From Natronolimnohabitans sp. A-GB9 (GTDB lineage Archaea > Halobacteriota > Halobacteria > Halobacteriales > Natrialbaceae), in contig NZ_JAVDDV010000007.1 in assembly GCF_030848565.1 (NCBI RefSeq), positions 1 through 64,000 on the forward strand: a stretch of DNA of 64,000 nt, written 5' to 3'. Positions 1 to 64,000 of this stretch are shown piece after piece. The notes beneath the pieces were generated by a model. The model was given only the letters and a program-made list of their open reading frames with translations, was not told where the DNA came from and made no database searches. Position numbers and translations under genes: made by a program. The number at the start of each line of letters is the position of its first letter. The stretch's first letter is position 1.

Positions 1-223
1 AATATATTATCAAATCCGGCATCGGTCAGAACTACCATCGTAGACTTCCCTGAAATCCCATTCACGCCGGAGGAGTTCTTCAAACCCGTGCTCGAGAAAG
101 ACCGCATCGAGGATCGTCGGTCGTCTCGAGGTCGCACTCGACCAGCGGGACGGACACCGAATCCCCGTCCCGGGTGGTATTCACTCGACAAATGTCGTTG
201 AACGAGCACCGAATCGAAGCGGG
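1..223. other. unassigned left-edge stretch, possible gene remnant
   Basis: No intact gene is visible. The plus strand is open from base 1 to a TGA at 199-201, and the minus strand has coding-looking pieces in two frames that would need a frameshift near 115-125 to join. I cannot decide between a truncated plus-strand gene and a decayed minus-strand gene, and I recognise neither. The first 50 bases are more AT-rich than what follows. Confidence 0.3.
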
Positions 224-706
224 TCACCCGTCGAGCCACTCGGCCAGATCGACGATCCGCTGGGCGGGCGGCGAGCCGAGGACGACCCGTTCGGGACCGA
301 CATCGTCCGTGACGGCCGCTCCGGCCGCGATAACCGATCCCGCACCGATCTCGACGCCGGGGCCGACGACCGCACCGGCTCCGAGAAAGACGCCCTCGTG
401 GAGGATGATTCGTTCGAAGACGTCGTTGCGGAAGGTCAGTCCCTCCTCGGTCAACTCGTGTGTCACTCCGACGACGCTACAGTTCGGCCCGATTTGGACG
501 GTCGGCCCGAGTTCCGCGTTCTCGACGTACGACCCCGCGTTGATATCGACGCGATCGTCGATCCGGCACTTCTTGATCGAGGTCCGTTCGTACACTCGAC
601 AATCGTCGCCGATATCGGAGTCGTTGACGGTGACGTACTCGCGGATTTCCGCCCGCCCGACGTCCGATTCGACGACGCGCGCAGACTCGTCGATCGCTGC
701 GGTCAT
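224..706 (-). CDS. left-handed beta-helix (hexapeptide-repeat) acyltransferase-like protein
   Basis: A 160-aa protein made almost wholly of imperfect [LIV]-G-x4 hexapeptide repeats (for example IGAGSVIAAGAAVTDDV near the C-terminus). This is the left-handed parallel beta-helix fold of the transferase hexapeptide superfamily, which covers acetyltransferases and gamma-carbonic-anhydrase-like proteins and usually works as a trimer. The length suits a single-domain member. The closing segment GSPPAQRI resembles the usual end of sugar O-acetyltransferase-like proteins (G-x-PA). Substrate cannot be read from the sequence. It stands alone, on the same strand as the downstream MBL gene. Confidence 0.8.
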   Translation of the reverse strand: MTAAIDESARVVESDVGRAEIREYVTVNDSDIGDDCRVYERTSIKKCRIDDRVDINAGSYVENAELGPTVQIGPNCSVVGVTHELTEEGLTFRNDVFERIILHEGVFLGAGAVVGPGVEIGAGSVIAAGAAVTDDVGPERVVLGSPPAQRIVDLAEWLDG

Positions 707-800
707 AGCCCGACTCGGATCGCCGAATACGTTACCCTGCTGATTGTTTGAGTTCGGCGGCGATGCTCTCGGCGTCGATGTGATAATTAGAGGCGGACGA

Positions 801-1793
801 TCAGTACTCGAGTACCCACCGCTGTTCGTCGGTTTCGGCCAGTTCGTCCGTGACGCCGTCGGCCAGCCGGTAGTCGGTCCCCTCGCGGACGACGGTCCCA
901 GCCCGCTCTAGGTGCTCGAGGTGGGCGTACGATTCGCCGGGTCCATGGAGGATGTGGATGCTCTCGAGGTCGCCGAACAGGTCGGCACTGACCGTCCAGG
1001 TGTCACAGGGTCCGTGCCGATCGAGGGCGTCGAGCACCCGCCAGGCCCGTTCTTCGTGGTGGTCGATGATGTGCTGGGCCCGTGTGGCCGGCTCCTCGAT
1101 CGGATCGCGATGTCCCGGCCACGCCAGGTCGTAGTCGGCGTCGACGATGCGCTGAAGCGCCCGGAGGTACTTCTCGAGTGGCCGATCGACGCGGACGTCG
1201 GCGCCGCCGACGTTCGGCGTGTAGACCGGCAACAGCGCGTCGCCGGAGAACACCACCCGCTGTCCGTCGTGGGTCGTTTCGAACGTACTAAGCCCCGCTG
1301 CGTGGCCCGACGTGTGGACGACCTCGAGAGTGCGTTCGCCGATCGAGAACGTCTCGCCGTCCGTAAACGTCGTGACCGTCGGCGCCTGTGGCGCCGTCTT
1401 GCCGTCGGCGAGCCGCTCGCGGAGCGCAGCCCGTTTCTCTTCGGGCATCCCCCATTCCTCGAAGTACGCCTCCTGGGTCTCTTCCATTGTGGCCCAGGCG
1501 TCCTCGTCCCCCTCCACGAGCGGAGCGTCGTCGGCGTGGACGTAGACGTCGGCGCCGCTCTCGGCCTGGATCGTCCCGGCCAGTCCGGTGTGATCGCCGT
1601 GCCAATGTGTGAGAAAGATCCGATCGACGTCGGCAAAGGTGAGACCGCGGTCCGCAAACGCGGCCTCGAGTTGCTCGCGCGTCGTCGCCATACCGTCGCC
1701 CGTATCGATCAGGACGACCTCTCGATCGTCCGCAAAGAGATACGCGTTGTTGTTGCCTTCGAACGCCGAGTTCGACAGCGAAAGCCGCTCCAT
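801..1793 (-). CDS. metallo-beta-lactamase-fold hydrolase
   Basis: A cytosolic MBL-fold protein of about 330 aa. The dinuclear zinc motif is plain as THWHGDHTG (HxHxDH), followed by a GHAAG segment and a SGDALLP segment, which supply the third His and bridging Asp of the family. A C-terminal helical or winged region of about 90 residues matches the glyoxalase II/LACTB2-like branch. I chose ATG 1793 because the family-like sequence MERLSLSNSAF starts there; a GTG lies five codons upstream. Substrate is unknown; thioester or lactone hydrolysis is typical for this branch. Confidence 0.85.
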   Translation of the reverse strand: MERLSLSNSAFEGNNNAYLFADDREVVLIDTGDGMATTREQLEAAFADRGLTFADVDRIFLTHWHGDHTGLAGTIQAESGADVYVHADDAPLVEGDEDAWATMEETQEAYFEEWGMPEEKRAALRERLADGKTAPQAPTVTTFTDGETFSIGERTLEVVHTSGHAAGLSTFETTHDGQRVVFSGDALLPVYTPNVGGADVRVDRPLEKYLRALQRIVDADYDLAWPGHRDPIEEPATRAQHIIDHHEERAWRVLDALDRHGPCDTWTVSADLFGDLESIHILHGPGESYAHLEHLERAGTVVREGTDYRLADGVTDELAETDEQRWVLEY

Positions 1794-2005
1794 GTCCTCT
1801 TCGCGCACGGGCGGGAAGAAAATCCTTCCGCCCGCGGCAGGGTTGCGTAACTGTAGAGCCTCGAGGTGATTGACAGCGCCGAACGTCGGTGATCGACGGC
1901 ATCCGGACCGACCGGTGAATAGTCTCTCCGACAGTAGTAGACGTCAAGCGCTACAGAAACAGATCGGGAACGCGACGGACCGCGACGACTGCCCACGAGG
2001 TGGTG

Positions 2006-2485
2006 TTACGAGCCCCAGAAGTTCTCCCGACTGCCGAGTCGTTCACGGGATGTCTTATCCTCGTCTTCGTCTCCGTCTTCGCTTTCGTCGATGTCGGAGT
2101 CCGCCTCCGCCTCCGCCGTATCGGCCCCGTCGTCGGCTTCCTCGTCCGGATCCATCGGGAGCAGTTCGAGTTCCTCGGCTCGAGCGTGGTTGCTGTGGAC
2201 CTGTGTGACCTCGACGCGAGCGCGGGCCTCGGGCAAGATGCCGTCGACCAGGACGATGAAGCCGTCCTCGGTCCGGCCAACGCCGGCTCCGCTTTCGTGC
2301 ATGTCGACGACGTCGATGACGATCTCCTCGCCGGCCTTGACGGGCTGGGTCTGCAAGTCCTCGATGGGTTGATTGTAGTGGTTGCACCACTCCTTGCCGC
2401 CCCGGTCACCGTAGTGTTGACACCCCATTCCCGAGATCCGCTCGGAGAAACTCGGACAATCGTCGGCGAGTGGACAGTCAGCCAT
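2006..2485 (-). CDS. TRAM-domain protein with N-terminal cysteine cluster
   Basis: A 159-aa protein. The N-terminus carries cysteines and a histidine (MADCPLADDC, then GCQHYG and EWCNHY) that could bind a metal. A TRAM domain follows (about residues 50-110: KAGEEIVIDVVDMHESGAGVG, then DGFIVLVDG and ARARVEVTQV), the small beta-barrel RNA-binding domain found in TrmA/MiaB-type enzymes and archaeal stand-alone TRAM proteins. The C-terminal 40 residues are an acidic Glu/Asp tail. The ATG at 2485 is preferred over a GTG three codons upstream. The role is probably RNA binding or modification, or an RNA chaperone. Confidence 0.8.
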   Translation of the reverse strand: MADCPLADDCPSFSERISGMGCQHYGDRGGKEWCNHYNQPIEDLQTQPVKAGEEIVIDVVDMHESGAGVGRTEDGFIVLVDGILPEARARVEVTQVHSNHARAEELELLPMDPDEEADDGADTAEAEADSDIDESEDGDEDEDKTSRERLGSRENFWGS

Positions 2486-2653
2486 ATCACGCACTACCAG
2501 CGGTGGCGTTAAACCGTTTCCGTCTTGCGACTCTAGTGGCGCAGAACCGGTAACGATGGAAAGTACTGTGTTGATACTGTAACCGCTGTAACCCGTACAT
2601 CATTGACAGTAAAGACTGTTAAATAAACGATAGCGGTTTGAAAAGCCGTTTGG

Positions 2654-2669
2654 AAAAGGTTTACGGGGT
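2654..2669 (+). promoter_or_regulatory. probable TATA element for etfBA
   Basis: AT-rich GAAAAGGTTTACGG lies about 27-32 nt before the etfB ATG at 2691, the spacing expected for a leaderless haloarchaeal transcript. A second AT-rich tract (GTTAAATAAACG, about 2618-2630) lies further upstream. Confidence 0.45.
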
Positions 2670-2690
2670 AGACGTCGGCAGTAGTAGACG

Positions 2691-3482
2691 ATGAAAATCC
2701 TCGTAACGGTCAAAGAAGTCGCGACCGTGGAAGACGAGTTCGAGATCGAGGGTACTGAGATCGCCGATCAGTACCTGGGTGCTGACTTAAACGAGTGGGA
2801 CGACTACGCCGTCGAGGAAGCCGTCCAGCTCCAGGAGAACGGCGTCGCCGACGAAGTCGTCACGGTCACGATCGGGCCGGAAGACTGCGAACAGACCATC
2901 CGCCAGGCGCTGGCGAAGGGAGCCGACCGCGCGATCAGGGTCTGGGACGACTCACTCGCCGAGGCCGACCTGCTCGACGTCGGCGCGAAGACGGAGATCC
3001 TCAGCGCCGTCGTCGAGGCCGAAGACCCCGACCTCGTACTGACCGGCGTCCAGGCCGGCGACGATAGCTTCGGCGCGACCGGCGTCTCGCTGGCCGAGGA
3101 GATCGGCGCACAGTGGGGTGCCGTCGTCAACCACCTCGAGCACGATCTCGAGGACGGCGTCGCTTCCGTACGGCGCGAACTCGAGGGCGGCGTCGAGGAG
3201 CTCACCGAGATCGAACTCCCCGCCGTCCTGACGATCCAGACGGGGATCAACGAGCCTCGATACGCCAGCCTGCGCGGTATTCGACAGGCCCAGCGAAAGC
3301 CACTGGACGTCCAGAGCCTCGACGACCTGGGTGTCGAGGGAAGCGCCGTCGACTCCGAACTCGAGCTGACCGACATGTACGAGCCCGAAAGCGAAAGCGA
3401 CGTCACCGTCTGGGAGGGCGGTGCCGACGAGACCGCTTCGGAGTTAGGTGAGCTGCTTCGCGAGAAGGGGGTGGCACCATGA
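2691..3482 (+). CDS. etfB: electron transfer flavoprotein beta subunit
   Basis: A 263-aa EtfB. The start MKILVTVKEVATVEDEFEI and the region DWDDYAVEEAVQLQE-like to VVTVTIGPEDCEQTIRQALA match the AMP/FAD-binding fold of ETF beta, and TGVQAGDDSFGATGVSLAEE is the family signature region. With EtfA it forms the soluble heterodimer that takes electrons from acyl-CoA dehydrogenases and passes them to the quinone pool through ETF:quinone oxidoreductase. It overlaps etfA by 4 nt (ATGA), so the pair is translationally coupled. The full-length protein is present. Confidence 0.95.
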   Translation: MKILVTVKEVATVEDEFEIEGTEIADQYLGADLNEWDDYAVEEAVQLQENGVADEVVTVTIGPEDCEQTIRQALAKGADRAIRVWDDSLAEADLLDVGAKTEILSAVVEAEDPDLVLTGVQAGDDSFGATGVSLAEEIGAQWGAVVNHLEHDLEDGVASVRRELEGGVEELTEIELPAVLTIQTGINEPRYASLRGIRQAQRKPLDVQSLDDLGVEGSAVDSELELTDMYEPESESDVTVWEGGADETASELGELLREKGVAP

Positions 3483-4432
3483 GCGACGTTCTGGCAGTTA
3501 CGGACCACCGACGCGGCGAACTGCGCGACGTCAGCTACGAGCTCATCACCGCGGGCCGTGAGCTTGCCGACGCGACCGGTGGCGCCCTCCACGTGGCGGT
3601 CATCAGCGGTACCGTCGACGAGTTCGCGGAGAAACTCGACCGTGAGGGCGTCGACACGATCCACACCGTCGACCACGGCGAGGAGTTCAACCACGACGTC
3701 TACACGCAGACGGTTACCCAGCTCTACGACGAACTCGCGCCCCAGTACGTGCTTGCACCTAACAGCGTCAACGGACTGGACTACGCCCCCGCCGTCGCCA
3801 ACCAACTCGACCTGCCGATCGTCACCGACACCGTCGACCTCGAAGCCGACGGCGACAGCTTGACCGCCACCCGCGAGATGTACGGCGGCAAAGTCGAGAC
3901 CACGGCCGAACTCTCCGGTGACGCCGTCGTCACGATCCGTGGCGCCGAGTGGCCTGCCGCAGAGGGCACCGGCGACGCCTCGATCGAGGCCTTCGACGTC
4001 GACATCGACGAGGACGCCGTCGGCTCCACCGTGACGGGATTCGAGGAGGTCGGCGGCGGCGACGTCGACATCAGCGAGGCCGACGTGCTCGTCTCCGTCG
4101 GTCGTGGGATCGAAGAAGAGGAGAATTTGGAGATCATCCGCGAACTGGCCGACGCACTCGACGCGACGGTCTCGTCCTCGCGGCCGATCGTCGACAACGG
4201 CTGGCTGCCGAAAAACCGGCAGGTCGGCCAGTCCGGCAAGGTCGTCACACCCGACGTCTACGTCGCGATCGGCATCTCGGGTGCCGTCCAGCACGTCGCC
4301 GGCATGAAAGGCTCCGATACGATCGTCGCGATCAACACCGACCCCAACGCGCCGATCATGGATATCGCCGACTACGCGATCGTCGACGACCTCTTCGACG
4401 TCGTCCCCGCGCTGACCGAAGAGTTCCAGTAA
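3479..4432 (+). CDS. etfA: electron transfer flavoprotein alpha subunit
   Basis: A 317-aa EtfA. The N-terminal domain I carries the [20 protein letters not shown] segment. The C-terminal FAD-binding domain shows the hallmark [19 protein letters not shown], then [21 protein letters not shown] and the closing [13 protein letters not shown]. It binds the catalytic FAD of the ETF heterodimer. The start codon overlaps the etfB stop. A hairpin with a T-run directly follows, so etfBA is probably a two-gene operon. Confidence 0.95.
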
Positions 4433-4436
4433 GTTC

Positions 4437-4468
4437 ACCGCACTCGCTGCGCTCGTGCGGTCCTTTTT
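4437..4468 (+). terminator. hairpin plus T-run after etfA
   Basis: Arms ACCGCAC (4437-4443) and GTGCGGT (4455-4461) form a 7-bp stem, followed by a T5 run at 4464-4468. It begins 4 nt after the etfA stop codon and resembles an intrinsic terminator. Confidence 0.55.
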
Positions 4469-4640
4469 GCTCGAAGAACGGGCCAGCCGCGGCGAACCAT
4501 CGGAACTCACGCAACTTTTGCGTACTCGAGTCCGGAACGTCACAGAACCAGTGATATTCCACACGTGAGCGGCCGTTCGGGCGGGCGGAGCTCGTTGTCG
4601 ATCCGTCACCTACTTTTTACCCCCGTCCTAAGCGCTGCTA

Positions 4641-5483
4641 ATGGATCGTCTGGAGCGTCGTCGGGCGCTGATCGAGGACCGTCTCGTCGAGGTAGTCGAC
4701 GACCTCGAGCCGGACGCGCTGCGTAAGGAAGTGCGCCACACGACACTGTCGGGTGGGAAACGCGTCCGGCCAATGGTGACTGTGTTGGCGTGTGAGACCG
4801 TCGGGGGGACGGTCGAGGACGCAGTGGACTTCGGCGTCGGGATCGAACTCGTCCACAGCGCCTCGCTCGTGATCGACGACATCATCGACCGCTCGGAGCT
4901 CCGTCGGGGGACGACAAGCGCCTGGGCCGAGTTCGGCTACGGGCCGGCGATCGTCTCGAGCGACGGTCTGCTCGGGGAAGCCTTCGCGCTCTTCTCGTCG
5001 GATCCGGACGCCACACAGGTCGTCGCCGAGGCGATGGTCGAACTCGGGATCGGCGAGGCGACAGAGCTGTCGGCCGAGCCCGAAACCGAAGACGAGTATA
5101 TGACCCTCGCCCGGCGCAAGACGGGCGCGCTGTTCCGTGCTGCCGCGGAGCTCGGTGCCATCGCTGCCGACTCGGATCCGATGACCGTCGAGGCACTGGG
5201 GGAGTACGCCGAACGGGTCGGTATCGCGTTCCAGATCCGGGACGACGTCCTGGACGCGATCGCCGACCCCGAAGCGCTCGGCAAGCCGACCGGCCACGAC
5301 GCCGCCCTCGAGCGACCGTCGGTCGTTCAGGTAACCGACCTCACGCCCGAGGAGGCAAACGCCCGCGCCCGCGCCGAGTCCGACAGAGCGATCGACGCCC
5401 TAGACCGGGTCACGGTCGCCGATCCGGCAGCCAGGAACTATCTCGCCGAACTGGCGGAGTTCGTCGTCGAGCGCGAACGGTAG
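4641..5483 (+). CDS. short polyprenyl diphosphate synthase
   Basis: A 280-aa trans-prenyltransferase. It has GGKRVRPMV (substrate-binding KxxRP region), a first aspartate-rich motif in LVIDDIIDRSELRRG, and a second in FQIRDDVLD. It condenses IPP with an allylic diphosphate, feeding archaeal lipid, carotenoid or quinone side chains. It is shorter than the roughly 350-aa GGPP synthases of haloarchaea, so it is probably a paralog with its own chain-length specificity. It is monocistronic here. Which product it makes cannot be read from the sequence. Confidence 0.85.
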   Translation: MDRLERRRALIEDRLVEVVDDLEPDALRKEVRHTTLSGGKRVRPMVTVLACETVGGTVEDAVDFGVGIELVHSASLVIDDIIDRSELRRGTTSAWAEFGYGPAIVSSDGLLGEAFALFSSDPDATQVVAEAMVELGIGEATELSAEPETEDEYMTLARRKTGALFRAAAELGAIAADSDPMTVEALGEYAERVGIAFQIRDDVLDAIADPEALGKPTGHDAALERPSVVQVTDLTPEEANARARAESDRAIDALDRVTVADPAARNYLAELAEFVVERER

Positions 5484-5573
5484 CGGCACCGTCGGTTCGG
5501 TCCCGGACGGATTCCCGGTCTTCCACCCGCAGTCGATCGCAGCGACGCCGGCACCGACGGACAGCGGTCCGTC

Positions 5574-6695
5574 TCAAGCGCTGTCGGTTCGGGGCGTCTC
5601 GCCGGCGTCGTCGCCGTCGCCGTCGGAATACCGCGATTCGACGACGGCGAAGACGAGCGTGCTCGCGATCCCGAGCAGGGTACCGACCGTCAGCGCCGTC
5701 GCGAGATAGCTGATCCCGGCCTCGTCCAGGAAGAACGCGCTCACCGCGTGGAGGACGATCGCAATCGAGAGCACGTAGAAGGGCGCGTTGAGATAGCGCC
5801 ACTCGAGAGAGCCGGCGATGTACTCGTCGGTGATCTGGCCGAGGCTGGTCGTGACGCCGGCAGCGGCAATCCACTGAACCGACCCGTAGACGAGCGCGGC
5901 GAGCATGACCGGAGCGCCGACCTCGCCGCCCGCTGACTCCTGGACGCTCTCGAGCGTGTTCACTCCGCTGACCCCGCCGAGGACGAACAACGCGGCAGCG
6001 ACGACGTAGGCGAGGAGGGTCGTCCGACCGGCGTACAGCGAGCGACGGGCGCGCTCGACGGCCTCGTCGAGGCGCTTGCCGAGTCCGAGCCCCCGTGAGA
6101 TGAGATACAGTCCAAGCAGCGCAGAGGTCGTCCCGATGACGAATCCGGGCATCTCGAGGGCGCTCCCGATCAGTGCGAGCGGGTAGATCAACAGGAGAAT
6201 CCCCAGCGGGATGAGGACCGTCCCCCGCGTCTCCGGATCGTCGAGGACCTGTTTGATCGTATAGTACATCGACTCCAGATTCTGTGCCTGCCGGACGACG
6301 ACGCGGCGGACGCCGTCGATAGGGACCCTCGAGCGGATGATCGGAATGACGGACTCGTCCTGTGCACCGTCGGTGACGACCAGCGCGGTGACGTCCTCGG
6401 CCGTCGAGAGATTCGCAAGGACGGTATCGACCTCGTCGCCGACTTCGCGGTTTGCCTTGACGTCGCCCTCGTCGTTACCGGTGACGACGGCGACCTCGAC
6501 GCTCTCGTCGCGATCGGCCAGGTCGTCGTAGATGTGGATTCCCTGAAAGATTACGTTGACGTCGGAGTCCTCCGGGTCCGCGGTCGCGAGCGCGACGGCT
6601 GCCTCCTCGACGGCTTCGCGGCCGATAACCGGCGTCGAGAACCCAGTTTTGCGACCGAGGTCGTCGTCAAGGTCGACACAGAGGACCAGCAGCAT
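5574..6695 (-). CDS. DUF373-family membrane protein
   Basis: A 373-aa protein of the archaeal DUF373 family. The soluble N-terminal part (about residues 1-165) starts MLLVLCVDLDDDLGRKTG and contains ALVVTDGAQDESVIPIIRSR and RRVVVRQAQNLES. It is followed by about six transmembrane segments, beginning with GTVLIPLGILLLIYPLALIG and including LLAYVVAAALFVLGGVSGV. The C-terminus is a short acidic tail. Function is unknown; the conserved acidic N-terminus suggests a nucleotide- or metal-binding soluble domain on a membrane anchor. Confidence 0.85.
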   Translation of the reverse strand: MLLVLCVDLDDDLGRKTGFSTPVIGREAVEEAAVALATADPEDSDVNVIFQGIHIYDDLADRDESVEVAVVTGNDEGDVKANREVGDEVDTVLANLSTAEDVTALVVTDGAQDESVIPIIRSRVPIDGVRRVVVRQAQNLESMYYTIKQVLDDPETRGTVLIPLGILLLIYPLALIGSALEMPGFVIGTTSALLGLYLISRGLGLGKRLDEAVERARRSLYAGRTTLLAYVVAAALFVLGGVSGVNTLESVQESAGGEVGAPVMLAALVYGSVQWIAAAGVTTSLGQITDEYIAGSLEWRYLNAPFYVLSIAIVLHAVSAFFLDEAGISYLATALTVGTLLGIASTLVFAVVESRYSDGDGDDAGETPRTDSA

Positions 6696-6857
6696 CTGTC
6701 GAACGTTCGACCGCGGGGTATTTCCATCTTCTGGGGACGACAGAATTCGACGGTCGTCCCTTCGCGATCGTCTGTGGGTGTGGCGGGACTGATGTAGTCA
6801 GTGAACACTCGACCGCGTCTCGTGGGTCGTCGCTATCGACGACCGCTCGAGTGAACG

Positions 6858-8756
6858 TCAGTCGACAGATACGCTTTCGCTGCGGTCGATCGAGGGCCGT
6901 TCGTCGAGAAACGTCACGTCCCGGATCTCGAATCGGGCGCCGCCATCACGACTCTCACATGCGGTGACACTCCAGCCGTGGGCCGCCGCGATCTCCGCGA
7001 CGATTCCCAGTCCGAACCCGGTGCCGTCGTTGGTGGTCGTGTGTCCGAACGCGAAGACGTCCTCCGGATCGGACTCGAACCCGGTTCCGTCGTCGGCGAC
7101 GTAAAACCCCGATCCGGATTCGCCGTCAGCGTCACCCTCGAGACGTCCAACAGAGACGGTGACGGCCGGCTCCGGGGCGTTCTCGACACCGTGTTCCGCT
7201 GCGTTTCGAAACAGATTCTCGAGCAACGCTCGGAGGCGTCCCTCGTCGGCGCTGACCGTCCCCTCGATCGAACACACGAGCGTCGCACCGTCGGTGTCGA
7301 CGGCCGACCAGGCCTCGCGGACGAGTCGCGAGAGCGCGACCGGCTCCCGGTCGCCGACCGTCCGTCCATGGCGAGCAAGCGACAGCAGGTTCTCGATCAG
7401 ATCGTCCATCCGCTCGAGTGACTGTCGAAGCTGTTCGAGCGACTCGCCGTCGTCGGCCGGACACGCCTCTTCGTGAAGCGTCAGTCGTCCCTTGGCGACG
7501 TTTAACGGATTGCGCAGATCGTGACTGACGACGCTGGTGAACTCGGCTAACCGCTCGTTCTGACGCTCGAGTTCGCGCTGGTATCGACGCTGCTTGGTCG
7601 TATCGCGGATCGCGTGAATCGTTCCCGTAAACTCCCCGTCCTCGAGCGGCAGGAGTGTGGTGTGGACGTCGTGGATGCGCTCCTGACCGTCGGCGGTCCG
7701 AAATCGAACGTCGTACGTCGCACACTCCTTATCGACCGACGAGGAGAGGAGCTTCCGGACCTCGTCGGTGTACGTGGCTTTGACGCGCTCGTGGTAATAG
7801 CCCCGATCGATGAGGTCCGGGAACGACATCCCGAGCAGCTCGTCGGCGTCCTCGGCGAAGGCGTCGGCGAACTCGTCGTTGAGCCAGGTGATGGTCGCGT
7901 CCGCATCGAGAACGAAGAGGGAGACCGGTGCGAGCGCTGTGATCCGCTCGTACTGTGCGAGTTCGCGTTCTCGGCGTTTTCGCTCGGTGACGTCGCGGAC
8001 GACGGCCGTCGAGCCGGCGAACTCGCCATCGTCGTCGGTGAGAACGGTCACGTTCGCCTCGCCGACGCGTCGCTCGCCGTCGTCCGTCTCGACGGTGAAC
8101 TCGAACCGATCCGACTCGGCGTCGCTGGTATAGAGGCGGTGGACGACTTTGGCACCCCGCTCGAACGATTCCCGGCTGAGGAACTCGACGATGTGCTCGC
8201 CGACGAGCCGGTCCCGGGCAACATCGACTAACTCACAGAAGGCGTCGTTGGCGATCGTACAGCAGCCGTCCTCGTCGAGGACGTACATCGGATCGTCGAC
8301 CGTCTCGACGAGCGTCCGGTATCCTTCGAGTTCGCGTTCCTTCTCGCGTCGAGTACGGTCCCGACGGCGTTTCTCGATAGCGGTCTCGATCCGGTCAGCG
8401 AGGACGGTGTACTGATCCGTTCCCGACCCCTTCCGGAGGTAGTCGGTGACGCCGGCTGAGATCGCCTCGCTTGCGAGCTCCTCGCTTCCTGCCTCGAGAA
8501 ACAGGATAAACGGGAGCTCTGATCCGGACTCGCGTTCGCGGACCGACTCGAGGAGTTCGAGGCCGTCCATCCTCGGCAGTTCGTACTCGCTGACGAGACA
8601 GTCGACGTCGTCCCGATCCAACCGTGAGAGCGCCTCACGGCCGCTTCTCGCTGTCGTCACCTCGAGGCCAGTGCCGGTTCGCTCGAGGACGGCAGCCGCC
8701 ACCGAGCGAATCTCCGGGTTGGCGTCGACGTAGAGAACGGTGGTCCCGGGCGACAT
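6858..8756 (-). CDS. receiver-PAS-PAS sensor histidine kinase with degenerate receiver
   Basis: A 632-aa soluble kinase with a receiver-like domain (about 1-125), two PAS domains (about 145-270 and 280-400), a HisKA dimerisation helix with phospho-acceptor H412 in VVSHDLRNPLN, and a HATPase_c domain with NLFRNAAEHG, DDGTGF and GFGLGI. The receiver is atypical: the usual acidic pair is D11-A12 and the phospho-acceptor position is Glu57 (SEYELP), so it probably cannot be phosphorylated. No transmembrane segment is seen, so it likely senses a cytoplasmic redox, light or ligand cue through PAS. No cognate regulator is adjacent. Confidence 0.9.
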   Translation of the reverse strand: MSPGTTVLYVDANPEIRSVAAAVLERTGTGLEVTTARSGREALSRLDRDDVDCLVSEYELPRMDGLELLESVRERESGSELPFILFLEAGSEELASEAISAGVTDYLRKGSGTDQYTVLADRIETAIEKRRRDRTRREKERELEGYRTLVETVDDPMYVLDEDGCCTIANDAFCELVDVARDRLVGEHIVEFLSRESFERGAKVVHRLYTSDAESDRFEFTVETDDGERRVGEANVTVLTDDDGEFAGSTAVVRDVTERKRRERELAQYERITALAPVSLFVLDADATITWLNDEFADAFAEDADELLGMSFPDLIDRGYYHERVKATYTDEVRKLLSSSVDKECATYDVRFRTADGQERIHDVHTTLLPLEDGEFTGTIHAIRDTTKQRRYQRELERQNERLAEFTSVVSHDLRNPLNVAKGRLTLHEEACPADDGESLEQLRQSLERMDDLIENLLSLARHGRTVGDREPVALSRLVREAWSAVDTDGATLVCSIEGTVSADEGRLRALLENLFRNAAEHGVENAPEPAVTVSVGRLEGDADGESGSGFYVADDGTGFESDPEDVFAFGHTTTNDGTGFGLGIVAEIAAAHGWSVTACESRDGGARFEIRDVTFLDERPSIDRSESVSVD

Positions 8757-8925
8757 CTACTGCCGTTTTTTTAGTGAGCACCGTATATAGTATGCCGGGT
8801 GCCCGAACCACGTCTCGGATCCGTCAGCTCGTCGACGGGGCCACCGACCGGCCCTACGGGAGCGTCTCGCGTAGGCCTCTCCGTTTCGCACGGCTTTTGT
8901 GAGTCGGGCCAGTACGTACGTTCGA

Positions 8926-9921
8926 ATGATCTCGAAGGGCTGTGAGCAGTGCGCGAAAGGCGGGAAGATGGTGCTGTTCGTATACGGATACTGTGATCAG
9001 CGCGACTGCTTTTACTGCCCACTCGGCGAGAACCGAAAGAACGTCACGGACGTCTACGCCAACGAACGGCTCGTCGAGACCGACGAGGACGTCATAGAGG
9101 AGGCCCACCGGATGGACGCGCTGGGGACGTCGATCACCGGCGGCGAACCCCAGGAGGCCCTCGGCCGGACCTGCCACTATCTCGAACTGCTCAAAGACGA
9201 GTTCGGCGAAGACCACCACACCCACCTCTATACGGGAATCACGGGCGGCCGCGAGAACATGCGCCGCCTCTCGGAGGCCGGCTTAGACGAGATTCGCTTC
9301 CACCCGCCGTACGAACTGTGGGGCGACCTCCACGGCACCGAGTGGGAGGACATTCTCTATATCGCCCGGGAGGAGGGGCTGACCCCCGCATTCGAGATTC
9401 CCGGCATCCGCGCCGAGGAGGAGTTCCTCGAGTTTTTAGACGAGGGCGCCGCTGACTTCTGTAACGTCAACGAGTTCGAGATGTCCCAGGGCAACTATCG
9501 CCGGATGCAAGAACAGGGGTTCGAACTCAAAGAAGACCACATGAGCGCCGTCGACGGCTCCCGCGAGGAGATCCTCGAGGTGATGGGTGACCACGAACGG
9601 GTCTACTTCTGTACCTCCGTCTTCAAGGACGCCGCCCAGCACCGTCGCCGCCTGAAACGCATGGCCCGCAACATCCGCCGCGAGTTCGACGACATCACCG
9701 ACGACGGCACGCTCGTCTACGGCAAGACCTCCGCCGACCCCGAGCGCTTCGTCGAACTCGGCGTCCCCGAGGAGTTCTACACCGTCAAATCCGACCACGT
9801 CGAAATCGCCTGGTGGCTCTTAGAGGAGATGATCGAGGAAGGCGACCTCGAGGACGGCGAGATCGTCGAGCAGTATCCGACCTACGACGGACAGGTAGTC
9901 GAGCGGACCCCCCTAGCGTGA
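8926..9921 (+). CDS. radical SAM protein with CX4CX2C cluster motif
   Basis: A 331-aa cytosolic radical SAM enzyme. An N-terminal CEQCAKGGKMVLF precedes YCDQRDCFYCPLGE, where the three cysteines are spaced CX4CX2C instead of the canonical CX3CX2C. It continues with GTSITGGEPQEAL (the GGE motif that binds the SAM amino group), and TGITGG and EIPGIRAEE strands of the partial TIM barrel. It resembles the archaeal group of uncharacterised pyruvate-formate-lyase-activase-like proteins (COG2108-like). The start ATG 8926 is chosen over a GTG nine codons upstream. The substrate is unknown. Confidence 0.85.
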   Translation: MISKGCEQCAKGGKMVLFVYGYCDQRDCFYCPLGENRKNVTDVYANERLVETDEDVIEEAHRMDALGTSITGGEPQEALGRTCHYLELLKDEFGEDHHTHLYTGITGGRENMRRLSEAGLDEIRFHPPYELWGDLHGTEWEDILYIAREEGLTPAFEIPGIRAEEEFLEFLDEGAADFCNVNEFEMSQGNYRRMQEQGFELKEDHMSAVDGSREEILEVMGDHERVYFCTSVFKDAAQHRRRLKRMARNIRREFDDITDDGTLVYGKTSADPERFVELGVPEEFYTVKSDHVEIAWWLLEEMIEEGDLEDGEIVEQYPTYDGQVVERTPLA

Positions 9922-9935
9922 AGGCCACGAGCGGC

Positions 9936-10033
9936 TGATACAGACTGCTGTACGGACGGTTCTCGATACCGATTTACGGACACGACCCTCTCACACAGAC
10001 GACTCTCTGAACTCGGTACAGCAGTCCGTATCA
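9936..10033. repeat. MITE-like inverted-repeat element, copy 1
   Basis: 98 bp bounded by TGATACAGACTGCTGTAC (9936-9953) and GGTACAGCAGTCCGTATCA (10015-10033), near-perfect inverted termini with one mismatch. It fills the gap between two convergent genes, and its right end supplies the TGA stop of the gene ending at 10031. Related copies lie at 24992, 47501, 55850 and 59780. Confidence 0.65.
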
Positions 10034-11347
10034 CTCGATCTCGGTCGGCTCCACTTCCGGGAGCGTAATGAGGTTTTCCCGACCGATACGGAGTTTCTCG
10101 ATATCGCCTTCGTCGTCCATCTGAGAGAGGAGTTGTGAGACTTTGGCGTCCGACCAGCCAGTTTCCGCGACGATCGCTGCCTGCTTCATTCGGCCGCCGT
10201 TTCGCTTGAGCAGACGGAGAACACGCTCTTCGTCGCTCAATAGCTCCGGATCGATCTCGTTGTCGATCCCCTCTTTGAATTCGAGTTCCGTTCCGGTCGC
10301 CGCGTCGCTGCTGGTCCCCGTCGTTTCTGGAGGCGAATCGACGTCACGGCGCCGATCGACGTCGGCTTTCCGTCCGTCACCGCCAGCAGACGAACCCGAC
10401 CGAGGACGTCCACCGGCGAAATCGCGAACACGGTCGAGTGGTTCGGGGAGATCAGCATCGGTACCGCGACGTATGAGGAAGAACACACCAACCACAACGC
10501 CGATTACGAGCACGGCAAGACCGCCTCCCAGCACGGTAGAAAGATCGATACCGCCGTCTCCACCCCCGCTCTGGACGAAGATGATCTCGAGTTCGTCCTC
10601 GGTAAACTCGTATGGGCCGTCCCACTCGAGTTGAGTCGGCGTCTCGAGGGCGTAGTCGTCCGGATACTCGATGACAAGACGCTGGTCAGCACTCAACGAA
10701 AGCCAAACACCGTAGGGAGTGTCGAACGTGTCGCCGACGTAGAGACGGTCGTTTTCGGCGGTCGCGAAGTTAGTCCAGGTGACCGAGTAACTGATCACGC
10801 CGACGTGTAACTGGTCGTCGTCTTCTATGTCGGCCGACTCGGTGTCGACGATCGGATCGTCTTCCGCTGGCTGGACGCGTGGGTCGTCCCATCTCGCGTT
10901 TTCGATCGACATCTCGCGATCGGTTCGGTCCGCGGCGTCGCTTGCACGTGCTTCGAACCACTGTCGATCGTACGCGACGTTTCGCTCACCGGCCGTGACG
11001 CGCTCGGCCCAGTCGTCGAAATCGTCGATATCGTCGTCGTCGGTCAAGAGAAACCGGCTCTCGATAGTCCACTGGGCGTCACCGGACTCGTCGATAGAGA
11101 CGCGAATTACCTGTTTCGGATCTGGTTCCGCCGACGAGCTAGTCGACATAAGAGACGGAGTAGACGACGCCGGAGTAGCCGTTTGTACGGACATTCCACT
11201 CCCCGACTCGAGCGAGGGCTGTGCCGAACCGGCCGGCGGTGGCTCGGACGCACCACCCGGCGCTGACGGAGCGGCGGCCACCGCCCCCACGAGAGACGTC
11301 GCGAGGAGGACTGTGAGGGCGACTGTAACGGCGGTGAATAACCGCAT
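10031..11347 (-). CDS. secreted/membrane sensor-like protein with C-terminal winged helix
   Basis: A 438-aa protein. It has an N-terminal signal sequence (MRLFTAVTVALTVLLATSLVG), an extracellular beta-rich domain of about 230 residues, one transmembrane helix (LGGGLAVLVIGVVVGVFFLI, near residue 290), a low-complexity linker and a cytoplasmic winged helix (LSDEERVLRLLKRNGGRM to DDEGDIEKLRIGRENLITL). The architecture matches the haloarchaeal membrane HTH regulators (DUF7343/DUF7345-like). It likely passes an envelope signal to DNA. Start ATG 11347 is chosen because the signal peptide begins there. It is divergent from the secreted-protein gene at 11508, a possible target. Confidence 0.75.
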   Translation of the reverse strand: MRLFTAVTVALTVLLATSLVGAVAAAPSAPGGASEPPPAGSAQPSLESGSGMSVQTATPASSTPSLMSTSSSAEPDPKQVIRVSIDESGDAQWTIESRFLLTDDDDIDDFDDWAERVTAGERNVAYDRQWFEARASDAADRTDREMSIENARWDDPRVQPAEDDPIVDTESADIEDDDQLHVGVISYSVTWTNFATAENDRLYVGDTFDTPYGVWLSLSADQRLVIEYPDDYALETPTQLEWDGPYEFTEDELEIIFVQSGGGDGGIDLSTVLGGGLAVLVIGVVVGVFFLIRRGTDADLPEPLDRVRDFAGGRPRSGSSAGGDGRKADVDRRRDVDSPPETTGTSSDAATGTELEFKEGIDNEIDPELLSDEERVLRLLKRNGGRMKQAAIVAETGWSDAKVSQLLSQMDDEGDIEKLRIGRENLITLPEVEPTEIE

Positions 11348-11507
11348 ACGTATCAACGGGTGGTTTCCCCGGGGAAAAAACACTTTCCATCGGAAAATAA
11401 ACGGTTACTTTTGGCTGTAAATGCGGCTATTAGCCGCTTTCGACGCCGTTTTCGAACGTACAGTTCGTGCGACCAGTTTTTGTATCAGGAGCCCATAGGG
11501 TGGGCCG

Positions 11508-12764
11508 ATGAATAACGCGATCCCCGCTTTTTTCGCCACGATACTCGTGGCGTCACTGCTTGCGATACCTGTCGTCTCTTCGGGTCCGACGGCTGGTCCC
11601 GCGGCACAGGTGGATCTGAATGCTTCCTACCATCACACACACTCCGAGCAAGAAACGCCGGTCGAGGTCGACGACACGACGAACCGGCTTCCGCTGATCG
11701 GCGAGATCAGAGATGAACGAGCCGAATACGGTTCTGACTTGGGCGTCTCGCTTGCCAGCAGCGATAGCCAGCTCCGGGTCGACCACGCTCAGTATACGCT
11801 CGTCGAACGGGAGTTCGACGACGCGTCGGACGCCGAACGCGAAGAGATGGTTCGGTCGGCGTACAACGATATTCTCGATCGAATCGAAGCGATCGAAGAC
11901 AGAGAAGAGGAGGCGGTTCTCGCTCACGCTAGGGGGGATCTGACGGACAGAGAGCTCATCCAGACGCTATTACGGAACCAAGACGAGGCAGCAGCGCTCG
12001 AAAACGCACTCGACGATCTCACCGAAGAGCGAACGCCGAGAATTGACGGCTACGATCTCTCGTATCAGCAAATCGGAGCCGACAAAACGGTTCTCGACCT
12101 GCATCAGACATCGATCCGCTCGAGCCTCGAACAGGCGGCGAAGGCACCCGATCAGGAGGTCGACGTCAGGGTTCGCACGGCACAGAAAGATGATGACGTG
12201 ATCGGGTACAGCCTCTCGACGATCGAACAAGGTACGTACGTTCGTGAGACGGTTCGCTTCGACAACCGTCGGTCGCTGGCCGTGCCGGACGACTTCGAGG
12301 ATAGCACCAACTCCGAAACCATGGCGTACGCGACCGATCGATACCCGTGGGCTGGTGAAGAGCAAGGCTGGTCGTGGTACTCCGACCAAAGTAACCGGAA
12401 TCTCTACGTACTGTCCATGGAGCGCGACCAGAACCAGCTCGAGGTCTATCTCGACGGCGGCGCTGGTGAAGTCTACCGCGAATACCAGGAGCTCTCGGTC
12501 GAGTCACTACCAGCGGACGACGTCGAAACGTGGACCGACGGAAGTCTCGAACTCGAACTGACGACGACGCCTGCGAACGGGCCGGCAGAAATTACTGTGA
12601 CCGACGCCGAGTCCAACGAATCGGTTGAGGCGACGGTCCTGGCCGATGGAACCGAAGTCGGAACGACAGGTACCGACGGGACGCTGTGGTTTATCCCGCC
12701 GCTCGGTGACTACGAGCTCACGGTCGAGACGGACACCGAAGACGTGACCGTCTCGGTCGAGTAG
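11508..12764 (+). CDS. secreted haloarchaeal protein with coiled-coil and C-terminal Ig-like module
   Basis: A 418-aa exported protein (DUF7096-like). The signal peptide is MNNAIPAFFATILVASLLAIPVV. A central charged helical region (about 95-170, rich in ERE/EDREEE) is followed by a beta-rich domain and a C-terminal beta-sandwich module ending in PPLGDYELTVETDTEDV, like PEGA or carboxypeptidase-regulatory repeats. No C-terminal anchor is evident. It lies between the membrane HTH gene and a pilin-like gene, which suggests a cell-surface role. Function is unknown. Confidence 0.7.
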   Translation: MNNAIPAFFATILVASLLAIPVVSSGPTAGPAAQVDLNASYHHTHSEQETPVEVDDTTNRLPLIGEIRDERAEYGSDLGVSLASSDSQLRVDHAQYTLVEREFDDASDAEREEMVRSAYNDILDRIEAIEDREEEAVLAHARGDLTDRELIQTLLRNQDEAAALENALDDLTEERTPRIDGYDLSYQQIGADKTVLDLHQTSIRSSLEQAAKAPDQEVDVRVRTAQKDDDVIGYSLSTIEQGTYVRETVRFDNRRSLAVPDDFEDSTNSETMAYATDRYPWAGEEQGWSWYSDQSNRNLYVLSMERDQNQLEVYLDGGAGEVYREYQELSVESLPADDVETWTDGSLELELTTTPANGPAEITVTDAESNESVEATVLADGTEVGTTGTDGTLWFIPPLGDYELTVETDTEDVTVSVE

Positions 12765-12784
12765 CTGCGATTTCGATCCACCGA

Positions 12785-12796
12785 ACCTTTATCCGG
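12785..12796 (+). promoter_or_regulatory. TATA box of the pilin-like gene
   Basis: ACCTTTATCC lies about 28-34 nt upstream of the GTG start at 12819, which suits a near-leaderless transcript. Confidence 0.5.
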
Positions 12797-12818
12797 GAAC
12801 GAGCGGCCAGCAGCGTGC

Positions 12819-13373
12819 GTGTGTCTTCGTTCGCGTGCTCGTCGAGTCGGAGCCGGATTTCGAAAACACAGTGACAGCTGTTGTGACGACGGCCGCCGTC
12901 GGTCCACGAACCAGGATCGAGGGATCGCTCCACTCGTCGGGACGCTCCTCTTGCTCGCGATCACACTCCTGTTGGCGACGGCCATCGTGGTCAGTGTCGG
13001 AGCGTGGTCGATGGAGTCACCCGCCCCGACTGCAACGTTCGGACTGACGGTCGACGGTGACCGATCGACGATCACTGTCGAGCACCGTAGCGGTGATCCG
13101 ATCGACGTCACCGAACTCGAGGTCCGCGTCGCCGTCGAAGACGAGTCACTCGAGCACCAGCCGCCGGTTCCGTTCGTCGGCGCCGACGGCTATCGTGGGA
13201 CGCCGAGCGGGCCGTTCAATCCAGAAGCCGACGCCGAGTGGCGAGCCGGCGAGCGAGCGACGCTGCGCGTCGCCGAGACGAACACGCCGACGATCCAGAC
13301 GGGCGATACGGTAACGGTGACGCTCGTCGTCGACGGGACGGTCGTCGCGGATCTCGAGGCATCAGCAAACTGA
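12819..13373 (+). CDS. type IV pilin-like protein (class III signal)
   Basis: A 184-aa protein with an archaeal prepilin-type N-terminus: NQDRG followed by IAPLVGTLLLLAITLLLATA, with predicted prepilin-peptidase cleavage after G35. The hydrophobic helix would drive pilus assembly. The rest is a beta-rich domain of about 130 residues, consistent with the 'archaeal Type IV pilin N-terminal' family. The leader is unusually long and contains a CC pair. I use the GTG at 12819 because no closer in-frame start precedes the RG site. Assembly genes (pilB, pilC) are not in the window. Confidence 0.75.
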   Translation: MCLRSRARRVGAGFRKHSDSCCDDGRRRSTNQDRGIAPLVGTLLLLAITLLLATAIVVSVGAWSMESPAPTATFGLTVDGDRSTITVEHRSGDPIDVTELEVRVAVEDESLEHQPPVPFVGADGYRGTPSGPFNPEADAEWRAGERATLRVAETNTPTIQTGDTVTVTLVVDGTVVADLEASAN

Positions 13374-13502
13374 ACGCGACGAAACGAATGCCGGTCGATC
13401 AGCACGGAGAAAAATTACGACGCTTACCGCTGCCCTACATTGCACTCGTAACGACGGGTCGTGCTTTCGAGGAACAGCGTAAAACAGACGGGAGATACCG
13501 AC

Positions 13503-14126
13503 TTACTCGGGTGCGCGTCCGATCGTCGTAATCGCTACGTCGGGATCGTACGACGGTCCCTGGAACATGTGTTTGACGTCCTCGAAGCCGGCCCGTTTGA
13601 ACATGCGGTCGGCCTCGTACTCGTCGTAAAAGAGCATGATCGAGTCGGCCAGCTTCTGTGCGAGGAAACTGTCGGGGTAGTTCGGCCCGACGACGAGTAC
13701 CTGGCCGCCGGGTTTCAACACGCGGCGAAACTCCCGCAGTGCGAGGATCGGGTTCGGCCAGTACTCGATCGATCCCGAGGACCAGACGACGTCGAACGTG
13801 TCGGTCGCGAAGGGCAGTCGTTCGGCGTCGCCGCGGTGGAAGTGTACCGGCGGGCCGCGTTTCCCAAACTTCTCGTAGGCCTGCTCGAGTTGGTGTTCGC
13901 TCTGGTCGACGGCGTACACTTCGTCGACGTGTTCGAGCAGTCCTTCGGTCGCGAAACCGGTGCCACAGCCGACGTCTAACACCCGCATATCGGACTCGAG
14001 GTCGAGGAGGGAAAGCGCCTCGGCGCGCATCTCTTCGTTCCAGATAAATGGGTTGACCTGATCGTAGACCTTCGAGAGGTACTTATAGAACAGTCGGGCC
14101 CGGGCCTTGTGCTCGAGGATTCCCAT
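13503..14126 (-). CDS. MPBQ/MSBQ-type SAM-dependent methyltransferase
   Basis: A 207-aa class I methyltransferase. The SAM motif I is VLDVGCGTGFATEG, motif II is YAVDQSEHQLEQA, and the post-motif is FDVVWSSGSIEYWPNP. The opening (YLSKVYDQVNPFIW), SIEYWP and the segment VVGPNYPDSFLAQKLAD closely resemble plant VTE3 and its archaeal relatives, which methylate 2-methyl-6-prenyl-benzoquinol rings. In a haloarchaeon a quinone-ring methylation (menaquinone family) is the best guess. Start ATG 14126 matches the family N-terminus; a longer in-frame extension has no family likeness. Confidence 0.8.
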   Translation of the reverse strand: MGILEHKARARLFYKYLSKVYDQVNPFIWNEEMRAEALSLLDLESDMRVLDVGCGTGFATEGLLEHVDEVYAVDQSEHQLEQAYEKFGKRGPPVHFHRGDAERLPFATDTFDVVWSSGSIEYWPNPILALREFRRVLKPGGQVLVVGPNYPDSFLAQKLADSIMLFYDEYEADRMFKRAGFEDVKHMFQGPSYDPDVAITTIGRAPE

Positions 14127-14246
14127 GCGTGACCGCTTTCGAGCGAACCGGGATAATGTCTGCTGTTCGGCCCGATCACGCGACGAACGATCGACAGCAC
14201 GCGGCCGGTTCGATCGAAGTGCTACTGGCCGACTATCGCAACTACC

Positions 14247-14256
14247 ATATACGCGC
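14247..14256 (+). promoter_or_regulatory. TATA box of the ATP synthase operon
   Basis: CCATATACGC lies about 30 nt upstream of the atpH ATG (14284), the only strong AT-rich site in the region. Confidence 0.5.
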
Positions 14257-14283
14257 TCTCGCAAAGTTTCAAGCGCTTAGAGT

Positions 14284-14616
14284 ATGCCGAGGCCAGAGGT
14301 TCTCGAACGAATACAGTCGGCGGAGGAGGAAGCCGACGAGATCGTCGCATTGGCAGAGAACGACCGCGACGAGCGAATAGCCGAGGCCCGGGAGCGTGCC
14401 GAGGAAATTCGCACGGAAGCGGAACAAGAAGCGAGCGAACTCAAAGAGCGCCGCCTCGAGGAGGCGCGCGCGGAGATCGACGAGGAGTGCGAACGCGTCC
14501 TCGAGGAGGGCGAGCAGGAACGCGAAGCCCTCGCGGAGCGCGCCCAGGACCGGGTCGACGAAGTGACCGACCACGTCGTCGAACTGTTCCAGGAGGACGT
14601 CCATGCTCAGACCTAA
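14284..14616 (+). CDS. atpH: A-type ATP synthase peripheral-stalk subunit H
   Basis: A 110-aa highly charged, almost wholly alpha-helical coiled coil (EAEEEADEIVALAEN, then long EAxxxxEExR repeats). This is typical of AhaH/subunit H, which pairs with subunit E to form the peripheral stalk linking A1 to subunit I in A0. It is the first gene of the atpHIKECFAB cluster, and its end overlaps the start of atpI by 14 nt, so translation is coupled. Confidence 0.88.
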   Translation: MPRPEVLERIQSAEEEADEIVALAENDRDERIAEARERAEEIRTEAEQEASELKERRLEEARAEIDEECERVLEEGEQEREALAERAQDRVDEVTDHVVELFQEDVHAQT

Positions 14617-16804
14617 GCAGATGAGCAAGGTCTCGGTGACCGGCTCTACGGGCGTCATGCCCACGGTCATCGAGACGATCCACGAGATGAACCTGGTTCA
14701 TCTCTCGGACTACGACGGCTCCTGGGACGGGTTCGACAACGGAAACCCGATCGAGGGCGCCGACGAGGCGTCCGAGAAGCTGGTGACCGTTCGCGCCCTC
14801 GAGAGCACCCTGGAGCTGTCGGCCGAGGAGGCCGAACCAGGATCCCTCGAAGACGGTTGGGAGGATCGCTTAGAAGAGATCCGGACCCGCGTCAACGAAC
14901 TCGACGACAAGCGCAGCGAGATCCGAGAGGAGCTCCGACAGGTCGAGGATCGGATCGACCGCGTCGCGCCGTTTGCGGAGCTCGGGATCGACCTCGATCT
15001 CCTCTCCGGATACGAGACCGTCGACGTCGTCGTCGGCGACGGGCCGACCGACGCGATCGAGGAGGCGCTTGCGGCGTCGGACGACGTCCGCGCCTTCGAG
15101 ACGTTTACCGGCGGTGACGTCGTGGCCGTCGTGGCCGCGCCCACCGAGGACGCCGACGACCCGATCGACGACGCGCTCGTCGGCGTCGAGTTCAACCGCC
15201 ATGAAGTACCGGACACCGAACAGAGTCCGAACGCGTACGTCGACGAACTCGAGGGGCGCAAGCAGGAACTCGAGTACGAACTCGAGGAGATCGACGCGGA
15301 ACTCGAGGAGATCGAGCGCTCGGAGGGCCCGTTCCTCCTGCGCGTCGAGGAAGAGCTGACCGTCGAGGTCCAGCAGGCCGAAGCCCCCCTGCAGTTCGCG
15401 ACGACCGATCACGCGTTCATCGCGGAGGGATGGGTTCCCGCCGAGGAGTACGACCGTCTCCTCGCCAAACTGAACGACGCGGTCGGTGACAGCGTCGAGG
15501 TCGAAGAGCTCGAGCGTGCGAGCTACGACCGCCACGGCCAGACACACACCGAAGACGTCCACCAGGGGACCCAGGACGCCAAAGACGACGAGGAGACGGC
15601 GGCCGAAGCCGACTCCTCACAGCAGAAGGCCGTCACGGACGGCGGCACGGCGGTGACGATGGACAACCAGCCGCCGACGATTCAGGATAACCCGAAAGGA
15701 TCGAAATCGTTCGAGACGCTGGTGAAGGCAGTCAACCGGCCGAAGTACAACGAACTCGATCCGACCATCTTCCTGTGGCTGACGTTCCCGCTGTTCTTCG
15801 GTTTCATGATCAGCGACGTCGGCTACGGGCTCCTGTACGTGCTGGTCGGATACTACATGTACAGCAGCTTCGAGAGCCCCGGGATCTCGAGTCTCGGCGG
15901 CGTTGCGATGTGGTGTGGTGCGCTGACGATCTTCTTCGGCATCCTGTTCGGAGAGTTCTTCGGCCTCCACGAGCTGGGGTATATGATCTTCGGTGACGGC
16001 GGCGCCCCGATGGGAGACAAGGGTCTCTCACCGGCGACGACTGACTACGTCAACGCGTGGCTGATCGTCGCGGTCGCGCTGGGCGTGCTCCACCTGAACA
16101 TCGGTTGGATCCTCGACTTCGTCGAGAACATCCAACATGGCCACGGTCTCTGGGGTGCGATCACCCACAGCGGCTCGTGGCTCCTGATGCTCAACGGCAT
16201 CTGGGTGTGGGTGTTCACCGAGCAGGCCGCAGGCGTCAAGCCTGACTTCATCTACACCACGTTCGACGGCCAGCCGTTCGCCTTCGGATTCGACGGGTTC
16301 GGCATGATGAGCCTGTTCTCCGTCGGCGGATTCGAGGTGACGGCTCCGCTCGTGGCCATCCTGCTCGGGTTCGCGCTGCTTGCGGTCGGTGACGCAGCCG
16401 AACTCGCCGAGTTCGCGATGCCGTTCGCTCACGCCGTCTCTTACGCACGGATGACCGCCGTCCTGCTCGCAAAGGGTGGGATGGCGTTCGTCGTCAACCT
16501 GCTCACCTTCGGGGCCTACCAGACTCCCGAGGGTGCCCGACCGTTCGACGCCCCATGGAACGTCATTCCCGAAGGCTCGACCGAGATGTTCCCCGGCCTG
16601 TTCCACATGGGTCCCGCCGAGTTCCTCGTCGGGATCGTCGTGCTGGTCGTCGGCCACATCCTGGTCCTGTTGCTTGGTATCACGAGCGCAGGATTGCAGG
16701 GTGTCAGGCTCGAGTACGTCGAGTTCTTTGGGAAGTTTTATGAAGGCGGTGGAAAGAACTACGAACCGTTCGGAAACGATCGAAACCACAGTGAGGATTA
16801 CTAA
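14603..16804 (+). CDS. atpI: A-type ATP synthase subunit I (a subunit)
   Basis: A 733-aa protein in two halves. The cytosolic N-terminal half (about 1-380) has coiled coils and a Glu-rich linker around residues 325-345. The membrane half (about 385-715) has seven to eight helices, starting at LDPTIFLWLTFPLFFGFMI. It provides the ion half-channels next to the K ring; SYARMTAVLLAKGGMA holds the conserved channel arginine. The length is normal for halophile subunit I. It overlaps atpH and is 2 nt from atpK. Confidence 0.95.
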   Translation: MLRPKQMSKVSVTGSTGVMPTVIETIHEMNLVHLSDYDGSWDGFDNGNPIEGADEASEKLVTVRALESTLELSAEEAEPGSLEDGWEDRLEEIRTRVNELDDKRSEIREELRQVEDRIDRVAPFAELGIDLDLLSGYETVDVVVGDGPTDAIEEALAASDDVRAFETFTGGDVVAVVAAPTEDADDPIDDALVGVEFNRHEVPDTEQSPNAYVDELEGRKQELEYELEEIDAELEEIERSEGPFLLRVEEELTVEVQQAEAPLQFATTDHAFIAEGWVPAEEYDRLLAKLNDAVGDSVEVEELERASYDRHGQTHTEDVHQGTQDAKDDEETAAEADSSQQKAVTDGGTAVTMDNQPPTIQDNPKGSKSFETLVKAVNRPKYNELDPTIFLWLTFPLFFGFMISDVGYGLLYVLVGYYMYSSFESPGISSLGGVAMWCGALTIFFGILFGEFFGLHELGYMIFGDGGAPMGDKGLSPATTDYVNAWLIVAVALGVLHLNIGWILDFVENIQHGHGLWGAITHSGSWLLMLNGIWVWVFTEQAAGVKPDFIYTTFDGQPFAFGFDGFGMMSLFSVGGFEVTAPLVAILLGFALLAVGDAAELAEFAMPFAHAVSYARMTAVLLAKGGMAFVVNLLTFGAYQTPEGARPFDAPWNVIPEGSTEMFPGLFHMGPAEFLVGIVVLVVGHILVLLLGITSAGLQGVRLEYVEFFGKFYEGGGKNYEPFGNDRNHSEDY

Positions 16805-16806
16805 CA

Positions 16807-17064
16807 ATGGAAGACGCAATCGCAACACTGGCGCAGAATGGTGCCGAAACCGTTGAAGAGAGTCCGTTCCTGAGCAACGAAGGTGCGGCCGCTATCGCAG
16901 TCGGTCTCGCCGCGCTCGCAGCAGGGTATGCTGAGCGTGGTATCGGTGCAGCCGCAGTCGGTGCGCTCGCCGAGGACGACGACCTGTTCGTCCCAGGCCT
17001 GATCATGACCGTCCTTCCGGAGACGCTCGTGATCCTGGCGCTGGTCGTCGTCTTCGTCGTCTAG
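16807..17064 (+). CDS. atpK: A-type ATP synthase subunit K (rotor ring c subunit)
   Basis: An 85-aa proteolipid with a short N-terminal tail, then two transmembrane helices (AAAIAVGLAALAAGYAERGI and LIMTVLPETLVILALVVVFV) around a polar loop. The glutamate in LPETLVI is the ion-carrying carboxylate of the rotor ring. It is a single-hairpin form. It sits 2 nt after atpI and 22 nt before atpE. Confidence 0.93.
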   Translation: MEDAIATLAQNGAETVEESPFLSNEGAAAIAVGLAALAAGYAERGIGAAAVGALAEDDDLFVPGLIMTVLPETLVILALVVVFVV

Positions 17065-17086
17065 ACAACACCCCCCTTCTCCCACA

Positions 17087-17668
17087 ATGAGTTTGGACAC
17101 AGTCGTAGAAGACATTCGAGAAGAGGCCCACGCGCGTGCGGAGGATATCCGCGCCGAGGGCGAAGCGCGCGCCGAAGAGATCGAATCGGCCGCCGAGGAG
17201 GACGCCGAGGAGATCCTCACAGAGGCCGAGCAGGAGGTCGAACGTGAGATCGAGCAGCTGCGCGAACAGCGTCTCTCCAGTGCGAAACTGGAGGCGAAGC
17301 AAAAGCGCCTGGAGGCCCGTCGTGACGTGCTCGGCGACGTCCGCGAGCAGGTCGAAGACGAGCTCGTCGCCCTCGAGGGATCGACTCGCGAGGAGCTGAC
17401 CCGCGACCTACTCGATGCCGCAAGCAGCGAGTTCGACGACGACCACGACGTCAGCGTCTACGGTCGCAGCGACGACGAGGAGTTACTCGAGTCGATCCTC
17501 GAGGAGTACGACGGCTACGAGTACGCCGGCGAGTACGACTGTCTCGGTGGCGTCGTCGTCGAGAGTGAACAGTCCCGCGTCCGAGTCAACAACACGTTCG
17601 ACTCGGTCTTAGAGGACGTCTGGGAAGACAACCTCCGGGAGATCAGCACCCGACTCTTCGACCAATGA
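17087..17668 (+). CDS. atpE: A-type ATP synthase subunit E
   Basis: A 193-aa peripheral-stalk subunit. The N-terminal 100 residues form a charged coiled coil (EAEARAEEIESAAEED-type repeats) that pairs with subunit H. The C-terminal globular domain contains EYDCLGGVVVESEQSRVRV and NTFDSVLEDVWEDNL, both typical of vATP-synt_E. It overlaps atpC by 4 nt. Confidence 0.95.
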   Translation: MSLDTVVEDIREEAHARAEDIRAEGEARAEEIESAAEEDAEEILTEAEQEVEREIEQLREQRLSSAKLEAKQKRLEARRDVLGDVREQVEDELVALEGSTREELTRDLLDAASSEFDDDHDVSVYGRSDDEELLESILEEYDGYEYAGEYDCLGGVVVESEQSRVRVNNTFDSVLEDVWEDNLREISTRLFDQ

Positions 17669-18735
17669 GTGTAGGCGCCTCGAATCCGGAATACGTGAAC
17701 GCTCGCGTTCGGTCGCGCCGAGCCAAGCTGTTCGCGGACGAAGATTATCGGAAGCTGATCCGGATGGGGCCGAGCGGGATCGCACGGTTCATGGAGGAGT
17801 CGGAGTACGAACGCGAGATCAACGATCTCGGTGCGCGGTTCTCGGGCGTCGATCTGATCGAGTTCGCCCTGAACCGCAACCTCGCGAAGCACTTCCAGGA
17901 CCTGCTCGACTGGTCGCAGGGTCGGCTCTACGACCTCATCGCCCGGTACCTCCGGAAGTTCGACGTCTGGAACATCAAGACGATCATCCGCGGGATCTAC
18001 ACCGAAACCGATCCCGAGGAGATTCGGACGGACCTGATCATGGCCGGCGAACTCGAGGAGACGACGATCGATCGACTCCTCGAGGTCGACTCGATCGAGG
18101 ACGCGATCACCGTCCTCGACCGGACGATCTACGCCGCGCCACTCGAAGCGGCCTACGAGGAGTTCGAGGAGACAGGAGCGCTCGTCCCCCTCGAGAACAC
18201 CTTAGACCGTGAGTTCTACGAGCACCTGCTCGAGGACGTCGGTCGAACGTCGGTAACCCAGGAGCCCCAGCAGGGGCCACAGGCACGGTACGTCGAGTTC
18301 CTGCAGGCCGAAATCGACTTCCGGAACGCTCGCAACGCCTTGCGACTCGCACGCAGCGGCGCCGACCTCGATCCGGCGACCTACTACATCGAGGGCGGCG
18401 TCCTGTTCGACGAGTCGGAGCTGCGACAGCTCGTCAACGACTACGACGCGCTGGTCGACCACATCGCCGAGAACAAACGCTACGGCGACCGACTCGCGGG
18501 TGCCCTGGATCGGCTTCGCGATGCTGATAGCCTTATCCAGTTCGAGCACGCACTAGACGCTGCGTTGCTCGAGTACGCTGATACGCTCTCGAGCATCTAT
18601 CCGGTGTCGGTGTCGGCCGTGCTGTCGTACATCCTCGCGAAGGAACGCGAAGTCGAGAACATCCGTGCGATCGCTCGCGGTCGAGAGGTCGGCCTCTCCG
18701 AAAGCGAGATCGAACAGGAGCTGGTGATCCTATGA
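17665..18735 (+). CDS. atpC: A-type ATP synthase subunit C
   Basis: A 356-aa all-helical protein of the vATP-synt_AC39 family, with YVNARVRSRRAKLF at the start, FDVWNIKTIIRGIYT in the middle and ILAKEREVENIRAIARGREV at the end. It caps the rotor ring and connects it to the central stalk (D and F). It has coupled 4-nt overlaps with atpE upstream and atpF downstream. Confidence 0.95.
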   Translation: MSVGASNPEYVNARVRSRRAKLFADEDYRKLIRMGPSGIARFMEESEYEREINDLGARFSGVDLIEFALNRNLAKHFQDLLDWSQGRLYDLIARYLRKFDVWNIKTIIRGIYTETDPEEIRTDLIMAGELEETTIDRLLEVDSIEDAITVLDRTIYAAPLEAAYEEFEETGALVPLENTLDREFYEHLLEDVGRTSVTQEPQQGPQARYVEFLQAEIDFRNARNALRLARSGADLDPATYYIEGGVLFDESELRQLVNDYDALVDHIAENKRYGDRLAGALDRLRDADSLIQFEHALDAALLEYADTLSSIYPVSVSAVLSYILAKEREVENIRAIARGREVGLSESEIEQELVIL

Positions 18736-19073
18736 GCCAGGAAATCGCAGTCGTCGGCAGTCCGGAGTTTACGACCGGCTTCCGCCTCGCGGGAGTGCGT
18801 CGGTTCGAGAACGTTCCGGACGACGAGAAGGAGTCGTCGCTCGACGACGCCGTCACGACGGTTCTCGACGACGACGAGGTCGGCATCGTCGTGATGCACG
18901 ACGACGATCTCGAGTTCCTCTCGCGAAACGTCCGCCAGGACGTCGAGACGAGCGTCGAGCCGGTCGTCGTGACGCTCGGTAGCGGAACCGGCGGTGGCGG
19001 ACTGCGCGACCAGATCAAACGCGCGATCGGTATCGACCTGATGGAAGAGGACGAAGACAGCGACAACGAGTAA
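18732..19073 (+). CDS. atpF: A-type ATP synthase subunit F
   Basis: A 113-aa central-stalk subunit. It has the small alpha/beta fold opening [20 protein letters not shown] and the C-terminal helix [14 protein letters not shown], with an acidic tail. It binds subunit D and regulates rotation. Overlap with atpC is 4 nt, and the gap to atpA is 4 nt. Confidence 0.95.
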
Positions 19074-19077
19074 CACT

Positions 19078-20841
19078 ATGAGCCAGGCAGAAGACATCGA
19101 ATCCGTCGACGAAGACGGTGTAATCGAAAGCGTGAGCGGTCCGGTCGTGACCGCCACGGACCTCGACGCCCGGATGAACGACGTCGTCTACGTCGGCGAC
19201 GAAGGGCTGATGGGCGAGGTCATCGAGATCGAAGGGAACCTGACCACGATTCAGGTCTACGAGGAAACCTCCGGCGTCGGCCCGGGCGAACCCGTCCAGA
19301 ACACGGGCGAACCCCTGTCGGTCGACCTCGGACCGGGCATGATGGACTCCATCTACGACGGTGTCCAGCGCCCGCTTGACGTCCTCGAGGACAAGATGGG
19401 GACGGCCTTCCTGGACCGCGGGGTCGACGCTCCCGGTATCGACCTGGAGAAAGAATGGGAGTTCACGCCCGAAGTCGAGGAAGGCGACACGGTCGAGCCC
19501 GGCGACGTCGTCGGGATCGTCCCCGAGACCGTCACCATCGACCACAAGGTCATGGTGCCGCCGGACTACGAAGGCGGCGAAGTGACGGCGGTCAAAAGTG
19601 GCGAGTTCACCGTCGAGGAGACGGTCGTCGAACTCGACAACGGCGAAGAGATCCAGATGCGCCAGGAGTGGCCGGTCCGAGAGGCCCGTCCTGCTGGCGA
19701 CAAGGAGACGCCGACGGAACCGCTGGTCACCGGTCAGCGGATCCAGGACGGCCTGTTCCCGCTCGCGAAGGGCGGAACGGCCGCGATTCCCGGTCCCTTC
19801 GGCTCCGGGAAGACCGTCACGCAGCAGCAACTCGCCAAGTGGTCCGACGCGGACATCGTCGTCTACATCGGCTGTGGCGAGCGTGGCAACGAGATGACCG
19901 AGGTCATCGAGGACTTCCCGGAACTGCCCGACCCACAGACCGGGAACCCGCTGATGGCCCGGACTTGTCTTATCGCAAATACGTCGAACATGCCCGTCGC
20001 GGCCCGCGAGTCCTGTATCTACACGGGGATCACGATCGCGGAGTACTACCGTGACATGGGCTACGACGTCGCGCTGATGGCCGACTCCACCTCCCGGTGG
20101 GCCGAGGCCATGCGTGAGATCTCGAGCCGACTCGAGGAGATGCCCGGCGAAGAGGGGTATCCCGCGTACCTCGCGGCTGCACTCTCCGAGTTCTACGAGC
20201 GCGCCGGCAAGTTCCAACTGATCAACGGCGACGAAGGATCGATCTCGGTCGTCGGCGCAGTCTCGCCGCCGGGCGGGGACTTCTCCGAGCCGGTCACCCA
20301 GAACACGCTGCGTATCGTCAAGACGTTCTGGGCACTGGACGCCGACCTCGCGGAACGACGACACTTCCCCGCGATCGACTGGAACGAGTCCTACTCGCTG
20401 TACAAAGACCAGCTCGATCCGTGGTGGGAGGACAACGTCGAAGACGACTGGCCGGAGGTTCGCCAGTGGGCAGTCGACGTCCTAGACGAGGAAGACGAGC
20501 TCCAGGAGATCGTCCAGCTCGTCGGCAAGGACGCACTGCCGGAGGACCAGCAGCTCACGCTCGAGGTCGCTCGCTACCTGCGTGAGGCCTGGCTCCAGCA
20601 GAACGCGCTCCACGACGTCGACACCTACTGTGAGCCCGAGAAGACCTACCGGATGCTCCAGGCGATCAAGACGTTCAACGACGAAGCGTTCGATGCACTC
20701 GAGGCCGGCGTGCCGGTCGAAGAGATTCAGGACGTCGACGCCGCCCCGCGGCTCAACCGCATGGGTACCGCCGAGGACTGGAACGAGTTCATCGACGAGC
20801 TCGAAGCAGATCTCACCGAACAACTGCGAGCACTGTACTAA
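19078..20841 (+). CDS. atpA: A-type ATP synthase catalytic subunit A
   Basis: A 587-aa catalytic subunit. It has an N-terminal beta barrel, the non-homologous insert of A subunits (about 115-190), Walker A GPFGSGKT at residues 239-246, the Walker B region [20 protein letters not shown], and the [15 protein letters not shown] catalytic loop. It is full length with no sign of an intein, which interrupts this gene in some archaea. It synthesises or hydrolyses ATP in the A3B3 head and is followed after 2 nt by atpB. Confidence 0.97.
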
Positions 20842-20843
20842 CG

Positions 20844-22253
20844 ATGAAAGAGTACCAGACTATCACGGAAATCAGCGGTCCGCTGGTGTTCGCCGAGGTC
20901 GACGAGCCCGTCGGGTACGACGAGATCGTCGAAATCGAGACGCCACAGGGAGAGACCCTGCGCGGACAGGTGCTGGAATCGAGCGAAGGGATCGTCTCGA
21001 TCCAGGTGTTCGAAGGAACGGGCGGTATCGACCGCAACGCTTCCGTTCGCTTCCTGGGCGAGACGATGAAGATGCCCGTCACCGAGGATCTGCTCGGGCG
21101 GGTGCTCGACGGTTCCGGGAACCCGATCGACGGCGGCCCGGAGATCGTTCCGGACCAGCGCCAGGACATCGTCGGCGAAGCGATCAACCCCTACTCCCGG
21201 GAGTACCCCGAGGAGTTCATCCAGACCGGCGTTTCGGCCATCGACGGCATGAACACGCTCGTTCGTGGCCAGAAGCTGCCGATCTTCTCCGGGTCGGGGC
21301 TACCCCACAACGAACTCGCCCTGCAGATCGCCCGACAGGCGACCGTGCCGGAAGAGGAAGAAGGCGGCGAGGAAGGCTCCGAGTTCGCCGTCGTCTTCGG
21401 TGCGATGGGGATCACCCAGGAAGAGGCAAACGAGTTCATGGACGACTTCGAGCGCACGGGCGCACTCGAGCGGTCGGTCGTCTTCATGAACCTCGCGGAC
21501 GACCCGGCAGTCGAGCGCCAGGTCACCCCGCGACTGGCACTGACCACCGCCGAATACCTGGCCTTCGAGAAGGACTACCACGTGCTGGTCATCCTGACGG
21601 ACATGACCAACTACTGTGAGGCGCTGCGTGAGATCGGCGCCGCACGTGAGGAGGTCCCGGGACGCCGTGGCTACCCCGGATACATGTACACCGACCTGGC
21701 ACAGCTCTACGAGCGTGCCGGTCGTATCGAGGGCAAGGAAGGGTCGGTCACGCAGATTCCGATCCTGACGATGCCCGGCGACGACGACACCCACCCGATC
21801 CCGGACCTCACCGGATACATTACCGAGGGGCAGATCGTGATGGATCGAGACCTGAACAGCCAGGGTATCGAGCCACCGATCAACGTCCTTCCGTCGCTGT
21901 CTCGACTGATGGACGACGGGATCGGTGAGGGCCTGACCCGCGGCGACCACGGCGACGTCTCCGACCAGATGTACGCCGCCTACGCAGAGGGTGAGGACCT
22001 GCGCGACCTCGTGAACATTGTCGGTCGCGAGGCGCTCTCCGAGCGGGACAACAAGTTCCTCGACTTCGCCGACCGCTTCGAGCAGGAGTTCGTCCAGCAG
22101 GGGTACGACACCAACCGGTCGATCGACGAGACCCTAGACCTCGGCTGGGACCTCCTCTCGATGCTCCCCAAAGAGGAGCTCAACCGTATCGACGAGGACC
22201 TCATCGAGGAGCACTACCGCGAAGAGGAGCCGGAAGCCGTTCAGGCGGACTGA
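20844..22253 (+). CDS. atpB: A-type ATP synthase regulatory subunit B
   Basis: A 469-aa non-catalytic subunit. It lacks a classical Walker A; the corresponding loop is [19 protein letters not shown]. It has conserved [25 protein letters not shown]-type and [21 protein letters not shown]-type segments. It contributes to the nucleotide sites at the A/B interfaces. It is the last gene before a strong terminator, so the co-transcribed unit appears to be H-I-K-E-C-F-A-B. Confidence 0.97.
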
Positions 22254-22291
22254 TCGAACGCTCCGCGTTCGATTCGTCGCTTTCGTTTTTT
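22253..22291 (+). terminator. intrinsic-type terminator after atpB
   Basis: A 9-bp stem (ATCGAACGC / GCGTTCGAT, loop TCC, 22253-22273) starts within the atpB stop codon. It is followed by a short spacer and a T6 run at 22286-22291. This is the clearest terminator in the window and separates atpHIKECFAB from the genes before atpD. Confidence 0.65.
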
Positions 22292-22418
22292 GCCTGACTC
22301 GAGTGAACGGTCGCGAGTAGCAACGCCGGCTATCGTGTCATTAGACGACCGTTTCACCTCCGTTTGCGTCCGTGCAACTGCGCTACCGACGTATTACGTA
22401 TCCGGTTGCCGTGTCGTG

Positions 22419-23057
22419 ATGGGATCGATGTTTCCCGAGACGCTTACCACCGAACGGTTACGACTCGAGCGTGCGTGTCGCGAGGCCGTAGACGTCGACG
22501 AGTTCCACCGAATCCGCTCGAGCGACGACGGTATCGAATCGGTCGCCGAATATCTCCCCTGGGAGCCCCACGACACGCGAGCGGAAACCGTCGCGTTGCT
22601 CGATCGAATCGAACGGGAGTGGGAGACGGGTGAGGTCGCCCGGTATTTCGTTCGGCCGAACGAATCGGAGCCAAACGCCGGCGAACTGGCCGGCGTCGCG
22701 AAACTCGACGTCGACCGGTCTCGTCGCGCCGGTTCGCTCGGGATCTGGCTGCGCAAGCGGTTCTGGGGGCGGGGATACTCCGGCGAGCGTGCCGGGGCGC
22801 TGCTGGATCTGGCCTTCGACCGCCTCGATCTCGCCGTCGTCGAGGTAATCCACCAGGACGGAAACGACCGGTCGCGGCAGGCGATCGAGCGGTACCTCGA
22901 GACCTACGGCGGCAGTTACGACGGTGTGCTTCGAAACTGGCGTGCACACGGCGACGTCGTCGTCGACGCACACCGGTATACGATCACGGCCGAGGAGTAC
23001 GCCGACGCCGCCGTGGAGGCGGGCGAGTACGGACGATCCATCTCCAACGCCGACTGA
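22419..23057 (+). CDS. GNAT N-acetyltransferase (RimJ/RimL-like)
   Basis: A protein of about 212 aa with the RimJ-type opening LTTERLRLERA, the acetyl-CoA-binding region GIWLRKRFWGRGYSGERAGA and a C-terminal EVIHQDGNDRSRQAIERYL segment. It probably acetylates a protein N-terminus or small amine. I take ATG 22419 (or 22428) as the start because an AT-rich GTATTACGTAT lies about 25 nt upstream and the family sequence begins at MFPETL. It separates atpB from atpD and has no obvious link to ATP synthase. Confidence 0.82.
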   Translation: MGSMFPETLTTERLRLERACREAVDVDEFHRIRSSDDGIESVAEYLPWEPHDTRAETVALLDRIEREWETGEVARYFVRPNESEPNAGELAGVAKLDVDRSRRAGSLGIWLRKRFWGRGYSGERAGALLDLAFDRLDLAVVEVIHQDGNDRSRQAIERYLETYGGSYDGVLRNWRAHGDVVVDAHRYTITAEEYADAAVEAGEYGRSISNAD

Positions 23058-23255
23058 CCGAGACTCGAGTATCTCCACGAACGGTCGTGGTACTGGTTTC
23101 CTGTATCTGAGTGGTATACTACTGGACAATAGCCCGTATCAATAACTGCTCGCTCGCATCGGTCGAGTCCGGATTCGAAGGCGAGGAGCCGATATGCCCA
23201 CGCGCTGGGCCGAACCGAAATCAACTTGATGATCGTTGATGTTGCATTCACACGT

Positions 23256-24869
23256 ATGCATAAGCCACTGCTCGTGACAGACTTCCTCGATCGAGCGCGG
23301 GACCACTACGGCGACAAGGAGGCTGTCGTCGCAACGACGGGGGAGCGGTTCACGTACGACGAACTGGGAGAACGCGTCGATCGGTTCTCGGCAGCGTTGC
23401 AAGAGCGGGGTATCGAGAAGGGCGATCGCGTCGCAGTGCTTGACCCGAACACCCACTACCACCTCGAGGCAGCCTACGGGAGCATGCAAGTCGGTGCGAT
23501 CCATACGCCGCTTAACTACCGGCTGACGCCCGACGACTTCTCCTACATGCTCGAGGACGCTGGGGTCGACGCCATCTACGCGGACTACGAGTACGCAGAC
23601 AAGATCGAACCGATCCGTGACGAGGTCCCCACGGAGACGTTCATCACGAACGATGTCGACGAAGTCGACGGCGACTGGGAGAGTTTCGAGGCAGTACTCG
23701 AAGAGGCGGACACCGAGTACGACCGTCCCGAGATGAACGAAGAAGAGATCGTCACGATCAACTACACCTCGGGGACGACCGGCGATCCGAAAGGCGTCTG
23801 TCGCACCCACCGGGCCGAGACGATCCACGCGTATATTGCGGCGGCCCATCAGGAAATTCGGGACGACGACGTCTACCTCTGGACGCTGCCGATGTTCCAC
23901 GTCAACGGCTGGGGCCACATCTACTCGGTCACGGGCATGGGCGCGAAACACGTCTGTACCCGTGGCGTCGACGCCGGCGGCATCTTCGAGGCCGTCCAGA
24001 CGGAGGACGTCTCGTACATGTGTGGCGCGCCGACGGTGCTGAACATGCTGATCGACTACTACGAGGAAAACGATCCCGAGACGACGGGCGAAAACGACGT
24101 GCGGATCGCGACCGCGGGCTCGGCACCGCCGGAAGCCACCATCCGCACCGTCGAAGACGAGTTCGGCTGGTATCTGAAACACGTCTACGGCGCGACCGAG
24201 ACCGGACCGCTGATCACGACGTCCGACGCTCGACGGACGCTCGACGACGACGATTCGGACCGATTCGCGATCAAGAAGCGCCAGGGGATGGGCCTTCTCG
24301 GTACCGAGATCCGTGTCGTCGACGAGGACGGCAACGACGTCGACCGCGACGACGCCTCGATCGGCGAGATCGTCGTCAAAGGCAACCAGGTCATGGAGAA
24401 ATACTGGAACAAGCCCGAACAGACCGAGGAAGCCTTCAACGATCGCGTCGAGGGCTACTACCACATGGGCGACCTCGCGACGGTCGACGAGAACGGGATG
24501 ATCTCCATCCAGGACCGCAAGAAAGACATTATCATCTCCGGCGGTGAGAACATCTCGAGTATCGAACTCGAGGATACGCTGTTCGACCACCCCGAAGTCT
24601 CCGACGTCGCGGTGATCCCGGCACCAAGCGAAGAGTGGGGTGAGACGCCGAAGGCGTTCGTCGTGCCTGGAAACGAAGATCCCGACGATCCAAGCGTAAC
24701 GCGGGACGAACTCGTCGACTACACGCGGGACAACCTCGCGAGCTACAAGGTGGTCCGCGAAGTCGAGTTCGTCGAGGAACTGCCGACGACGGCGACCGGG
24801 AAGGTCCAGAAGTACGAACTCCGCCAGGAGGAGTGGGAAGACGAAGACCGGATGGTCGGGCAGGGGTAG
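23256..24869 (+). CDS. acyl-CoA synthetase (AMP-forming)
   Basis: A 537-aa ANL-superfamily enzyme. The P-loop A3 is INYTSGTTGDPKGV, the A5 region is KHVYGATETGP, A7/A8 is YYHMGDLATVDENGMISIQDRKKD, and the C-terminal catalytic lysine lies in PTTATGKVQKYEL. It activates a carboxylic or fatty acid to the acyl-adenylate and then the CoA thioester. The internal MFHVNGWGHIY motif resembles medium-chain ligases of the DmdB/FadD-like group. Start ATG 23256 gives the family N-terminus MHKPLLVTDFL. Acid specificity is unknown. ETF genes 20 kb away would fit a role in fatty-acid oxidation. Confidence 0.9.
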   Translation: MHKPLLVTDFLDRARDHYGDKEAVVATTGERFTYDELGERVDRFSAALQERGIEKGDRVAVLDPNTHYHLEAAYGSMQVGAIHTPLNYRLTPDDFSYMLEDAGVDAIYADYEYADKIEPIRDEVPTETFITNDVDEVDGDWESFEAVLEEADTEYDRPEMNEEEIVTINYTSGTTGDPKGVCRTHRAETIHAYIAAAHQEIRDDDVYLWTLPMFHVNGWGHIYSVTGMGAKHVCTRGVDAGGIFEAVQTEDVSYMCGAPTVLNMLIDYYEENDPETTGENDVRIATAGSAPPEATIRTVEDEFGWYLKHVYGATETGPLITTSDARRTLDDDDSDRFAIKKRQGMGLLGTEIRVVDEDGNDVDRDDASIGEIVVKGNQVMEKYWNKPEQTEEAFNDRVEGYYHMGDLATVDENGMISIQDRKKDIIISGGENISSIELEDTLFDHPEVSDVAVIPAPSEEWGETPKAFVVPGNEDPDDPSVTRDELVDYTRDNLASYKVVREVEFVEELPTTATGKVQKYELRQEEWEDEDRMVGQG

Positions 24870-24991
24870 AGAGCTAGAGAGCGTCTCCACCGTCTTCTGG
24901 TACGAGAGCAGGCATCGTCGAGTTCGTACAATAGCAACTATACAGCGAGACAGTCGGCTGTGACTGCACCGCGACTCGCTGCCAACAATTC

Positions 24992-25089
24992 ATACAATCT
25001 CCTGTAGGCATACTCCCGGACACAGTCAATACACACCCGATCGCGTCTCGAGTGCGATCGGCGGGACATCGGTACAGTAGTCCGCATCA
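24992..25089. repeat. MITE-like inverted-repeat element, copy 2
   Basis: Read on the minus strand, it begins TGATGCGGACTACTGTACC (25089 to 25071), continues through CCCGCCGATCGC and a GCGATCGG hairpin arm, and ends CTACAGGAGATTGTAT (25007 to 24992). The layout is the same as the 55850 copy. The first three bases are the TGA stop of the adjacent gene. Confidence 0.6.
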
Positions 25090-25425
25090 GTCGGCAATGA
25101 TAGTCGCGATCGTACCGAGGACCCCGCCTAAGAACATAGCGAAGAGGAGTTCGAACCACGTTTCACTGGAGAGGAGTGCGCCGATAAACCCACCAATTAG
25201 TATTCCCCATACGATCATAAGCGCCGTACTGTCTCGAGTACTCTCTATAACTGCTCCAATCATTCCAAGAGTAGCCGCAATGAGTAGATACAATGGAGGT
25301 GTCGTGAGGTAGCTTGCTCGTCCAGTTACAATAGCGTAGGACGCAAATATCGCCATTCCTAACAGACCTATCACCACGTTCGCTTTTCGGCGGTCCACAC
25401 CGAGATCGATCGTGAATAAACCCAT
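25087..25425 (-). CDS. small AT-rich membrane protein, unknown function
   Basis: A 112-aa protein with about four hydrophobic segments (VVIGLLGMAIFASYAIVTG, PPLYLLIAATLGMIGAVI, ALMIVWGILIGGFIGALL, LLFAMFLGGVLGTIATII). I recognise no family. Base composition is clearly lower in GC than the flanking genes, and its stop codon lies in the repeat element. A minus-strand TATA-like CTATACTCC lies near 25445-25453. This looks like a recently acquired or fast-evolving gene between atpB and atpD. Confidence 0.6.
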   Translation of the reverse strand: MGLFTIDLGVDRRKANVVIGLLGMAIFASYAIVTGRASYLTTPPLYLLIAATLGMIGAVIESTRDSTALMIVWGILIGGFIGALLSSETWFELLFAMFLGGVLGTIATIIAD

Positions 25426-25655
25426 TTGTACTATGAAAAGGAGTATAGAGATGGTGTGATACCACTACCACTAGCTTTCAGTAATTCACTTTTACCTATC
25501 ATACCGTGTTCTCATATTATTTTCAATCTATTTATATCAATTCATATCTACAATATTTAACGCTTCGAATACATTCTGTCTTTATTCATTATGGGCCGTG
25601 GTGATACAGACCGGGACGGAGTGGTGTCGGCGATTCGTACGAAACTGTAAACAGT

Positions 25656-25661
25656 TATCCG
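25656..25661 (+). promoter_or_regulatory. probable promoter of atpD
   Basis: TTATCC lies about 28-31 nt before the atpD ATG at 25687. It directly follows a small palindrome AACTGT-AA-ACAGTT. An independent promoter is expected because a terminator and other genes separate atpD from atpB. Confidence 0.35.
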
Positions 25662-25686
25662 GCTGGGGGCGCAAACACCCCACAAG

Positions 25687-26436
25687 ATGGCCAAGGACGT
25701 CAAGCCCACCCGCAAGAACCTGATGGAGATCGAGGATCGAATCGAACTCTCCGAGCGGGGACACGGCACACTCGAGAAGAAACGGGACGGGCTGATCATG
25801 GAGTTCATGGACATCCTGGATAAGGCCCAGGACGTCCGCGGAGACCTCGCCGACGACTACGAGGAAGCCCAAAAGAAGCTCAACATGGCGCGGGCGATGG
25901 AAGGCGACGTCGCCGTCCGCGGAGCCGCGGCTGCACTCCAGGAACACCCCGAGATCACCACCGAGTCGAAAAACATCATGGGTGTGGTCGTCCCACAGAT
26001 CGAGTCCTCCCGGGTCTCGAAGAGCTTAGACCAGCGCGGCTACGGGATCATGGGTACGTCCGCCCGCATCGACGAAGCCGCCGAAGCCTACGAGGACTTA
26101 CTCGAGAGCATCATCCTCGCTGCCGAAGTCGAGACGGCGATGAAGAAGATGCTCCGGGAGATCGAGACCACCAAACGGCGCGTCAACGCCCTCGAGTTCA
26201 AACTCCTGCCCGACCTCTACGACAGCCAGGAGTACATCGAACAGAAACTCGAGGAACAGGAACGCGAGGAGACGTTCCGCCTGAAGAAGATCAAGGAGAA
26301 GAAAGAACAGGCCGAGAAAGAAGAGCAAGAAGCCGAAGCCGAAGCCGAAGACGAAGACGACGAGGAAGACGAGGCAGGGACGGCCGAACCCGACATGGAG
26401 CAGTCGACTGCGGGTGGCGTTCCGGGCGGCGACTGA
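25687..26436 (+). CDS. atpD: A-type ATP synthase subunit D
   Basis: A 249-aa central-shaft subunit. The N-terminal helix starts [20 protein letters not shown], followed by the long coiled coil and a helix ending [20 protein letters not shown], typical of vATP-synt_D. It rotates inside the A3B3 head with subunit F. A long Glu-rich C-terminal tail is typical of halophiles. It is detached from the main cluster by about 3.4 kb. Confidence 0.95.
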
Positions 26437-26462
26437 ACGCGAACGCGTTCGACTCCCCCGAG

Positions 26463-26858
26463 ATGGCCTGTTCCGACTGTGGATCGCCGACGGTCGTCTT
26501 TTCAGTTCCCGAGGAGCACCGCGAGTACGCACCAGAATCGGCGGCAGTGGCGACGTGTTGTACCCGCTGTCTCACCGTCGACGCGGCCGACGACGACACA
26601 CTCGAGGAGCCCGACTTCACGCGGATCAGCGACGCGTTCCCGGCCGATCCCGACGCCGCCGTAGCGCTGGTACTCGCGATCGGACTGTGTTCGTCGCTGG
26701 CGACTAACCGAGACGCGATCGAAACGCTGTTCGAGGCCGTCGAACGCGCGGGGACGGATCCGCTGTTGGTCCTCGACCGACTCATCGCGGATCCGGATCT
26801 CGAGCCAGCGATCGATCTCGAGCGCCGACAACACCAGATCGAACAGTTGCTGTACTAA
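26463..26858 (+). CDS. conserved haloarchaeal zinc-ribbon-like protein (DUF6276)
   Basis: A 131-aa protein with a four-cysteine N-terminal ribbon (MACSDCGSP, then CCTRC) and an all-helical C-terminus (about 60-131). It resembles the haloarchaeal DUF6276 family. Function is unknown. It follows atpD by 26 nt on the same strand and may be co-transcribed with it. Confidence 0.75.
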   Translation: MACSDCGSPTVVFSVPEEHREYAPESAAVATCCTRCLTVDAADDDTLEEPDFTRISDAFPADPDAAVALVLAIGLCSSLATNRDAIETLFEAVERAGTDPLLVLDRLIADPDLEPAIDLERRQHQIEQLLY

Positions 26859-26915
26859 TCGACGCCACGACCGATCCTATCGTCGGACGTCACGAAAAGG
26901 GCCGGTGACGCGACG

Positions 26916-27314
26916 CTACTTCCCGGTCGGCGTTACGTTGTCGCTGATGGCCTGTTTGACCTGCAAAGCGGCGCTTGCGGCGAGACCGCGAGCGACCTCG
27001 TCGCGTTCGTCGGCAGTGATGAGGGCCTCGTCGGCCGTAGCCTCCTCGAGGTTGGGCGTGAACCCAGCGCTGACGGCGTGTCCGACCGGTGGTCGGACGG
27101 CGACGGTGACCTGGGGACCGGTCATGCTGTGGGAGACGTCGGCGTCGACGACGTACTCGTCGGGGAGGAACTCACGGGTTCGGGAGGCGATCCGCGAGAC
27201 GTCGCGGTGGAGCGTCCGTTTCTGTGTTCGCGAGAGGTCCGGAACGTCCGCCGCGGCACGCTGACCAGCACCCGTCTCTCCCGGCAGCCCGGCGTACGGC
27301 GTATTTCCGTTCAT
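26916..27314 (-). CDS. conserved haloarchaeal protein (DUF5811-like)
   Basis: A 132-aa soluble protein starting MNGNTPYAGLPGETGAGQRA. The middle holds LSRTQKRTLHRDVSRIASRTR and a beta-rich VTVAVRPPVGHAVSAGF. The family is recognisable across Halobacteria but has no known function. ATG 27314 is chosen because the conserved N-terminus starts there. It is on the same strand as, and just downstream of, the arginine decarboxylase gene. Confidence 0.72.
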   Translation of the reverse strand: MNGNTPYAGLPGETGAGQRAAADVPDLSRTQKRTLHRDVSRIASRTREFLPDEYVVDADVSHSMTGPQVTVAVRPPVGHAVSAGFTPNLEEATADEALITADERDEVARGLAASAALQVKQAISDNVTPTGK

Positions 27315-27385
27315 GAGAAGTGTACGTCGACCACAACGCACCGACGCATCAAAAGGGTTCGCCTTCGGGAAATCACAACAGGATG

Positions 27386-27862
27386 TCAACAGATCGGCTC
27401 GCTCTCGCCGTAGACGGCGAGGACGAGCGCCGTCGTGTGGACGCCGGGTTCGGCCTGTTCGCTCTCGACGGCGACTCGCGGATCGAAAAACTCCCAGTCA
27501 CGTAGTTCTTGACCGGCACGCAGTCCCTCTCGGACGCGACGTTCGACGTCAGCCTGGTCGGTCTCGCCCGAGGTCTCGTAGAACAGGCCCGGCCCTTCGG
27601 CGGACTGTGACCACGCGAGTGCTGCACTGACCTGTCCCGGACCCGCAGTGGTGGCTCGAGCCTCGACGACGGTCAGTCGCTCGCCGGCGGGGCCGAGATC
27701 CGGCGCCGTCCCGACGGCCTCGACGTCGGCGTTTGCCGGGATCACCGACGAGACGGAGACGAGATTGTAGTTCTCGACGCCGGCCTCGGCGAGGGCGGCG
27801 TCGTAGGACGCCATCTTCGTCGGGGCCGACGCGGACCCCCAAACGACTCGAATGGTGCTCAT
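27386..27862 (-). CDS. pdaD: pyruvoyl-dependent arginine decarboxylase
   Basis: A 158-aa proenzyme starting MSTIRVVWGSASAPTKMASY. The self-cleavage site is Ser38-Ser39 in LVSVSSVIPANA; cleavage makes the beta chain and an alpha chain with an N-terminal pyruvoyl group. The alpha chain has AGPGQVSAALAWSQS. It converts arginine to agmatine, the first step to polyamines and to agmatidine, which archaea use in tRNA-Ile2. It lies 124 nt downstream of the PAN gene on the same strand. Confidence 0.92.
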   Translation of the reverse strand: MSTIRVVWGSASAPTKMASYDAALAEAGVENYNLVSVSSVIPANADVEAVGTAPDLGPAGERLTVVEARATTAGPGQVSAALAWSQSAEGPGLFYETSGETDQADVERRVREGLRAGQELRDWEFFDPRVAVESEQAEPGVHTTALVLAVYGESEPIC

Positions 27863-27986
27863 ATTCGCCTTCGGAGACCGACAGCGTAAGGCGTTGCGAT
27901 TCGTGCTCGAAACCCGTCGGTCTCGAGTCAGCCTCGATAAGAGACGGACAGGAAGTGCGCTCGAAAAGAAACAGAAACGGACCGAC

Positions 27987-29219
27987 CTACTGGTAGAAGT
28001 AGCCGGCCGACGAGATGACGTCGCTCGAGTCGTCCTCTTCGATCTTTTCGAGAGCGTCGACGAAGTCCTGATGCTGGACCTCGTCGCGGTCGTTACGGAT
28101 GGCGAACATGCCGGCTTCGGTGGCGAGGCTCTCGATTTCGGCACCGGAGTAGCCGCCAGTGTCGTCCGCGAGGTCGCCGAAGTCGACGTCGTCGGCGACG
28201 TTCATCCCGCGGGTGTGGATCTGGAGGATCTGCTCGCGGCCGTCACGGTCGGGTTCGGGCACCTCGATGAGGCGATCGAACCGGCCGGGTCGGAGGATGG
28301 CGCGGTCGAGCATGTCAAAGCGGTTCGTGGCGGCGATGATACGGATCTCGCCGCGGGCCTCGAAGCCGTCCATCTCCGAGAGCAGTTGCATCATCGTCCG
28401 CTGGACTTCGGCGTCGCCGGAGGTCTTTGACTCGGAGCGACGGGTCGCGATAGCGTCGATCTCGTCGATAAAGATGATGGCCGGTTCGCGCTCGCGGGCC
28501 ATCTCGAAGAGGTCACGGACGAGCCGCGAGCCCTCGCCGATGAACTTCCGGACGAGTTCGGAGCCGGCCATCTTGATGAAGGTGGCGTCGGTCTCGTGGG
28601 CGACGGCCTTCGCGAGCATCGTCTTGCCCGTCCCCGGCGGGCCATGCAGGAGCACGCCGCTTGGCGGTTCGATACCGACCTCGTCGAACAGCTCGGGCTC
28701 GGACAGCGGCTGTTCGACAGCTTCGCGGACCTCACGGACCTGTTCGTCGATCCCACCGATGTCGGCGTACGTGACCTCCGGCCGCTCGGTGATCTCCATC
28801 GACTGGGCTCGCGCGTCGGTCTCGGCGCTCAACACCGACTGAATCGCAAACGAGTCGTTGACTGCGACGCGGTCGCCGGGCTCGACGCGGTCGACGATCC
28901 GCGGCGAGACGTCGGTCAGCACCTCCTGGTTGTTGCCGTGCTGTTTGACGACGACCTCCTCGTTCTCGAGGATGTCCTCGACGGTCGCGATGTACAGCGA
29001 GGAACTTTTCAGCGTCTCGTTTTCGCGCTCGATGCGGTCGGCGCGCTCGCGAAGTCGCTGGCGTCGCTGTTCGGCTTCGTCGAGCTGTTCGGACAGCTGT
29101 TCGTTGACGTCTACGAGATCCTCGTAGTGGCCACGCAGCGCCTCGAGTCGCTCGTCGTCGGGGAGATCGGGATCGATATCGCGGTGAGGTCGGTCGGGGA
29201 TAGACGGGCTTCGAGACAT
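27987..29219 (-). CDS. pan: proteasome-activating nucleotidase PAN
   Basis: A 410-aa AAA+ unfoldase. It has an N-terminal coiled coil (about 20-75), an OB domain (VVKQHGNNQEVLTDVSPRI), Walker A LHGPPGTGKTMLAKAV, Walker B IIFIDEIDAIATRR, a sensor and arginine-finger region (RPGRFDRLIEVPEP), and a C-terminal YFYQ that supplies the HbYX motif which opens the 20S gate. It unfolds substrates for the archaeal proteasome. Start ATG 29219 gives MSRSPSIPDRP; upstream in-frame sequence is not PAN-like. Confidence 0.96.
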   Translation of the reverse strand: MSRSPSIPDRPHRDIDPDLPDDERLEALRGHYEDLVDVNEQLSEQLDEAEQRRQRLRERADRIERENETLKSSSLYIATVEDILENEEVVVKQHGNNQEVLTDVSPRIVDRVEPGDRVAVNDSFAIQSVLSAETDARAQSMEITERPEVTYADIGGIDEQVREVREAVEQPLSEPELFDEVGIEPPSGVLLHGPPGTGKTMLAKAVAHETDATFIKMAGSELVRKFIGEGSRLVRDLFEMAREREPAIIFIDEIDAIATRRSESKTSGDAEVQRTMMQLLSEMDGFEARGEIRIIAATNRFDMLDRAILRPGRFDRLIEVPEPDRDGREQILQIHTRGMNVADDVDFGDLADDTGGYSGAEIESLATEAGMFAIRNDRDEVQHQDFVDALEKIEEDDSSDVISSAGYFYQ

Positions 29220-29383
29220 CCTGACGTACGCCCGTAAGTCCCCCACGATAAATGTGCCTTTGGGTCGCGGACGGATTTGGTGGCCGAGCACGAGCAGGCG
29301 ACACGAGCCCAGATCGTCCGTTTCGATCGACGGAATGGAACTGACTCGCCAACTGTCGGCGTTACGATCGGTTTCGGGTACGA

Positions 29384-29391
29384 GTTTTATA
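29384..29391 (+). promoter_or_regulatory. TATA box of the 29419 gene
   Basis: TTTATACG lies about 28-35 nt upstream of the ATG at 29419 in otherwise GC-rich sequence. Confidence 0.5.
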
Positions 29392-29418
29392 CGTCAATCC
29401 CACTCAGCCAATAATGTT

Positions 29419-29910
29419 ATGAAGGTTGATCTTGATGCGTCCACTATGGGACGATTTCAACGATATTCGACGTTAATCCTTGGGATAGGACTCCTAATGT
29501 ATGGTGGCACTTTTTTTGTAATAGCTGGTATAGATGCGCCTCTATCGTCGATCGCGGGAACAGTTCTTCTAATTGGTTCGGGAATACTGTTCATCGTATC
29601 GGGAATAGAAGAGACAGTTACCCTTGCTGGTAGAACTGTCCATTGGACACAACTGAACGGCGTCGGAACGATATTGCTCGCAGGTGGATGGATGATCGCG
29701 TCCATTCCGCTTGCCGTTAATTCACCGATGTTTGGAGCGATAACGCTCCTTGGTGGACTGGTACTCGTATTCGTTGGGTATCAAGGAATGACGGACGGTC
29801 CCCACAGCGATCTCGAGACTACTCCTTCGAAAACGAGGATCACTATTTCGATCGTCCTCGCAGTGGCTCTTTTCGTCTTCGGGTTCGTCGTTTATCCAGC
29901 ATACTTGTAA
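29419..29910 (+). CDS. five- or six-helix membrane protein in halocin-like island
   Basis: A 163-aa protein with about five to six hydrophobic segments (TLILGIGLLMYGGTFFVIAG, SSIAGTVLLIGSGILFIVSG, GVGTILLAGGWMIASIPLAV, AITLLGGLVLVFVGY, ITISIVLAVALFVFGFVVY). The family is not recognised. It has lower GC and non-preferred codons such as AGT, CTT and ATA compared with PAN next door. It is convergent with the first halocin-C8-like gene. An immunity or export role is possible only by position. Confidence 0.65.
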   Translation: MKVDLDASTMGRFQRYSTLILGIGLLMYGGTFFVIAGIDAPLSSIAGTVLLIGSGILFIVSGIEETVTLAGRTVHWTQLNGVGTILLAGGWMIASIPLAVNSPMFGAITLLGGLVLVFVGYQGMTDGPHSDLETTPSKTRITISIVLAVALFVFGFVVYPAYL

Positions 29911-29989
29911 ATAACGGATGTGGAGTTTTACTTTATTGTGGCCCAGACGGAAACCAGGGGCTGGATGCTACAAAAACGGCTCGGATGTC

Positions 29990-30898
29990 TTAACAACAGC
30001 CAGGCACGTGGCTTAGCAGACAGCCCGAACACGCCGCGCAACTTACACCGCCGCCGAGACTACAGGCGATCTTGATACACACAGCACACTTGACAGCGCC
30101 GATGCCAGTCGGTGAACCGGCACAAACGAGTGCACAGCGGGAACAACTTCCGACGGATGCGATACAACTGGTGCAGTCAGGGGCACATTCTTCGACCGCC
30201 TCGTCCGGAATACTCGGGAGACTGGGTGTCCAAGCCGTGGAAACCGATGTAGCTCGGATATCGTCGGATGCGGTCGATGTCGACGCGTGATCGAGCCGAA
30301 CGTGATACCGAAGGGTTTGTTCCTCGTTTTCTACCAAACTCTGCGCGCTCCCGGACCGTCGAACGTCGACGTAAAACCCATCGATGTCCGAACCGGTAAA
30401 CGCGGTCGTATCCTCCTGTTGTTCGTCTACGACCGATGCCAATTTTGCGTGCTCAGCATCGGTTGCATGGCGGCGAAACTCGCTTCCGTCGTCCGTCGCG
30501 AACAGTGTCGGACTAGTTTCGTCGGGAAGGTCCGAATAGTTCCGCGGACGGGGACCCTCCTCCGAGAGGAAAAACATCGCTTCCGGCTCGTTATTGTCTG
30601 GTTCGATGTATACTAACGATCCGTACTTGTTCTCGATCTCCGTCACGGTAACGTGAGACTCCTCACCGAGAACCGTCTGCGTTGCTCGGCCTACCGGTAG
30701 TGCGACTCCGCCGACGTCGTCGAGGAGCTGTTGGACCTTCTCCGACGATTCGATTCTCGAGATTTCCGCGCGGTCGACGTCTTTCGATCGTGCTGCGGCG
30801 GTCGACTGTGTGAGTCCAACGGTGCTGATCCCGATACCGCCACCAATCGTCTTCATCACTTTCCGTCGTTCGATCTCTAAGTCACTGTTGTCTGCCAT
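29990..30898 (-). CDS. halocin C8-like precursor with Cys-rich C-terminus (A)
   Basis: A 302-aa precursor. The N-terminal export signal carries a twin-arginine-like ERRKVMKTIGGGIG followed by a hydrophobic stretch. A middle domain (about 45-200) resembles the other precursor at 30988. The last 65 residues (238-302; 30187-29993) hold 14 cysteines with CX3CX2CX6CX2CX3CX11CX2CX4C spacing around GTGIGAV-like TGIGAV. Halocin C8 is made the same way: a Tat-exported precursor whose N-terminal part (HalI) gives immunity and whose Cys-rich C-terminal part is the toxin. Bacteriocin identity is inferred, not shown. It is divergent from gene B with a leaderless promoter. Confidence 0.75.
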   Translation of the reverse strand: MADNSDLEIERRKVMKTIGGGIGISTVGLTQSTAAARSKDVDRAEISRIESSEKVQQLLDDVGGVALPVGRATQTVLGEESHVTVTEIENKYGSLVYIEPDNNEPEAMFFLSEEGPRPRNYSDLPDETSPTLFATDDGSEFRRHATDAEHAKLASVVDEQQEDTTAFTGSDIDGFYVDVRRSGSAQSLVENEEQTLRYHVRLDHASTSTASDDIRATSVSTAWTPSLPSIPDEAVEECAPDCTSCIASVGSCSRCALVCAGSPTGIGAVKCAVCIKIACSLGGGVSCAACSGCLLSHVPGCC

Positions 30899-30922
30899 GC
30901 AACAGTTTCATATATTATTCTA

Positions 30923-30966
30923 TCTATAAAATGTTTTGATAATCAAATTAAAGAATATAAATATCT
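30923..30966. promoter_or_regulatory. bidirectional TATA pair between halocin-like genes
   Basis: The 89-bp spacer is very AT-rich. On the plus strand TATAAATAT (30956-30964) is centred 28 nt before the ATG at 30988. On the minus strand TTTTATAGA (30931-30923) is centred 29 nt before the ATG at 30898. Both distances predict leaderless mRNAs from one compact control region. Confidence 0.65.
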
Positions 30967-30987
30967 GTATGAGTGATACTATATCGT

Positions 30988-31932
30988 ATGTCCGATAGAC
31001 CTACTAAAAGGGAACACGGAATTAATCGACGATCGTTTCTCAATACGATGGGTACCACCGGCGCTGTTGTCGGTCTGGGCTATCTGGGAAGTAATAGCGT
31101 GAGTGCGACGACCGACGTTGATCAGACTCGAATCGACGCCCTAAAAAATACGAAGCCAGTGCAAGAGATCGTCAATGAGTTTGGATCTCTCGATATCGGG
31201 TACGAGACGGCTCGAATGCAGGTCATAGAGGACGAGGAATCCAAATACGAAGTAGTCCACCTCGAAACGAATCTCGGAAAGCTAGAATACTACGAACGCG
31301 ACGGCGAGTCGGAGATGGCACAGCTACGGCTGACCGATCCGGAATCCGACCGGTCGTTCGATCAGGTCCGGGGTCGGCTCCCGGAACAGTATCGGTACTT
31401 GCCGGAAACATCACATACGGTGTTTCTCGCCGGAGAAGGAGGGAAGGGACTCTTTCGGTCACCAACCGAGAACGAACGGACCCGACTCGAACAGGTCGTA
31501 GACGGAGGAGTGGACGACGCGCTCGTCTTTATAAGCGACACGTCCGATGGGTTTCAGGTGATTCGGCACGACGACTCGACGGAAGAGACGGTTGTCAAAC
31601 GGGTTTTGCCCGAGACCAAACGAGCCGACCCGACGGTGAGAAACGATCTCGATCCGGCGTATGCAGCGGTCGAACCCGACGGGTTCGCAAACGCGGACGT
31701 CGTAACCAAATCGCCGGACGAAATCCAAGTGCAGGGTAGCCGAAGCGACTGCATCACCTGGTGTGGGACGTGTGTGACAGGTTCCGCCGTTTGTGTGCGG
31801 TGTGCGATTGCCTGTGCTGGAAGCGTCACGGGAATCGGTGCAGTTGCGTGTGCGGTCTGTCTGGTAGCGAGCTGTAGTGCTGGTGGATACGCCTGTACGC
31901 AGTGTTACGACGATTGCCAGAGTTTCGTCTGA
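30988..31932 (+). CDS. halocin C8-like precursor with Cys-rich C-terminus (B)
   Basis: A 314-aa precursor with a clear Tat signal (GINRRSFLNTMGTTGAVVGL, then a hydrophobic stretch to SVSA). A middle domain (about 35-235) is homologous to that of gene A (compare VDQTRIDALKNTKPVQEIV with VDRAEISRIESSEKVQQLL). The last 60 residues (31750-31929) hold 12 cysteines with the same spacing as gene A and the shared core CAGSxTGIGAVxCAVC. The resemblance to proC8 (immunity part plus Cys-rich microhalocin) is strong in layout. ATG 30988 is chosen by the TATA spacing and the Tat motif. Confidence 0.75.
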   Translation: MSDRPTKREHGINRRSFLNTMGTTGAVVGLGYLGSNSVSATTDVDQTRIDALKNTKPVQEIVNEFGSLDIGYETARMQVIEDEESKYEVVHLETNLGKLEYYERDGESEMAQLRLTDPESDRSFDQVRGRLPEQYRYLPETSHTVFLAGEGGKGLFRSPTENERTRLEQVVDGGVDDALVFISDTSDGFQVIRHDDSTEETVVKRVLPETKRADPTVRNDLDPAYAAVEPDGFANADVVTKSPDEIQVQGSRSDCITWCGTCVTGSAVCVRCAIACAGSVTGIGAVACAVCLVASCSAGGYACTQCYDDCQSFV

Positions 31933-32042
31933 TCGCTACCGATCGTTCTCACGATTTTCAACCGGGGAACAATAACATCACGGACCACTGGGTTCGTGAG
32001 AGTTTACCACCACAAAACGTGGTTTTTAAACGGTACGCCGAA

Positions 32043-33854
32043 CTACTCGAGCAGCGCGTCCATCTCCTCGAGACGCTGGCCGTACGTCTCCAGTGCTCGA
32101 TCGATCGGGCCCGAACTGCTCATGTCGACGCCAGCGATCCGAAGCAGTTCGAGGGGGTACTCCCGGGAGCCACGCCGGAGGAACTCGAGGTAGTCCTCGG
32201 CGGCGTCACGATTCGGCTCGCCGCCGGCCCCCTCGGGGAGGACGTCGTCGACGATCGCCAGCGCGGCGGAGATACCGGTCGCGTACTGATAGACGTAGAA
32301 GGCCCGGTAGAAGTGGGGGATCCGCATCCACTCGCGGGCGATCCGGTCGTCGACGACGGCGGGTTCGTAGTAGTCTTCCTTGAGTCCGCGATAGAGTTCG
32401 TCCAGTCGGTCGGCGGTGAGCGGTTCGCCGTCTTCCTCGAGTCGGTGGGTCTCGTGTTCGAACTCCGCAAAGAGGGTCTGACGGTACAGCGTCGAGCGAA
32501 CGCGCTCGAGAAACTCGTTCAAAACGTGTTTGCGGAACTCGGGGTCGTCGACGGTCTCGAGGAGGTGACTCGTAAGCAGCGCCTCGTTGACCGTACTCGC
32601 GACTTCGGCGACGAAGATCTCGTAACTCGAGTAGACGAAGGGTTGTTTGTCTTTGGTGAGTTCGGAGTGCATCGAGTGCCCCAACTCGTGGGCCAGCGTG
32701 TACATCGAGGAGATGTCGTCCTGATAGTTCATCAGGATAAACGGCTGGGTGTCGTAGGTGCCCCCCGAGTAGGCCCCGGACTGCTTGCCCTCGTTTTCGT
32801 AGACGTCGACCCAGTTCGACTCGAGACCGGACGCGACGCGGGACTGGTACGCCTCGCCCAGCGGTTCCAGCGCGTCGACGACGTACTCGGTGGCCTGATC
32901 GTAGTCGACGTCGGGTCCTTCGTCGCCAGTCAGGGGCATGTAGACGTCCCACATCCGAAGCTCGTCGACGTCGAGCGCCTGTCGTTTGAGTTCGGCGTGG
33001 CGGTGGAGCTTCTCGAGGTTGTCGTGGACCGTGTCGACGAGGGTGTCGTAGACGTCGACGGGGACGTTCGGCCCGTCGAGGGCGGCCTCGCGTGCGGTGT
33101 CGTAGTTCCGCGCCTGTGCGGTCTTGACGTCGGCTTTCACGCTGTTCTTGTAGGCGCTTGCGACCGTGTTCCGAAGCTCCGACCACTCGTCGTAGTACGC
33201 TTCGTAGACTCGCTTACGGAACTTGCGGTCGGGACGCTTCTGTAGGTTGACGAAGTTGCTCTGGGTGATCTCGACGGCCTCTCCGTCGGGATCCTCGACG
33301 GTGGGAAACGCCATATCCGCGTTCGAGAGCATGTTGTACACTTCCCCCGTCGCGCCCGTGACCTCGCTCAAGTCCGCGAGCAGTTCCTCGACCTCCGCCG
33401 AGCGGGTGTGGGGTTTCATCCGCAACACGTCGTCGACGTAATGATCGTAGGTCTCGAGGTCGGGTTCTTCGGCGATCATCTCGTCGAACTCCTCGCGAGT
33501 TAGCTCCTGGAGTTCGGGCTCGATGAAGGAGGCCGCGGATTGGGCGTCGGCCGACAGTGACTGGGCGCGAGCGGTCAGCGCCTGGTAGTGCTGGTCGGTC
33601 GTGTCCTCGTCGCGGCGCATCCGGGCGTAGGCGGCGACCGTCGAGACCTCGCGCATGACGTCGTCGCGCAGTTCGAGGGTCTCGAGAAGGGTTTCGGCGT
33701 CGTCGGTGATGTGCCCCTCGTAGGTCGCGAGCTCCTCGACGCGTTCTGCGACCCGCTCGTAGGCGGCCTCCCACTCGTCGTCGGTCGCGTAGATGCTCTC
33801 GAGGTCCCAAGTATACTCCTCGTCGACCTCGGAGCGGTCGGGTACGGTACTCAT
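32043..33854 (-). CDS. pepF: oligoendopeptidase F (M3 family)
   Basis: A 603-aa zinc metallopeptidase with the M3 signature TLAHELGHSMHSE; His389 and His393 bind zinc and Glu390 is catalytic. Upstream QSGAYSGGTYDTQPFILMNY and the segment EIFVAEVASTVNEALLTSHLL provide the third ligand, typical of PepF. It degrades cytosolic oligopeptides. Start ATG 33854 gives MSTVPDRSEVDEEYTWDLE, the family N-terminus. It is divergent from an M28 peptidase, so two peptide-degrading enzymes share this region. Confidence 0.95.
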   Translation of the reverse strand: MSTVPDRSEVDEEYTWDLESIYATDDEWEAAYERVAERVEELATYEGHITDDAETLLETLELRDDVMREVSTVAAYARMRRDEDTTDQHYQALTARAQSLSADAQSAASFIEPELQELTREEFDEMIAEEPDLETYDHYVDDVLRMKPHTRSAEVEELLADLSEVTGATGEVYNMLSNADMAFPTVEDPDGEAVEITQSNFVNLQKRPDRKFRKRVYEAYYDEWSELRNTVASAYKNSVKADVKTAQARNYDTAREAALDGPNVPVDVYDTLVDTVHDNLEKLHRHAELKRQALDVDELRMWDVYMPLTGDEGPDVDYDQATEYVVDALEPLGEAYQSRVASGLESNWVDVYENEGKQSGAYSGGTYDTQPFILMNYQDDISSMYTLAHELGHSMHSELTKDKQPFVYSSYEIFVAEVASTVNEALLTSHLLETVDDPEFRKHVLNEFLERVRSTLYRQTLFAEFEHETHRLEEDGEPLTADRLDELYRGLKEDYYEPAVVDDRIAREWMRIPHFYRAFYVYQYATGISAALAIVDDVLPEGAGGEPNRDAAEDYLEFLRRGSREYPLELLRIAGVDMSSSGPIDRALETYGQRLEEMDALLE

Positions 33855-33990
33855 ACCCCGCGTTTCGGAACGGAGGTGGTAAAGCGTGTCGGAGGGGGAA
33901 CCGGCAGAGGAGACGCCGACTCGAGGCGGTTTGCCGATCCCGTGTGTTTCCAACCCGTAGAATATCCCGTTCGAGCGAGAACACGGGAGT

Positions 33991-35400
33991 ATGGAGAGAC
34001 GGGATCGTTTCGACGATCGACTCGAGCGCGCGCTCGGTCGCGCCTGGACCGACGACCGAGCCTGGAGACTGCTGACTCGACTCACCGAACTCCCCCACCG
34101 GATGGGGGGCTCGCCGACCGAACGCCGTGCCGCCGAGATCGTCCGGGAGACGTTTTCCAGCGCCGGACTCGAAGAGGTACGGTTCCAGGAGTTTTCGATG
34201 CAGTACTGGGAGCGTGGAGCGACAGAATTCGCCGTCGTCGGCGGCGAGCGGACGGGACCGGCCAGTACCGACGCGATCGATTCGGAGTCCGCCGACGCGG
34301 AACGCATCGACCGCTCCTTCGAGGCGCTTGCACTGCCGTACGCGCCGGCCGGCGACGTCGAGGGACCGCTGGTCGACGTCGGCTACGGCACCCCCGAAGA
34401 GCTCGAGGCCGTCGACCTGCAGGGGGCGATCGCGGTCGCTTCGACGACGACGCCGCCGGGCCAGCGGTTCGTCCATCGCATGGAGAAGTTCGGCCACGCG
34501 GTCGCCGCCGGTGCGCAGGCGTTCGTCTTCGCGAACCACGTTCCCGGTCAGTTGCCGCCGACGGGTGCGTTGAAGTTCGACGGCGAGGCCGCCGTCCCCG
34601 GGATCGGCGTCAGCGCCGAGACCCACGACTGGCTGACTGAGTACGCCGACCGCGGCGCGCGGGCCCGCGTCCGCGTCGACGCCTCGACGGAGGCCGGCTC
34701 GAGTCAGAACGTCCACGGTGTCGTCGGCCCCGAGACGGACGACGAACTCCTCGTCGTCGCTCACTACGACGCCCACGACATCACGGAGGGCGCACTCGAC
34801 AACGGCTGTGGGATCGCGACCGTCGCCGGCACGGTGTCGATCCTCGAGGCGCTCGCGGACGACCTCGGCTGTCGGGTCCGTATCGCGGGGGTCGGCTGCG
34901 AGGAACTCGGGCTGTTGGGCGCCGAGGCCCTGACTGAGCAACTCGATCTCGAGTCGGTACGTGCGGTGGTCAACGTCGACGGAGCGGGCCGATACCGGAA
35001 CCTGAAAGCGCTCTCACACGGCGCCGATCGGCTCGCGGAACTCGCCGACGAGGTGACCGACGCGGTTGGTCAGCCGGTCGTTCACGATCCGGATCCACAT
35101 CCTTTCAGTGATCACTGGCCGTTCCTCCGGGAGGGCGTTCCGACGCTGCAACTGCACAGCGAACCGCCCGAGGGCGGCGAACGGGGACGGGGCTGGGGAC
35201 ACACGACGGCCGACACGCGAGATAAGGCCGATCCCCGAAACCTGCGCGAACACGCCATCCTGACGGCGCTGTTGGTTCGGGAACTGACGCGGACGGACGT
35301 GGACCGGATCGACGTCGAAGAGCTACGCGAACGGCTCCGTGATCAGGAGTTCGAGCCCGGAATGCGTGCGGCCGAGATTTGGCCGGACGAGTGGGACTGA
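33991..35400 (+). CDS. M28-family zinc aminopeptidase with PA-like insert
   Basis: A 469-aa protein. The catalytic part shows VVAHYDAHDITEGALDNGCG (two zinc ligands), then GVGCEELGLLGAEAL (the Glu pair), NVDGAG and PHPFSDHWPFL. A protease-associated-like segment (about 120-220; GAIAVASTTTPPGQRF, FVFANHVPGQLPPTG) precedes it. No signal peptide is seen, so it is probably a cytosolic aminopeptidase or related carboxypeptidase Q-like enzyme. It is divergent from pepF across 136 nt. Confidence 0.9.
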   Translation: MERRDRFDDRLERALGRAWTDDRAWRLLTRLTELPHRMGGSPTERRAAEIVRETFSSAGLEEVRFQEFSMQYWERGATEFAVVGGERTGPASTDAIDSESADAERIDRSFEALALPYAPAGDVEGPLVDVGYGTPEELEAVDLQGAIAVASTTTPPGQRFVHRMEKFGHAVAAGAQAFVFANHVPGQLPPTGALKFDGEAAVPGIGVSAETHDWLTEYADRGARARVRVDASTEAGSSQNVHGVVGPETDDELLVVAHYDAHDITEGALDNGCGIATVAGTVSILEALADDLGCRVRIAGVGCEELGLLGAEALTEQLDLESVRAVVNVDGAGRYRNLKALSHGADRLAELADEVTDAVGQPVVHDPDPHPFSDHWPFLREGVPTLQLHSEPPEGGERGRGWGHTTADTRDKADPRNLREHAILTALLVRELTRTDVDRIDVEELRERLRDQEFEPGMRAAEIWPDEWD

Positions 35401-35529
35401 TACTGCTGGAGAGAACTATCGGTAGTTGGTACTACGGTTTTGGTATTCGAGAGCGGAGTGAAACTCACGCTATTTCAGTGTAACCTGAATGGCGTTCGTC
35501 CGACAGTACAACCACGCCGGCAACGCCGC

Positions 35530-35847
35530 TCAGAACGGGACGTCGTCCGAGATGTGCCGGTTCGTCCCTTCGGAGAGGCCGTCGAATCCGGTGCTGACCG
35601 CGACCGAGTCGATCGCCTCGACGTCCCGCGGGAGTCGTCGCCTGATCGCCTCGGTAGTCATCGAACTGACGCCACAGCCGTCACAGGCACCACTCAGGGT
35701 GATCGCGACGTGGCCCTCCTCGAGATCGACCTCGGTGATCGAGGAGTCGCCGCCGTGGGCCTGGATCTGGGGGAAGTTTCGTTGGAGGAACAGCGAGACG
35801 TCCTCTCGAACTTGGTCCTCGGTGGGTCCCGGTGCAGACTCACTCAT
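35530..35847 (-). CDS. NifU C-terminal domain-like Fe-S protein
   Basis: A 105-aa protein with the NifU/Nfu core (QIQAHGGDSSITEVDLEEG, LSGACDGCGVSSMT) where C55 and C58 form the CxxC that holds a transferable Fe-S cluster between two monomers. It is a single-domain form, as in many archaea. It is probably an Fe-S carrier for client proteins, of which aconitase (57.1 kb) is one candidate in the window. Confidence 0.9.
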   Translation of the reverse strand: MSESAPGPTEDQVREDVSLFLQRNFPQIQAHGGDSSITEVDLEEGHVAITLSGACDGCGVSSMTTEAIRRRLPRDVEAIDSVAVSTGFDGLSEGTNRHISDDVPF

Positions 35848-36013
35848 CGTACCGGGGCAAAGCGTTGCATGGGTATATCTCTGTTCACCGACTGCTCGCT
35901 CGAGCGACCGCGGTACCGTCGGACAGAACGGTTGATACAGTCACCGGAGGCGTCCCCGGTGACAGTGTCTCAACGCATCTGTCCGACGGTAGAGATAGCC
36001 TCGATCGATGGAT

Positions 36014-36256
36014 TCAACCCCGCATCTCGGCGTCGACGGCGGTCCGGACGACGCGGGCGACGCCGAGCATCGCAACGAACGAGCCTGCGAGAATGAGAGC
36101 GACCAGCAGGAAGACCGCGAGTCCGATCGCGCCGGCGGTCGGCCCCGACAGCAGCGGTGAGACGAGGTGATACCCCAGCACGATGATGGTCACGCCCGCC
36201 GCGACGCGAATCGACGCCCGCCAGTAGGCACCGTACTCTTCAGGCGACAGTTCCAT
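36014..36256 (-). CDS. small two-helix membrane protein
   Basis: An 80-aa protein starting MELSPEEYGAYWRASIRVAA. It has two transmembrane helices (VAAGVTIIVLGYHLVSPLL and AIGLAVFLLVALILAGSFVAML), a short loop and a short tail. It is conserved in style with haloarchaeal DUF-type membrane proteins but I cannot name the family with certainty. It lies 57 nt downstream of truA on the same strand and may be co-transcribed with it. Confidence 0.65.
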   Translation of the reverse strand: MELSPEEYGAYWRASIRVAAGVTIIVLGYHLVSPLLSGPTAGAIGLAVFLLVALILAGSFVAMLGVARVVRTAVDAEMRG

Positions 36257-36312
36257 GCGCCGAACTGTCGGGCGCGACCGTAAAAAGCGCTCGTACACGC
36301 GCCGGAGACCGG

Positions 36313-37167
36313 CTATCGGCCGCGTTCACCACAGCCTTCTGCCAACTGTCCCGCGACTCGAGCGCCCGTTCGTCGCTCGATCCGGCGGGTGCGAAAGACC
36401 GCACGTGCGCTCGCGGCGGCGTCCGAATCGATCTCGAACTCGAGGCCGGGATAGTCGACGGCGGTCAACACCAGCGGCTCCGGTGGTGCGGGCGCGATCC
36501 CCTCGTGACCGGGGAGGGGGTCGGACGCGAGTGCGCGATCGATCTTCGCGAGGGGTTCGGCGCCGGTCCCGACGTCGCGGGCAAGCGAGACGAGCCGGCG
36601 GACGAGTTCGCGGGCGAAGCCGCCGGCGGTGACCGTACAGACGAGATAGTCGCCGTCGCGAGACGCCTCGAGCGTCGGCGCACGCACGGTGTTGTGATCG
36701 TCCGGCGTGAAGTTGTGGAAGTCGTGCCGGCCCGAGAGGGACTCACAGGCGGCACGAAAGCGGTCGTCGTCGACGGCGCGTTCGCGCTCGGAGCGCAGCG
36801 AGTCGGACGGCGGCGCATGCAGGTGATACGTGTACGTCCGGCTGACCGCGTCGTGGGTGGCATGAAAGTCGGGATCGACGTCGGTCGCGGCCCACGCCCG
36901 GATCGACGCGGGGAGCGCGGCGTTGAACGCCCGCGGGGTGAGCCAGTCGGGGGTCTCGAGACAGATCGTCTGGCCGAGTGCGGAAACGCCGGCGTCGGTC
37001 CGCCCCGCGGCGGCGTAGCCGGCCGGTTTATCCGCGTCGGACGCGAGTACGTCGAGTTCGCGCAAGGCGTCGAAGAGAGTGTCCTCGACGGTCGTGACGT
37101 CGGGCTGGCGCTGGAAACCGTAGTAGCCGGTGCCGTCGTAGGCGATCCGGAACGCGCGGGTCGGCAT
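36313..37167 (-). CDS. truA: tRNA pseudouridine synthase A
   Basis: A 284-aa pseudouridine synthase. The catalytic Asp58 lies in AAGRTDAGVSALGQ, with the family N-terminus RIAYDGTGYYGFQRQPD, plus ARDVDPDFHATHDAVSRTYTY-like and RHDFHNFTPDD segments. It isomerises uridines 38-40 in the anticodon stem-loop. The protein is full length. Start ATG 37167 is the one that yields the conserved start MPTRAFRIAYDG; a longer upstream reading is not TruA-like. Confidence 0.94.
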   Translation of the reverse strand: MPTRAFRIAYDGTGYYGFQRQPDVTTVEDTLFDALRELDVLASDADKPAGYAAAGRTDAGVSALGQTICLETPDWLTPRAFNAALPASIRAWAATDVDPDFHATHDAVSRTYTYHLHAPPSDSLRSERERAVDDDRFRAACESLSGRHDFHNFTPDDHNTVRAPTLEASRDGDYLVCTVTAGGFARELVRRLVSLARDVGTGAEPLAKIDRALASDPLPGHEGIAPAPPEPLVLTAVDYPGLEFEIDSDAAASARAVFRTRRIERRTGARVAGQLAEGCGERGR

Positions 37168-37404
37168 CGAGTCGACGGAGACGCGCCAGGCTGTTAGGCC
37201 CGTCGAACGGAGCCGACACAGGGTCGAGCGAGACCGCGATCCACGTGACATCGAGGTGCTCTCGTTTCGCGTGAGGTCGGTGATCCATGACGTCGGTGAT
37301 CCAGTTCGGGACGGCGGTCGCCTGCGGCACATCGACCGTCGAAATCGAGCGGCCGGCATCTGCGATCCGGCGTTTTATCCCCCGGAGGCCCCGACGCTAC
37401 CGAT

Positions 37405-38373
37405 ATGACGCGCCCCCTACTGATCGATACGGATCCGGGCTGTGACGACGCGGTTGCGATCCTGCTGGCCCTCGAGTGTGACGCCCTCGAGGTGACCGGG
37501 TTGACGACCGTCCACGGGAACGCGCCGGTCGAGGAGACCACGGCGAACGCCCGCGCGATCCTCGAGTTCGTCGACCGGACGGACGTGCCCGTCGCAATGG
37601 GAGCCGATCGGCCGTTGCTCGTCGACCTCGAGACGTCCGAACACGTCCACGGCGAGGGCGGCATCATGGGCGACCTTCCGGATCCGGGGCCGGCGACGCG
37701 GCCGATCGAGACACACGCCGCACAGTACATCGTCGAGCAGGCCCGGGCCCACGAGGGCGACCTCTCGCTCGCGGCGATCGGGCCGCTGACGAACGTCGCG
37801 CTGGCGGTGGCGATCGAGCCCGACCTCCCCGACCTGCTCGACGAGCTCGTGATCATGGGTGGCGCTGCGTTTACCCCCGGCAACGTCACGCCGCTTGCCG
37901 AGGCGAACTTCCACTCCGACCCCCACGCCGCTCGCCGGGTCGTCCGAGATTGTGACCCCACGATCGTCGGCCTCGACGTGACCCAGCGGGCTGCCGTCCC
38001 GCCGGAACTCGTCGACGGGCTCGACGGAAGCGAGGGAGACGGCCCACTCGAGCGGTCGCTGCAGGCGTGGCTCACCTACTACGAGGACGACCGTCTCGAG
38101 CGCTACGGGATCGATTCGGCGGCGATCCACGACGCGCTCGTCGTCGCGAGCCTCATCGACGACGACGTAGTGGAGACGTCGGTCTATCACCTCGAGGTCG
38201 GCGCGGACGGCGATCTCGCACGCGGTGCGCTGGTCGCCGACGCCAACGACGTGACCGGCGAGGAGCCAAACGGACGCGTCGCCGTCGACGCCGACTACGA
38301 GCGATACCGGGAGCTGGTCGTCAGGTCGCTCGAGCGGCGACTCGCGCGGACGCCGTCTGACGTCACACAGTAG
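37405..38373 (+). CDS. nucleoside hydrolase (IUNH family)
   Basis: A 322-aa enzyme with the calcium-binding signature LLIDTDPGCDDAVAILLAL, VHGNAPVEETTANA, the LSLAAIGPLTNVALA and LVIMGGAAFTPGNVTP segments, and the late IHDAL motif holding a conserved Asp. It hydrolyses the N-glycosidic bond of ribonucleosides to free base and ribose. It is convergent with the ribokinase gene 15 nt away, and together they form a short nucleoside-salvage route. Base preference cannot be told from the sequence. Confidence 0.92.
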   Translation: MTRPLLIDTDPGCDDAVAILLALECDALEVTGLTTVHGNAPVEETTANARAILEFVDRTDVPVAMGADRPLLVDLETSEHVHGEGGIMGDLPDPGPATRPIETHAAQYIVEQARAHEGDLSLAAIGPLTNVALAVAIEPDLPDLLDELVIMGGAAFTPGNVTPLAEANFHSDPHAARRVVRDCDPTIVGLDVTQRAAVPPELVDGLDGSEGDGPLERSLQAWLTYYEDDRLERYGIDSAAIHDALVVASLIDDDVVETSVYHLEVGADGDLARGALVADANDVTGEEPNGRVAVDADYERYRELVVRSLERRLARTPSDVTQ

Positions 38374-38388
38374 TCGCTCACGCACCGC

Positions 38389-39351
38389 TTACCGCTTCTC
38401 GAGTGCGTCGCGTACCCGCTTACGGGCCGGTATCGCGTTCCCGACGCCGGCCGTCTCGGTCGTCAGCGAGCCTGCAACGGTGGCGGCCTCGAGCGCTCGT
38501 TCGAGGGTCGCACCCGCTGCCAGCAGCGCTCCGAGATAGCCACAGAAGGCGTCGCCGGCCCCCGTCGCGTCGACTGGCTCGACAGTCGGCGGCGTGATTC
38601 GGAGGGAGCGATCCTCGACGACGACGTCGTCGGGACCCCGGGTTCGGACGACCGGTCCCTCGAAGTCGGCGAGGGACGACTCGAGGGCCGCGTACTCGGC
38701 CTCGTTGACCACGACGACGTCGACCGCACGATCGAGCAGGGGTTCGGCGCCGTCTGCCGGCGCGGGATTACAGACGATCGTCGGCCGCTCGCTCTCGGGG
38801 TCGCGCTCGAGTCGCTCGAGGACGCGTTCGGCCGTCGCGGCTGGAATCTCGTTTTGGAGGAGAAGGACGTCCGCGTGCCGGATTCGGTCGTCGTGACGAT
38901 CGACGTAAGCAGCGTCGACCGCGTCGTTGGCGCCGCCGCCGATCGCGATCCAGGACTCGCCGGTCTCGTCGACGAAGACGAACGCGGTCCCCGTCTCGCG
39001 GTCGGCGACGGCGACCCGATCGACGTCGACGCCGCGGTCGGCGAGCGTCTCGCGGACGCCGTACTCGCGTTCGTCGGACCCGACACAGCCAAGCAGCGTC
39101 GCCTCGCCGAGTGCACGCGCCGCCGCGACCGCCTGGTTTGCGCCCTTGCCGCCGACGACGGTCCGCGGACGGATGCCCTCGGCCTCGAGGTCGCGCTCGA
39201 GGGCGACGAGTCGTGATCGATCGTCGAGTCGGACGGTCTCGCCTGCGTCCGGAAACCAGTCGTACCGCCGCTCGAACTCACGGATTCGGTCGGACGACAG
39301 ATCCCACGTTCGATCGACGTTGACGCTCCCCAGGCTGACGACGTCAGTCAT
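38389..39351 (-). CDS. rbsK: ribokinase-like PfkB sugar kinase
   Basis: A 320-aa PfkB-family kinase. It has the N-terminal substrate motif GGKGANQAVAAARAL, CVGSDEREYG, and the C-terminal anion hole and catalytic base in PVDATGAGDAFCGYLGALL. It is closest to ribokinase. The gene faces the nucleoside hydrolase, whose product ribose it would phosphorylate to ribose-5-phosphate. An insertion of about 30 residues after SVNVDRTWDLS makes the lid region longer than in bacterial RbsK. Confidence 0.88.
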   Translation of the reverse strand: MTDVVSLGSVNVDRTWDLSSDRIREFERRYDWFPDAGETVRLDDRSRLVALERDLEAEGIRPRTVVGGKGANQAVAAARALGEATLLGCVGSDEREYGVRETLADRGVDVDRVAVADRETGTAFVFVDETGESWIAIGGGANDAVDAAYVDRHDDRIRHADVLLLQNEIPAATAERVLERLERDPESERPTIVCNPAPADGAEPLLDRAVDVVVVNEAEYAALESSLADFEGPVVRTRGPDDVVVEDRSLRITPPTVEPVDATGAGDAFCGYLGALLAAGATLERALEAATVAGSLTTETAGVGNAIPARKRVRDALEKR

Positions 39352-39387
39352 TCGGTTCTCGAGTTCGGGCGCGAGATCATAATTCGT

Positions 39388-40773
39388 TCAGTTCCGTGTC
39401 GCGTCTCGATCGTCGTCCAGGCGTGGGTGGACCGTTTCCCAGTCGTTCGGTACCACCGGTCCCTCGAGTAACGGATCGTCGGTGTCGGCCATCCACTCGA
39501 GTAGTTCCCCGCGAAGCCGATCACGGACGGCCACGACGGCCGGATCGTCCGGGTCGTCGCCCGCGGCGAGGTTCTCCTGCTCGAGCGGATCCGCCTCGAG
39601 GTCGTACAGTTCCTCGTAGGGCCGTTGCTCGCTGTAGTACGCCCCGCGGACCTCGCGACCGGCAGCGCTGCAGTAGACGTCGGACGTCATGTAGACGGCG
39701 GGCAGGTGCCAGAAGTTCCGCACGTACTTCCAGCGGTCGGTGCGGATCGCCCGGATCGGGTTGTACCGATCGTGCCAGGTCATCCCGGAGAAGAGTCGGT
39801 CGCGCGGTTCGTACTCGCCCCAGCGCTCGCGGTTCCCGAGCAGCGGAGCGAAGCTCCGGCCGGCGATCGGTTTCTCGGGAGCGGGTGCGTCGGCGATCTC
39901 GAGCAGCGTCGCGAAGACGTCGACGTTGCTCACGAGATCGTCGACGACTCGGCCCGACTCGAGGACGTCCGGCCAGCACAACAGCAGCGCCCCCTCGATT
40001 CCTGGATCGAAACAACAGCCCTTCGCGCGGGGCATCGCCAGCCCGTGCTCGGTGGTGAAGACGAGGAGGGTATCCTCGGAGAGTCCCGCATCCTCGAGTG
40101 CGTCGACGATCGTCCCGACGCCGTCGTCGATCGCCGAAACCATGCCGTGGATCTCGGCGATGTCTGACCGGATTCCCGGGCAGTCGGGGAGGAACTCGAG
40201 TGGCTCGACGTCCACGGGATCGGGCGCACCGTAGCGGTCGGCCTCGAAGCCGAAGCCGCCGTTTTCCTCGACACGGTGGAGTTCGAAGAAGCCGACCGAA
40301 GCGAAGAAGGGTTCCTCGTGGTCCCCCGCCTCGAGGGTCGCCGCGACGTCGTCGGAGACGTCTCGAGCGCGGGCCGTCTCGTGGACCGACGGCGAGGTAT
40401 CCGGCCGCAAGGACTCGTCGCTGTGGATCCGGTCGTAGCCGAGTCGCTCGAGGTGCTCGGTGACGTGCTGGAGGCCGAACAAGTGTGTCTCGTAGCCCGC
40501 GTCGGCGAGCAATGCTGGGAGGAACTGCTCGTCGGGCCCGACCTCCCAGTTTCCGTGTGCGAGGCCCAACATTCCGTTCTGGTGGGGGTGGCGACCGGTC
40601 AGCAGGCTCGAACGGCTCGGCGAACACTGCGGTGCGGTCACGAAGTGCTGATCGAAGCGGACGCCGTCAGCTGCGAGAGCGTCGATCCGGGGCGTTTCGG
40701 CGTCCGCACCGTAACACCCGACGTATTTCCCCAGATCGTGGCAGTGGATCAAAACGACGTTCGGCGACACCAT
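39388..40773 (-). CDS. type I sulfatase with formylglycine cysteine
   Basis: A 461-aa alkaline-phosphatase-superfamily hydrolase. The sulfatase signature is QCSPSRSSLLTGRHPHQNGM, and Cys50 is the residue converted to formylglycine. The metal-binding opening is NVVLIHCHDLGKYVGCYG (His in place of the usual first Asp, as in heparan-N-sulfatase-like enzymes), and LVFTTEHGLAMPRAKG is the second metal site. No signal peptide was found, so a cytosolic site is likely. It is divergent from the second sulfatase-like gene, and no formylglycine-generating enzyme is nearby. Start ATG 40773 fits the conserved beginning. Confidence 0.88.
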   Translation of the reverse strand: MVSPNVVLIHCHDLGKYVGCYGADAETPRIDALAADGVRFDQHFVTAPQCSPSRSSLLTGRHPHQNGMLGLAHGNWEVGPDEQFLPALLADAGYETHLFGLQHVTEHLERLGYDRIHSDESLRPDTSPSVHETARARDVSDDVAATLEAGDHEEPFFASVGFFELHRVEENGGFGFEADRYGAPDPVDVEPLEFLPDCPGIRSDIAEIHGMVSAIDDGVGTIVDALEDAGLSEDTLLVFTTEHGLAMPRAKGCCFDPGIEGALLLCWPDVLESGRVVDDLVSNVDVFATLLEIADAPAPEKPIAGRSFAPLLGNRERWGEYEPRDRLFSGMTWHDRYNPIRAIRTDRWKYVRNFWHLPAVYMTSDVYCSAAGREVRGAYYSEQRPYEELYDLEADPLEQENLAAGDDPDDPAVVAVRDRLRGELLEWMADTDDPLLEGPVVPNDWETVHPRLDDDRDATRN

Positions 40774-40939
40774 CGCTGCCGGATACGGCCACGACTCGAG
40801 TAAGCGTTCGCGCTTGCCTTGCAGGGAGATGCTCGCTCGAGTGGGAATGTCGGTGTCCGACGGACAGGAGACGATCGTGAACGACCTGCATAATCGGGGC
40901 GGGTGACCTTCCCGTCGAGGGGTGGAGTAAGGGACAGAC

Positions 40940-42451
40940 ATGGCGGGACCTTCCGAAACTACGTCAGCGTCGTCCAACGAGCGTGATCCGGAGTCACATT
41001 CGACCGTTCGAAACGTCGTCCTCGTCGTTCTCGACACCGCTCGAGCGAAAAGCAGCGGTCCGGAGACGACTCCAGCGTTGACCCGACTCGCCGAGGAGGG
41101 GACGACGTTCGACAACGCCTTCGCGGCCGCGCCGTGGACGCTCCCATCGCACGCGTCGATGTTCACGGGGACCTACCCGTCCGAACACGGCACCCACGGC
41201 GGGCACACCTATCTCGACGCGGAACTGCGAACGCTGCCCGAAGCGTTTTCCGACGCGGGCTACGAGACGATCGGCGTCTCGAACAACACCTGGATCACCG
41301 AGGAGTTTGGCTTTCATCGCGGGTTCGATGACTTGCGCAAGGGCTGGCAGTACATCCAGTCCGACGCGGATATGGGAGCGGTCGTCCGCGGTGAGGACCT
41401 CCGGGAGAAGCTGCAGGCCACACGAGATCGACTCTTCGACGGTAATCCGCTGGTCAACGCCGCGAACATCCTTTACAGCGAGGTGTTTCAGCCCGCCGGC
41501 GACGACGGCGCCGATCGGTCGACGACCTGGATCGCAAACTGGTTGGCCGACCGCGACGACGACGAACCGTTTTTTCTGTTCTGTAACTTCATCGAACCCC
41601 ACGTCGAGTACGATCCACCCCGGGAGTACGCCGAACGGTTCCTGCCCGCCGGTGCGAGCTACGACGATGCGACTGCGATCCGGCAAGACCCACGCGCCTT
41701 CGACTGCGAGGAGTACGAGCTCACCGACCGCGAGTTCGCCCTCCTGCGTGGTCTCTACCGGGCCGAACTCGCCTACGTCGACGAGCAACTGGGAACACTC
41801 AGGGCGGCCCTCGAGGACGCCGGAACGTGGGCGGAGACGCTGTTCGTCGTCTGTGGCGACCACGGCGAGCACATCGGCGAACACGGCTTCTTCGGCCACC
41901 AGTACAACCTCTACGACACGCTGATAGAGGTCCCGCTGGTCTGTCACGGTGGCCCCTTCACCGACGGCGGCCGCCGCGACGACCTCGTCCAGTTGCTCGA
42001 TCTCCCCGAGACCGTACTCGACGCCGCCGGCGTCGACGATTCCGAACTCCGCGATCAGGGGTCGGGACGATCGCTGCACCCTCGATCGACGGCCGAGCCG
42101 CGGGAGGCGGTCTTCGCCGAGTACGTCGCACCACAGCCCTCTATCGATCGCCTCGAGGCGCGATTCGGCGAGCTTCCCGACCACGTCTACGAGTACGATC
42201 GACGGCTCCGGACCGCTCGCACGCGCAAATACAAATACGTTCGCGGCGACGACGGCTCCGAGCGACTGCACGACCTCCGGACCGACCCGAACGAACGAAC
42301 CGACCTCTCGGAGCGAGAACCCGAGCGGGTTCGGGCGCTCCGCGACCGACTCGAGGAGCAGTTCGAGCCGCTCGAGGACGCCGGTGAGACGGACGCGGTC
42401 GAGATGCGCGAGGGGACCAAAGAGCGGCTCGCGGATCTGGGGTATCTCTAA
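40940..42451 (+). CDS. sulfatase-superfamily hydrolase with threonine nucleophile
   Basis: A 503-aa alkaline-phosphatase-superfamily enzyme. The first metal site is NVVLVVLDTARAKS, and the second is VVCGDHGEHIGEHGFFGHQYN. At the sulfatase signature position it reads PWTLPSHASMFTGTYPSEHG, with Thr67 where FGly-type sulfatases have Cys or Ser, so it cannot use formylglycine. It is more likely a phosphodiesterase, phosphomonoesterase or phosphoethanolamine-transferase-like hydrolase. No signal peptide is seen. It is divergent from a true FGly-type sulfatase at 40773. Confidence 0.88.
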   Translation: MAGPSETTSASSNERDPESHSTVRNVVLVVLDTARAKSSGPETTPALTRLAEEGTTFDNAFAAAPWTLPSHASMFTGTYPSEHGTHGGHTYLDAELRTLPEAFSDAGYETIGVSNNTWITEEFGFHRGFDDLRKGWQYIQSDADMGAVVRGEDLREKLQATRDRLFDGNPLVNAANILYSEVFQPAGDDGADRSTTWIANWLADRDDDEPFFLFCNFIEPHVEYDPPREYAERFLPAGASYDDATAIRQDPRAFDCEEYELTDREFALLRGLYRAELAYVDEQLGTLRAALEDAGTWAETLFVVCGDHGEHIGEHGFFGHQYNLYDTLIEVPLVCHGGPFTDGGRRDDLVQLLDLPETVLDAAGVDDSELRDQGSGRSLHPRSTAEPREAVFAEYVAPQPSIDRLEARFGELPDHVYEYDRRLRTARTRKYKYVRGDDGSERLHDLRTDPNERTDLSEREPERVRALRDRLEEQFEPLEDAGETDAVEMREGTKERLADLGYL

Positions 42452-42535
42452 GGTTCGAGCCGGGCGACGCCATCCCATATCAAGCCGCCAGTCGTACACG
42501 CGGTTCCGTTTCCGACCGCAGTCGAACCACGCCAT

Positions 42536-42835
42536 ATGTCCGCGACCAGTCCGACGGATGCCGACGGCACAGCGTTTCCGTTCCCGCTCCGACTCACGCA
42601 CGATCGATCAGCCGGCCGGCTCGAGGCCGTCGTCGACGTCTTTCCCGCCGATGTCGACGATCTCACGGTCGAAGCCAGCGCGAAGCGACTCCGGCTGGTG
42701 ATCGACCGCGACGGCGAACGCACCGAACGAACCGTTCCGGCACCCGGTCGCTTCGTCTTCGGCGACGATCGCGAGGCCGTCTACAACAACGGTGTGCTCA
42801 GCGTCTCCCTCGAGACGAGCCGCCACTATCGATAA
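42536..42835 (+). CDS. Hsp20/alpha-crystallin-like small protein
   Basis: A 99-aa beta-sandwich protein. It has LEAVVDVFPADVDDLTVEAS, then RFVFGDDREAVYNNGVLSVSL, where the YNNGVLSVSL strand matches the xxNGVLxIxx end of alpha-crystallin domains. It lacks the usual C-terminal IxI tail. It is probably a minor chaperone or GvpH-like adaptor. It is a stand-alone gene between the sulfatase and the beta-propeller protein. Confidence 0.65.
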   Translation: MSATSPTDADGTAFPFPLRLTHDRSAGRLEAVVDVFPADVDDLTVEASAKRLRLVIDRDGERTERTVPAPGRFVFGDDREAVYNNGVLSVSLETSRHYR

Positions 42836-42965
42836 CGTCCCGTCGGCGTGCCATCGCGCGTGCCGGCACCACGCTTTTTGCCACCAGCCCGATACGCTAC
42901 CGTGAATTGTCGAACCGAACCCGAACGCGAGTATCCGTACGACTCCCCGCGGGTGATCGTTACCG

Positions 42966-44165
42966 ATGACGGCCCAGGAGACGCGACTCGAGGCCGACGG
43001 CTTCGTTCCGTTCTTTCGGTCCTACACGAGGACCTGGATTCACGCCGTCGCGACGGCCGGCTTGACCGCGTTCGGGACACTGACGATCGTCCACAACTGG
43101 TTCGCCGCGCTGGCGCTGGCCGTCTACGTCGTGCCGCCGATCGCGTTGTACCTCCGCTACCGGAGTCGGGACCAACGGGCCACACAGCCGGCAGACAGCG
43201 AGGCCGACTCGAGTGCCGACGCGGAATCCGCCGTCGGCGAGGAACCGAGGGAGAGACGCGGCTGGCACACCGTCGACGTTCCGACCGATGCGACGCTGCG
43301 CGACGTCGTCGTCGGAACGAACGGCGTCTACGCGGTCGGCGACGGCGGGATCGTCCTCGCTGCCACCGACGACTCGCGGGACGCCACCGACCGAAACGGC
43401 GATTCGGGCGACGACTGGACGGTCGTCCTCGAGGACGGCCCCGCCGCCGGCGGCAACGACCTCCGCGGCGTCGACACGACGGCGGCCGGCGAGGCAGTCT
43501 GGATCGCCGGCGACAGCGGCTCGCTTGGACGGATCGACGCCGCGACCGGCCGTCACACCGACTACACGGCTCCCGAGGACGTCACCGACAACTGGCTGGG
43601 CGTCGCCGTCGGCGGGGAACGCGACACGGAGACGATTCTCCTGATAACTGGCTCCGGCGCCGTGTTACGCGGTCGATATCGAGACGACGGTCTCGAGTGG
43701 ACGGGGCCCGACAAACCCGGAAGCGGATCGAGTCTCAGCGGGGTCGCACTCGCCGGCGACGTCGGTTACTGCTGTGACACCAACGACGGCGTCTTCGAGA
43801 CGACCGACGGCGGCGACTCGTTCGACCGAATCGGACTCGAGGGTGCCGACGGCACGCTCACCGACGTCGCGACGACGGGTCAGGGAGACTGTCCCGTGAG
43901 CGCGGACGACGGCGTCGTCCACCGCTACGACGGCACGCAGTGGACACCCGATCGGGTCCTCGACGGGGTGCTCTCGGGGATTGCTCGCCGCGACGAGCGG
44001 ACGGCGGTGTGTGCCGACGACGGCCACGTCTACGAGCGCGACGGGCCGACCGCGGCGTGGGACCGGTCCGATCCCGACGTCTCGACACCCCTGCTGTCGG
44101 TCTCGATCGGTTCGAATCGGACGGTCGCAGTCGGCGAGTCGGGGACGGTTCTCGAGCGCGGATAG
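42966..44165 (+). CDS. membrane-anchored beta-propeller (BNR/Ycf48-like)
   Basis: A 399-aa protein. Two N-terminal transmembrane helices (WIHAVATAGLTAFGTLTIVH and FAALALAVYVVPPIALYL) are followed by an acidic linker and about six repeats of the form LRDVVVGTNGVYAVGDGGIV (blade pattern with VGDGG or GDSGS turns). This suggests a beta-propeller like the photosystem-II assembly factor Ycf48 or BNR proteins, cytoplasmic or extracytoplasmic by topology. Function is unknown. It precedes the P-type ATPase by 64 nt on the same strand. Confidence 0.7.
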   Translation: MTAQETRLEADGFVPFFRSYTRTWIHAVATAGLTAFGTLTIVHNWFAALALAVYVVPPIALYLRYRSRDQRATQPADSEADSSADAESAVGEEPRERRGWHTVDVPTDATLRDVVVGTNGVYAVGDGGIVLAATDDSRDATDRNGDSGDDWTVVLEDGPAAGGNDLRGVDTTAAGEAVWIAGDSGSLGRIDAATGRHTDYTAPEDVTDNWLGVAVGGERDTETILLITGSGAVLRGRYRDDGLEWTGPDKPGSGSSLSGVALAGDVGYCCDTNDGVFETTDGGDSFDRIGLEGADGTLTDVATTGQGDCPVSADDGVVHRYDGTQWTPDRVLDGVLSGIARRDERTAVCADDGHVYERDGPTAAWDRSDPDVSTPLLSVSIGSNRTVAVGESGTVLERG

Positions 44166-44229
44166 CGACAGCCCGAGCGATCGATCGGGACAGCCGAACG
44201 ACGATTGGTGACTATTATGACACTCGAGG

Positions 44230-46791
44230 GTGGAGACCCACGTAGTGAGCGATCACGAACCTGGGACCGATCGCTGTCGGCTGTGTGGCGCGGCCGCAGA
44301 CACCACCGCCGACGGGTCGGGTACCGACGGGCCGTTCTGTTCGCGTGGCTGTCGGGAGATCGCCGACGCCCTCGGAACGGCCGACGGCGACGGTCCCGTT
44401 CCGAGCGTGGACGTAGCGGGGCCGGCCACCGACGAGACCGGTGATGAGAGACTCGAGCGAACGTTCTTTCGGGTCGACGGTATGCACTCGGCGCTCTGTG
44501 AGTCCTACCTCGAGGCGGTCGCCGAGAGCCAGGATGGCGTCGCGGACGCGGCGGCCAGTTACGTCACGGAGACGGTCCGGGTCGATCACGATCCGGATCG
44601 CGTCTCCGTGGCCGCCCTCGAGGACGCGCTGACGCGAACCGGCTACACGGCGTATCGTCGCGAGGAGGCCCCAGGCGACGAGACCGACGGGTGCGACGAC
44701 GCGAACACGACCCGTCGGGCCCGTGAGATGAACGGGTTGCGAAAGCGACGCACCGAGGACGTCCTCGAGATGCGTTACATCGTCGGGATCGTTTTCGGCT
44801 CGTTTCTGTTGGTGCCCTATCTTACGGTGTTCTATCCGGTGTATCTCGCCGACTACACCGACTACTGGCTGTTCGGACTCTACGAAGGGGCGTTCGAGAC
44901 GTTCGACGGCTTCCTGTTCCTGCCGCTGTTTTTCGTACTGACCGGTGCCGTCCTCTATCTGACCGGCATGCCGCTGTTGCGGGGTGCATACGTCAGCCTG
45001 AAGCTGCGCCGGCCGAGCACCCACCTGCTCGCGGCGCTGTCGATCGTGGCCGCCTACGCCTACGGGACGCTCTCCTTTTTCGCTCAACGACCCGACATCT
45101 ACTACGACCTGACGATCCTCGTCGCGGCCGTCGTGATGGCCGCAGTCTTCTACGAGGAGACGATCAAACGGCGGGCACTGAACCGGCTGACGGACCTCAC
45201 GGTCTCGCAGGTCGGAACGGCCCGCGTTCTCGAGGACGACGGTACGACCGACGAGGTGCCCGTCGAGGACGTCACGAGCGACGATCGGCTGCTCGTCCGT
45301 GCCGGCGAGCGGGTCCCAGTCGACGGACGGCTCGCCGAGGGAACCTGTACGATCGACGAGGCGATCGTCACCGGCGAATCGCTCCCCGTCTCGAAGACCG
45401 AGGGCGATCGGGTGATCGGGGGCTCGGTCGTCACCGACGACGCCGCGGTCGTCGACGTCAGCGAGCGAACGACGAGCAGCATCGAGGGGCTGACCCGAAC
45501 CGTCTGGAATCTCCAGAGCGTCGACCACGGGGTCCAGCGCCGTGCCGACACGCTCGCCGGACTCCTCCTCCCTGTCGTCGTCGTCGCTGCCATCGTCGTC
45601 GGTCTCGTGTCCGCGTCGACCGACGCAACCACGATAGAGAGCGCGGCGGCCGTCCTCCTGGCGATCGTCGTTATCAGTCCGTGGGCGCTCGGCCTCGCGA
45701 CTCCCTGCTCGATCGCCTCGAGCGTCCGCGACGCGCTCGAGCGTGGGATCGTCGTCTTCGACGAGAGCGTTTTCGAACGGCTGCGCGACGTCGACATCGT
45801 CGTCTTCGACAAGACTGGAACGTTGACGACCGGCGAGATGCGCGTCCTCGAGGCCGACGCACCCGAGGACCTGTTGCGGGCGGCAGGCGCGATCGAACAA
45901 CGTGCGTCGCATCCAGCGGCGGCGGCGATCGCGGACGCCTATACGGGTTCCGACGGTCCCGACAGCAACGAAGACTCCCGGGGGCCCACCGACGACCCGA
46001 CGCGGTCCGATGGCGGCATCACCGACGAGCCGATCTCGGGACCGGTCCGTGAGTTCGAGCGCCACGCGACCGGCGTCGAGGCCACCGTCGACGGGCATCG
46101 CGTCCTCGTCGGCCATCCCGATCTCTTTCGCGAACGCGACTGGATCCCCGAGGACGGCCTCGAGGAGCGGATCACCGAGGCTCGGACTGAGGGACATCTA
46201 CCCGTCCTCGTCGGCCGGGACGGTCGGGCGGAGGGGCTGGTCGTCGTCGGCGACGAACCCCGAACTGGATGGGCGGAGACGGTGACGGCACTGGCCGAAA
46301 GCGGCGTCGACGTCGTCGTGCTCACCGGGGATGACGACGCCGCGGCGAGTCGATTCCGAGAGCACTCGGCGGTAACACACGCCTTCGCGAACGCCTCGCC
46401 GGCTGCCAAGACGGCGGCGATCCGCCGGCTCGGCGACGGAAAGCGAGTGGCGATGGTCGGCGACGGAACCAACGACGCGCCGGCGCTTGCGGCGGCTGAC
46501 CTCGGTATCTCACTGGGTGGCGGGACGGCGCTGGCCGCCGACGCGGCCGACCTCGCGATCGTCTCTGATGACCTCGCCGCCGTCGAACGTGCCTTTGCGC
46601 TCGCGCGAAACGCCCGACGACGCGTCGTCCAGAACCTCGGGCTGGCGCTTGGTTACAACGCGATCGTCGTCCCCGTCGCGCTGGCCGGCCTGTTGAGCCC
46701 GCTTGTCACGACGGCTGCGCTGGCCGTCAGCGGCCTGCTGATCGCCGCGAACTCCTCGCGGTCGCTGCTCGAGGACGAACCCGATCGCTAA
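44230..46791 (+). CDS. P1B-type metal ATPase with atypical SPW motif
   Basis: An 853-aa pump. The N-terminal TRASH/CcoI-like cysteine module is CRLCG then FCSRGC. A degenerate HMA domain follows (VDGMHSALC, with the first Cys replaced by Ser87). There are eight predicted helices, TGES, the phosphorylated DKTGT (Asp527), SHPAAAA for P1B nucleotide binding and GDGTNDAPALAAAD. The helix-6 metal motif is SPW (483-485) in ISPWALGLATP, instead of CPC, CPH or SPC, so the metal is uncertain. The N-terminal module resembles FixI/CcoI copper pumps. The start is GTG; another GTG five codons later (44245), behind GGTGGAG, is a fair alternative. Confidence 0.88.
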   Translation: METHVVSDHEPGTDRCRLCGAAADTTADGSGTDGPFCSRGCREIADALGTADGDGPVPSVDVAGPATDETGDERLERTFFRVDGMHSALCESYLEAVAESQDGVADAAASYVTETVRVDHDPDRVSVAALEDALTRTGYTAYRREEAPGDETDGCDDANTTRRAREMNGLRKRRTEDVLEMRYIVGIVFGSFLLVPYLTVFYPVYLADYTDYWLFGLYEGAFETFDGFLFLPLFFVLTGAVLYLTGMPLLRGAYVSLKLRRPSTHLLAALSIVAAYAYGTLSFFAQRPDIYYDLTILVAAVVMAAVFYEETIKRRALNRLTDLTVSQVGTARVLEDDGTTDEVPVEDVTSDDRLLVRAGERVPVDGRLAEGTCTIDEAIVTGESLPVSKTEGDRVIGGSVVTDDAAVVDVSERTTSSIEGLTRTVWNLQSVDHGVQRRADTLAGLLLPVVVVAAIVVGLVSASTDATTIESAAAVLLAIVVISPWALGLATPCSIASSVRDALERGIVVFDESVFERLRDVDIVVFDKTGTLTTGEMRVLEADAPEDLLRAAGAIEQRASHPAAAAIADAYTGSDGPDSNEDSRGPTDDPTRSDGGITDEPISGPVREFERHATGVEATVDGHRVLVGHPDLFRERDWIPEDGLEERITEARTEGHLPVLVGRDGRAEGLVVVGDEPRTGWAETVTALAESGVDVVVLTGDDDAAASRFREHSAVTHAFANASPAAKTAAIRRLGDGKRVAMVGDGTNDAPALAAADLGISLGGGTALAADAADLAIVSDDLAAVERAFALARNARRRVVQNLGLALGYNAIVVPVALAGLLSPLVTTAALAVSGLLIAANSSRSLLEDEPDR

Positions 46792-46938
46792 CCGGCGGGC
46801 CGTCGGCGATCCGCATTCGCTGTGGCAACCACCGTTTGATAGGGTTGTTCGACGAACGACCCGTATGTTCGCGTTCGCGTGTCGAGCCGACGTCGAGGCC
46901 AGCCAGACAGCATCCGCATTCGCTCGAGGTGGCCGTTG

Positions 46939-47475
46939 ATGGCCCGCGTGCTCGTCTGTTATGCCACGAGTGAGGGACAGACGGCGACGATCGCCGAACG
47001 AATCGGTGACGTGCTCGCGACCGACGGCCACGACACGGATCTCGTCCACGCGAAACACCCACCATCGGGGCTCGATCCGGGCGAGTACGACGGCGTGGTC
47101 GTCGGCGCGTCGATCCACATGGGATCGCACCAGACCGCCATCGACCAGTTCGTTCGTGATCACCGGACGACGCTGAATCGATGCCCGTCGGCGTTTTTCT
47201 CCGTGAGTCTGACTGCAGCCCACCCCGATCCGGCCGATCGGGAGCCCGTTCGGGAGATCCTCGAAGACTTCCTCGAGGAGACTGGTTGGGACCCGGACAC
47301 GACGCTGCTCGTCGGGGGTGCGCTGAAATACAGCGAGTACGGCCTGCTGAAACGGTTCCTGATGCGACGGGTCGTCGGGAAGGAAGGCGGAGATACCGAC
47401 ACCTCCAGGGACTACGAGTACACCGACTGGGAGGAAGTCGAGGCGTTCGCCCACGACTTTGCGACGCTGCTGTGA
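46939..47475 (+). CDS. flavodoxin-fold protein, HemG-like
   Basis: A 178-aa protein. It has the FMN phosphate loop region VCYATSEGQTATIAERIGD, then DGVVVGASIHMGSHQTAIDQF and a late GGALKYSEYGLLKRFLMRRV, which matches menaquinone-dependent protoporphyrinogen IX oxidase HemG (flavodoxin_5). It would oxidise protoporphyrinogen or act as a related quinone-linked flavoprotein. ATG 46939 is chosen because the flavodoxin strand starts at MARVLVCYATS. Confidence 0.8.
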   Translation: MARVLVCYATSEGQTATIAERIGDVLATDGHDTDLVHAKHPPSGLDPGEYDGVVVGASIHMGSHQTAIDQFVRDHRTTLNRCPSAFFSVSLTAAHPDPADREPVREILEDFLEETGWDPDTTLLVGGALKYSEYGLLKRFLMRRVVGKEGGDTDTSRDYEYTDWEEVEAFAHDFATLL

Positions 47476-47500
47476 TGCGGTGTCGAGCGCGGTCGTCGGT

Positions 47501-47581
47501 AAAACGGTCTACGTCCGTCGTTCCCGACGCGACCGCGACCCCTGCGGTCGTGCCGGCAAATCGGTACCGGAGACCGTATCA
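47501..47581. repeat. MITE-like inverted-repeat element, degenerate copy 3
   Basis: On the minus strand it begins TGATACGGTCTCCGGTACC (47581 to 47563), supplies the TGA stop of the Mrr-like gene, carries a GACCGCAGGGGTCGCGGTC hairpin, and ends near GTAGACCGTTTT (about 47501). It is more diverged than the 55850 and 59780 copies. Confidence 0.45.
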
Positions 47582-48940
47582 GACGATGCCGACCGACCCC
47601 ACGACGAAGAGGACGGCAAACAGCGCCGCGAGGACGACACCGACCGCGAGGGGAACGTTCTCTCTTGCCTTCTCGTGGAGCGCCATCTCGTCGTACTCCG
47701 CGCGGAAGGCCTCGAGGTTGTCCTCGTCGTAGAAGTACTTCGTCTTCAACGCGAACCGTTCGGTCACGGCACAGCCGGTACAGACCGGTTCGCCCTCGAT
47801 TCGCTCCGTCTCGATGTGGTCCTCGCAGTTGATACTGCCGCAGTTGGCACAGTAGGTGAGCGTCCCCGCTCCGGTCCCACAGTGAACGCACTCCTCGAGG
47901 TCGTTTCTCGTGGTCGACCGCGAGGGGCCGGCGGCGTAGTACTCGTAGCGGTAGTCGTACTCGCCAAGCGGGAGCCGCGACCGGACGGAGGGAAGATAGA
48001 CGGGATCGATCTGGTGGACCATGACGTCGGACCGAGAGGGCGTACAGGTCTTCTCGTAGTCGACGTTGTTGTCGCCCGTATAGTGGACCGTCGTCGTGTG
48101 TGCCTGTCGTAGCCGCTCGACCGCCCACTCCTTGTACTCCGTCTCGGTCTGGCCGAACCGCTTGCGCTCGACCGCGTCGAACGTCCGCTCGAGGTTCCGA
48201 CGCTCGTCCTCGAGGTCGATCCGGGGTGCGTTGGGCGTCGCCACGAGCGACTGGACCTCCCCGTCGGGAACCCGCGGTGTGTCGCGGGCAGCGTGGATCA
48301 CCAGGTCGTTCGTCTCGTCGACGCGGTGGATGACGCCGACGGACGTCTCGAACGTCGCGTTCGTCCGTGCAGTGACCGTCACCGTCGGCTCGAGTTCGAG
48401 GCGCGTTTCCGGCGTCGGAATCGTCGCGGCCTCGAGGTTGTCGATCTCGCGGACGGCCTCGAAGACCGGGGCGTCGCGGCTGGCGGTGGGATGAGTCGGG
48501 CGCAACGCCTCCTCACAGAGGATCTCGATCCGGCCGTTGTAGAGGTCCATCCCGATCTCTTCGCCGATCTCCCGGAGGTCCTGCCCGTCGAGTAGTTCGA
48601 CGCCGCCATCGACTCGCGCCCCCAACTCGTCGGCGTACTCGCGTGCCGGTCCAGTAAAGCGGCCGGTCGTTACCACCATGCCCCGAACCGGCCCATCGTA
48701 GTCGTAGGTCGCGACCGCGGAGTGGAGTTTCTGGATGACCGGACGGCTCACCGAGTCCGTATGCTTACATTCGACGACGACTGCCCGGCGACGGCCGTCG
48801 ACGACCTCCTCCATCAGGATGTCCCGTCCCTCGTCGGCCGTCCGCGGCGACTGCCGAACGTTCTCGTACCCGAGGTGTCGAAACACGTCCTCCATCAGAT
48901 CCTCGAACTCGTAGCCCGAGAGTTCGTCGAGTATCGCCAT
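47579..48940 (-). CDS. Mrr-like restriction endonuclease with zinc ribbons and membrane anchor
   Basis: A 453-aa protein. The N-terminal Mrr-type PD-(D/E)xK nuclease (about 1-125) has FEDLMEDVFRHLGYENVRQS, the catalytic Asp in EGRDIL, VVECKH (ExK) and VSRPVIQKLHSAV. A middle region of about 230 residues is unassigned. A double zinc ribbon (ECVHCG, YCANCGSINCEDH, CTGC) follows, then a C-terminal helix (VPLAVGVVLAALFAVLFVVGSV) that probably anchors it in the membrane. No methylase partner is near, so a modification-dependent (type IV) nuclease or a non-defence DNA role are both possible. Confidence 0.78.
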   Translation of the reverse strand: MAILDELSGYEFEDLMEDVFRHLGYENVRQSPRTADEGRDILMEEVVDGRRRAVVVECKHTDSVSRPVIQKLHSAVATYDYDGPVRGMVVTTGRFTGPAREYADELGARVDGGVELLDGQDLREIGEEIGMDLYNGRIEILCEEALRPTHPTASRDAPVFEAVREIDNLEAATIPTPETRLELEPTVTVTARTNATFETSVGVIHRVDETNDLVIHAARDTPRVPDGEVQSLVATPNAPRIDLEDERRNLERTFDAVERKRFGQTETEYKEWAVERLRQAHTTTVHYTGDNNVDYEKTCTPSRSDVMVHQIDPVYLPSVRSRLPLGEYDYRYEYYAAGPSRSTTRNDLEECVHCGTGAGTLTYCANCGSINCEDHIETERIEGEPVCTGCAVTERFALKTKYFYDEDNLEAFRAEYDEMALHEKARENVPLAVGVVLAALFAVLFVVGSVGIV

Positions 48941-49059
48941 CGCGTTCACGCTGACCTAGATATCGAACCGACGATAGTGTTTTGGCCCACGCGTCGTCGA
49001 GAGTCGGAAGCCGTTGCCGGGCCTGCAACTACTTTCATCGCGTCCGTCGTCGAACGGCT

Positions 49060-49497
49060 ATGGCGACCGACCCCGACGATCTCGAGTTAGACGATGCCGA
49101 GGAAACGGCCCTCCACGAGATGCAACTCGGTATCGAGTATATCCACCGGGCGTACGGCTCCCTCCTGGAGTTTCACCATCAACTCGGCCACGCGATGGAC
49201 CGGATGAGCGACGCCGAAGACGCGCTCCGGGAGGCCGGCCACGAAGAGTGGGCCGACGAACTCCGTGACGAGCACCTTCCCGCGGGTGCGATCAGCGACC
49301 AGTGGACGTTCGAACTCGTCGAGGAGTTCTCGAGTGAGTTCCTCGAGGAGACCGCCGCCTTCGAGGACGAAGTCAGAACGGAGTTGGCCGACGGTATCGA
49401 CCACGTGACCGAACGCCGGCAAAAACGACGGCTACGCGAGCGCGCGGCAGACGGCGACAGCGAGGAGCCGTCCACGGACGCGCCGAACGACGGCTGA
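49060..49497 (+). CDS. conserved haloarchaeal acidic helical protein
   Basis: A 145-aa very acidic, all-helical protein starting MATDPDDLELDDAEETALHE. The central part (LGIEYIHRAYGSLLEFHHQLGHAMDRMSDAEDALREAG) is His-rich and helical. The C-terminus is a charged tail. I cannot assign a family beyond a haloarchaeal conserved hypothetical. The ATG at 49060 is chosen because upstream in-frame sequence is basic and unlike a halophile protein. Confidence 0.65.
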   Translation: MATDPDDLELDDAEETALHEMQLGIEYIHRAYGSLLEFHHQLGHAMDRMSDAEDALREAGHEEWADELRDEHLPAGAISDQWTFELVEEFSSEFLEETAAFEDEVRTELADGIDHVTERRQKRRLRERAADGDSEEPSTDAPNDG

Positions 49498-49651
49498 GAG
49501 CGGTCTCGGCTGTCGTCTGCTCATACTGTTGGACAGCACTATTCGACGATCGGTCGCGCCAGTGGTGATAGACGTGGACCCCGCCCTCGAGAGCGAACCG
49601 ATCGCGCCCAGCGAGTCAACACGTCAGTGGAACGCCCTCGCTGGGACCGTC

Positions 49652-51040
49652 CTAGTCGCGGTACGTCGCTGCGTCCGTTTCGGTGTCGTCCGGCCGCTCG
49701 TTCGGTTCTCCTTCCCCGGCTGTCTCCATCTCACTCTCACGGTCCACCTCGGCCGCTTCGGCCGTCTCGAACGCGTCGAACCCGTCGGTCGACGTCTCCG
49801 TGTCGCGATCGAGATCGGTACCGGTGTCGGAATCGTCGCCGGCGTCGGCGTCCGGACGCTCGTCGCTTGCCTGGGTGGGCCGAAGGGAGGGTGGTTCGTA
49901 GACGTAGGCGATCCCCCGATGGTGGACGACGTATCGCTCGGCTCGCCGATCGAAGACGACCGCAGCCCCCACGTCGATCCCGAACTGGACGAGTTCCTCG
50001 AGGGAATCGACGGTCGCGGATTCGGGAGCCGTCGATTCGTTCGCGGTCGTGGCGCCGTCGTCTTCCGTTTCGTCGAACGCGAAGGTGGACTTGGACGCCG
50101 GTAGCCGGACGTTCGTGATCAGTTCCGCATACTCGTCGCGATCGTCCCGATAGGCCAGCCACTCCCGCTCGGCCGCCGTCGGCTCGGGGAGTCGCCACGA
50201 AGCGATCGCCAGGCCGCCGGCTCCAGCCAGCCCGAGCAACGCCACCAGCGGCCCGCCGATCGACCGCAGCGGGCCGACCGTCGCGGGTACCGTCACCGTC
50301 TCGTACTCCTCACGGGTCTCGTCGTACGCGCCGTCACCGCCGTCGACGACTTCGTAGGTGTCGCCGTCGTACTCGAGGTCGACCGTATACTGGTCGCCAG
50401 CGGAGAGAAACTCTCCGTCGATCGTTCCCTCGATTTCTCGATCGATCTCGAGGTAGATCTCGGTCTCGCCGGGACTGGCACCGAGCTCCGCCTCGATCTC
50501 GTCGATCGACGCCGCGACGTCGGTCACGTCGACGGCGAACGCGGCGGTGACGGAGTCGTCCGGGGCGACGGTCGGTTCGCTCGCGGACCCAACCGTCTCT
50601 CGCTGGCTCCAGTAGACGGTCCCGTCCTCGGAATCGACGGCTCGATAGACGAGGTCGACGGATACGTCGACGGCGACGTCCTCGGCGGTTTCTCCCTCGT
50701 AACCGCCGACGAACTCGCCCTCGAGTTCCGGTGTGATCGACGTGTAGTACACCGGTTCGTTCTGGAGGACGGTCCCGTTCGGGAAGACGGCCGTCGACTC
50801 GGTGACGGTCGCCTCGTGGGAGAGCTCTCCGGTCGCAGTCCAGGCGTGCTCGAGTCGCTGGTCGGTCTCCTCGCCAGGGTCGGCGTAGGCGCCGTAGGTC
50901 ACCCACGCTCCCAGCGCGAACAGGAGGACGAAGGCGACTAGGAGTGCGGTTCGATACTCCATCAAGAAGACCCGAACTCGCAGCCGTCGCTCGTGTGCTG
51001 TCTCGTCTGTCTCGTCCGTGTCAGCAGGTTGTGATAGCAT
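49652..51040 (-). CDS. DUF5305 membrane protein linked to signal peptidase
   Basis: A 462-aa protein with an N-terminal transmembrane helix (TALLVAFVLLFALGAWVTYG), an extracellular beta-rich domain of about 220 residues with repeated DVxVDL-type strands, a second helix (PLVALLGLAGAGGLAIASW) and a cytoplasmic acidic C-terminus. It resembles the haloarchaeal DUF5305 family, often found next to S26 signal peptidases. The start codon is 3 nt after the signal-peptidase stop, so the two are co-translated. It may help process or anchor the secreted fibre-like proteins encoded upstream. Confidence 0.75.
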   Translation of the reverse strand: MLSQPADTDETDETAHERRLRVRVFLMEYRTALLVAFVLLFALGAWVTYGAYADPGEETDQRLEHAWTATGELSHEATVTESTAVFPNGTVLQNEPVYYTSITPELEGEFVGGYEGETAEDVAVDVSVDLVYRAVDSEDGTVYWSQRETVGSASEPTVAPDDSVTAAFAVDVTDVAASIDEIEAELGASPGETEIYLEIDREIEGTIDGEFLSAGDQYTVDLEYDGDTYEVVDGGDGAYDETREEYETVTVPATVGPLRSIGGPLVALLGLAGAGGLAIASWRLPEPTAAEREWLAYRDDRDEYAELITNVRLPASKSTFAFDETEDDGATTANESTAPESATVDSLEELVQFGIDVGAAVVFDRRAERYVVHHRGIAYVYEPPSLRPTQASDERPDADAGDDSDTGTDLDRDTETSTDGFDAFETAEAAEVDRESEMETAGEGEPNERPDDTETDAATYRD

Positions 51041-51043
51041 GTC

Positions 51044-52204
51044 TCAGTGACGTTTGAAAGGACGGCTAATCTTCCGACCGCGGTCTCGAACCGATTTGCG
51101 CCTCGAGCGTGGATCCGCTGATCCGAGGAGGAGGCGACCGAGGCCGTACGTTCCGCCGCCAAGCAGCGACACGATCGCCAGGAACGGTACCCAGGGGTGG
51201 ACGTCGTAGAGAACGTCGATGAGCGGCAGCGGCAACACGTGGAGATACCGGTACTCGGTGACGTAGGTCGGGTAGTGTCCGGTCGCTTCGGGTGCCGTTA
51301 TCGACATCGTTACGTCGTCGGTATCGCGCGGTCCGACAGCCGTCCGTTCGGCGTCGAGTGCAACGCGGTCGCTTCCGGCCTCGACGTAGGAAATGATAGG
51401 GACGATGCCACCGTTCGAGACGCTGTATGGGACGTCTTCGGTAGTGCCCTGTTCGATCATCAATGGTTGTTCGGAGTCGAACTCGGCGCTGACGACGCCG
51501 TACGACTGCGTTCCGGCAGGGACGAGCATCGCCCCTGCTGCGGCGACGACGACCAGCAGCGCAAACGTCGCACAGAGCAGTCGCGAGTTGAGGCGTTCGG
51601 TTTCATCGTCACGGGCCAGACGTGATTTGGTGGACGTTTCACGTCGCTCGCGAATCGTCTCGACGACATAAAGGCCGATAGAGAGTCCGAGCACGAGATA
51701 CGCCAGCCCACCGGTTCCATGGAGTGAGTTGATACCGGACGCAGTCGCGAGTCGGACTTGAACGCTCTCGAGGGCGTTACTGGTCACCATCACCCCCGTT
51801 CCGAGAGACGGAACAGTAACGACTTCGTCGGACGGTTGCCAGGCGACTGCGACGATCTGTTCGTCCTGGACGTATGGCTCGTCACCATCTTGATCCGGAA
51901 ATGGATTTGCGTCGCCCCGTGTGACGTAGCCTCGGTCTGTCTCTTCGACTATTCGGTGGGTCGTCAGCCCGCCGCCGTGTAGTTGCTGGGCCTCGAAAAC
52001 GACGACGTCCCCGGGCTCTGGCTGCCCAGCCACGTCACTCGGAATGGCGACGAACCCATCGCCGGTCTCGATCGTCGGTTCCATACTTCCCGTCTCGACG
52101 AACCCGAGGAGAATCGGCTGTCCAAGTATTTGTCCGGCGATGAGTGCGACGAAAACAAGGGCTAGCAGCGCCTGTAGACCCCGTCTTACCCCCCATCGAA
52201 TCAT
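51044..52204 (-). CDS. ER-type signal peptidase I with extracellular C-terminal domain
   Basis: A 386-aa S26B signal peptidase. An N-terminal membrane helix is followed by the catalytic Ser40 in FVETGSMEPTI and His83 in LTTHRIVEETD, replacing the bacterial Lys (archaeal/ER Sec11-SipW type), then RGDANPFPD. After a second membrane helix (GGLAYLVLGLSIGLYVVETI) and a third (LLCATFALLVVVAAAGAML), a C-terminal beta domain and a last helix (WVPFLAIVSLLGGGTYGLG) extend it well beyond Sec11. It lies downstream of two TasA/DUF1102-like genes, the arrangement of SipW-type peptidases dedicated to fibre subunits. Confidence 0.88.
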   Translation of the reverse strand: MIRWGVRRGLQALLALVFVALIAGQILGQPILLGFVETGSMEPTIETGDGFVAIPSDVAGQPEPGDVVVFEAQQLHGGGLTTHRIVEETDRGYVTRGDANPFPDQDGDEPYVQDEQIVAVAWQPSDEVVTVPSLGTGVMVTSNALESVQVRLATASGINSLHGTGGLAYLVLGLSIGLYVVETIRERRETSTKSRLARDDETERLNSRLLCATFALLVVVAAAGAMLVPAGTQSYGVVSAEFDSEQPLMIEQGTTEDVPYSVSNGGIVPIISYVEAGSDRVALDAERTAVGPRDTDDVTMSITAPEATGHYPTYVTEYRYLHVLPLPLIDVLYDVHPWVPFLAIVSLLGGGTYGLGRLLLGSADPRSRRKSVRDRGRKISRPFKRH

Positions 52205-52237
52205 TCGTCACCACCTACAGCAGCTACAGTCACCCAC

Positions 52238-52246
52238 CTATAACAC
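52238..52246 (-). promoter_or_regulatory. TATA box of the signal peptidase gene
   Basis: Minus-strand GTTATAGG, about 34-40 nt before the start at 52204, within a clearly AT-rich leader. It suggests the signal peptidase and DUF5305 genes can be transcribed apart from the fibre-subunit genes. Confidence 0.45.
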
Positions 52247-52286
52247 AGGTTATGTAACTTACCTAATTAAAATATTGCGATTTCTT

Positions 52287-52310
52287 CAATAGGAACAGAC
52301 GTTCCTATTG
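52287..52310. terminator. perfect inverted repeat between fibre genes and signal peptidase
   Basis: Arms CAATAGGAAC and GTTCCTATTG match over 10 bp with a 4-nt loop. On the minus strand the repeat is followed by AT-rich AAGAAATCGCAATATTTTAA. It lies between the 43-aa gene and the signal peptidase gene. It could be a terminator that lowers downstream expression or a protein-binding site. Confidence 0.5.
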
Positions 52311-52395
52311 GAGGCCGATACCTGCGGGCAGCCACAGTTGTCGTACGGTTCCTCATGCCGTCCGGCGATCCCACAGGTAGGTTGTGGGTGTGTCG

Positions 52396-52527
52396 CTACT
52401 GACTGGTGAAGAGTCGCTCCAGTTCCGTGTTGATCGTTTCCCTGTCCAGATCCTGACCATCCAGATCGAACCCGTCGCCATCCATCAGTTCCTCGTAGTC
52501 ACTGAGCGTTGGTGGTGTGTCTGACAT
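52396..52527 (-). CDS. 43-aa acidic small protein coupled to fibre-like gene
   Basis: A short ORF, ATG at 52527 and TAG at 52396, encoding MSDTPPTLSDYEELMDGDG... ending in ETINTELERLFTSQ. It starts 2 nt after the stop of the 52530 gene, so translational coupling is likely. It has haloarchaeal acidic composition, no signal peptide and a predicted C-terminal helix. A short hairpin (CCCACA/TGTGGG) lies just after its stop. It is not a recognised family, but its tight placement in the operon supports it being real. Confidence 0.55.
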   Translation of the reverse strand: MSDTPPTLSDYEELMDGDGFDLDGQDLDRETINTELERLFTSQ

Positions 52528-52529
52528 GA

Positions 52530-53129
52530 TTAGCTCTCCTCCGCGGTGATTTCGATTTCGTCGTCGACGATGACGGAGTCGACTGCGCTTTCAGGAAGCG
52601 CAAACGCTACGAGACCGAAGTCGATTTCGTCGCCGGGTGACAGCGTCGATAGGGAGATAACGTTCATCGACGGCGGAATCCCCCATTCGACTTCGATGTC
52701 GATTTCTCCAGCCTGTGGCGCCAGAAGAACGCCAAGAACGCCATCGAAATCGAGCCAGTCCACATCACCGAACGCCAGTGGCGTGACCTCGAGGTCGATC
52801 TCTTGGGTACCCTGGTTTTGGATCGTGAACAGATCGTCGATCGCCGTCGCCGCGTTCGCGTTCAGCCCTTCGCCACCGGCGAGTCCGTCGCCGATATTGT
52901 CGTTGTCGCCAGTGAGATTGATCGCGAGCGCGTCGCTGGCCGTCGTATCGACGTAGTTGCCGTTCGGTCCGTCACCGGGTTGAATACCGAGATATGCACT
53001 TGCATCGTCGGCGACGGTGACGGCGACGTCACGCTCGGCCTCGACGCTGCTGAACGCGCCGGTTCCGAGCGCGAGGCTGCCACCGGCGGCGAGCGCGCCG
53101 ACACTCAAGACGAATTTACGTCGTTGCAT
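52530..53129 (-). CDS. TasA/AbpA-like (DUF1102-like) secreted subunit 1
   Basis: A 199-aa exported protein. The signal is MQRRKFVLSVGALAAGGSLA with a twin-arginine-like start. The mature start is GAFSSVEAERDVAVTVADD, like the FxSxTxAxRxxxV opening of DUF1102/TasA-camelysin proteins. The rest is a beta-sandwich with QNQGTQEIDLEVT. In bacteria and in Pyrobaculum (AbpA), such proteins form donor-strand-complemented fibres processed by a SipW-type peptidase. It follows the paralogous gene by 15 nt and is in one operon with it. Fibre formation here is inferred. Confidence 0.75.
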   Translation of the reverse strand: MQRRKFVLSVGALAAGGSLALGTGAFSSVEAERDVAVTVADDASAYLGIQPGDGPNGNYVDTTASDALAINLTGDNDNIGDGLAGGEGLNANAATAIDDLFTIQNQGTQEIDLEVTPLAFGDVDWLDFDGVLGVLLAPQAGEIDIEVEWGIPPSMNVISLSTLSPGDEIDFGLVAFALPESAVDSVIVDDEIEITAEES

Positions 53130-53144
53130 GACGTTTCAACTCGG

Positions 53145-53687
53145 CTAGTTCGATGCGTCCGCGTTGAAGGTCACTGACTCGAGCAGTTCGTCTTCATTAT
53201 CGACGTCTTCACCTTCCGTGTCGACTTTGATGCTGACCGATGTGCTCCCACCGGCTTCGAGTGTCTCGTCGCTGTCCGAAAGTGGAGTGCTGTCGTAGTC
53301 GCCATCGTCGGGATAGAACTCGACGAGCCCTGCATTGTCACCGGTCTTGGTGATACCCACATCGACTTCCTGGGTACCCTGGTTTTCGACGACGAACAGA
53401 TCGTCGATCTTCGTGACCGCGTCGGGGTTGACACCCTCACCACCTGCCTCGGTTTCGTTGCTCGAGTTGAGCTGTATTTCTAGCGTTCCGCCGTCTCCGT
53501 CGTCGGTAACGTACTCCGAGTTATCGCCACCGCTGCCCTCGAGTCGCAGGTAGGCGGAGGCGTCGTCAGCGACTTCGACCTCGACGTCTCGTGTCGCGGT
53601 CACGCTCGAGAACGCGCCCGTACCGACGGCCGCAGCTGCTCCCGATGCCAGTGCTCCCATTCCGATGACGAATTTGCGTCGTTGCAT
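53145..53687 (-). CDS. TasA/AbpA-like (DUF1102-like) secreted subunit 2
   Basis: A 180-aa paralog of the next gene. It shares the signal MQRRKFVIGMGALASGAAAA, the mature start GAFSSVTATRDVEVEVADD, the motif DDLFVVENQGTQEVDV and the Asp/Glu-rich beta-sandwich. The C-terminus differs (ETLEAGGSTSVSIKVD...). Two different but related subunits in tandem suggest a major and a minor fibre component. The first gene of the operon, it lies downstream of the paired TTGAC palindromes. Confidence 0.75.
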   Translation of the reverse strand: MQRRKFVIGMGALASGAAAAVGTGAFSSVTATRDVEVEVADDASAYLRLEGSGGDNSEYVTDDGDGGTLEIQLNSSNETEAGGEGVNPDAVTKIDDLFVVENQGTQEVDVGITKTGDNAGLVEFYPDDGDYDSTPLSDSDETLEAGGSTSVSIKVDTEGEDVDNEDELLESVTFNADASN

Positions 53688-53848
53688 GGTTGGATTCTCC
53701 GTTGTCGTATCGTGTTCACGGGCGCCGACGTCACGTCACGGTCCGACTCGAGGCCGTCGCCCGCCCGATCCCCGTCGCGGGGATCACATCTCATCGATGA
53801 CTGGCAAGGGATATTGTAATACAGACGTGGAGACGATTCCGAGCAGCG

Positions 53849-53916
53849 TTGACTATCGGTCAATAGTCGACGGACCGAGACCCCATCGAGTCGACGGTCG
53901 GTTGACCCGGGGTCAA
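53849..53916. promoter_or_regulatory. paired TTGAC-N5-GTCAA palindromes (candidate operators)
   Basis: Two 15-bp palindromes of identical arms and spacer length are centred 53 bp apart (about five helical turns). Both lie upstream of the TATA-like tract of the fibre operon, a position suited to an activator. The divergent HTH protein is the obvious candidate binder, but this is inference. Confidence 0.5.
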
Positions 53917-54174
53917 CGGCCTCGAGATCGCGCCGCGAGATCGTATCGACGAGGTTGAGAGGGTGAAAACGTCGGCTTGAAGCCACCGTCCGGTCTGCTA
54001 CGACCGGTTGACTCGCTTACCAGTACGTATTCGGACATAGCACAGCAGATGGTCGTTCAGTACCGCTATCCAGAGATCATCACACTGTGAGGACTTTCAG
54101 CGACTGTTTTCACAATCGATAACTGGGCCATTTTAGTGAGAACCCCAACGTTGTGAGATGAAATTTCCAATGGC

Positions 54175-54184
54175 TTTATGTATG
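54175..54184 (+). promoter_or_regulatory. TATA box of the HTH membrane regulator
   Basis: TTTATGTATG lies 23-32 nt upstream of the ATG at 54207, giving a near-leaderless transcript. Confidence 0.5.
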
Positions 54185-54206
54185 AAGTGTTGCTCTATTG
54201 AACTGA

Positions 54207-54830
54207 ATGGGGGGCTGTCAAGCACAGCAGTTCGGGGACTCAACGGAATCGCAGTCAAACCGCGGTGTGCTCACCGAAGACGAGCTATTCGAACTACTCT
54301 CGAACCAGCGGCGGCGCTACATCCTGCATACGCTCATGCAGACCGATACCGACCGAACGGTCGATATCGGGACGCTGGCCCAACGGATCGCCGCCTGGGA
54401 GGATGGCAACGCGTTCGACGAGGTTTCGAGTACCGACCGAAAGCGAGTCTATACCGCGCTCCAGCAGACACACCTACCGAAGCTCGATACAGCCGGTGTC
54501 GTCGATTTCGATCGCGATCGTGGGACGGTCGAGCCGACGTCGACCCTCGAGGACGTCGAAATCTACATGGACGTCGTCCGGGGCCGCGAGATTCCCTGGA
54601 GTGACTACTACCTCGGGTTGACGACGCTCATCGCGATCGTACTGACCGGTGCCACACTCGAGTTCTGGCCGTTTTCGCTCCTTTCGACGTCCGCGTGGAT
54701 GGTGTTCGTCGTCGTCACGCTTGGCGTGTCGGCGCTGGCACATCGATATCTCGCCCGACGCAATCGACTCGGGATCGGTACTGATCCGCCGGGAACCACA
54801 CTCGAGTACGACGAGTTAGGTGACCGATGA
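54207..54830 (+). CDS. DUF7344-like HTH protein with membrane anchor
   Basis: A 207-aa protein. The N-terminal winged-helix-like domain (about 18-120) shows LTEDELFELLSNQRRRYILHTL, IGTLAQRIAAWE and RVYTALQQTHLPKLDTAGVV, the haloarchaeal DUF7344 pattern. Two C-terminal transmembrane helices follow (LGLTTLIAIVLTGATLEFW and WMVFVVVTLGVSALAHRYL). It is divergent from the fibre-like operon and followed by the secreted 54893 gene. It probably regulates one or both, with the membrane helices sensing or tethering. Confidence 0.78.
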   Translation: MGGCQAQQFGDSTESQSNRGVLTEDELFELLSNQRRRYILHTLMQTDTDRTVDIGTLAQRIAAWEDGNAFDEVSSTDRKRVYTALQQTHLPKLDTAGVVDFDRDRGTVEPTSTLEDVEIYMDVVRGREIPWSDYYLGLTTLIAIVLTGATLEFWPFSLLSTSAWMVFVVVTLGVSALAHRYLARRNRLGIGTDPPGTTLEYDELGDR

Positions 54831-54892
54831 CCGACGCCGAAACGGGACCACGACCGCTTGCGTCCGATACGACCGCTCTACGATAACCGACC

Positions 54893-55852
54893 ATGAAACG
54901 AACGAGGCGGGCTGCGCTGGCGCTGATCGCTGGCTCGAGTAGCGTACTCGCCGTCGACACGCTGGGGAGTTCGAGTACGAAAGCCGAACGTGAGTTCACC
55001 GTCGATACCGTCGGTGATCGAGACGCCTACCTCGGGTTGACGGCGGACGGCCTCGAAGACGGCGGCGTGCTCTTCGAGGGGGCGCCGCGCCGACCACCGA
55101 CGGAATTTACCGTAACGAATCAGGTGGCCGAACCGATTACCGTCGATCTCGCACTCGAGGGGTCCGGCGTCCGACTCGAGCGAGGTGACGACGCCGGGAC
55201 GACCGACCGAATGACGACGACGCTGGTCCCCGGCGAACGAAGCGCCGACCTCGCGGTCGACTTCGACTGGTGTGAGCACGTACCATTGGACGGTGAGCGA
55301 GAAGACGCGACGCTTACCGTCACCGCCGAAGGCGACAGTACGTTGATCGAGGCAGCGCGTCCGTTCACACTCGAGTCGAACGTCGTCGCACGAATCTCGG
55401 TGCTCGAAAGCGCCGTGATCGTCGTTCGACACGTCGTAGACGACGGGAAGAAACTGATACGGATCGAGACAACCACGTGTCTCGCCAGCGATTCGCGTTT
55501 CGTAACGGACGTCCCGTGTCGGCCAGAGCAGGCGCTTCGACTCGACATACAGGGACTCACGGAGCTAAACGAAAGCGGGCGACCGGCGGCTACAGCCGCG
55601 TCCACCAGGTCGGATCACGGCCAACGCGACAAACGGGAGATCGACACGAGAGCGGCCGGGGACGTCGCGGTCGACGTCGAGACGGAACCCAACAGTCGGT
55701 CCATCGAGACGGAATCCGAGACGGCCGTCGACCACCATACCGGGACCGCCAGATCGGTCGTCGTCGAGGTCGATCCCGACACGACCGTCGAGACCGAGAC
55801 GACGACCACGATCCCGATCTCGTTGGCACAACTGGACGACAGCAACGGCTGA
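54893..55852 (+). CDS. secreted protein with TasA/DUF1102-like mature start
   Basis: A 319-aa exported protein. The signal MKRTRRAALALIAGSSSVLA is followed by TKAEREFTVDTVGDRDAYLGLTAD, which parallels the mature starts of the 52530 and 53145 proteins. The beta-rich part (about 40-220) contains two Cys pairs, and the C-terminus is a repetitive charged, Thr/Glu-rich tail. I read it as a distant third member, perhaps a surface-anchoring or capping subunit. It follows the HTH gene by 62 nt, and its stop codon is part of a repeat element. Confidence 0.65.
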   Translation: MKRTRRAALALIAGSSSVLAVDTLGSSSTKAEREFTVDTVGDRDAYLGLTADGLEDGGVLFEGAPRRPPTEFTVTNQVAEPITVDLALEGSGVRLERGDDAGTTDRMTTTLVPGERSADLAVDFDWCEHVPLDGEREDATLTVTAEGDSTLIEAARPFTLESNVVARISVLESAVIVVRHVVDDGKKLIRIETTTCLASDSRFVTDVPCRPEQALRLDIQGLTELNESGRPAATAASTRSDHGQRDKREIDTRAAGDVAVDVETEPNSRSIETESETAVDHHTGTARSVVVEVDPDTTVETETTTTIPISLAQLDDSNG

Positions 55853-55933
55853 TACGGACTGCTGTACCGGTTTCCCGCCGATCGCCAGGACCGGGGTCGG
55901 CGATCGGCGGTAATTGACTACAGGAGACCGTAT
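55850..55933. repeat. MITE-like inverted-repeat element, copy 4
   Basis: 84 bp: TGATACGGACTGCTGTACC (55850-55868), then a hairpin whose arms are GCCGATCGCC and GGCGATCGGC, ending CTACAGGAGACCGTAT (55918-55933). The first three bases are the TGA stop of the preceding gene. About 60 bp are nearly identical to the inverted copy at 59780-59864. Confidence 0.7.
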
Positions 55934-55988
55934 AACGGATTACTGGAAGACGCACACCGTTCCGGCATTCGAGGAGAGCGCTCCGACG

Positions 55989-56909
55989 CTACCGGCCGTG
56001 GATAATCTCGTCGGCGAACGTCGATACCGCCCACTCCGCGTCGTCGTTTTCGATCCCGACGATCGCGTGATCGAGCCCGTAGCCCTCGAGTCGATCGAAA
56101 TAATCGCGGAACCACTCGATACCGGCGTGAAAGCCGAGATGTAACGGCTCGGGCTCGGCCGTCGGCTCGTCGGCCAACTCGACCCGGACGGCGATCGCGA
56201 ACGGTTTCTGGCCTGCGGTCTCGCGCCAGTCGGTGATGTAGTCCTCGAGCGTGCGCTCGGGCAGGTGATAGAACAGCCAGCCATCGCCGTGGTCGGCGAT
56301 CCAGCCCCGCGTCTGGCGGGCGTTGCCCGTCGGAAGCAGCGGAATCGTCTCCGCGGTCGGTTTCGGAACGACGTCGAGATCGCCCTCGAGACGACCCCAC
56401 TCCCCTTCGAGTTCCGGATACGCCTCGCCCCACAGCGTTCGGAGCGCCTCGAACCGCTCGCGAAACAGCCGGCCCCGTTCCTCGCGGTCGACGTCGAACG
56501 CGGGGTATTCGGGATCACGGTCGCCGGAGGCAACCCCGAGGACGAGTCGCCCGTCCGAAAGCTGATCGACCGTTGCGGCCGACTTGGCGACGTGAATCGG
56601 ATGCCGAAGCGTGAGGACGACACTCGAAGTGCCAAGCGCGATATCGTCGGTGTGTGCGGCGACGTGGGAGAGCCACGGCCAGACGTCGAACGTTTGGCCT
56701 GCATCGCCGAACTTCGGCCAGTAGGTCGGGACGTCCCGGACCCAGAGCCCGTCGAAGCCGACCGACTCTGCATGGCGCGCGAGTCGGAGTTCTTCGGAGA
56801 CGTCGGGCGTCGAACGGTTCGCGCCGGTGAGTGGAAATCCGGCACCGAAGGTGAGACCGTCCGCGTCGAAGAGACGACGATAGCCGGCGTGTTCGTATCC
56901 TGTCGACAT
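55989..56909 (-). CDS. LLM-class flavin-dependent oxidoreductase
   Basis: A 306-aa luciferase-like TIM-barrel flavoprotein. It has RLARHAESVGFDGLWVRDVP, ALGTSSVVLTLRHPIHVAKSAATVDQLSDGRLVLGVASGD-type segments, and LLPTGNARQTRGWIADHGDGW. Members use FMN or coenzyme F420; haloarchaea have F420, so F420 use is likely. The substrate is unknown. It is a single gene, with its end about 56 nt from the repeat element. Confidence 0.88.
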   Translation of the reverse strand: MSTGYEHAGYRRLFDADGLTFGAGFPLTGANRSTPDVSEELRLARHAESVGFDGLWVRDVPTYWPKFGDAGQTFDVWPWLSHVAAHTDDIALGTSSVVLTLRHPIHVAKSAATVDQLSDGRLVLGVASGDRDPEYPAFDVDREERGRLFRERFEALRTLWGEAYPELEGEWGRLEGDLDVVPKPTAETIPLLPTGNARQTRGWIADHGDGWLFYHLPERTLEDYITDWRETAGQKPFAIAVRVELADEPTAEPEPLHLGFHAGIEWFRDYFDRLEGYGLDHAIVGIENDDAEWAVSTFADEIIHGR

Positions 56910-57075
56910 TCACTCGCGGTAGCGGACACGGACGGATGACGATGACGATCACCGGACACCGTTTGGCCGCGGTTACGGACCGAAGTCTGTCGGTCGAGAC
57001 AGGGTCGCTGTCTGCGCGTCGAAAAATGGAGAACGTCGGGAACGACGACTCGTCGTGGTGACGCTGAGTAGCCGA

Positions 57076-59049
57076 TCAGTCGTCGGCGGGTGCAGCGCCG
57101 GAGCCGCTTTCGGCCTGCTCTTTCGTCCAGGAGAGCTTGCCACCGGCCGCGAGGATCGAGCGCTCGCGCTCGGAGGCGTCGAGGACGGCCGTGTACTCGT
57201 CCTCGCCGTTGACGCGGACCGTGAACTCTTCCTGACCGGAAGTGACGCCATCGTAGACGTCGTCGACGATCTCGATCTCGTCGCCCTGGTCGATCTCTTC
57301 GTAGGTGTCCTCGTCGATCGTCAGCGGAACGATCCCGAAGTTAAAGAGGTTCGCACGGTGGATGCGTGCGAAGCTCTGTGCGAGGACGGCCTCGATGCCG
57401 AGGTACATCGGACACATCGCGGCGTGTTCCCGGGAGGAGCCCTGACCGTAGTTCTCGCCGGCGACGAGGACGCCGCCGTCGGCTTCGGACGCGCGCTCGG
57501 CGAAGGTGTCGTCGACGCGGGAGAGGGTGAACTCCGAGAGCTTGTCGATGTTCGACCGATACATCAGGATGTCCTGGGTCGCAGGAATGATGTGGTCGGT
57601 CGTGATGTTGTCCTCCATCTTCAGGAGGGCCTCACCTTCGATATCGTCGCCGAGTTCGTCACGCAGCGGGACGTCGCCGATGTTCGGGCCCTTGACGAGC
57701 TCGTCGTCGACGGCCTCTTCGGGCGTGATGAGGTCGGTCTTCGAGCCGTCGTACTCGTCGGGAAGCTCGACGCCGGGGGCCTCGAGGTCGCCCTCTTCTT
57801 CCGCGAGGTTGCGCGGATCGATGATCTCGCCTTTGATCGCCGCGGCGGCGGCGACTTCCGGCGAACAGAGGTAGACGTTGTCGTCTTCGATACCCGAGCG
57901 GCCCTCGAAGTTGCGGTTGAAGGTCCGCAGCGAGACCGAATCGGAGGCGGGGACGTGACCGATGCCGATACAGGCACCACACGTCGCCTCGGAGAAATTG
58001 ACGCCAGCGGCCATCATCTCCGCGACCCACCCCTCACGGGCGAGCATCTCGGAGGCCTGCTTGGAGCCGGGCGCGACGATCATCTCGGTCTTCTTGTCGA
58101 CCTCGCGACCCTCGAGCATCTTCGCGGCGGGGAGGATGTCCTCGTAGCCACCGTTGGTACAGGAACCGACGATGACCTGCTCGACGGACTCGCCCTCGAC
58201 TTCGCTGACGGGGACGACGTTGTCGGGCATCGACGGCTGAGCGATCAGCGGCTCGAGGTCCGAGAGATCGACGACGATCTCGTCGTCGTACTCGGCGTCG
58301 TCGTCGGGCTGGAGCTCGACGTACTCGTCGCCACGGCCGACGCGCTCGAGGTAGTCTTCCGTCTGCTCGTCGGTCGGGAAGATCGAACTCGTTGCGCCGA
58401 GCTCGGTACCCATGTTGGTGATCGTCATCCGCTCGGGCGCGGTGAGCGTCTCGACGCCCGGGCCCGTGTACTCGAGGATCTTGCCGACGCCGCCTTTGAC
58501 GGAGAGGCGCCGCAGCAACTCGAGGATGACGTCTTTCGCCGTGGCCCACTCGGGGAGTTCACCCTCGAGGCGGACGTTGACGATTTCGGGCATCTCGATG
58601 TAGTAGGGAGCGCCGCCCATGGCGACGGTGACGTCGATCCCGCCGGCGCCGATCGCGAGTTCGCCGAGTCCGCCGGGGGTCGGCGTGTGGCTGTCGGAGC
58701 CAAGCAGCGTCTTGCCGGGGGCCGCGAAGTTCTCGCGGTGGACGTTGTGACAGATACCGTTGCCGGGGCGAGAGAAGTAAGCGCCGTATTTGCCGGCCGC
58801 AGAACGGAGGAAGCGGTGGTCGTCAGTGTTCTTAAAGTCGAACTGGTATGTCTGGTGGTCGCAGTACTGGGCTGCGATCTCGGTCTGGACCTCGTCCAGT
58901 CCCATCGCTTCGAACTGGAGCCAGACCATCGTACCGGTCGTGTCCTGTGTGAGCACCTGGTCGATCTCGATCCCGATCTCCTCGCCGGTCTCGAGTTCGC
59001 CCTCGACGAGGTGGTCGTCGAGGATCTTTTCGGTGAGAGTCTGTCCCAT
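57076..59049 (-). CDS. acnA: aconitate hydratase
   Basis: A 657-aa aconitase. The [4Fe-4S] ligands are in IVGSCTNGGYEDILP and EATCGACIGIGHVP, with the active-site segment GQGSSREHAAMCPMYLGIEAV near the C-terminal swivel domain, and SDSHTPTPGGLGEL near the N-terminus. It isomerises citrate to isocitrate in the TCA cycle. It is shorter than the 890-aa bacterial AcnA, as is usual for haloarchaea and the mitochondrial-like type. It is divergent from dut, with a separate promoter region. Confidence 0.95.
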   Translation of the reverse strand: MGQTLTEKILDDHLVEGELETGEEIGIEIDQVLTQDTTGTMVWLQFEAMGLDEVQTEIAAQYCDHQTYQFDFKNTDDHRFLRSAAGKYGAYFSRPGNGICHNVHRENFAAPGKTLLGSDSHTPTPGGLGELAIGAGGIDVTVAMGGAPYYIEMPEIVNVRLEGELPEWATAKDVILELLRRLSVKGGVGKILEYTGPGVETLTAPERMTITNMGTELGATSSIFPTDEQTEDYLERVGRGDEYVELQPDDDAEYDDEIVVDLSDLEPLIAQPSMPDNVVPVSEVEGESVEQVIVGSCTNGGYEDILPAAKMLEGREVDKKTEMIVAPGSKQASEMLAREGWVAEMMAAGVNFSEATCGACIGIGHVPASDSVSLRTFNRNFEGRSGIEDDNVYLCSPEVAAAAAIKGEIIDPRNLAEEEGDLEAPGVELPDEYDGSKTDLITPEEAVDDELVKGPNIGDVPLRDELGDDIEGEALLKMEDNITTDHIIPATQDILMYRSNIDKLSEFTLSRVDDTFAERASEADGGVLVAGENYGQGSSREHAAMCPMYLGIEAVLAQSFARIHRANLFNFGIVPLTIDEDTYEEIDQGDEIEIVDDVYDGVTSGQEEFTVRVNGEDEYTAVLDASERERSILAAGGKLSWTKEQAESGSGAAPADD

Positions 59050-59299
59050 AGCACTCTGAACTCGGCTGTCCTGCCTGATAAATCCAGCGTGTTTCCATGA
59101 GGGTCAGCCCCCACGGACCATGAAGTTCGATACGTTTCGCGCAAAACTTGCTCGTCGAGTGGACGAACGTCTGGCCAACAATGAATACATATCATAATCC
59201 GAGTAAACGGGAGAGAGGCCCTGTCAACCGCCACGTCCTACCGACCCGAACGGCCAGTGAACGGACACGCTTTTCTCGATGCCACGGCGTTGTTAGGAC

Positions 59300-59782
59300 A
59301 TGTTCCGCGCCGGCACGTTCGTCGGCGAGCACGTCTCGCCGACGACCGAAGACCAGATCCAACCCAACGGGGTCGACCTCACCGTCGACATCGTCTTTGA
59401 GCAACTCGAGCCGGGTCGCATCGGCCGGGACGGAAAGGAGATCGGCGATCGAGTCGCCCGGCCGCTCGAGGAACTCGAGCAGAAAGATCCCGACACCTAC
59501 TATCTGCCTAAAGGGGCCTACGTAGTCCGGTACGGCGAACAGCTGCGGATTCCGGAGGGGCACGTCGGCTTCGTCTACCCCCGATCGTCGCTGCTGCGTA
59601 ACTCCTGTATGCTGAACACGGCGGTGTGGGACGCCGGCTACGAGGGCCGTGGCGAGGGACTGTTGCAGGTCCACCACGATATCGAGATCGAACGCGGCGC
59701 CCGGATCGCCCAGCTCGTGTTGGCCGAAGCCGACCACGAGGACGTCTACGACGGAAGCTACCAGCGTGAAAACCTCGAGTGA
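59300..59782 (+). CDS. dut: deoxyuridine triphosphatase (dUTPase/Dcd-like)
   Basis: A 160-aa protein. The family motifs are PRSSLLRNSCMLNTAVWDAGYEG, split as PRSSLLRN and DAGYEG, and RIAQLVLAEAD. The N-terminal QIQPNGVDLTVD is shared with dCTP deaminases. It hydrolyses dUTP to dUMP and pyrophosphate to keep uracil out of DNA. dCTP-deaminase activity or a bifunctional enzyme cannot be excluded, because the two families merge in archaea. The stop codon TGA forms the left end of a repeat element. Confidence 0.85.
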   Translation: MFRAGTFVGEHVSPTTEDQIQPNGVDLTVDIVFEQLEPGRIGRDGKEIGDRVARPLEELEQKDPDTYYLPKGAYVVRYGEQLRIPEGHVGFVYPRSSLLRNSCMLNTAVWDAGYEGRGEGLLQVHHDIEIERGARIAQLVLAEADHEDVYDGSYQRENLE

Positions 59783-59864
59783 TACGGTCGCCTGTCGTCA
59801 CGCCCTGCCGATCGCCGACCCCGTCCTGGCGATCGGCGGGAAACCGGTACAGCAGTCCGTACGA
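59780..59864. repeat. MITE-like inverted-repeat element, copy 5
   Basis: 85 bp from TGATACGGTCGCCTGT (59780-59795) to GGTACAGCAGTCCGTACGA (59846-59864). It is an inverted copy of the 55850 element with the same GCCGATCGCC/GGCGATCGGC hairpin. It begins with the dut TGA stop. Confidence 0.7.
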
Positions 59865-59919
59865 TAGCGGGTCGTTTCGGACACGCTTTTGACCGTTCCT
59901 ACCGGAGTCGTTCGTACAC

Positions 59920-60474
59920 ATGATGGCGACGACTCACGTATTCGCCGGCCTCGCTGTCGTCGCCCCCGTTGCTATCCACTATCCGGAGTTTGCGACGTCG
60001 CTTGCCGCCGGCGCGATACTGGGCGGGCTCGCACCCGACTTCGATTTCGTCGGCACGCACCGGCGGACGTTTCACTTTCCCGTCGCCGGAGGCGCCGTCG
60101 CCGTTCCCGCAGCCGGACTCGCCGCGGTCACACCCTCGAGTCTCACCGTCGCCGTCGCTGCGTTTACCGTCGCCGCGTGGCTCCACGCCGGAAGCGACGC
60201 CATCGGCGGCGGCCCCGAGATGGATCCCTGGAACGATCGGAGCGAGCGAGCCGTCTACGACCACGTTCGCGGCCGGTGGATCCGCCCACGGCGCTGGATC
60301 CGTTACGATGGCGCCCCCGAGGACGCCGTCCTCGCCGTCGCGCTTGCCATCCCAACGCTGTTGGTCTTCGACGGCTGGGTCACTACCGTCGTCGTCGTCG
60401 GACTTGCCATCACGCTCGCCTACACCGCACTCCGGCGGCGACTGGTCGCGTGGCTGCCCGACTGGGTCGAGTAA
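59920..60474 (+). CDS. metal-dependent hydrolase-like membrane protein (YdjM/LexA-binding type)
   Basis: A 184-aa protein with about five hydrophobic segments. The opening MMATTHVFAGLAVVAPVAI and LAAGAILGGLAPDFDFVGTHRRTFHF are the conserved His/Asp features of the YdjM/'membrane-bound metal-dependent hydrolase' family (COG1988). The HxFHF and PDxD signatures suggest a metal site. The substrate is unknown. Confidence 0.8.
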   Translation: MMATTHVFAGLAVVAPVAIHYPEFATSLAAGAILGGLAPDFDFVGTHRRTFHFPVAGGAVAVPAAGLAAVTPSSLTVAVAAFTVAAWLHAGSDAIGGGPEMDPWNDRSERAVYDHVRGRWIRPRRWIRYDGAPEDAVLAVALAIPTLLVFDGWVTTVVVVGLAITLAYTALRRRLVAWLPDWVE

Positions 60475-60562
60475 TACGGGGACGAGCAACTCGACCGCCC
60501 GCTTGTGATCGCGCCAGCCGCGAGTCGGAACGCTGATACTGCCACCCGCCGAGGAACTCGGT

Positions 60563-61024
60563 ATGGTTGATACGTTCGTCGCCCAGACGGTTCATCTGGT
60601 GTTTGCCGCGATCTGGGCCGGCAGCGTCTTCTACGTCGCGTTCGTCGTGTTGCCTCTCGCCCGCGACGGCGCGTTCAACACGACGAAACCCCTCGAGACG
60701 ATCTCCGGAAAGTTGACCACTATTTCGCGCGTGAGCGCGCTCGTCTTGCTCCTGACGGGTGGTCACCTCGCTGGGACGGGCTACACTGTCGAAAGCCTCT
60801 TCGGTTCGACTCGAGGTCACCTCGTGCTCGCGATGGTCGTCCTCTGGGCGATCCTGGCTGCCTTAGTCGAGATCGGTGCCAAGCGACTCGAGGCGGGACT
60901 CAACGGGAAGAAACTGCGCGAACCCGCAAGCGACGCTCTGCCGCTGTATCGGGTGGCGGCGATCGTCGGTATCGCGCTGTTCGTCGTTGCCGGTGCGATT
61001 CCGAACGTGCCACGGCTCCTCTGA
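60563..61024 (+). CDS. CopD-like four-helix membrane protein
   Basis: A 153-aa integral membrane protein with four helices (TVHLVFAAIWAGSVFYVAFVV, TISRVSALVLLLTGGHLAG, GHLVLAMVVLWAILAALVEIG, YRVAAIVGIALFVVAGAI). The N-terminal HLVFAAIWAGSVFY motif and overall topology resemble the CopD copper-resistance domain or haloarchaeal 'transporter' family. It probably binds metal or heme through the His residues. Transport is not proven. Confidence 0.7.
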   Translation: MVDTFVAQTVHLVFAAIWAGSVFYVAFVVLPLARDGAFNTTKPLETISGKLTTISRVSALVLLLTGGHLAGTGYTVESLFGSTRGHLVLAMVVLWAILAALVEIGAKRLEAGLNGKKLREPASDALPLYRVAAIVGIALFVVAGAIPNVPRLL

Positions 61025-61139
61025 CGGTGCCATTTCCGGCGACTCCTCTTCACGTTCTTACGAATTCCGTCGTTCGAGTGTCGACAGAATCGATACATTC
61101 TTGCGAAAGATACTTAGTCAGTTACTGTAAGGTACTCCC

Positions 61140-61577
61140 ATGATGATCAGGGGTAAAGAAATGGCGCTGTCGCTGCTGGCGGTCGGGGCGGCGGCGGTTG
61201 CCGGTTACGTGCTTCGCTCGGGCCAGGAGGTCGATCGCCCGTCACGGTCGAAAGCCGACCTCGGCGCGCGAATCGTCGGGCACGACGAGGTACCCGACGG
61301 GGTGACCCTCGTCGATGCGACCTCGCAGCGACTGGCCGAGATCCCCGGCGCACGCCGTGCGATCGAACGCGCCGTCCGCAACGATGCCCGCAAGGAGTGG
61401 GAACACGTCACCCTCGAGCGCGACGGTGCCTGGTCGGTCGTCGACACGATCCGTGAATCGCTCCCCTACTACGATGGATCCAGCCACGAGTACAACGGCG
61501 TCTACGTTCGGTACGGCGACCACGTCGTCGTCCTCGACGCGATCGGCTGGGCCCGACTCGAGGAACCGCTGCACTAA
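61140..61577 (+). CDS. conserved exported or membrane-anchored protein, unknown function
   Basis: A 145-aa protein with an N-terminal hydrophobic helix (MALSLLAVGAAAVAGYVL) that may be a signal anchor. A soluble domain of about 110 residues follows (EIPGARRAIERAVRNDARKEWEHVTL, then YYDGSSHEYNGVYVRYGDHVVVLD). The family is recognisable in haloarchaea but unnamed. Its stop lies next to a TAAGACGGTCTCCTGTACC remnant of the stop-codon repeat. Confidence 0.65.
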   Translation: MMIRGKEMALSLLAVGAAAVAGYVLRSGQEVDRPSRSKADLGARIVGHDEVPDGVTLVDATSQRLAEIPGARRAIERAVRNDARKEWEHVTLERDGAWSVVDTIRESLPYYDGSSHEYNGVYVRYGDHVVVLDAIGWARLEEPLH

Positions 61578-61742
61578 GACGGTCTCCTGTACCGAATCTC
61601 CGACATGACCCAGCCGAGTCGTTCGGTCTCGGCGTCCGTCGGTCCCTCCGGTGACTGCGGGTCGTTCGATCTCGACTCGAGTGTGTAATCGCGGAGGCCC
61701 GAAATCACAACCACTACCACCGACCCCCGCCGAGTGGCCTCT

Positions 61743-62642
61743 ATGCAACTGGGCGTAATCGGACTCGGACGCATGGGACAGATCGTCGTCGACCGAACCC
61801 TCGAGGCAGGTCACGACGTCGTCGCTTACGATCTCGAACCGGAAGCCGTCGCGACCGCGGCCGATGCGGGCGCCGAGCCGGCGGACTCGATCGCGGATCT
61901 CGTCGATCGGCTCGGCGAGGAGAAACGGATCTGGCTGATGGTCCCCGCGGGCGAGGCCGTCGACGCGACGCTGGACGAACTCGAGACCCACCTCGATTCG
62001 GACGACGTCGTCGTCGACGGTGGCAACTCCTACTTCGAGGACTCCGTCCGGCGCGCCGAATCCTGTCCCGCAGCATATCTCGACTGTGGGACCTCGGGTG
62101 GGCCCGCGGGGGCGAAACTCGGCTTCTCGCTGATGATCGGCGGCCCCGAGTGGGCCTACGACGAACTGACACCCGTCTTCGACGCCGTCGCGACCGGTCC
62201 CGACGGTCACGAGCACATGGGCCCCGCGGGCTCGGGCCACTACGTGAAGATGATCCACAACGGCGTCGAGTACGCGCTGATGCAAGCCTACGGCGAGGGC
62301 TTCGAACTACTCCACGAGGGTCGGTACGATCTGGACCTCGAGTCTGTGGCGTCGGTCTGGAACAACGGCGCCGTGATCCGCTCGTGGCTGCTCGAACTCT
62401 GTGAGGAAGCGTTCCGCGAGGAAGGAAGCGACCTCGGCGACGTCGCCGACCGCGTCGAGGGCGGCTCGACGGGCACCTGGACCGTCCAGGAAGCGCTCGA
62501 GCAGGAAGTACCGCTGCCGCTTATCTACACCGCACTGTCCGAACGGTTCGGCTCGCGGGCCGACGACGGCCGGTTCTCGCGTCGACTCGCCAACCGACTT
62601 CGGTACGGTTTCGGCCGGCACGAGGTCCCGCGACGGGAGTGA
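61743..62642 (+). CDS. gnd: 6-phosphogluconate dehydrogenase (decarboxylating)
   Basis: A 299-aa dehydrogenase. The Rossmann motif is GVIGLGRMGQIVVDRTLEAG, with DGGNSYFEDSVRRAE, CGTSGGPAGAKLGFSLMIGG, the catalytic Lys in GSGHYVKMIHNGVEYALMQAY, and a short C-terminal domain. The short form (about 300 aa, versus 470 in classical Gnd) is typical of archaea and some bacteria. It oxidatively decarboxylates 6-phosphogluconate to ribulose-5-phosphate, feeding ribose synthesis in the haloarchaeal oxidative pentose-phosphate pathway. ATG 61743 is the conserved start. Confidence 0.92.
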   Translation: MQLGVIGLGRMGQIVVDRTLEAGHDVVAYDLEPEAVATAADAGAEPADSIADLVDRLGEEKRIWLMVPAGEAVDATLDELETHLDSDDVVVDGGNSYFEDSVRRAESCPAAYLDCGTSGGPAGAKLGFSLMIGGPEWAYDELTPVFDAVATGPDGHEHMGPAGSGHYVKMIHNGVEYALMQAYGEGFELLHEGRYDLDLESVASVWNNGAVIRSWLLELCEEAFREEGSDLGDVADRVEGGSTGTWTVQEALEQEVPLPLIYTALSERFGSRADDGRFSRRLANRLRYGFGRHEVPRRE

Positions 62643-62909
62643 CTCTGTCCCGAAGAGCGCGGTTTCGTGCGCACACCTCGGATGACTGATGGCGGATCGA
62701 AAGGCGAGAGGTAGAGAGATGTTCACACGACTCGGAGAATCTTGAAGACCGACGCCGGTATACAGTCGACCGAAACCGTTGGTGTAGAAACCGGTCAGCG
62801 TTCGACATCGAACTGGATATTCCGTTTCTTGGAACGGTGATTTTCACTGTCGGTCCTGGACCGAAATATTGAGTCATTTTCTTCACCCATGGTCCCCTCA
62901 CCGGTAGTT

Positions 62910-63221
62910 ATGAACTCTACCTACTCGACGACAGTGACGGCGACCGACGAGCAGCGGCCGAGCATGGCCGTTATCGATCTCGTTGCCGAAGCAACCGGCG
63001 TCGATGCTCTCGAGCTCGAACCTCTCTATCATGCGATCGATCCCGAAGCGCTCGACTCGCTTTGTACGGACAGTTCCGGATTCTCCTCGCTCGAGTTCGA
63101 CTACTCGGGTCGTACCGTCGTCGTCGAACAGGTCGGAACCGATATCGAGATCTCGCTCGAGCCGGTGACGATCGGCTCCGAGCGAACGGTCGACGTTGCA
63201 GACAGCGGACCGTCTGCTTAA
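62910..63221 (+). CDS. HalOD1-domain protein
   Basis: A 103-aa stand-alone HalOD1 (halobacterial output domain 1). It has SMAVIDLVAEATGVDALELEPLY, DPEALDSLC and SSLEFDYSGRTVVVEQVGTDIEI. HalOD1 is linked to signal-transduction proteins in haloarchaea; its biochemical function is unknown. ATG 62910 is chosen over the upstream in-frame ATG because conserved proteins start near here. It is followed by a CTATAG-type repeat. Confidence 0.82.
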   Translation: MNSTYSTTVTATDEQRPSMAVIDLVAEATGVDALELEPLYHAIDPEALDSLCTDSSGFSSLEFDYSGRTVVVEQVGTDIEISLEPVTIGSERTVDVADSGPSA

Positions 63222-63224
63222 GCG

Positions 63225-63321
63225 CTATAGTAGCCACTGAAAGTCAGTACGCACCCGATCGCACGAGGGCTGTGGATCGGTGTGCAAACAGTTTCAGCTG
63301 TTACTATAGTAGCGACTGAAA
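63225..63321. repeat. CTATAGTA inverted-repeat (MITE-like) element plus a half copy
   Basis: The left end is CTATAGTAGCCACTGAAA (63225-63242), and the right end is TTTCAGCTGTTACTATAG (63292-63309), a clear terminal inverted repeat about 85 bp apart. A second left end, CTATAGTAGCGACTGAAA (63304-63321), overlaps the right end by 6 bp. This implies a tandem insertion or a partial copy. Confidence 0.65.
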
Positions 63322-63486
63322 CGAGTTCGCCGATCGAGTATCCACAGACTGCAGTGACAACTATCGTTTTCGCGGTGCAGTCGCGAATTTCTGGCTCGGT
63401 GACCGACCAGCGGCGTCACCGGCGGTACGCTCGGTCGCTATCGACCAGGCAGTTTATGAGTTCGATGTTCGAACAAGTTCGTGCCG

Positions 63487-64000
63487 ATGGGCACGGACGA
63501 ACGAAACATCGCGGTTCGGTTTTTCGGTGGGGCGGGAAACTACACGGACGTCCTCGAGGACCTCTGTCGATTCGTACTCGCCGAGCGACCGGACGAAGAC
63601 ACAGTAGTCGAGTGGGTCAGGACCAACACGCGAGCCTCGAGCGAGGACGGGATCTCACGACGACTACGGTTCGTGGCCGCTCTCGGCGTGCTCGAGATCG
63701 AGTCGGATCGCGTTCGCGTGACCGAGCGCGGACTCCAGTGGGTTTCGACGGGCGATCACGAACGCCTGTTCGACGCGCTCACCGAGACCGTCACCGGGTT
63801 CGAGACGGTCCTCGAAGCGTTGCTCGAGGGGCCGAAGACCGACGCCGAACTGGGTGAGGCGATCGCGGCCGCCCACGCCGAGTTCGGCTGGAACGATCCC
63901 ACCGGCCCGGCGGGCCATCGTGGCTGGTTGCAGAGCCTCGGCTACGTCGACCGCTCGGACGGCGTAAACTCGCTTACAGACTCCGGACGGCAGCTGGCGC
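63487..64000 (+). CDS. winged-helix-repeat protein, cut by window end
   Basis: An open frame from ATG 63487 (MGTDERNIAVRFFGGAGNYT) to the window edge with no stop, giving at least 171 residues. The pattern of charged helices with VLEIESDRVRVTERGLQW and GYVDRSDGVNSLTDSG looks like two winged-helix-type modules. Such modules occur at the N-terminus of haloarchaeal restriction or AAA+ proteins, but the catalytic part lies outside the window, so the function is open. Confidence 0.6.
   Translation, partial: MGTDERNIAVRFFGGAGNYTDVLEDLCRFVLAERPDEDTVVEWVRTNTRASSEDGISRRLRFVAALGVLEIESDRVRVTERGLQWVSTGDHERLFDALTETVTGFETVLEALLEGPKTDAELGEAIAAAHAEFGWNDPTGPAGHRGWLQSLGYVDRSDGVNSLTDSGRQLA

What the first reader, a model, noticed from the sequence alone, without database searches (positions are those of the whole stretch)
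29990..31932. Divergent pair of halocin C8-like Cys-rich secreted precursors
Seen: two divergent genes with export signals, homologous middle domains of about 160-200 aa and C-termini of 60-65 aa with 14 and 12 cysteines. The first nine Cys share identical spacing, with a shared core CAGSxTGIGAVxCAVC. Known: halocin C8 comes from a precursor whose N-terminal part gives immunity and whose Cys-rich C-terminal part is the toxin. Inferred: this is a two-peptide or paired microhalocin locus, perhaps a paralogous duplication with two-way self-immunity. The shared 89-bp AT-rich leaderless promoter suggests co-regulation. I know of no described paired divergent halocin locus.
Basis: partly seen in the sequence, partly recalled or inferred. 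Interest (0 to 1): 0.85.

Follow-up and report, generated by a model that had tools for sequence, protein, structure and literature searches.

The report
Paired disulfide-ladder halocin-like toxin precursors
Two back-to-back genes of a salt-loving archaeon encode exported proteins whose cysteine-rich ends look like small, disulfide-stapled antimicrobial peptides resembling, but not belonging to, the known halocin C8 family, and the way their cysteines disappear in pairs across relatives reveals how the disulfides are probably wired.

Summary
In detail: two divergent, full-length homologous genes (30% identity) with Tat-type signals, about 200-aa middle domains and C-termini with 14 and 12 Cys. 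The first nine spacings are identical, and each gene has a TATA box at -32.

Neither protein matches the halocin C8 model TIGR04449. The middle and C-terminal profiles do not align significantly with halocin C8's. They belong to an unnamed haloarchaeal family: 52 of 391 genomes have hits, and I read about 50 members.

The main new result: in 51 intact members the 12 core cysteines are lost only in pairs (C2/C11, C6/C7, C4/C9, C5/C8, C1/C12; no exception). Nested pairing is the only zero-conflict pairing of 10,395. This implies a helical hairpin stapled by nested disulfides. Halocin C8 relatives show the same logic, so the two may share a topology.

The pair sits in a low-GC insertion absent from the sister species. 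A small membrane-protein gene, a candidate immunity gene, adjoins 13 of 25 family genes (controls 12 of 117) and 10 of 19 halocin C8-type genes.

Best reading: a two-precursor microhalocin locus of a new halocin C8-like family. No activity, processing or immunity has been shown. 'Two-peptide toxin' and 'two-way immunity' are untested.

The parts
29990..30898 (-). Precursor P_A: Tat-type signal (about residues 1-37), middle domain, Cys-rich C-terminus with 14 Cys
   Evidence: ORF; homologous to P_B; family alignment
29993..30187 (-). Cys-rich C-terminal domain of P_A (residues 238-302): 12 ladder Cys plus a terminal CC
30988..31932 (+). Precursor P_B: Tat-type signal, middle domain, Cys-rich C-terminus with 12 Cys (the in-frame GTG at 30973 is a less likely start)
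31750..31929 (+). Cys-rich C-terminal domain of P_B (residues 255-314), predicted as a helical hairpin with six nested disulfides
   Evidence: coupled Cys loss; four predicted helices at low confidence
30899..30987 (.). Divergent 89-bp AT-rich promoter region, 21% GC
30956..30961 (+). TATAAA, -32 to -27 from the P_B start
30925..30930 (-). TTTATA, -32 to -27 from the P_A start
29419..29910 (+). Small multi-spanning membrane protein (163 aa), candidate immunity protein, 80 bp from the 3' end of P_A; homologues lie directly downstream of family genes in L088 and L093
29282..32042 (.). Variable insertion (53% GC) between the PAN ATPase gene and the M3 peptidase gene, which are about 400 bp or 49 bp apart in relatives

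Best explanation
The locus is an accessory cassette encoding two related but distinct antimicrobial-peptide precursors of a new halocin C8-like family. Each precursor is exported by the Tat pathway, probably already folded. An extracellular protease is expected to cut between the middle domain and the Cys-rich C-terminus. The freed peptide of about 60 residues is a helical hairpin clamped by nested disulfides (C1-C12, C2-C11, C3-C10, C4-C9, C5-C8, C6-C7) around a PTGIGAV-type loop, and acts on the envelope of related haloarchaea. The producer is protected by the middle domain, by the adjacent small membrane protein, or by both. The two genes are co-expressed from a shared divergent promoter, so that two different peptides are released together. 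Shown here: gene structure, homology, family distribution, coupled cysteine loss, promoter elements, the insertion, and the neighbour association. Inferred: disulfide wiring, processing, killing and immunity.
For: Same architecture as ProC8: Tat export and C-terminal release are described for halocin C8 in PMC11509114 and PMC12893001. Cysteines are lost only in nested pairs in 51 intact relatives, with zero discordant cells, the unique best of 10,395 pairings, in 7, 4, 2, 1 and 1 separate absence clades on a tree built from the N-terminal part. Halocin C8-type peptides show the same nested logic (57 peptides; best of 105 pairings, 2 discordant against 8 for the next). A small membrane-protein ORF lies directly downstream of 13/25 family genes against 12/117 control genes (Fisher p 1e-5), and of 10/19 halocin C8-type genes. 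Some relatives head operon-like runs with small ORFs and ABC transporters (DL31, Halocatena salina). The cassette is an insertion of lower GC, absent from the sister species. The N-terminal part of P_B's mature protein is modelled as helix-loop-helix; the title of Mei et al. 2008, seen in a reference list, says such a motif in HalI is essential for immunity.
Against: No sequence match to halocin C8, and only weak C-terminal profile similarity (probability 5%, P 0.007). No cleavage site was identified and no activity data exist for any member. The membrane-protein association is not corrected for kinship, and its homologue in G088 stands at the same site without precursors. AlphaFold models are low-confidence (pLDDT 52 and 62). 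The tree-based coupling test is small on well-supported branches: 2, 3, 1 and 1 independent pairs for C2/C11, C6/C7, C4/C9 and C5/C8, all agreeing but not significant one by one.
Confidence: 0.62

Rival explanations
1. The proteins are disulfide-stabilised surface or matrix proteins, or signals, with no killing role. The Tat-exported, Cys-stapled hairpin serves cell-surface adhesion, kin recognition or signalling, and the middle domain is the functional part.
For: No member has a known activity. The middle domain is conserved in its own right (invariant G, R/T and E positions). The family is patchy, as recognition systems also are.
Against: The family shares neighbours and architecture with halocin C8-type precursors. 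C-termini and precursor combinations are diverse, and ABC-transporter and small-ORF neighbourhoods fit bacteriocin loci.
Confidence: 0.2
2. The C-terminal Cys bind metal (zinc or iron-sulfur), making these exported redox or metal-binding proteins.
For: Several CxxC motifs are present; Tat export suits proteins that fold with a cofactor first (general knowledge).
Against: Metal sites with four Cys ligands should lose Cys in fours or keep them. Here losses are strictly pairwise and nested, with no exception in 51 proteins. No metal-protein family matches in Pfam or NCBIfam.
Confidence: 0.05
3. The active part is not the C-terminal peptide but a fragment of the N-terminal or middle part, released by a halolysin-type protease, as reported for HFX_0892 (HmHapP) of Haloferax mediterranei.
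For: PMC12893001 shows an N-terminal helical fragment as the effector of one haloarchaeal precursor. The modelled middle domain of P_B starts with two helices.
Against: The strictly maintained disulfide ladder points to the C-terminus as the stable extracellular product. Whether HFX_0892 is related was not tested, because its sequence was not at hand.
Confidence: 0.13

Closest known systems
Halocin C8 / ProC8 (TIGR04449 halocin_C8_dom; Natrinema and relatives)
   Same: Tat-type signal, about 200-aa middle part, small Cys-rich C-terminal peptide; Cys lost in nested pairs in both families; frequent downstream small membrane-protein ORF; some neighbours shared (A3 protein). A halocin C8-domain gene also exists in this genome (C56:50582-50785).
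   Different: 12 core Cys (14 in P_A) against 10; different spacing; signature loop PTG[IV]GA; no TIGR04449 hit; middle domains do not align (hhalign probability 0.1%); C-termini align only weakly; two precursors under one divergent promoter.
HmHapP (HFX_0892) protease-activated precursor, PMC12893001
   Same: Secreted haloarchaeal precursor thought to need extracellular proteolysis.
   Different: In HmHapP the active fragment is N-terminal and helical; homology was not tested.
Halocin HA3 of Haloferax larsenii NCIM 5678 (13 kDa; gene not identified in the sources read)
   Same: The plasmid of this very strain carries a family member (KU306_RS16960).
   Different: No evidence that HA3 is its product; the predicted Cys-rich peptide would be nearer 6 kDa.
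Archaeal lanthipeptides (Halorussus salinus, PMC10105419)
   Same: Haloarchaeal ribosomal antimicrobial peptides.
   Different: Cysteines here behave as disulfides; no modification enzyme was noticed among the neighbouring ORFs.

Membership tests
Halocin C8 family (TIGR04449) | C-terminal halocin C8 domain over the curated cut-off | tested here: not met
   No hit at E<=10 for P_A or P_B; genome-wide, only C56:50582-50785 of this genome matches
Halocin C8 family (TIGR04449) | Ten Cys with 2-7-3-7-13-7-8-8-5 spacing | tested here: not met
   12 and 14 Cys with 3-2-6-2-3-11-2-4-... spacing
Halocin C8 family (TIGR04449) | Middle (HalI-like) domain homologous to that of ProC8 | tested here: not met
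   hhalign of mature middle domains: probability 0.1%; in full-length profiles only the signal region aligns
Halocin C8-like precursors (architecture and topology) | Tat-type signal, long middle domain, Cys-rich C-terminal peptide | tested here: met
   formal Tat model just below its cut-off
Halocin C8-like precursors (architecture and topology) | Nested pairing of Cys in the C-terminal peptide | tested here: met
   Family: zero discordance; halocin C8 relatives: best of 105 pairings. Inferred from sequence, not from a structure
Halocin C8-like precursors (architecture and topology) | One gene gives both toxin and immunity | not testable with these tools
   Needs expression of the middle domain in a sensitive strain
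Two-peptide bacteriocins | Activity requires both peptides | not testable with these tools
   Only co-location and a shared promoter region are seen
Lanthipeptides | Lanthionine synthetase gene nearby | tested here: inconclusive
   None noticed among neighbouring ORFs, but not scanned by profile

The most novel reading that the evidence does not exclude
Halocin C8 and this unnamed family are two branches of one superfamily of archaeal antimicrobial peptides, built as a helical hairpin cross-linked by five or six nested disulfides. In this locus two different such peptides are made together from a divergent promoter as a two-component weapon, with a dedicated membrane immunity protein.
Probability: 0.25. 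Interest if true: 0.8.

Novelty: new variant of a known kind. Interest (0 to 1): 0.62.

Why it matters
Archaeal antimicrobial peptides are few and hard to recognise; only halocin C8 has a curated family model that I found. This locus leads to a second, wider family without a Pfam or NCBIfam model, with about 50 members read here. Coupled cysteine losses give a concrete, testable disulfide wiring for it and, by the same logic, for halocin C8, whose wiring I did not find in the papers held. If right, a stapled helical hairpin is a common chassis for haloarchaeal peptide weapons, and genomes can be mined by topology rather than by sequence.

Tried and rejected
Profile searches in Pfam, NCBIfam and solved structures gave no family; PHROGs gave one weak unknown family for P_A (phrog_23815, E 2.7e-6), but tblastn against phages found nothing. 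The search for related loci on genome and viral contigs confirmed nothing. Structure predictions could use only the two window proteins and were weak; Foldseek gave nothing significant. Neighbour A3 ('QPEYTGENRC...' membrane protein) first looked like a specific partner: it adjoins several family and halocin C8-type loci. But it occurs in 358 of 391 genomes, and in a fresh sample only 3 of 40 copies had a Cys-rich Tat precursor within 3 kb (controls 0 of 20), so it carries little weight. Recent tandem duplication of P_A and P_B: not decided by the tree.

Full report
What is there. Two ORFs lie head to head at 29990-30898 (-) and 30988-31932 (+). They are homologous over almost their whole length (30% identity, E 4e-34). 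Each has an RR signal, a middle domain of about 200 aa and a Cys-rich C-terminus with 14 and 12 Cys; the first nine Cys have identical spacing. A seven-Cys spacing pattern from this core occurs exactly twice in the window, once per gene, and never in 100 shuffles. The 89-bp gap is 21% GC and holds a TATA-like hexamer starting at -32 of each start codon.

Not halocin C8 by sequence. Neither protein matches TIGR04449 (halocin_C8_dom) even at E 10. The same genome does hold a genuine TIGR04449 protein elsewhere (C56:50582-50785, 34.5 bits against a cut-off of 24), so the model works here. The exact 76-residue halocin C8 sequence as I remember it was found in L027, so the reference family is right. 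Profile-profile comparison aligned only the signal region in full-length profiles. With larger sets, mature middle domains gave probability 0.1% and C-terminal domains 5% (P 0.007). Membership in the halocin C8 family is therefore not met; a remote relation of the C-termini is possible but unproven.

A family of its own. Whole-genome searches found relatives in 15 of 125 genomes of the taxonomic family and hits in 52 of 391 Halobacteria genomes, in 28 of 86 genera, some of them signal-only. There is a third copy in the own genome (C34:60153-61172). About 50 C-termini were read and aligned. The common pattern is C-x3-C-x2-C-x(6-11)-C-x2-C-x3-C-(loop, typically PTG[IV]GA)-C-x2-C-x4-C-x(6-9)-C-x2-C-x2/3-C. 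Two broken members (L021, L106) were set aside.

Coupled loss of cysteines. In 51 intact proteins, C2 is absent exactly when C11 is absent (23 of 23), C6 with C7 (9 of 9), C4 with C9 (5 of 5), C5 with C8 (2 of 2) and C1 with C12 (2 of 2); C3 and C10 never vary. There is not one discordant cell, and nested pairing is the only zero-conflict pairing among all 10,395. In six proteins I placed some Cys by hand from spacing, plus one column in two more. Without the six, 45 proteins remain, still with no conflict. On a tree from the N-terminal parts, the absences fall in 7, 4, 2, 1 and 1 separate clades, identical for both partners. On well-supported branches alone there are 2, 3, 1 and 1 independent pairs for the first four rungs (the listing for C1/C12 was not printed), all agreeing, too few for significance rung by rung. 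The simplest meaning is six nested disulfides in a helical hairpin. AlphaFold on two sequences gives four helices in the right places but at pLDDT 62, so it is only compatible. In the halocin C8 family (57 different peptides), nested C1-C10, C2-C9, C3-C8, C4-C7 is the best of 105 pairings with 2 conflicts against 8 for the next. The two families may thus share a topology without detectable sequence homology. I did not find the disulfide wiring of halocin C8 in the papers searched.

Surroundings. The pair and a small membrane-protein gene (29419-29910) fill a 2.76-kb interval between the PAN ATPase and M3 peptidase genes. In the sister species G098 these are about 400 bp apart and in G107 49 bp. 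The interval is 53% GC against 64% in its flanks, so it is a gained, variable site. In G088 the same site holds a homologue of the membrane protein (42% identity) and a member of the A3 membrane family, but no precursor. Across family loci, a small membrane-protein ORF lies just downstream of 13 of 25 family genes, against 12 of 117 other genes (p 1e-5, not corrected for kinship). The same is true of 10 of 19 halocin C8-type genes. Homologues of the window's membrane protein sit directly downstream of family genes in L088 and L093. This makes it a candidate immunity protein, next to the alternative that the middle domain protects, as HalI does for halocin C8 (PMC11509114). In archaeon DL31 and Halocatena salina, family genes precede small ORFs and ABC-transporter genes.

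The pair. Multiple precursors at one place recur: tandem pairs in G015 and G002/G003 and a four-gene cluster in G210. Only the window has two family members directly back to back among the loci read. Whether P_A and P_B are sisters is open: the free tree separated them, while holding them together gave a better likelihood, AU p 0.72. Co-expression is suggested by the promoter region; a two-peptide mode or cross-immunity is not shown.

Verdict. I rate the antimicrobial-precursor reading at about 0.62. The coupled-cysteine result is the most novel and most directly testable part.

Noticed in passing
G000 C56:48884-50785 (L077 6882-8795): The window's genome carries a true halocin C8-domain gene with an A3-family membrane protein gene just upstream and a stand-alone piece resembling the pair's middle domain nearby (C56:47398-47640).
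   Followed up: partly
L248 (G246:C1:3413500-3418500), 706-2999: Three tandem Tat-type precursors with a different short Cys-rich C-terminus (CGSDCDxCxCTC...), followed by an A3-family gene: apparently a further class of Cys-rich precursors.
   Followed up: no
L094 5983-6864 (NZ_CP078064.1, KU306_RS16960): The plasmid of Haloferax larsenii NCIM 5678, listed as the halocin HA3 producer in PMC11509114, encodes a family member with a divergent A3 gene and a CAAX-protease gene nearby.
   Followed up: partly
L077 6882-7859, L087 351-1217, L088 5967-6809 and others (A3 family): A strongly conserved unnamed haloarchaeal membrane protein (QPEYTGENRCxPCT...LRGYLVPGTP...ESCC) present in 358 of 391 genomes; some copies are divergent neighbours of Cys-rich precursors; function unknown.
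   Followed up: partly
L299 2560-4520, L300 3090-5060: The PAN to M3-peptidase interval is a variable site: A3 plus a membrane protein in G088, a rhodopsin-like gene plus a membrane protein in G021.
   Followed up: no
L307 3895-4863, L324 4594-5568: Further Tat-type precursors with 14 and 10 C-terminal Cys next to A3 genes, possibly more distant relatives of the family.
   Followed up: no
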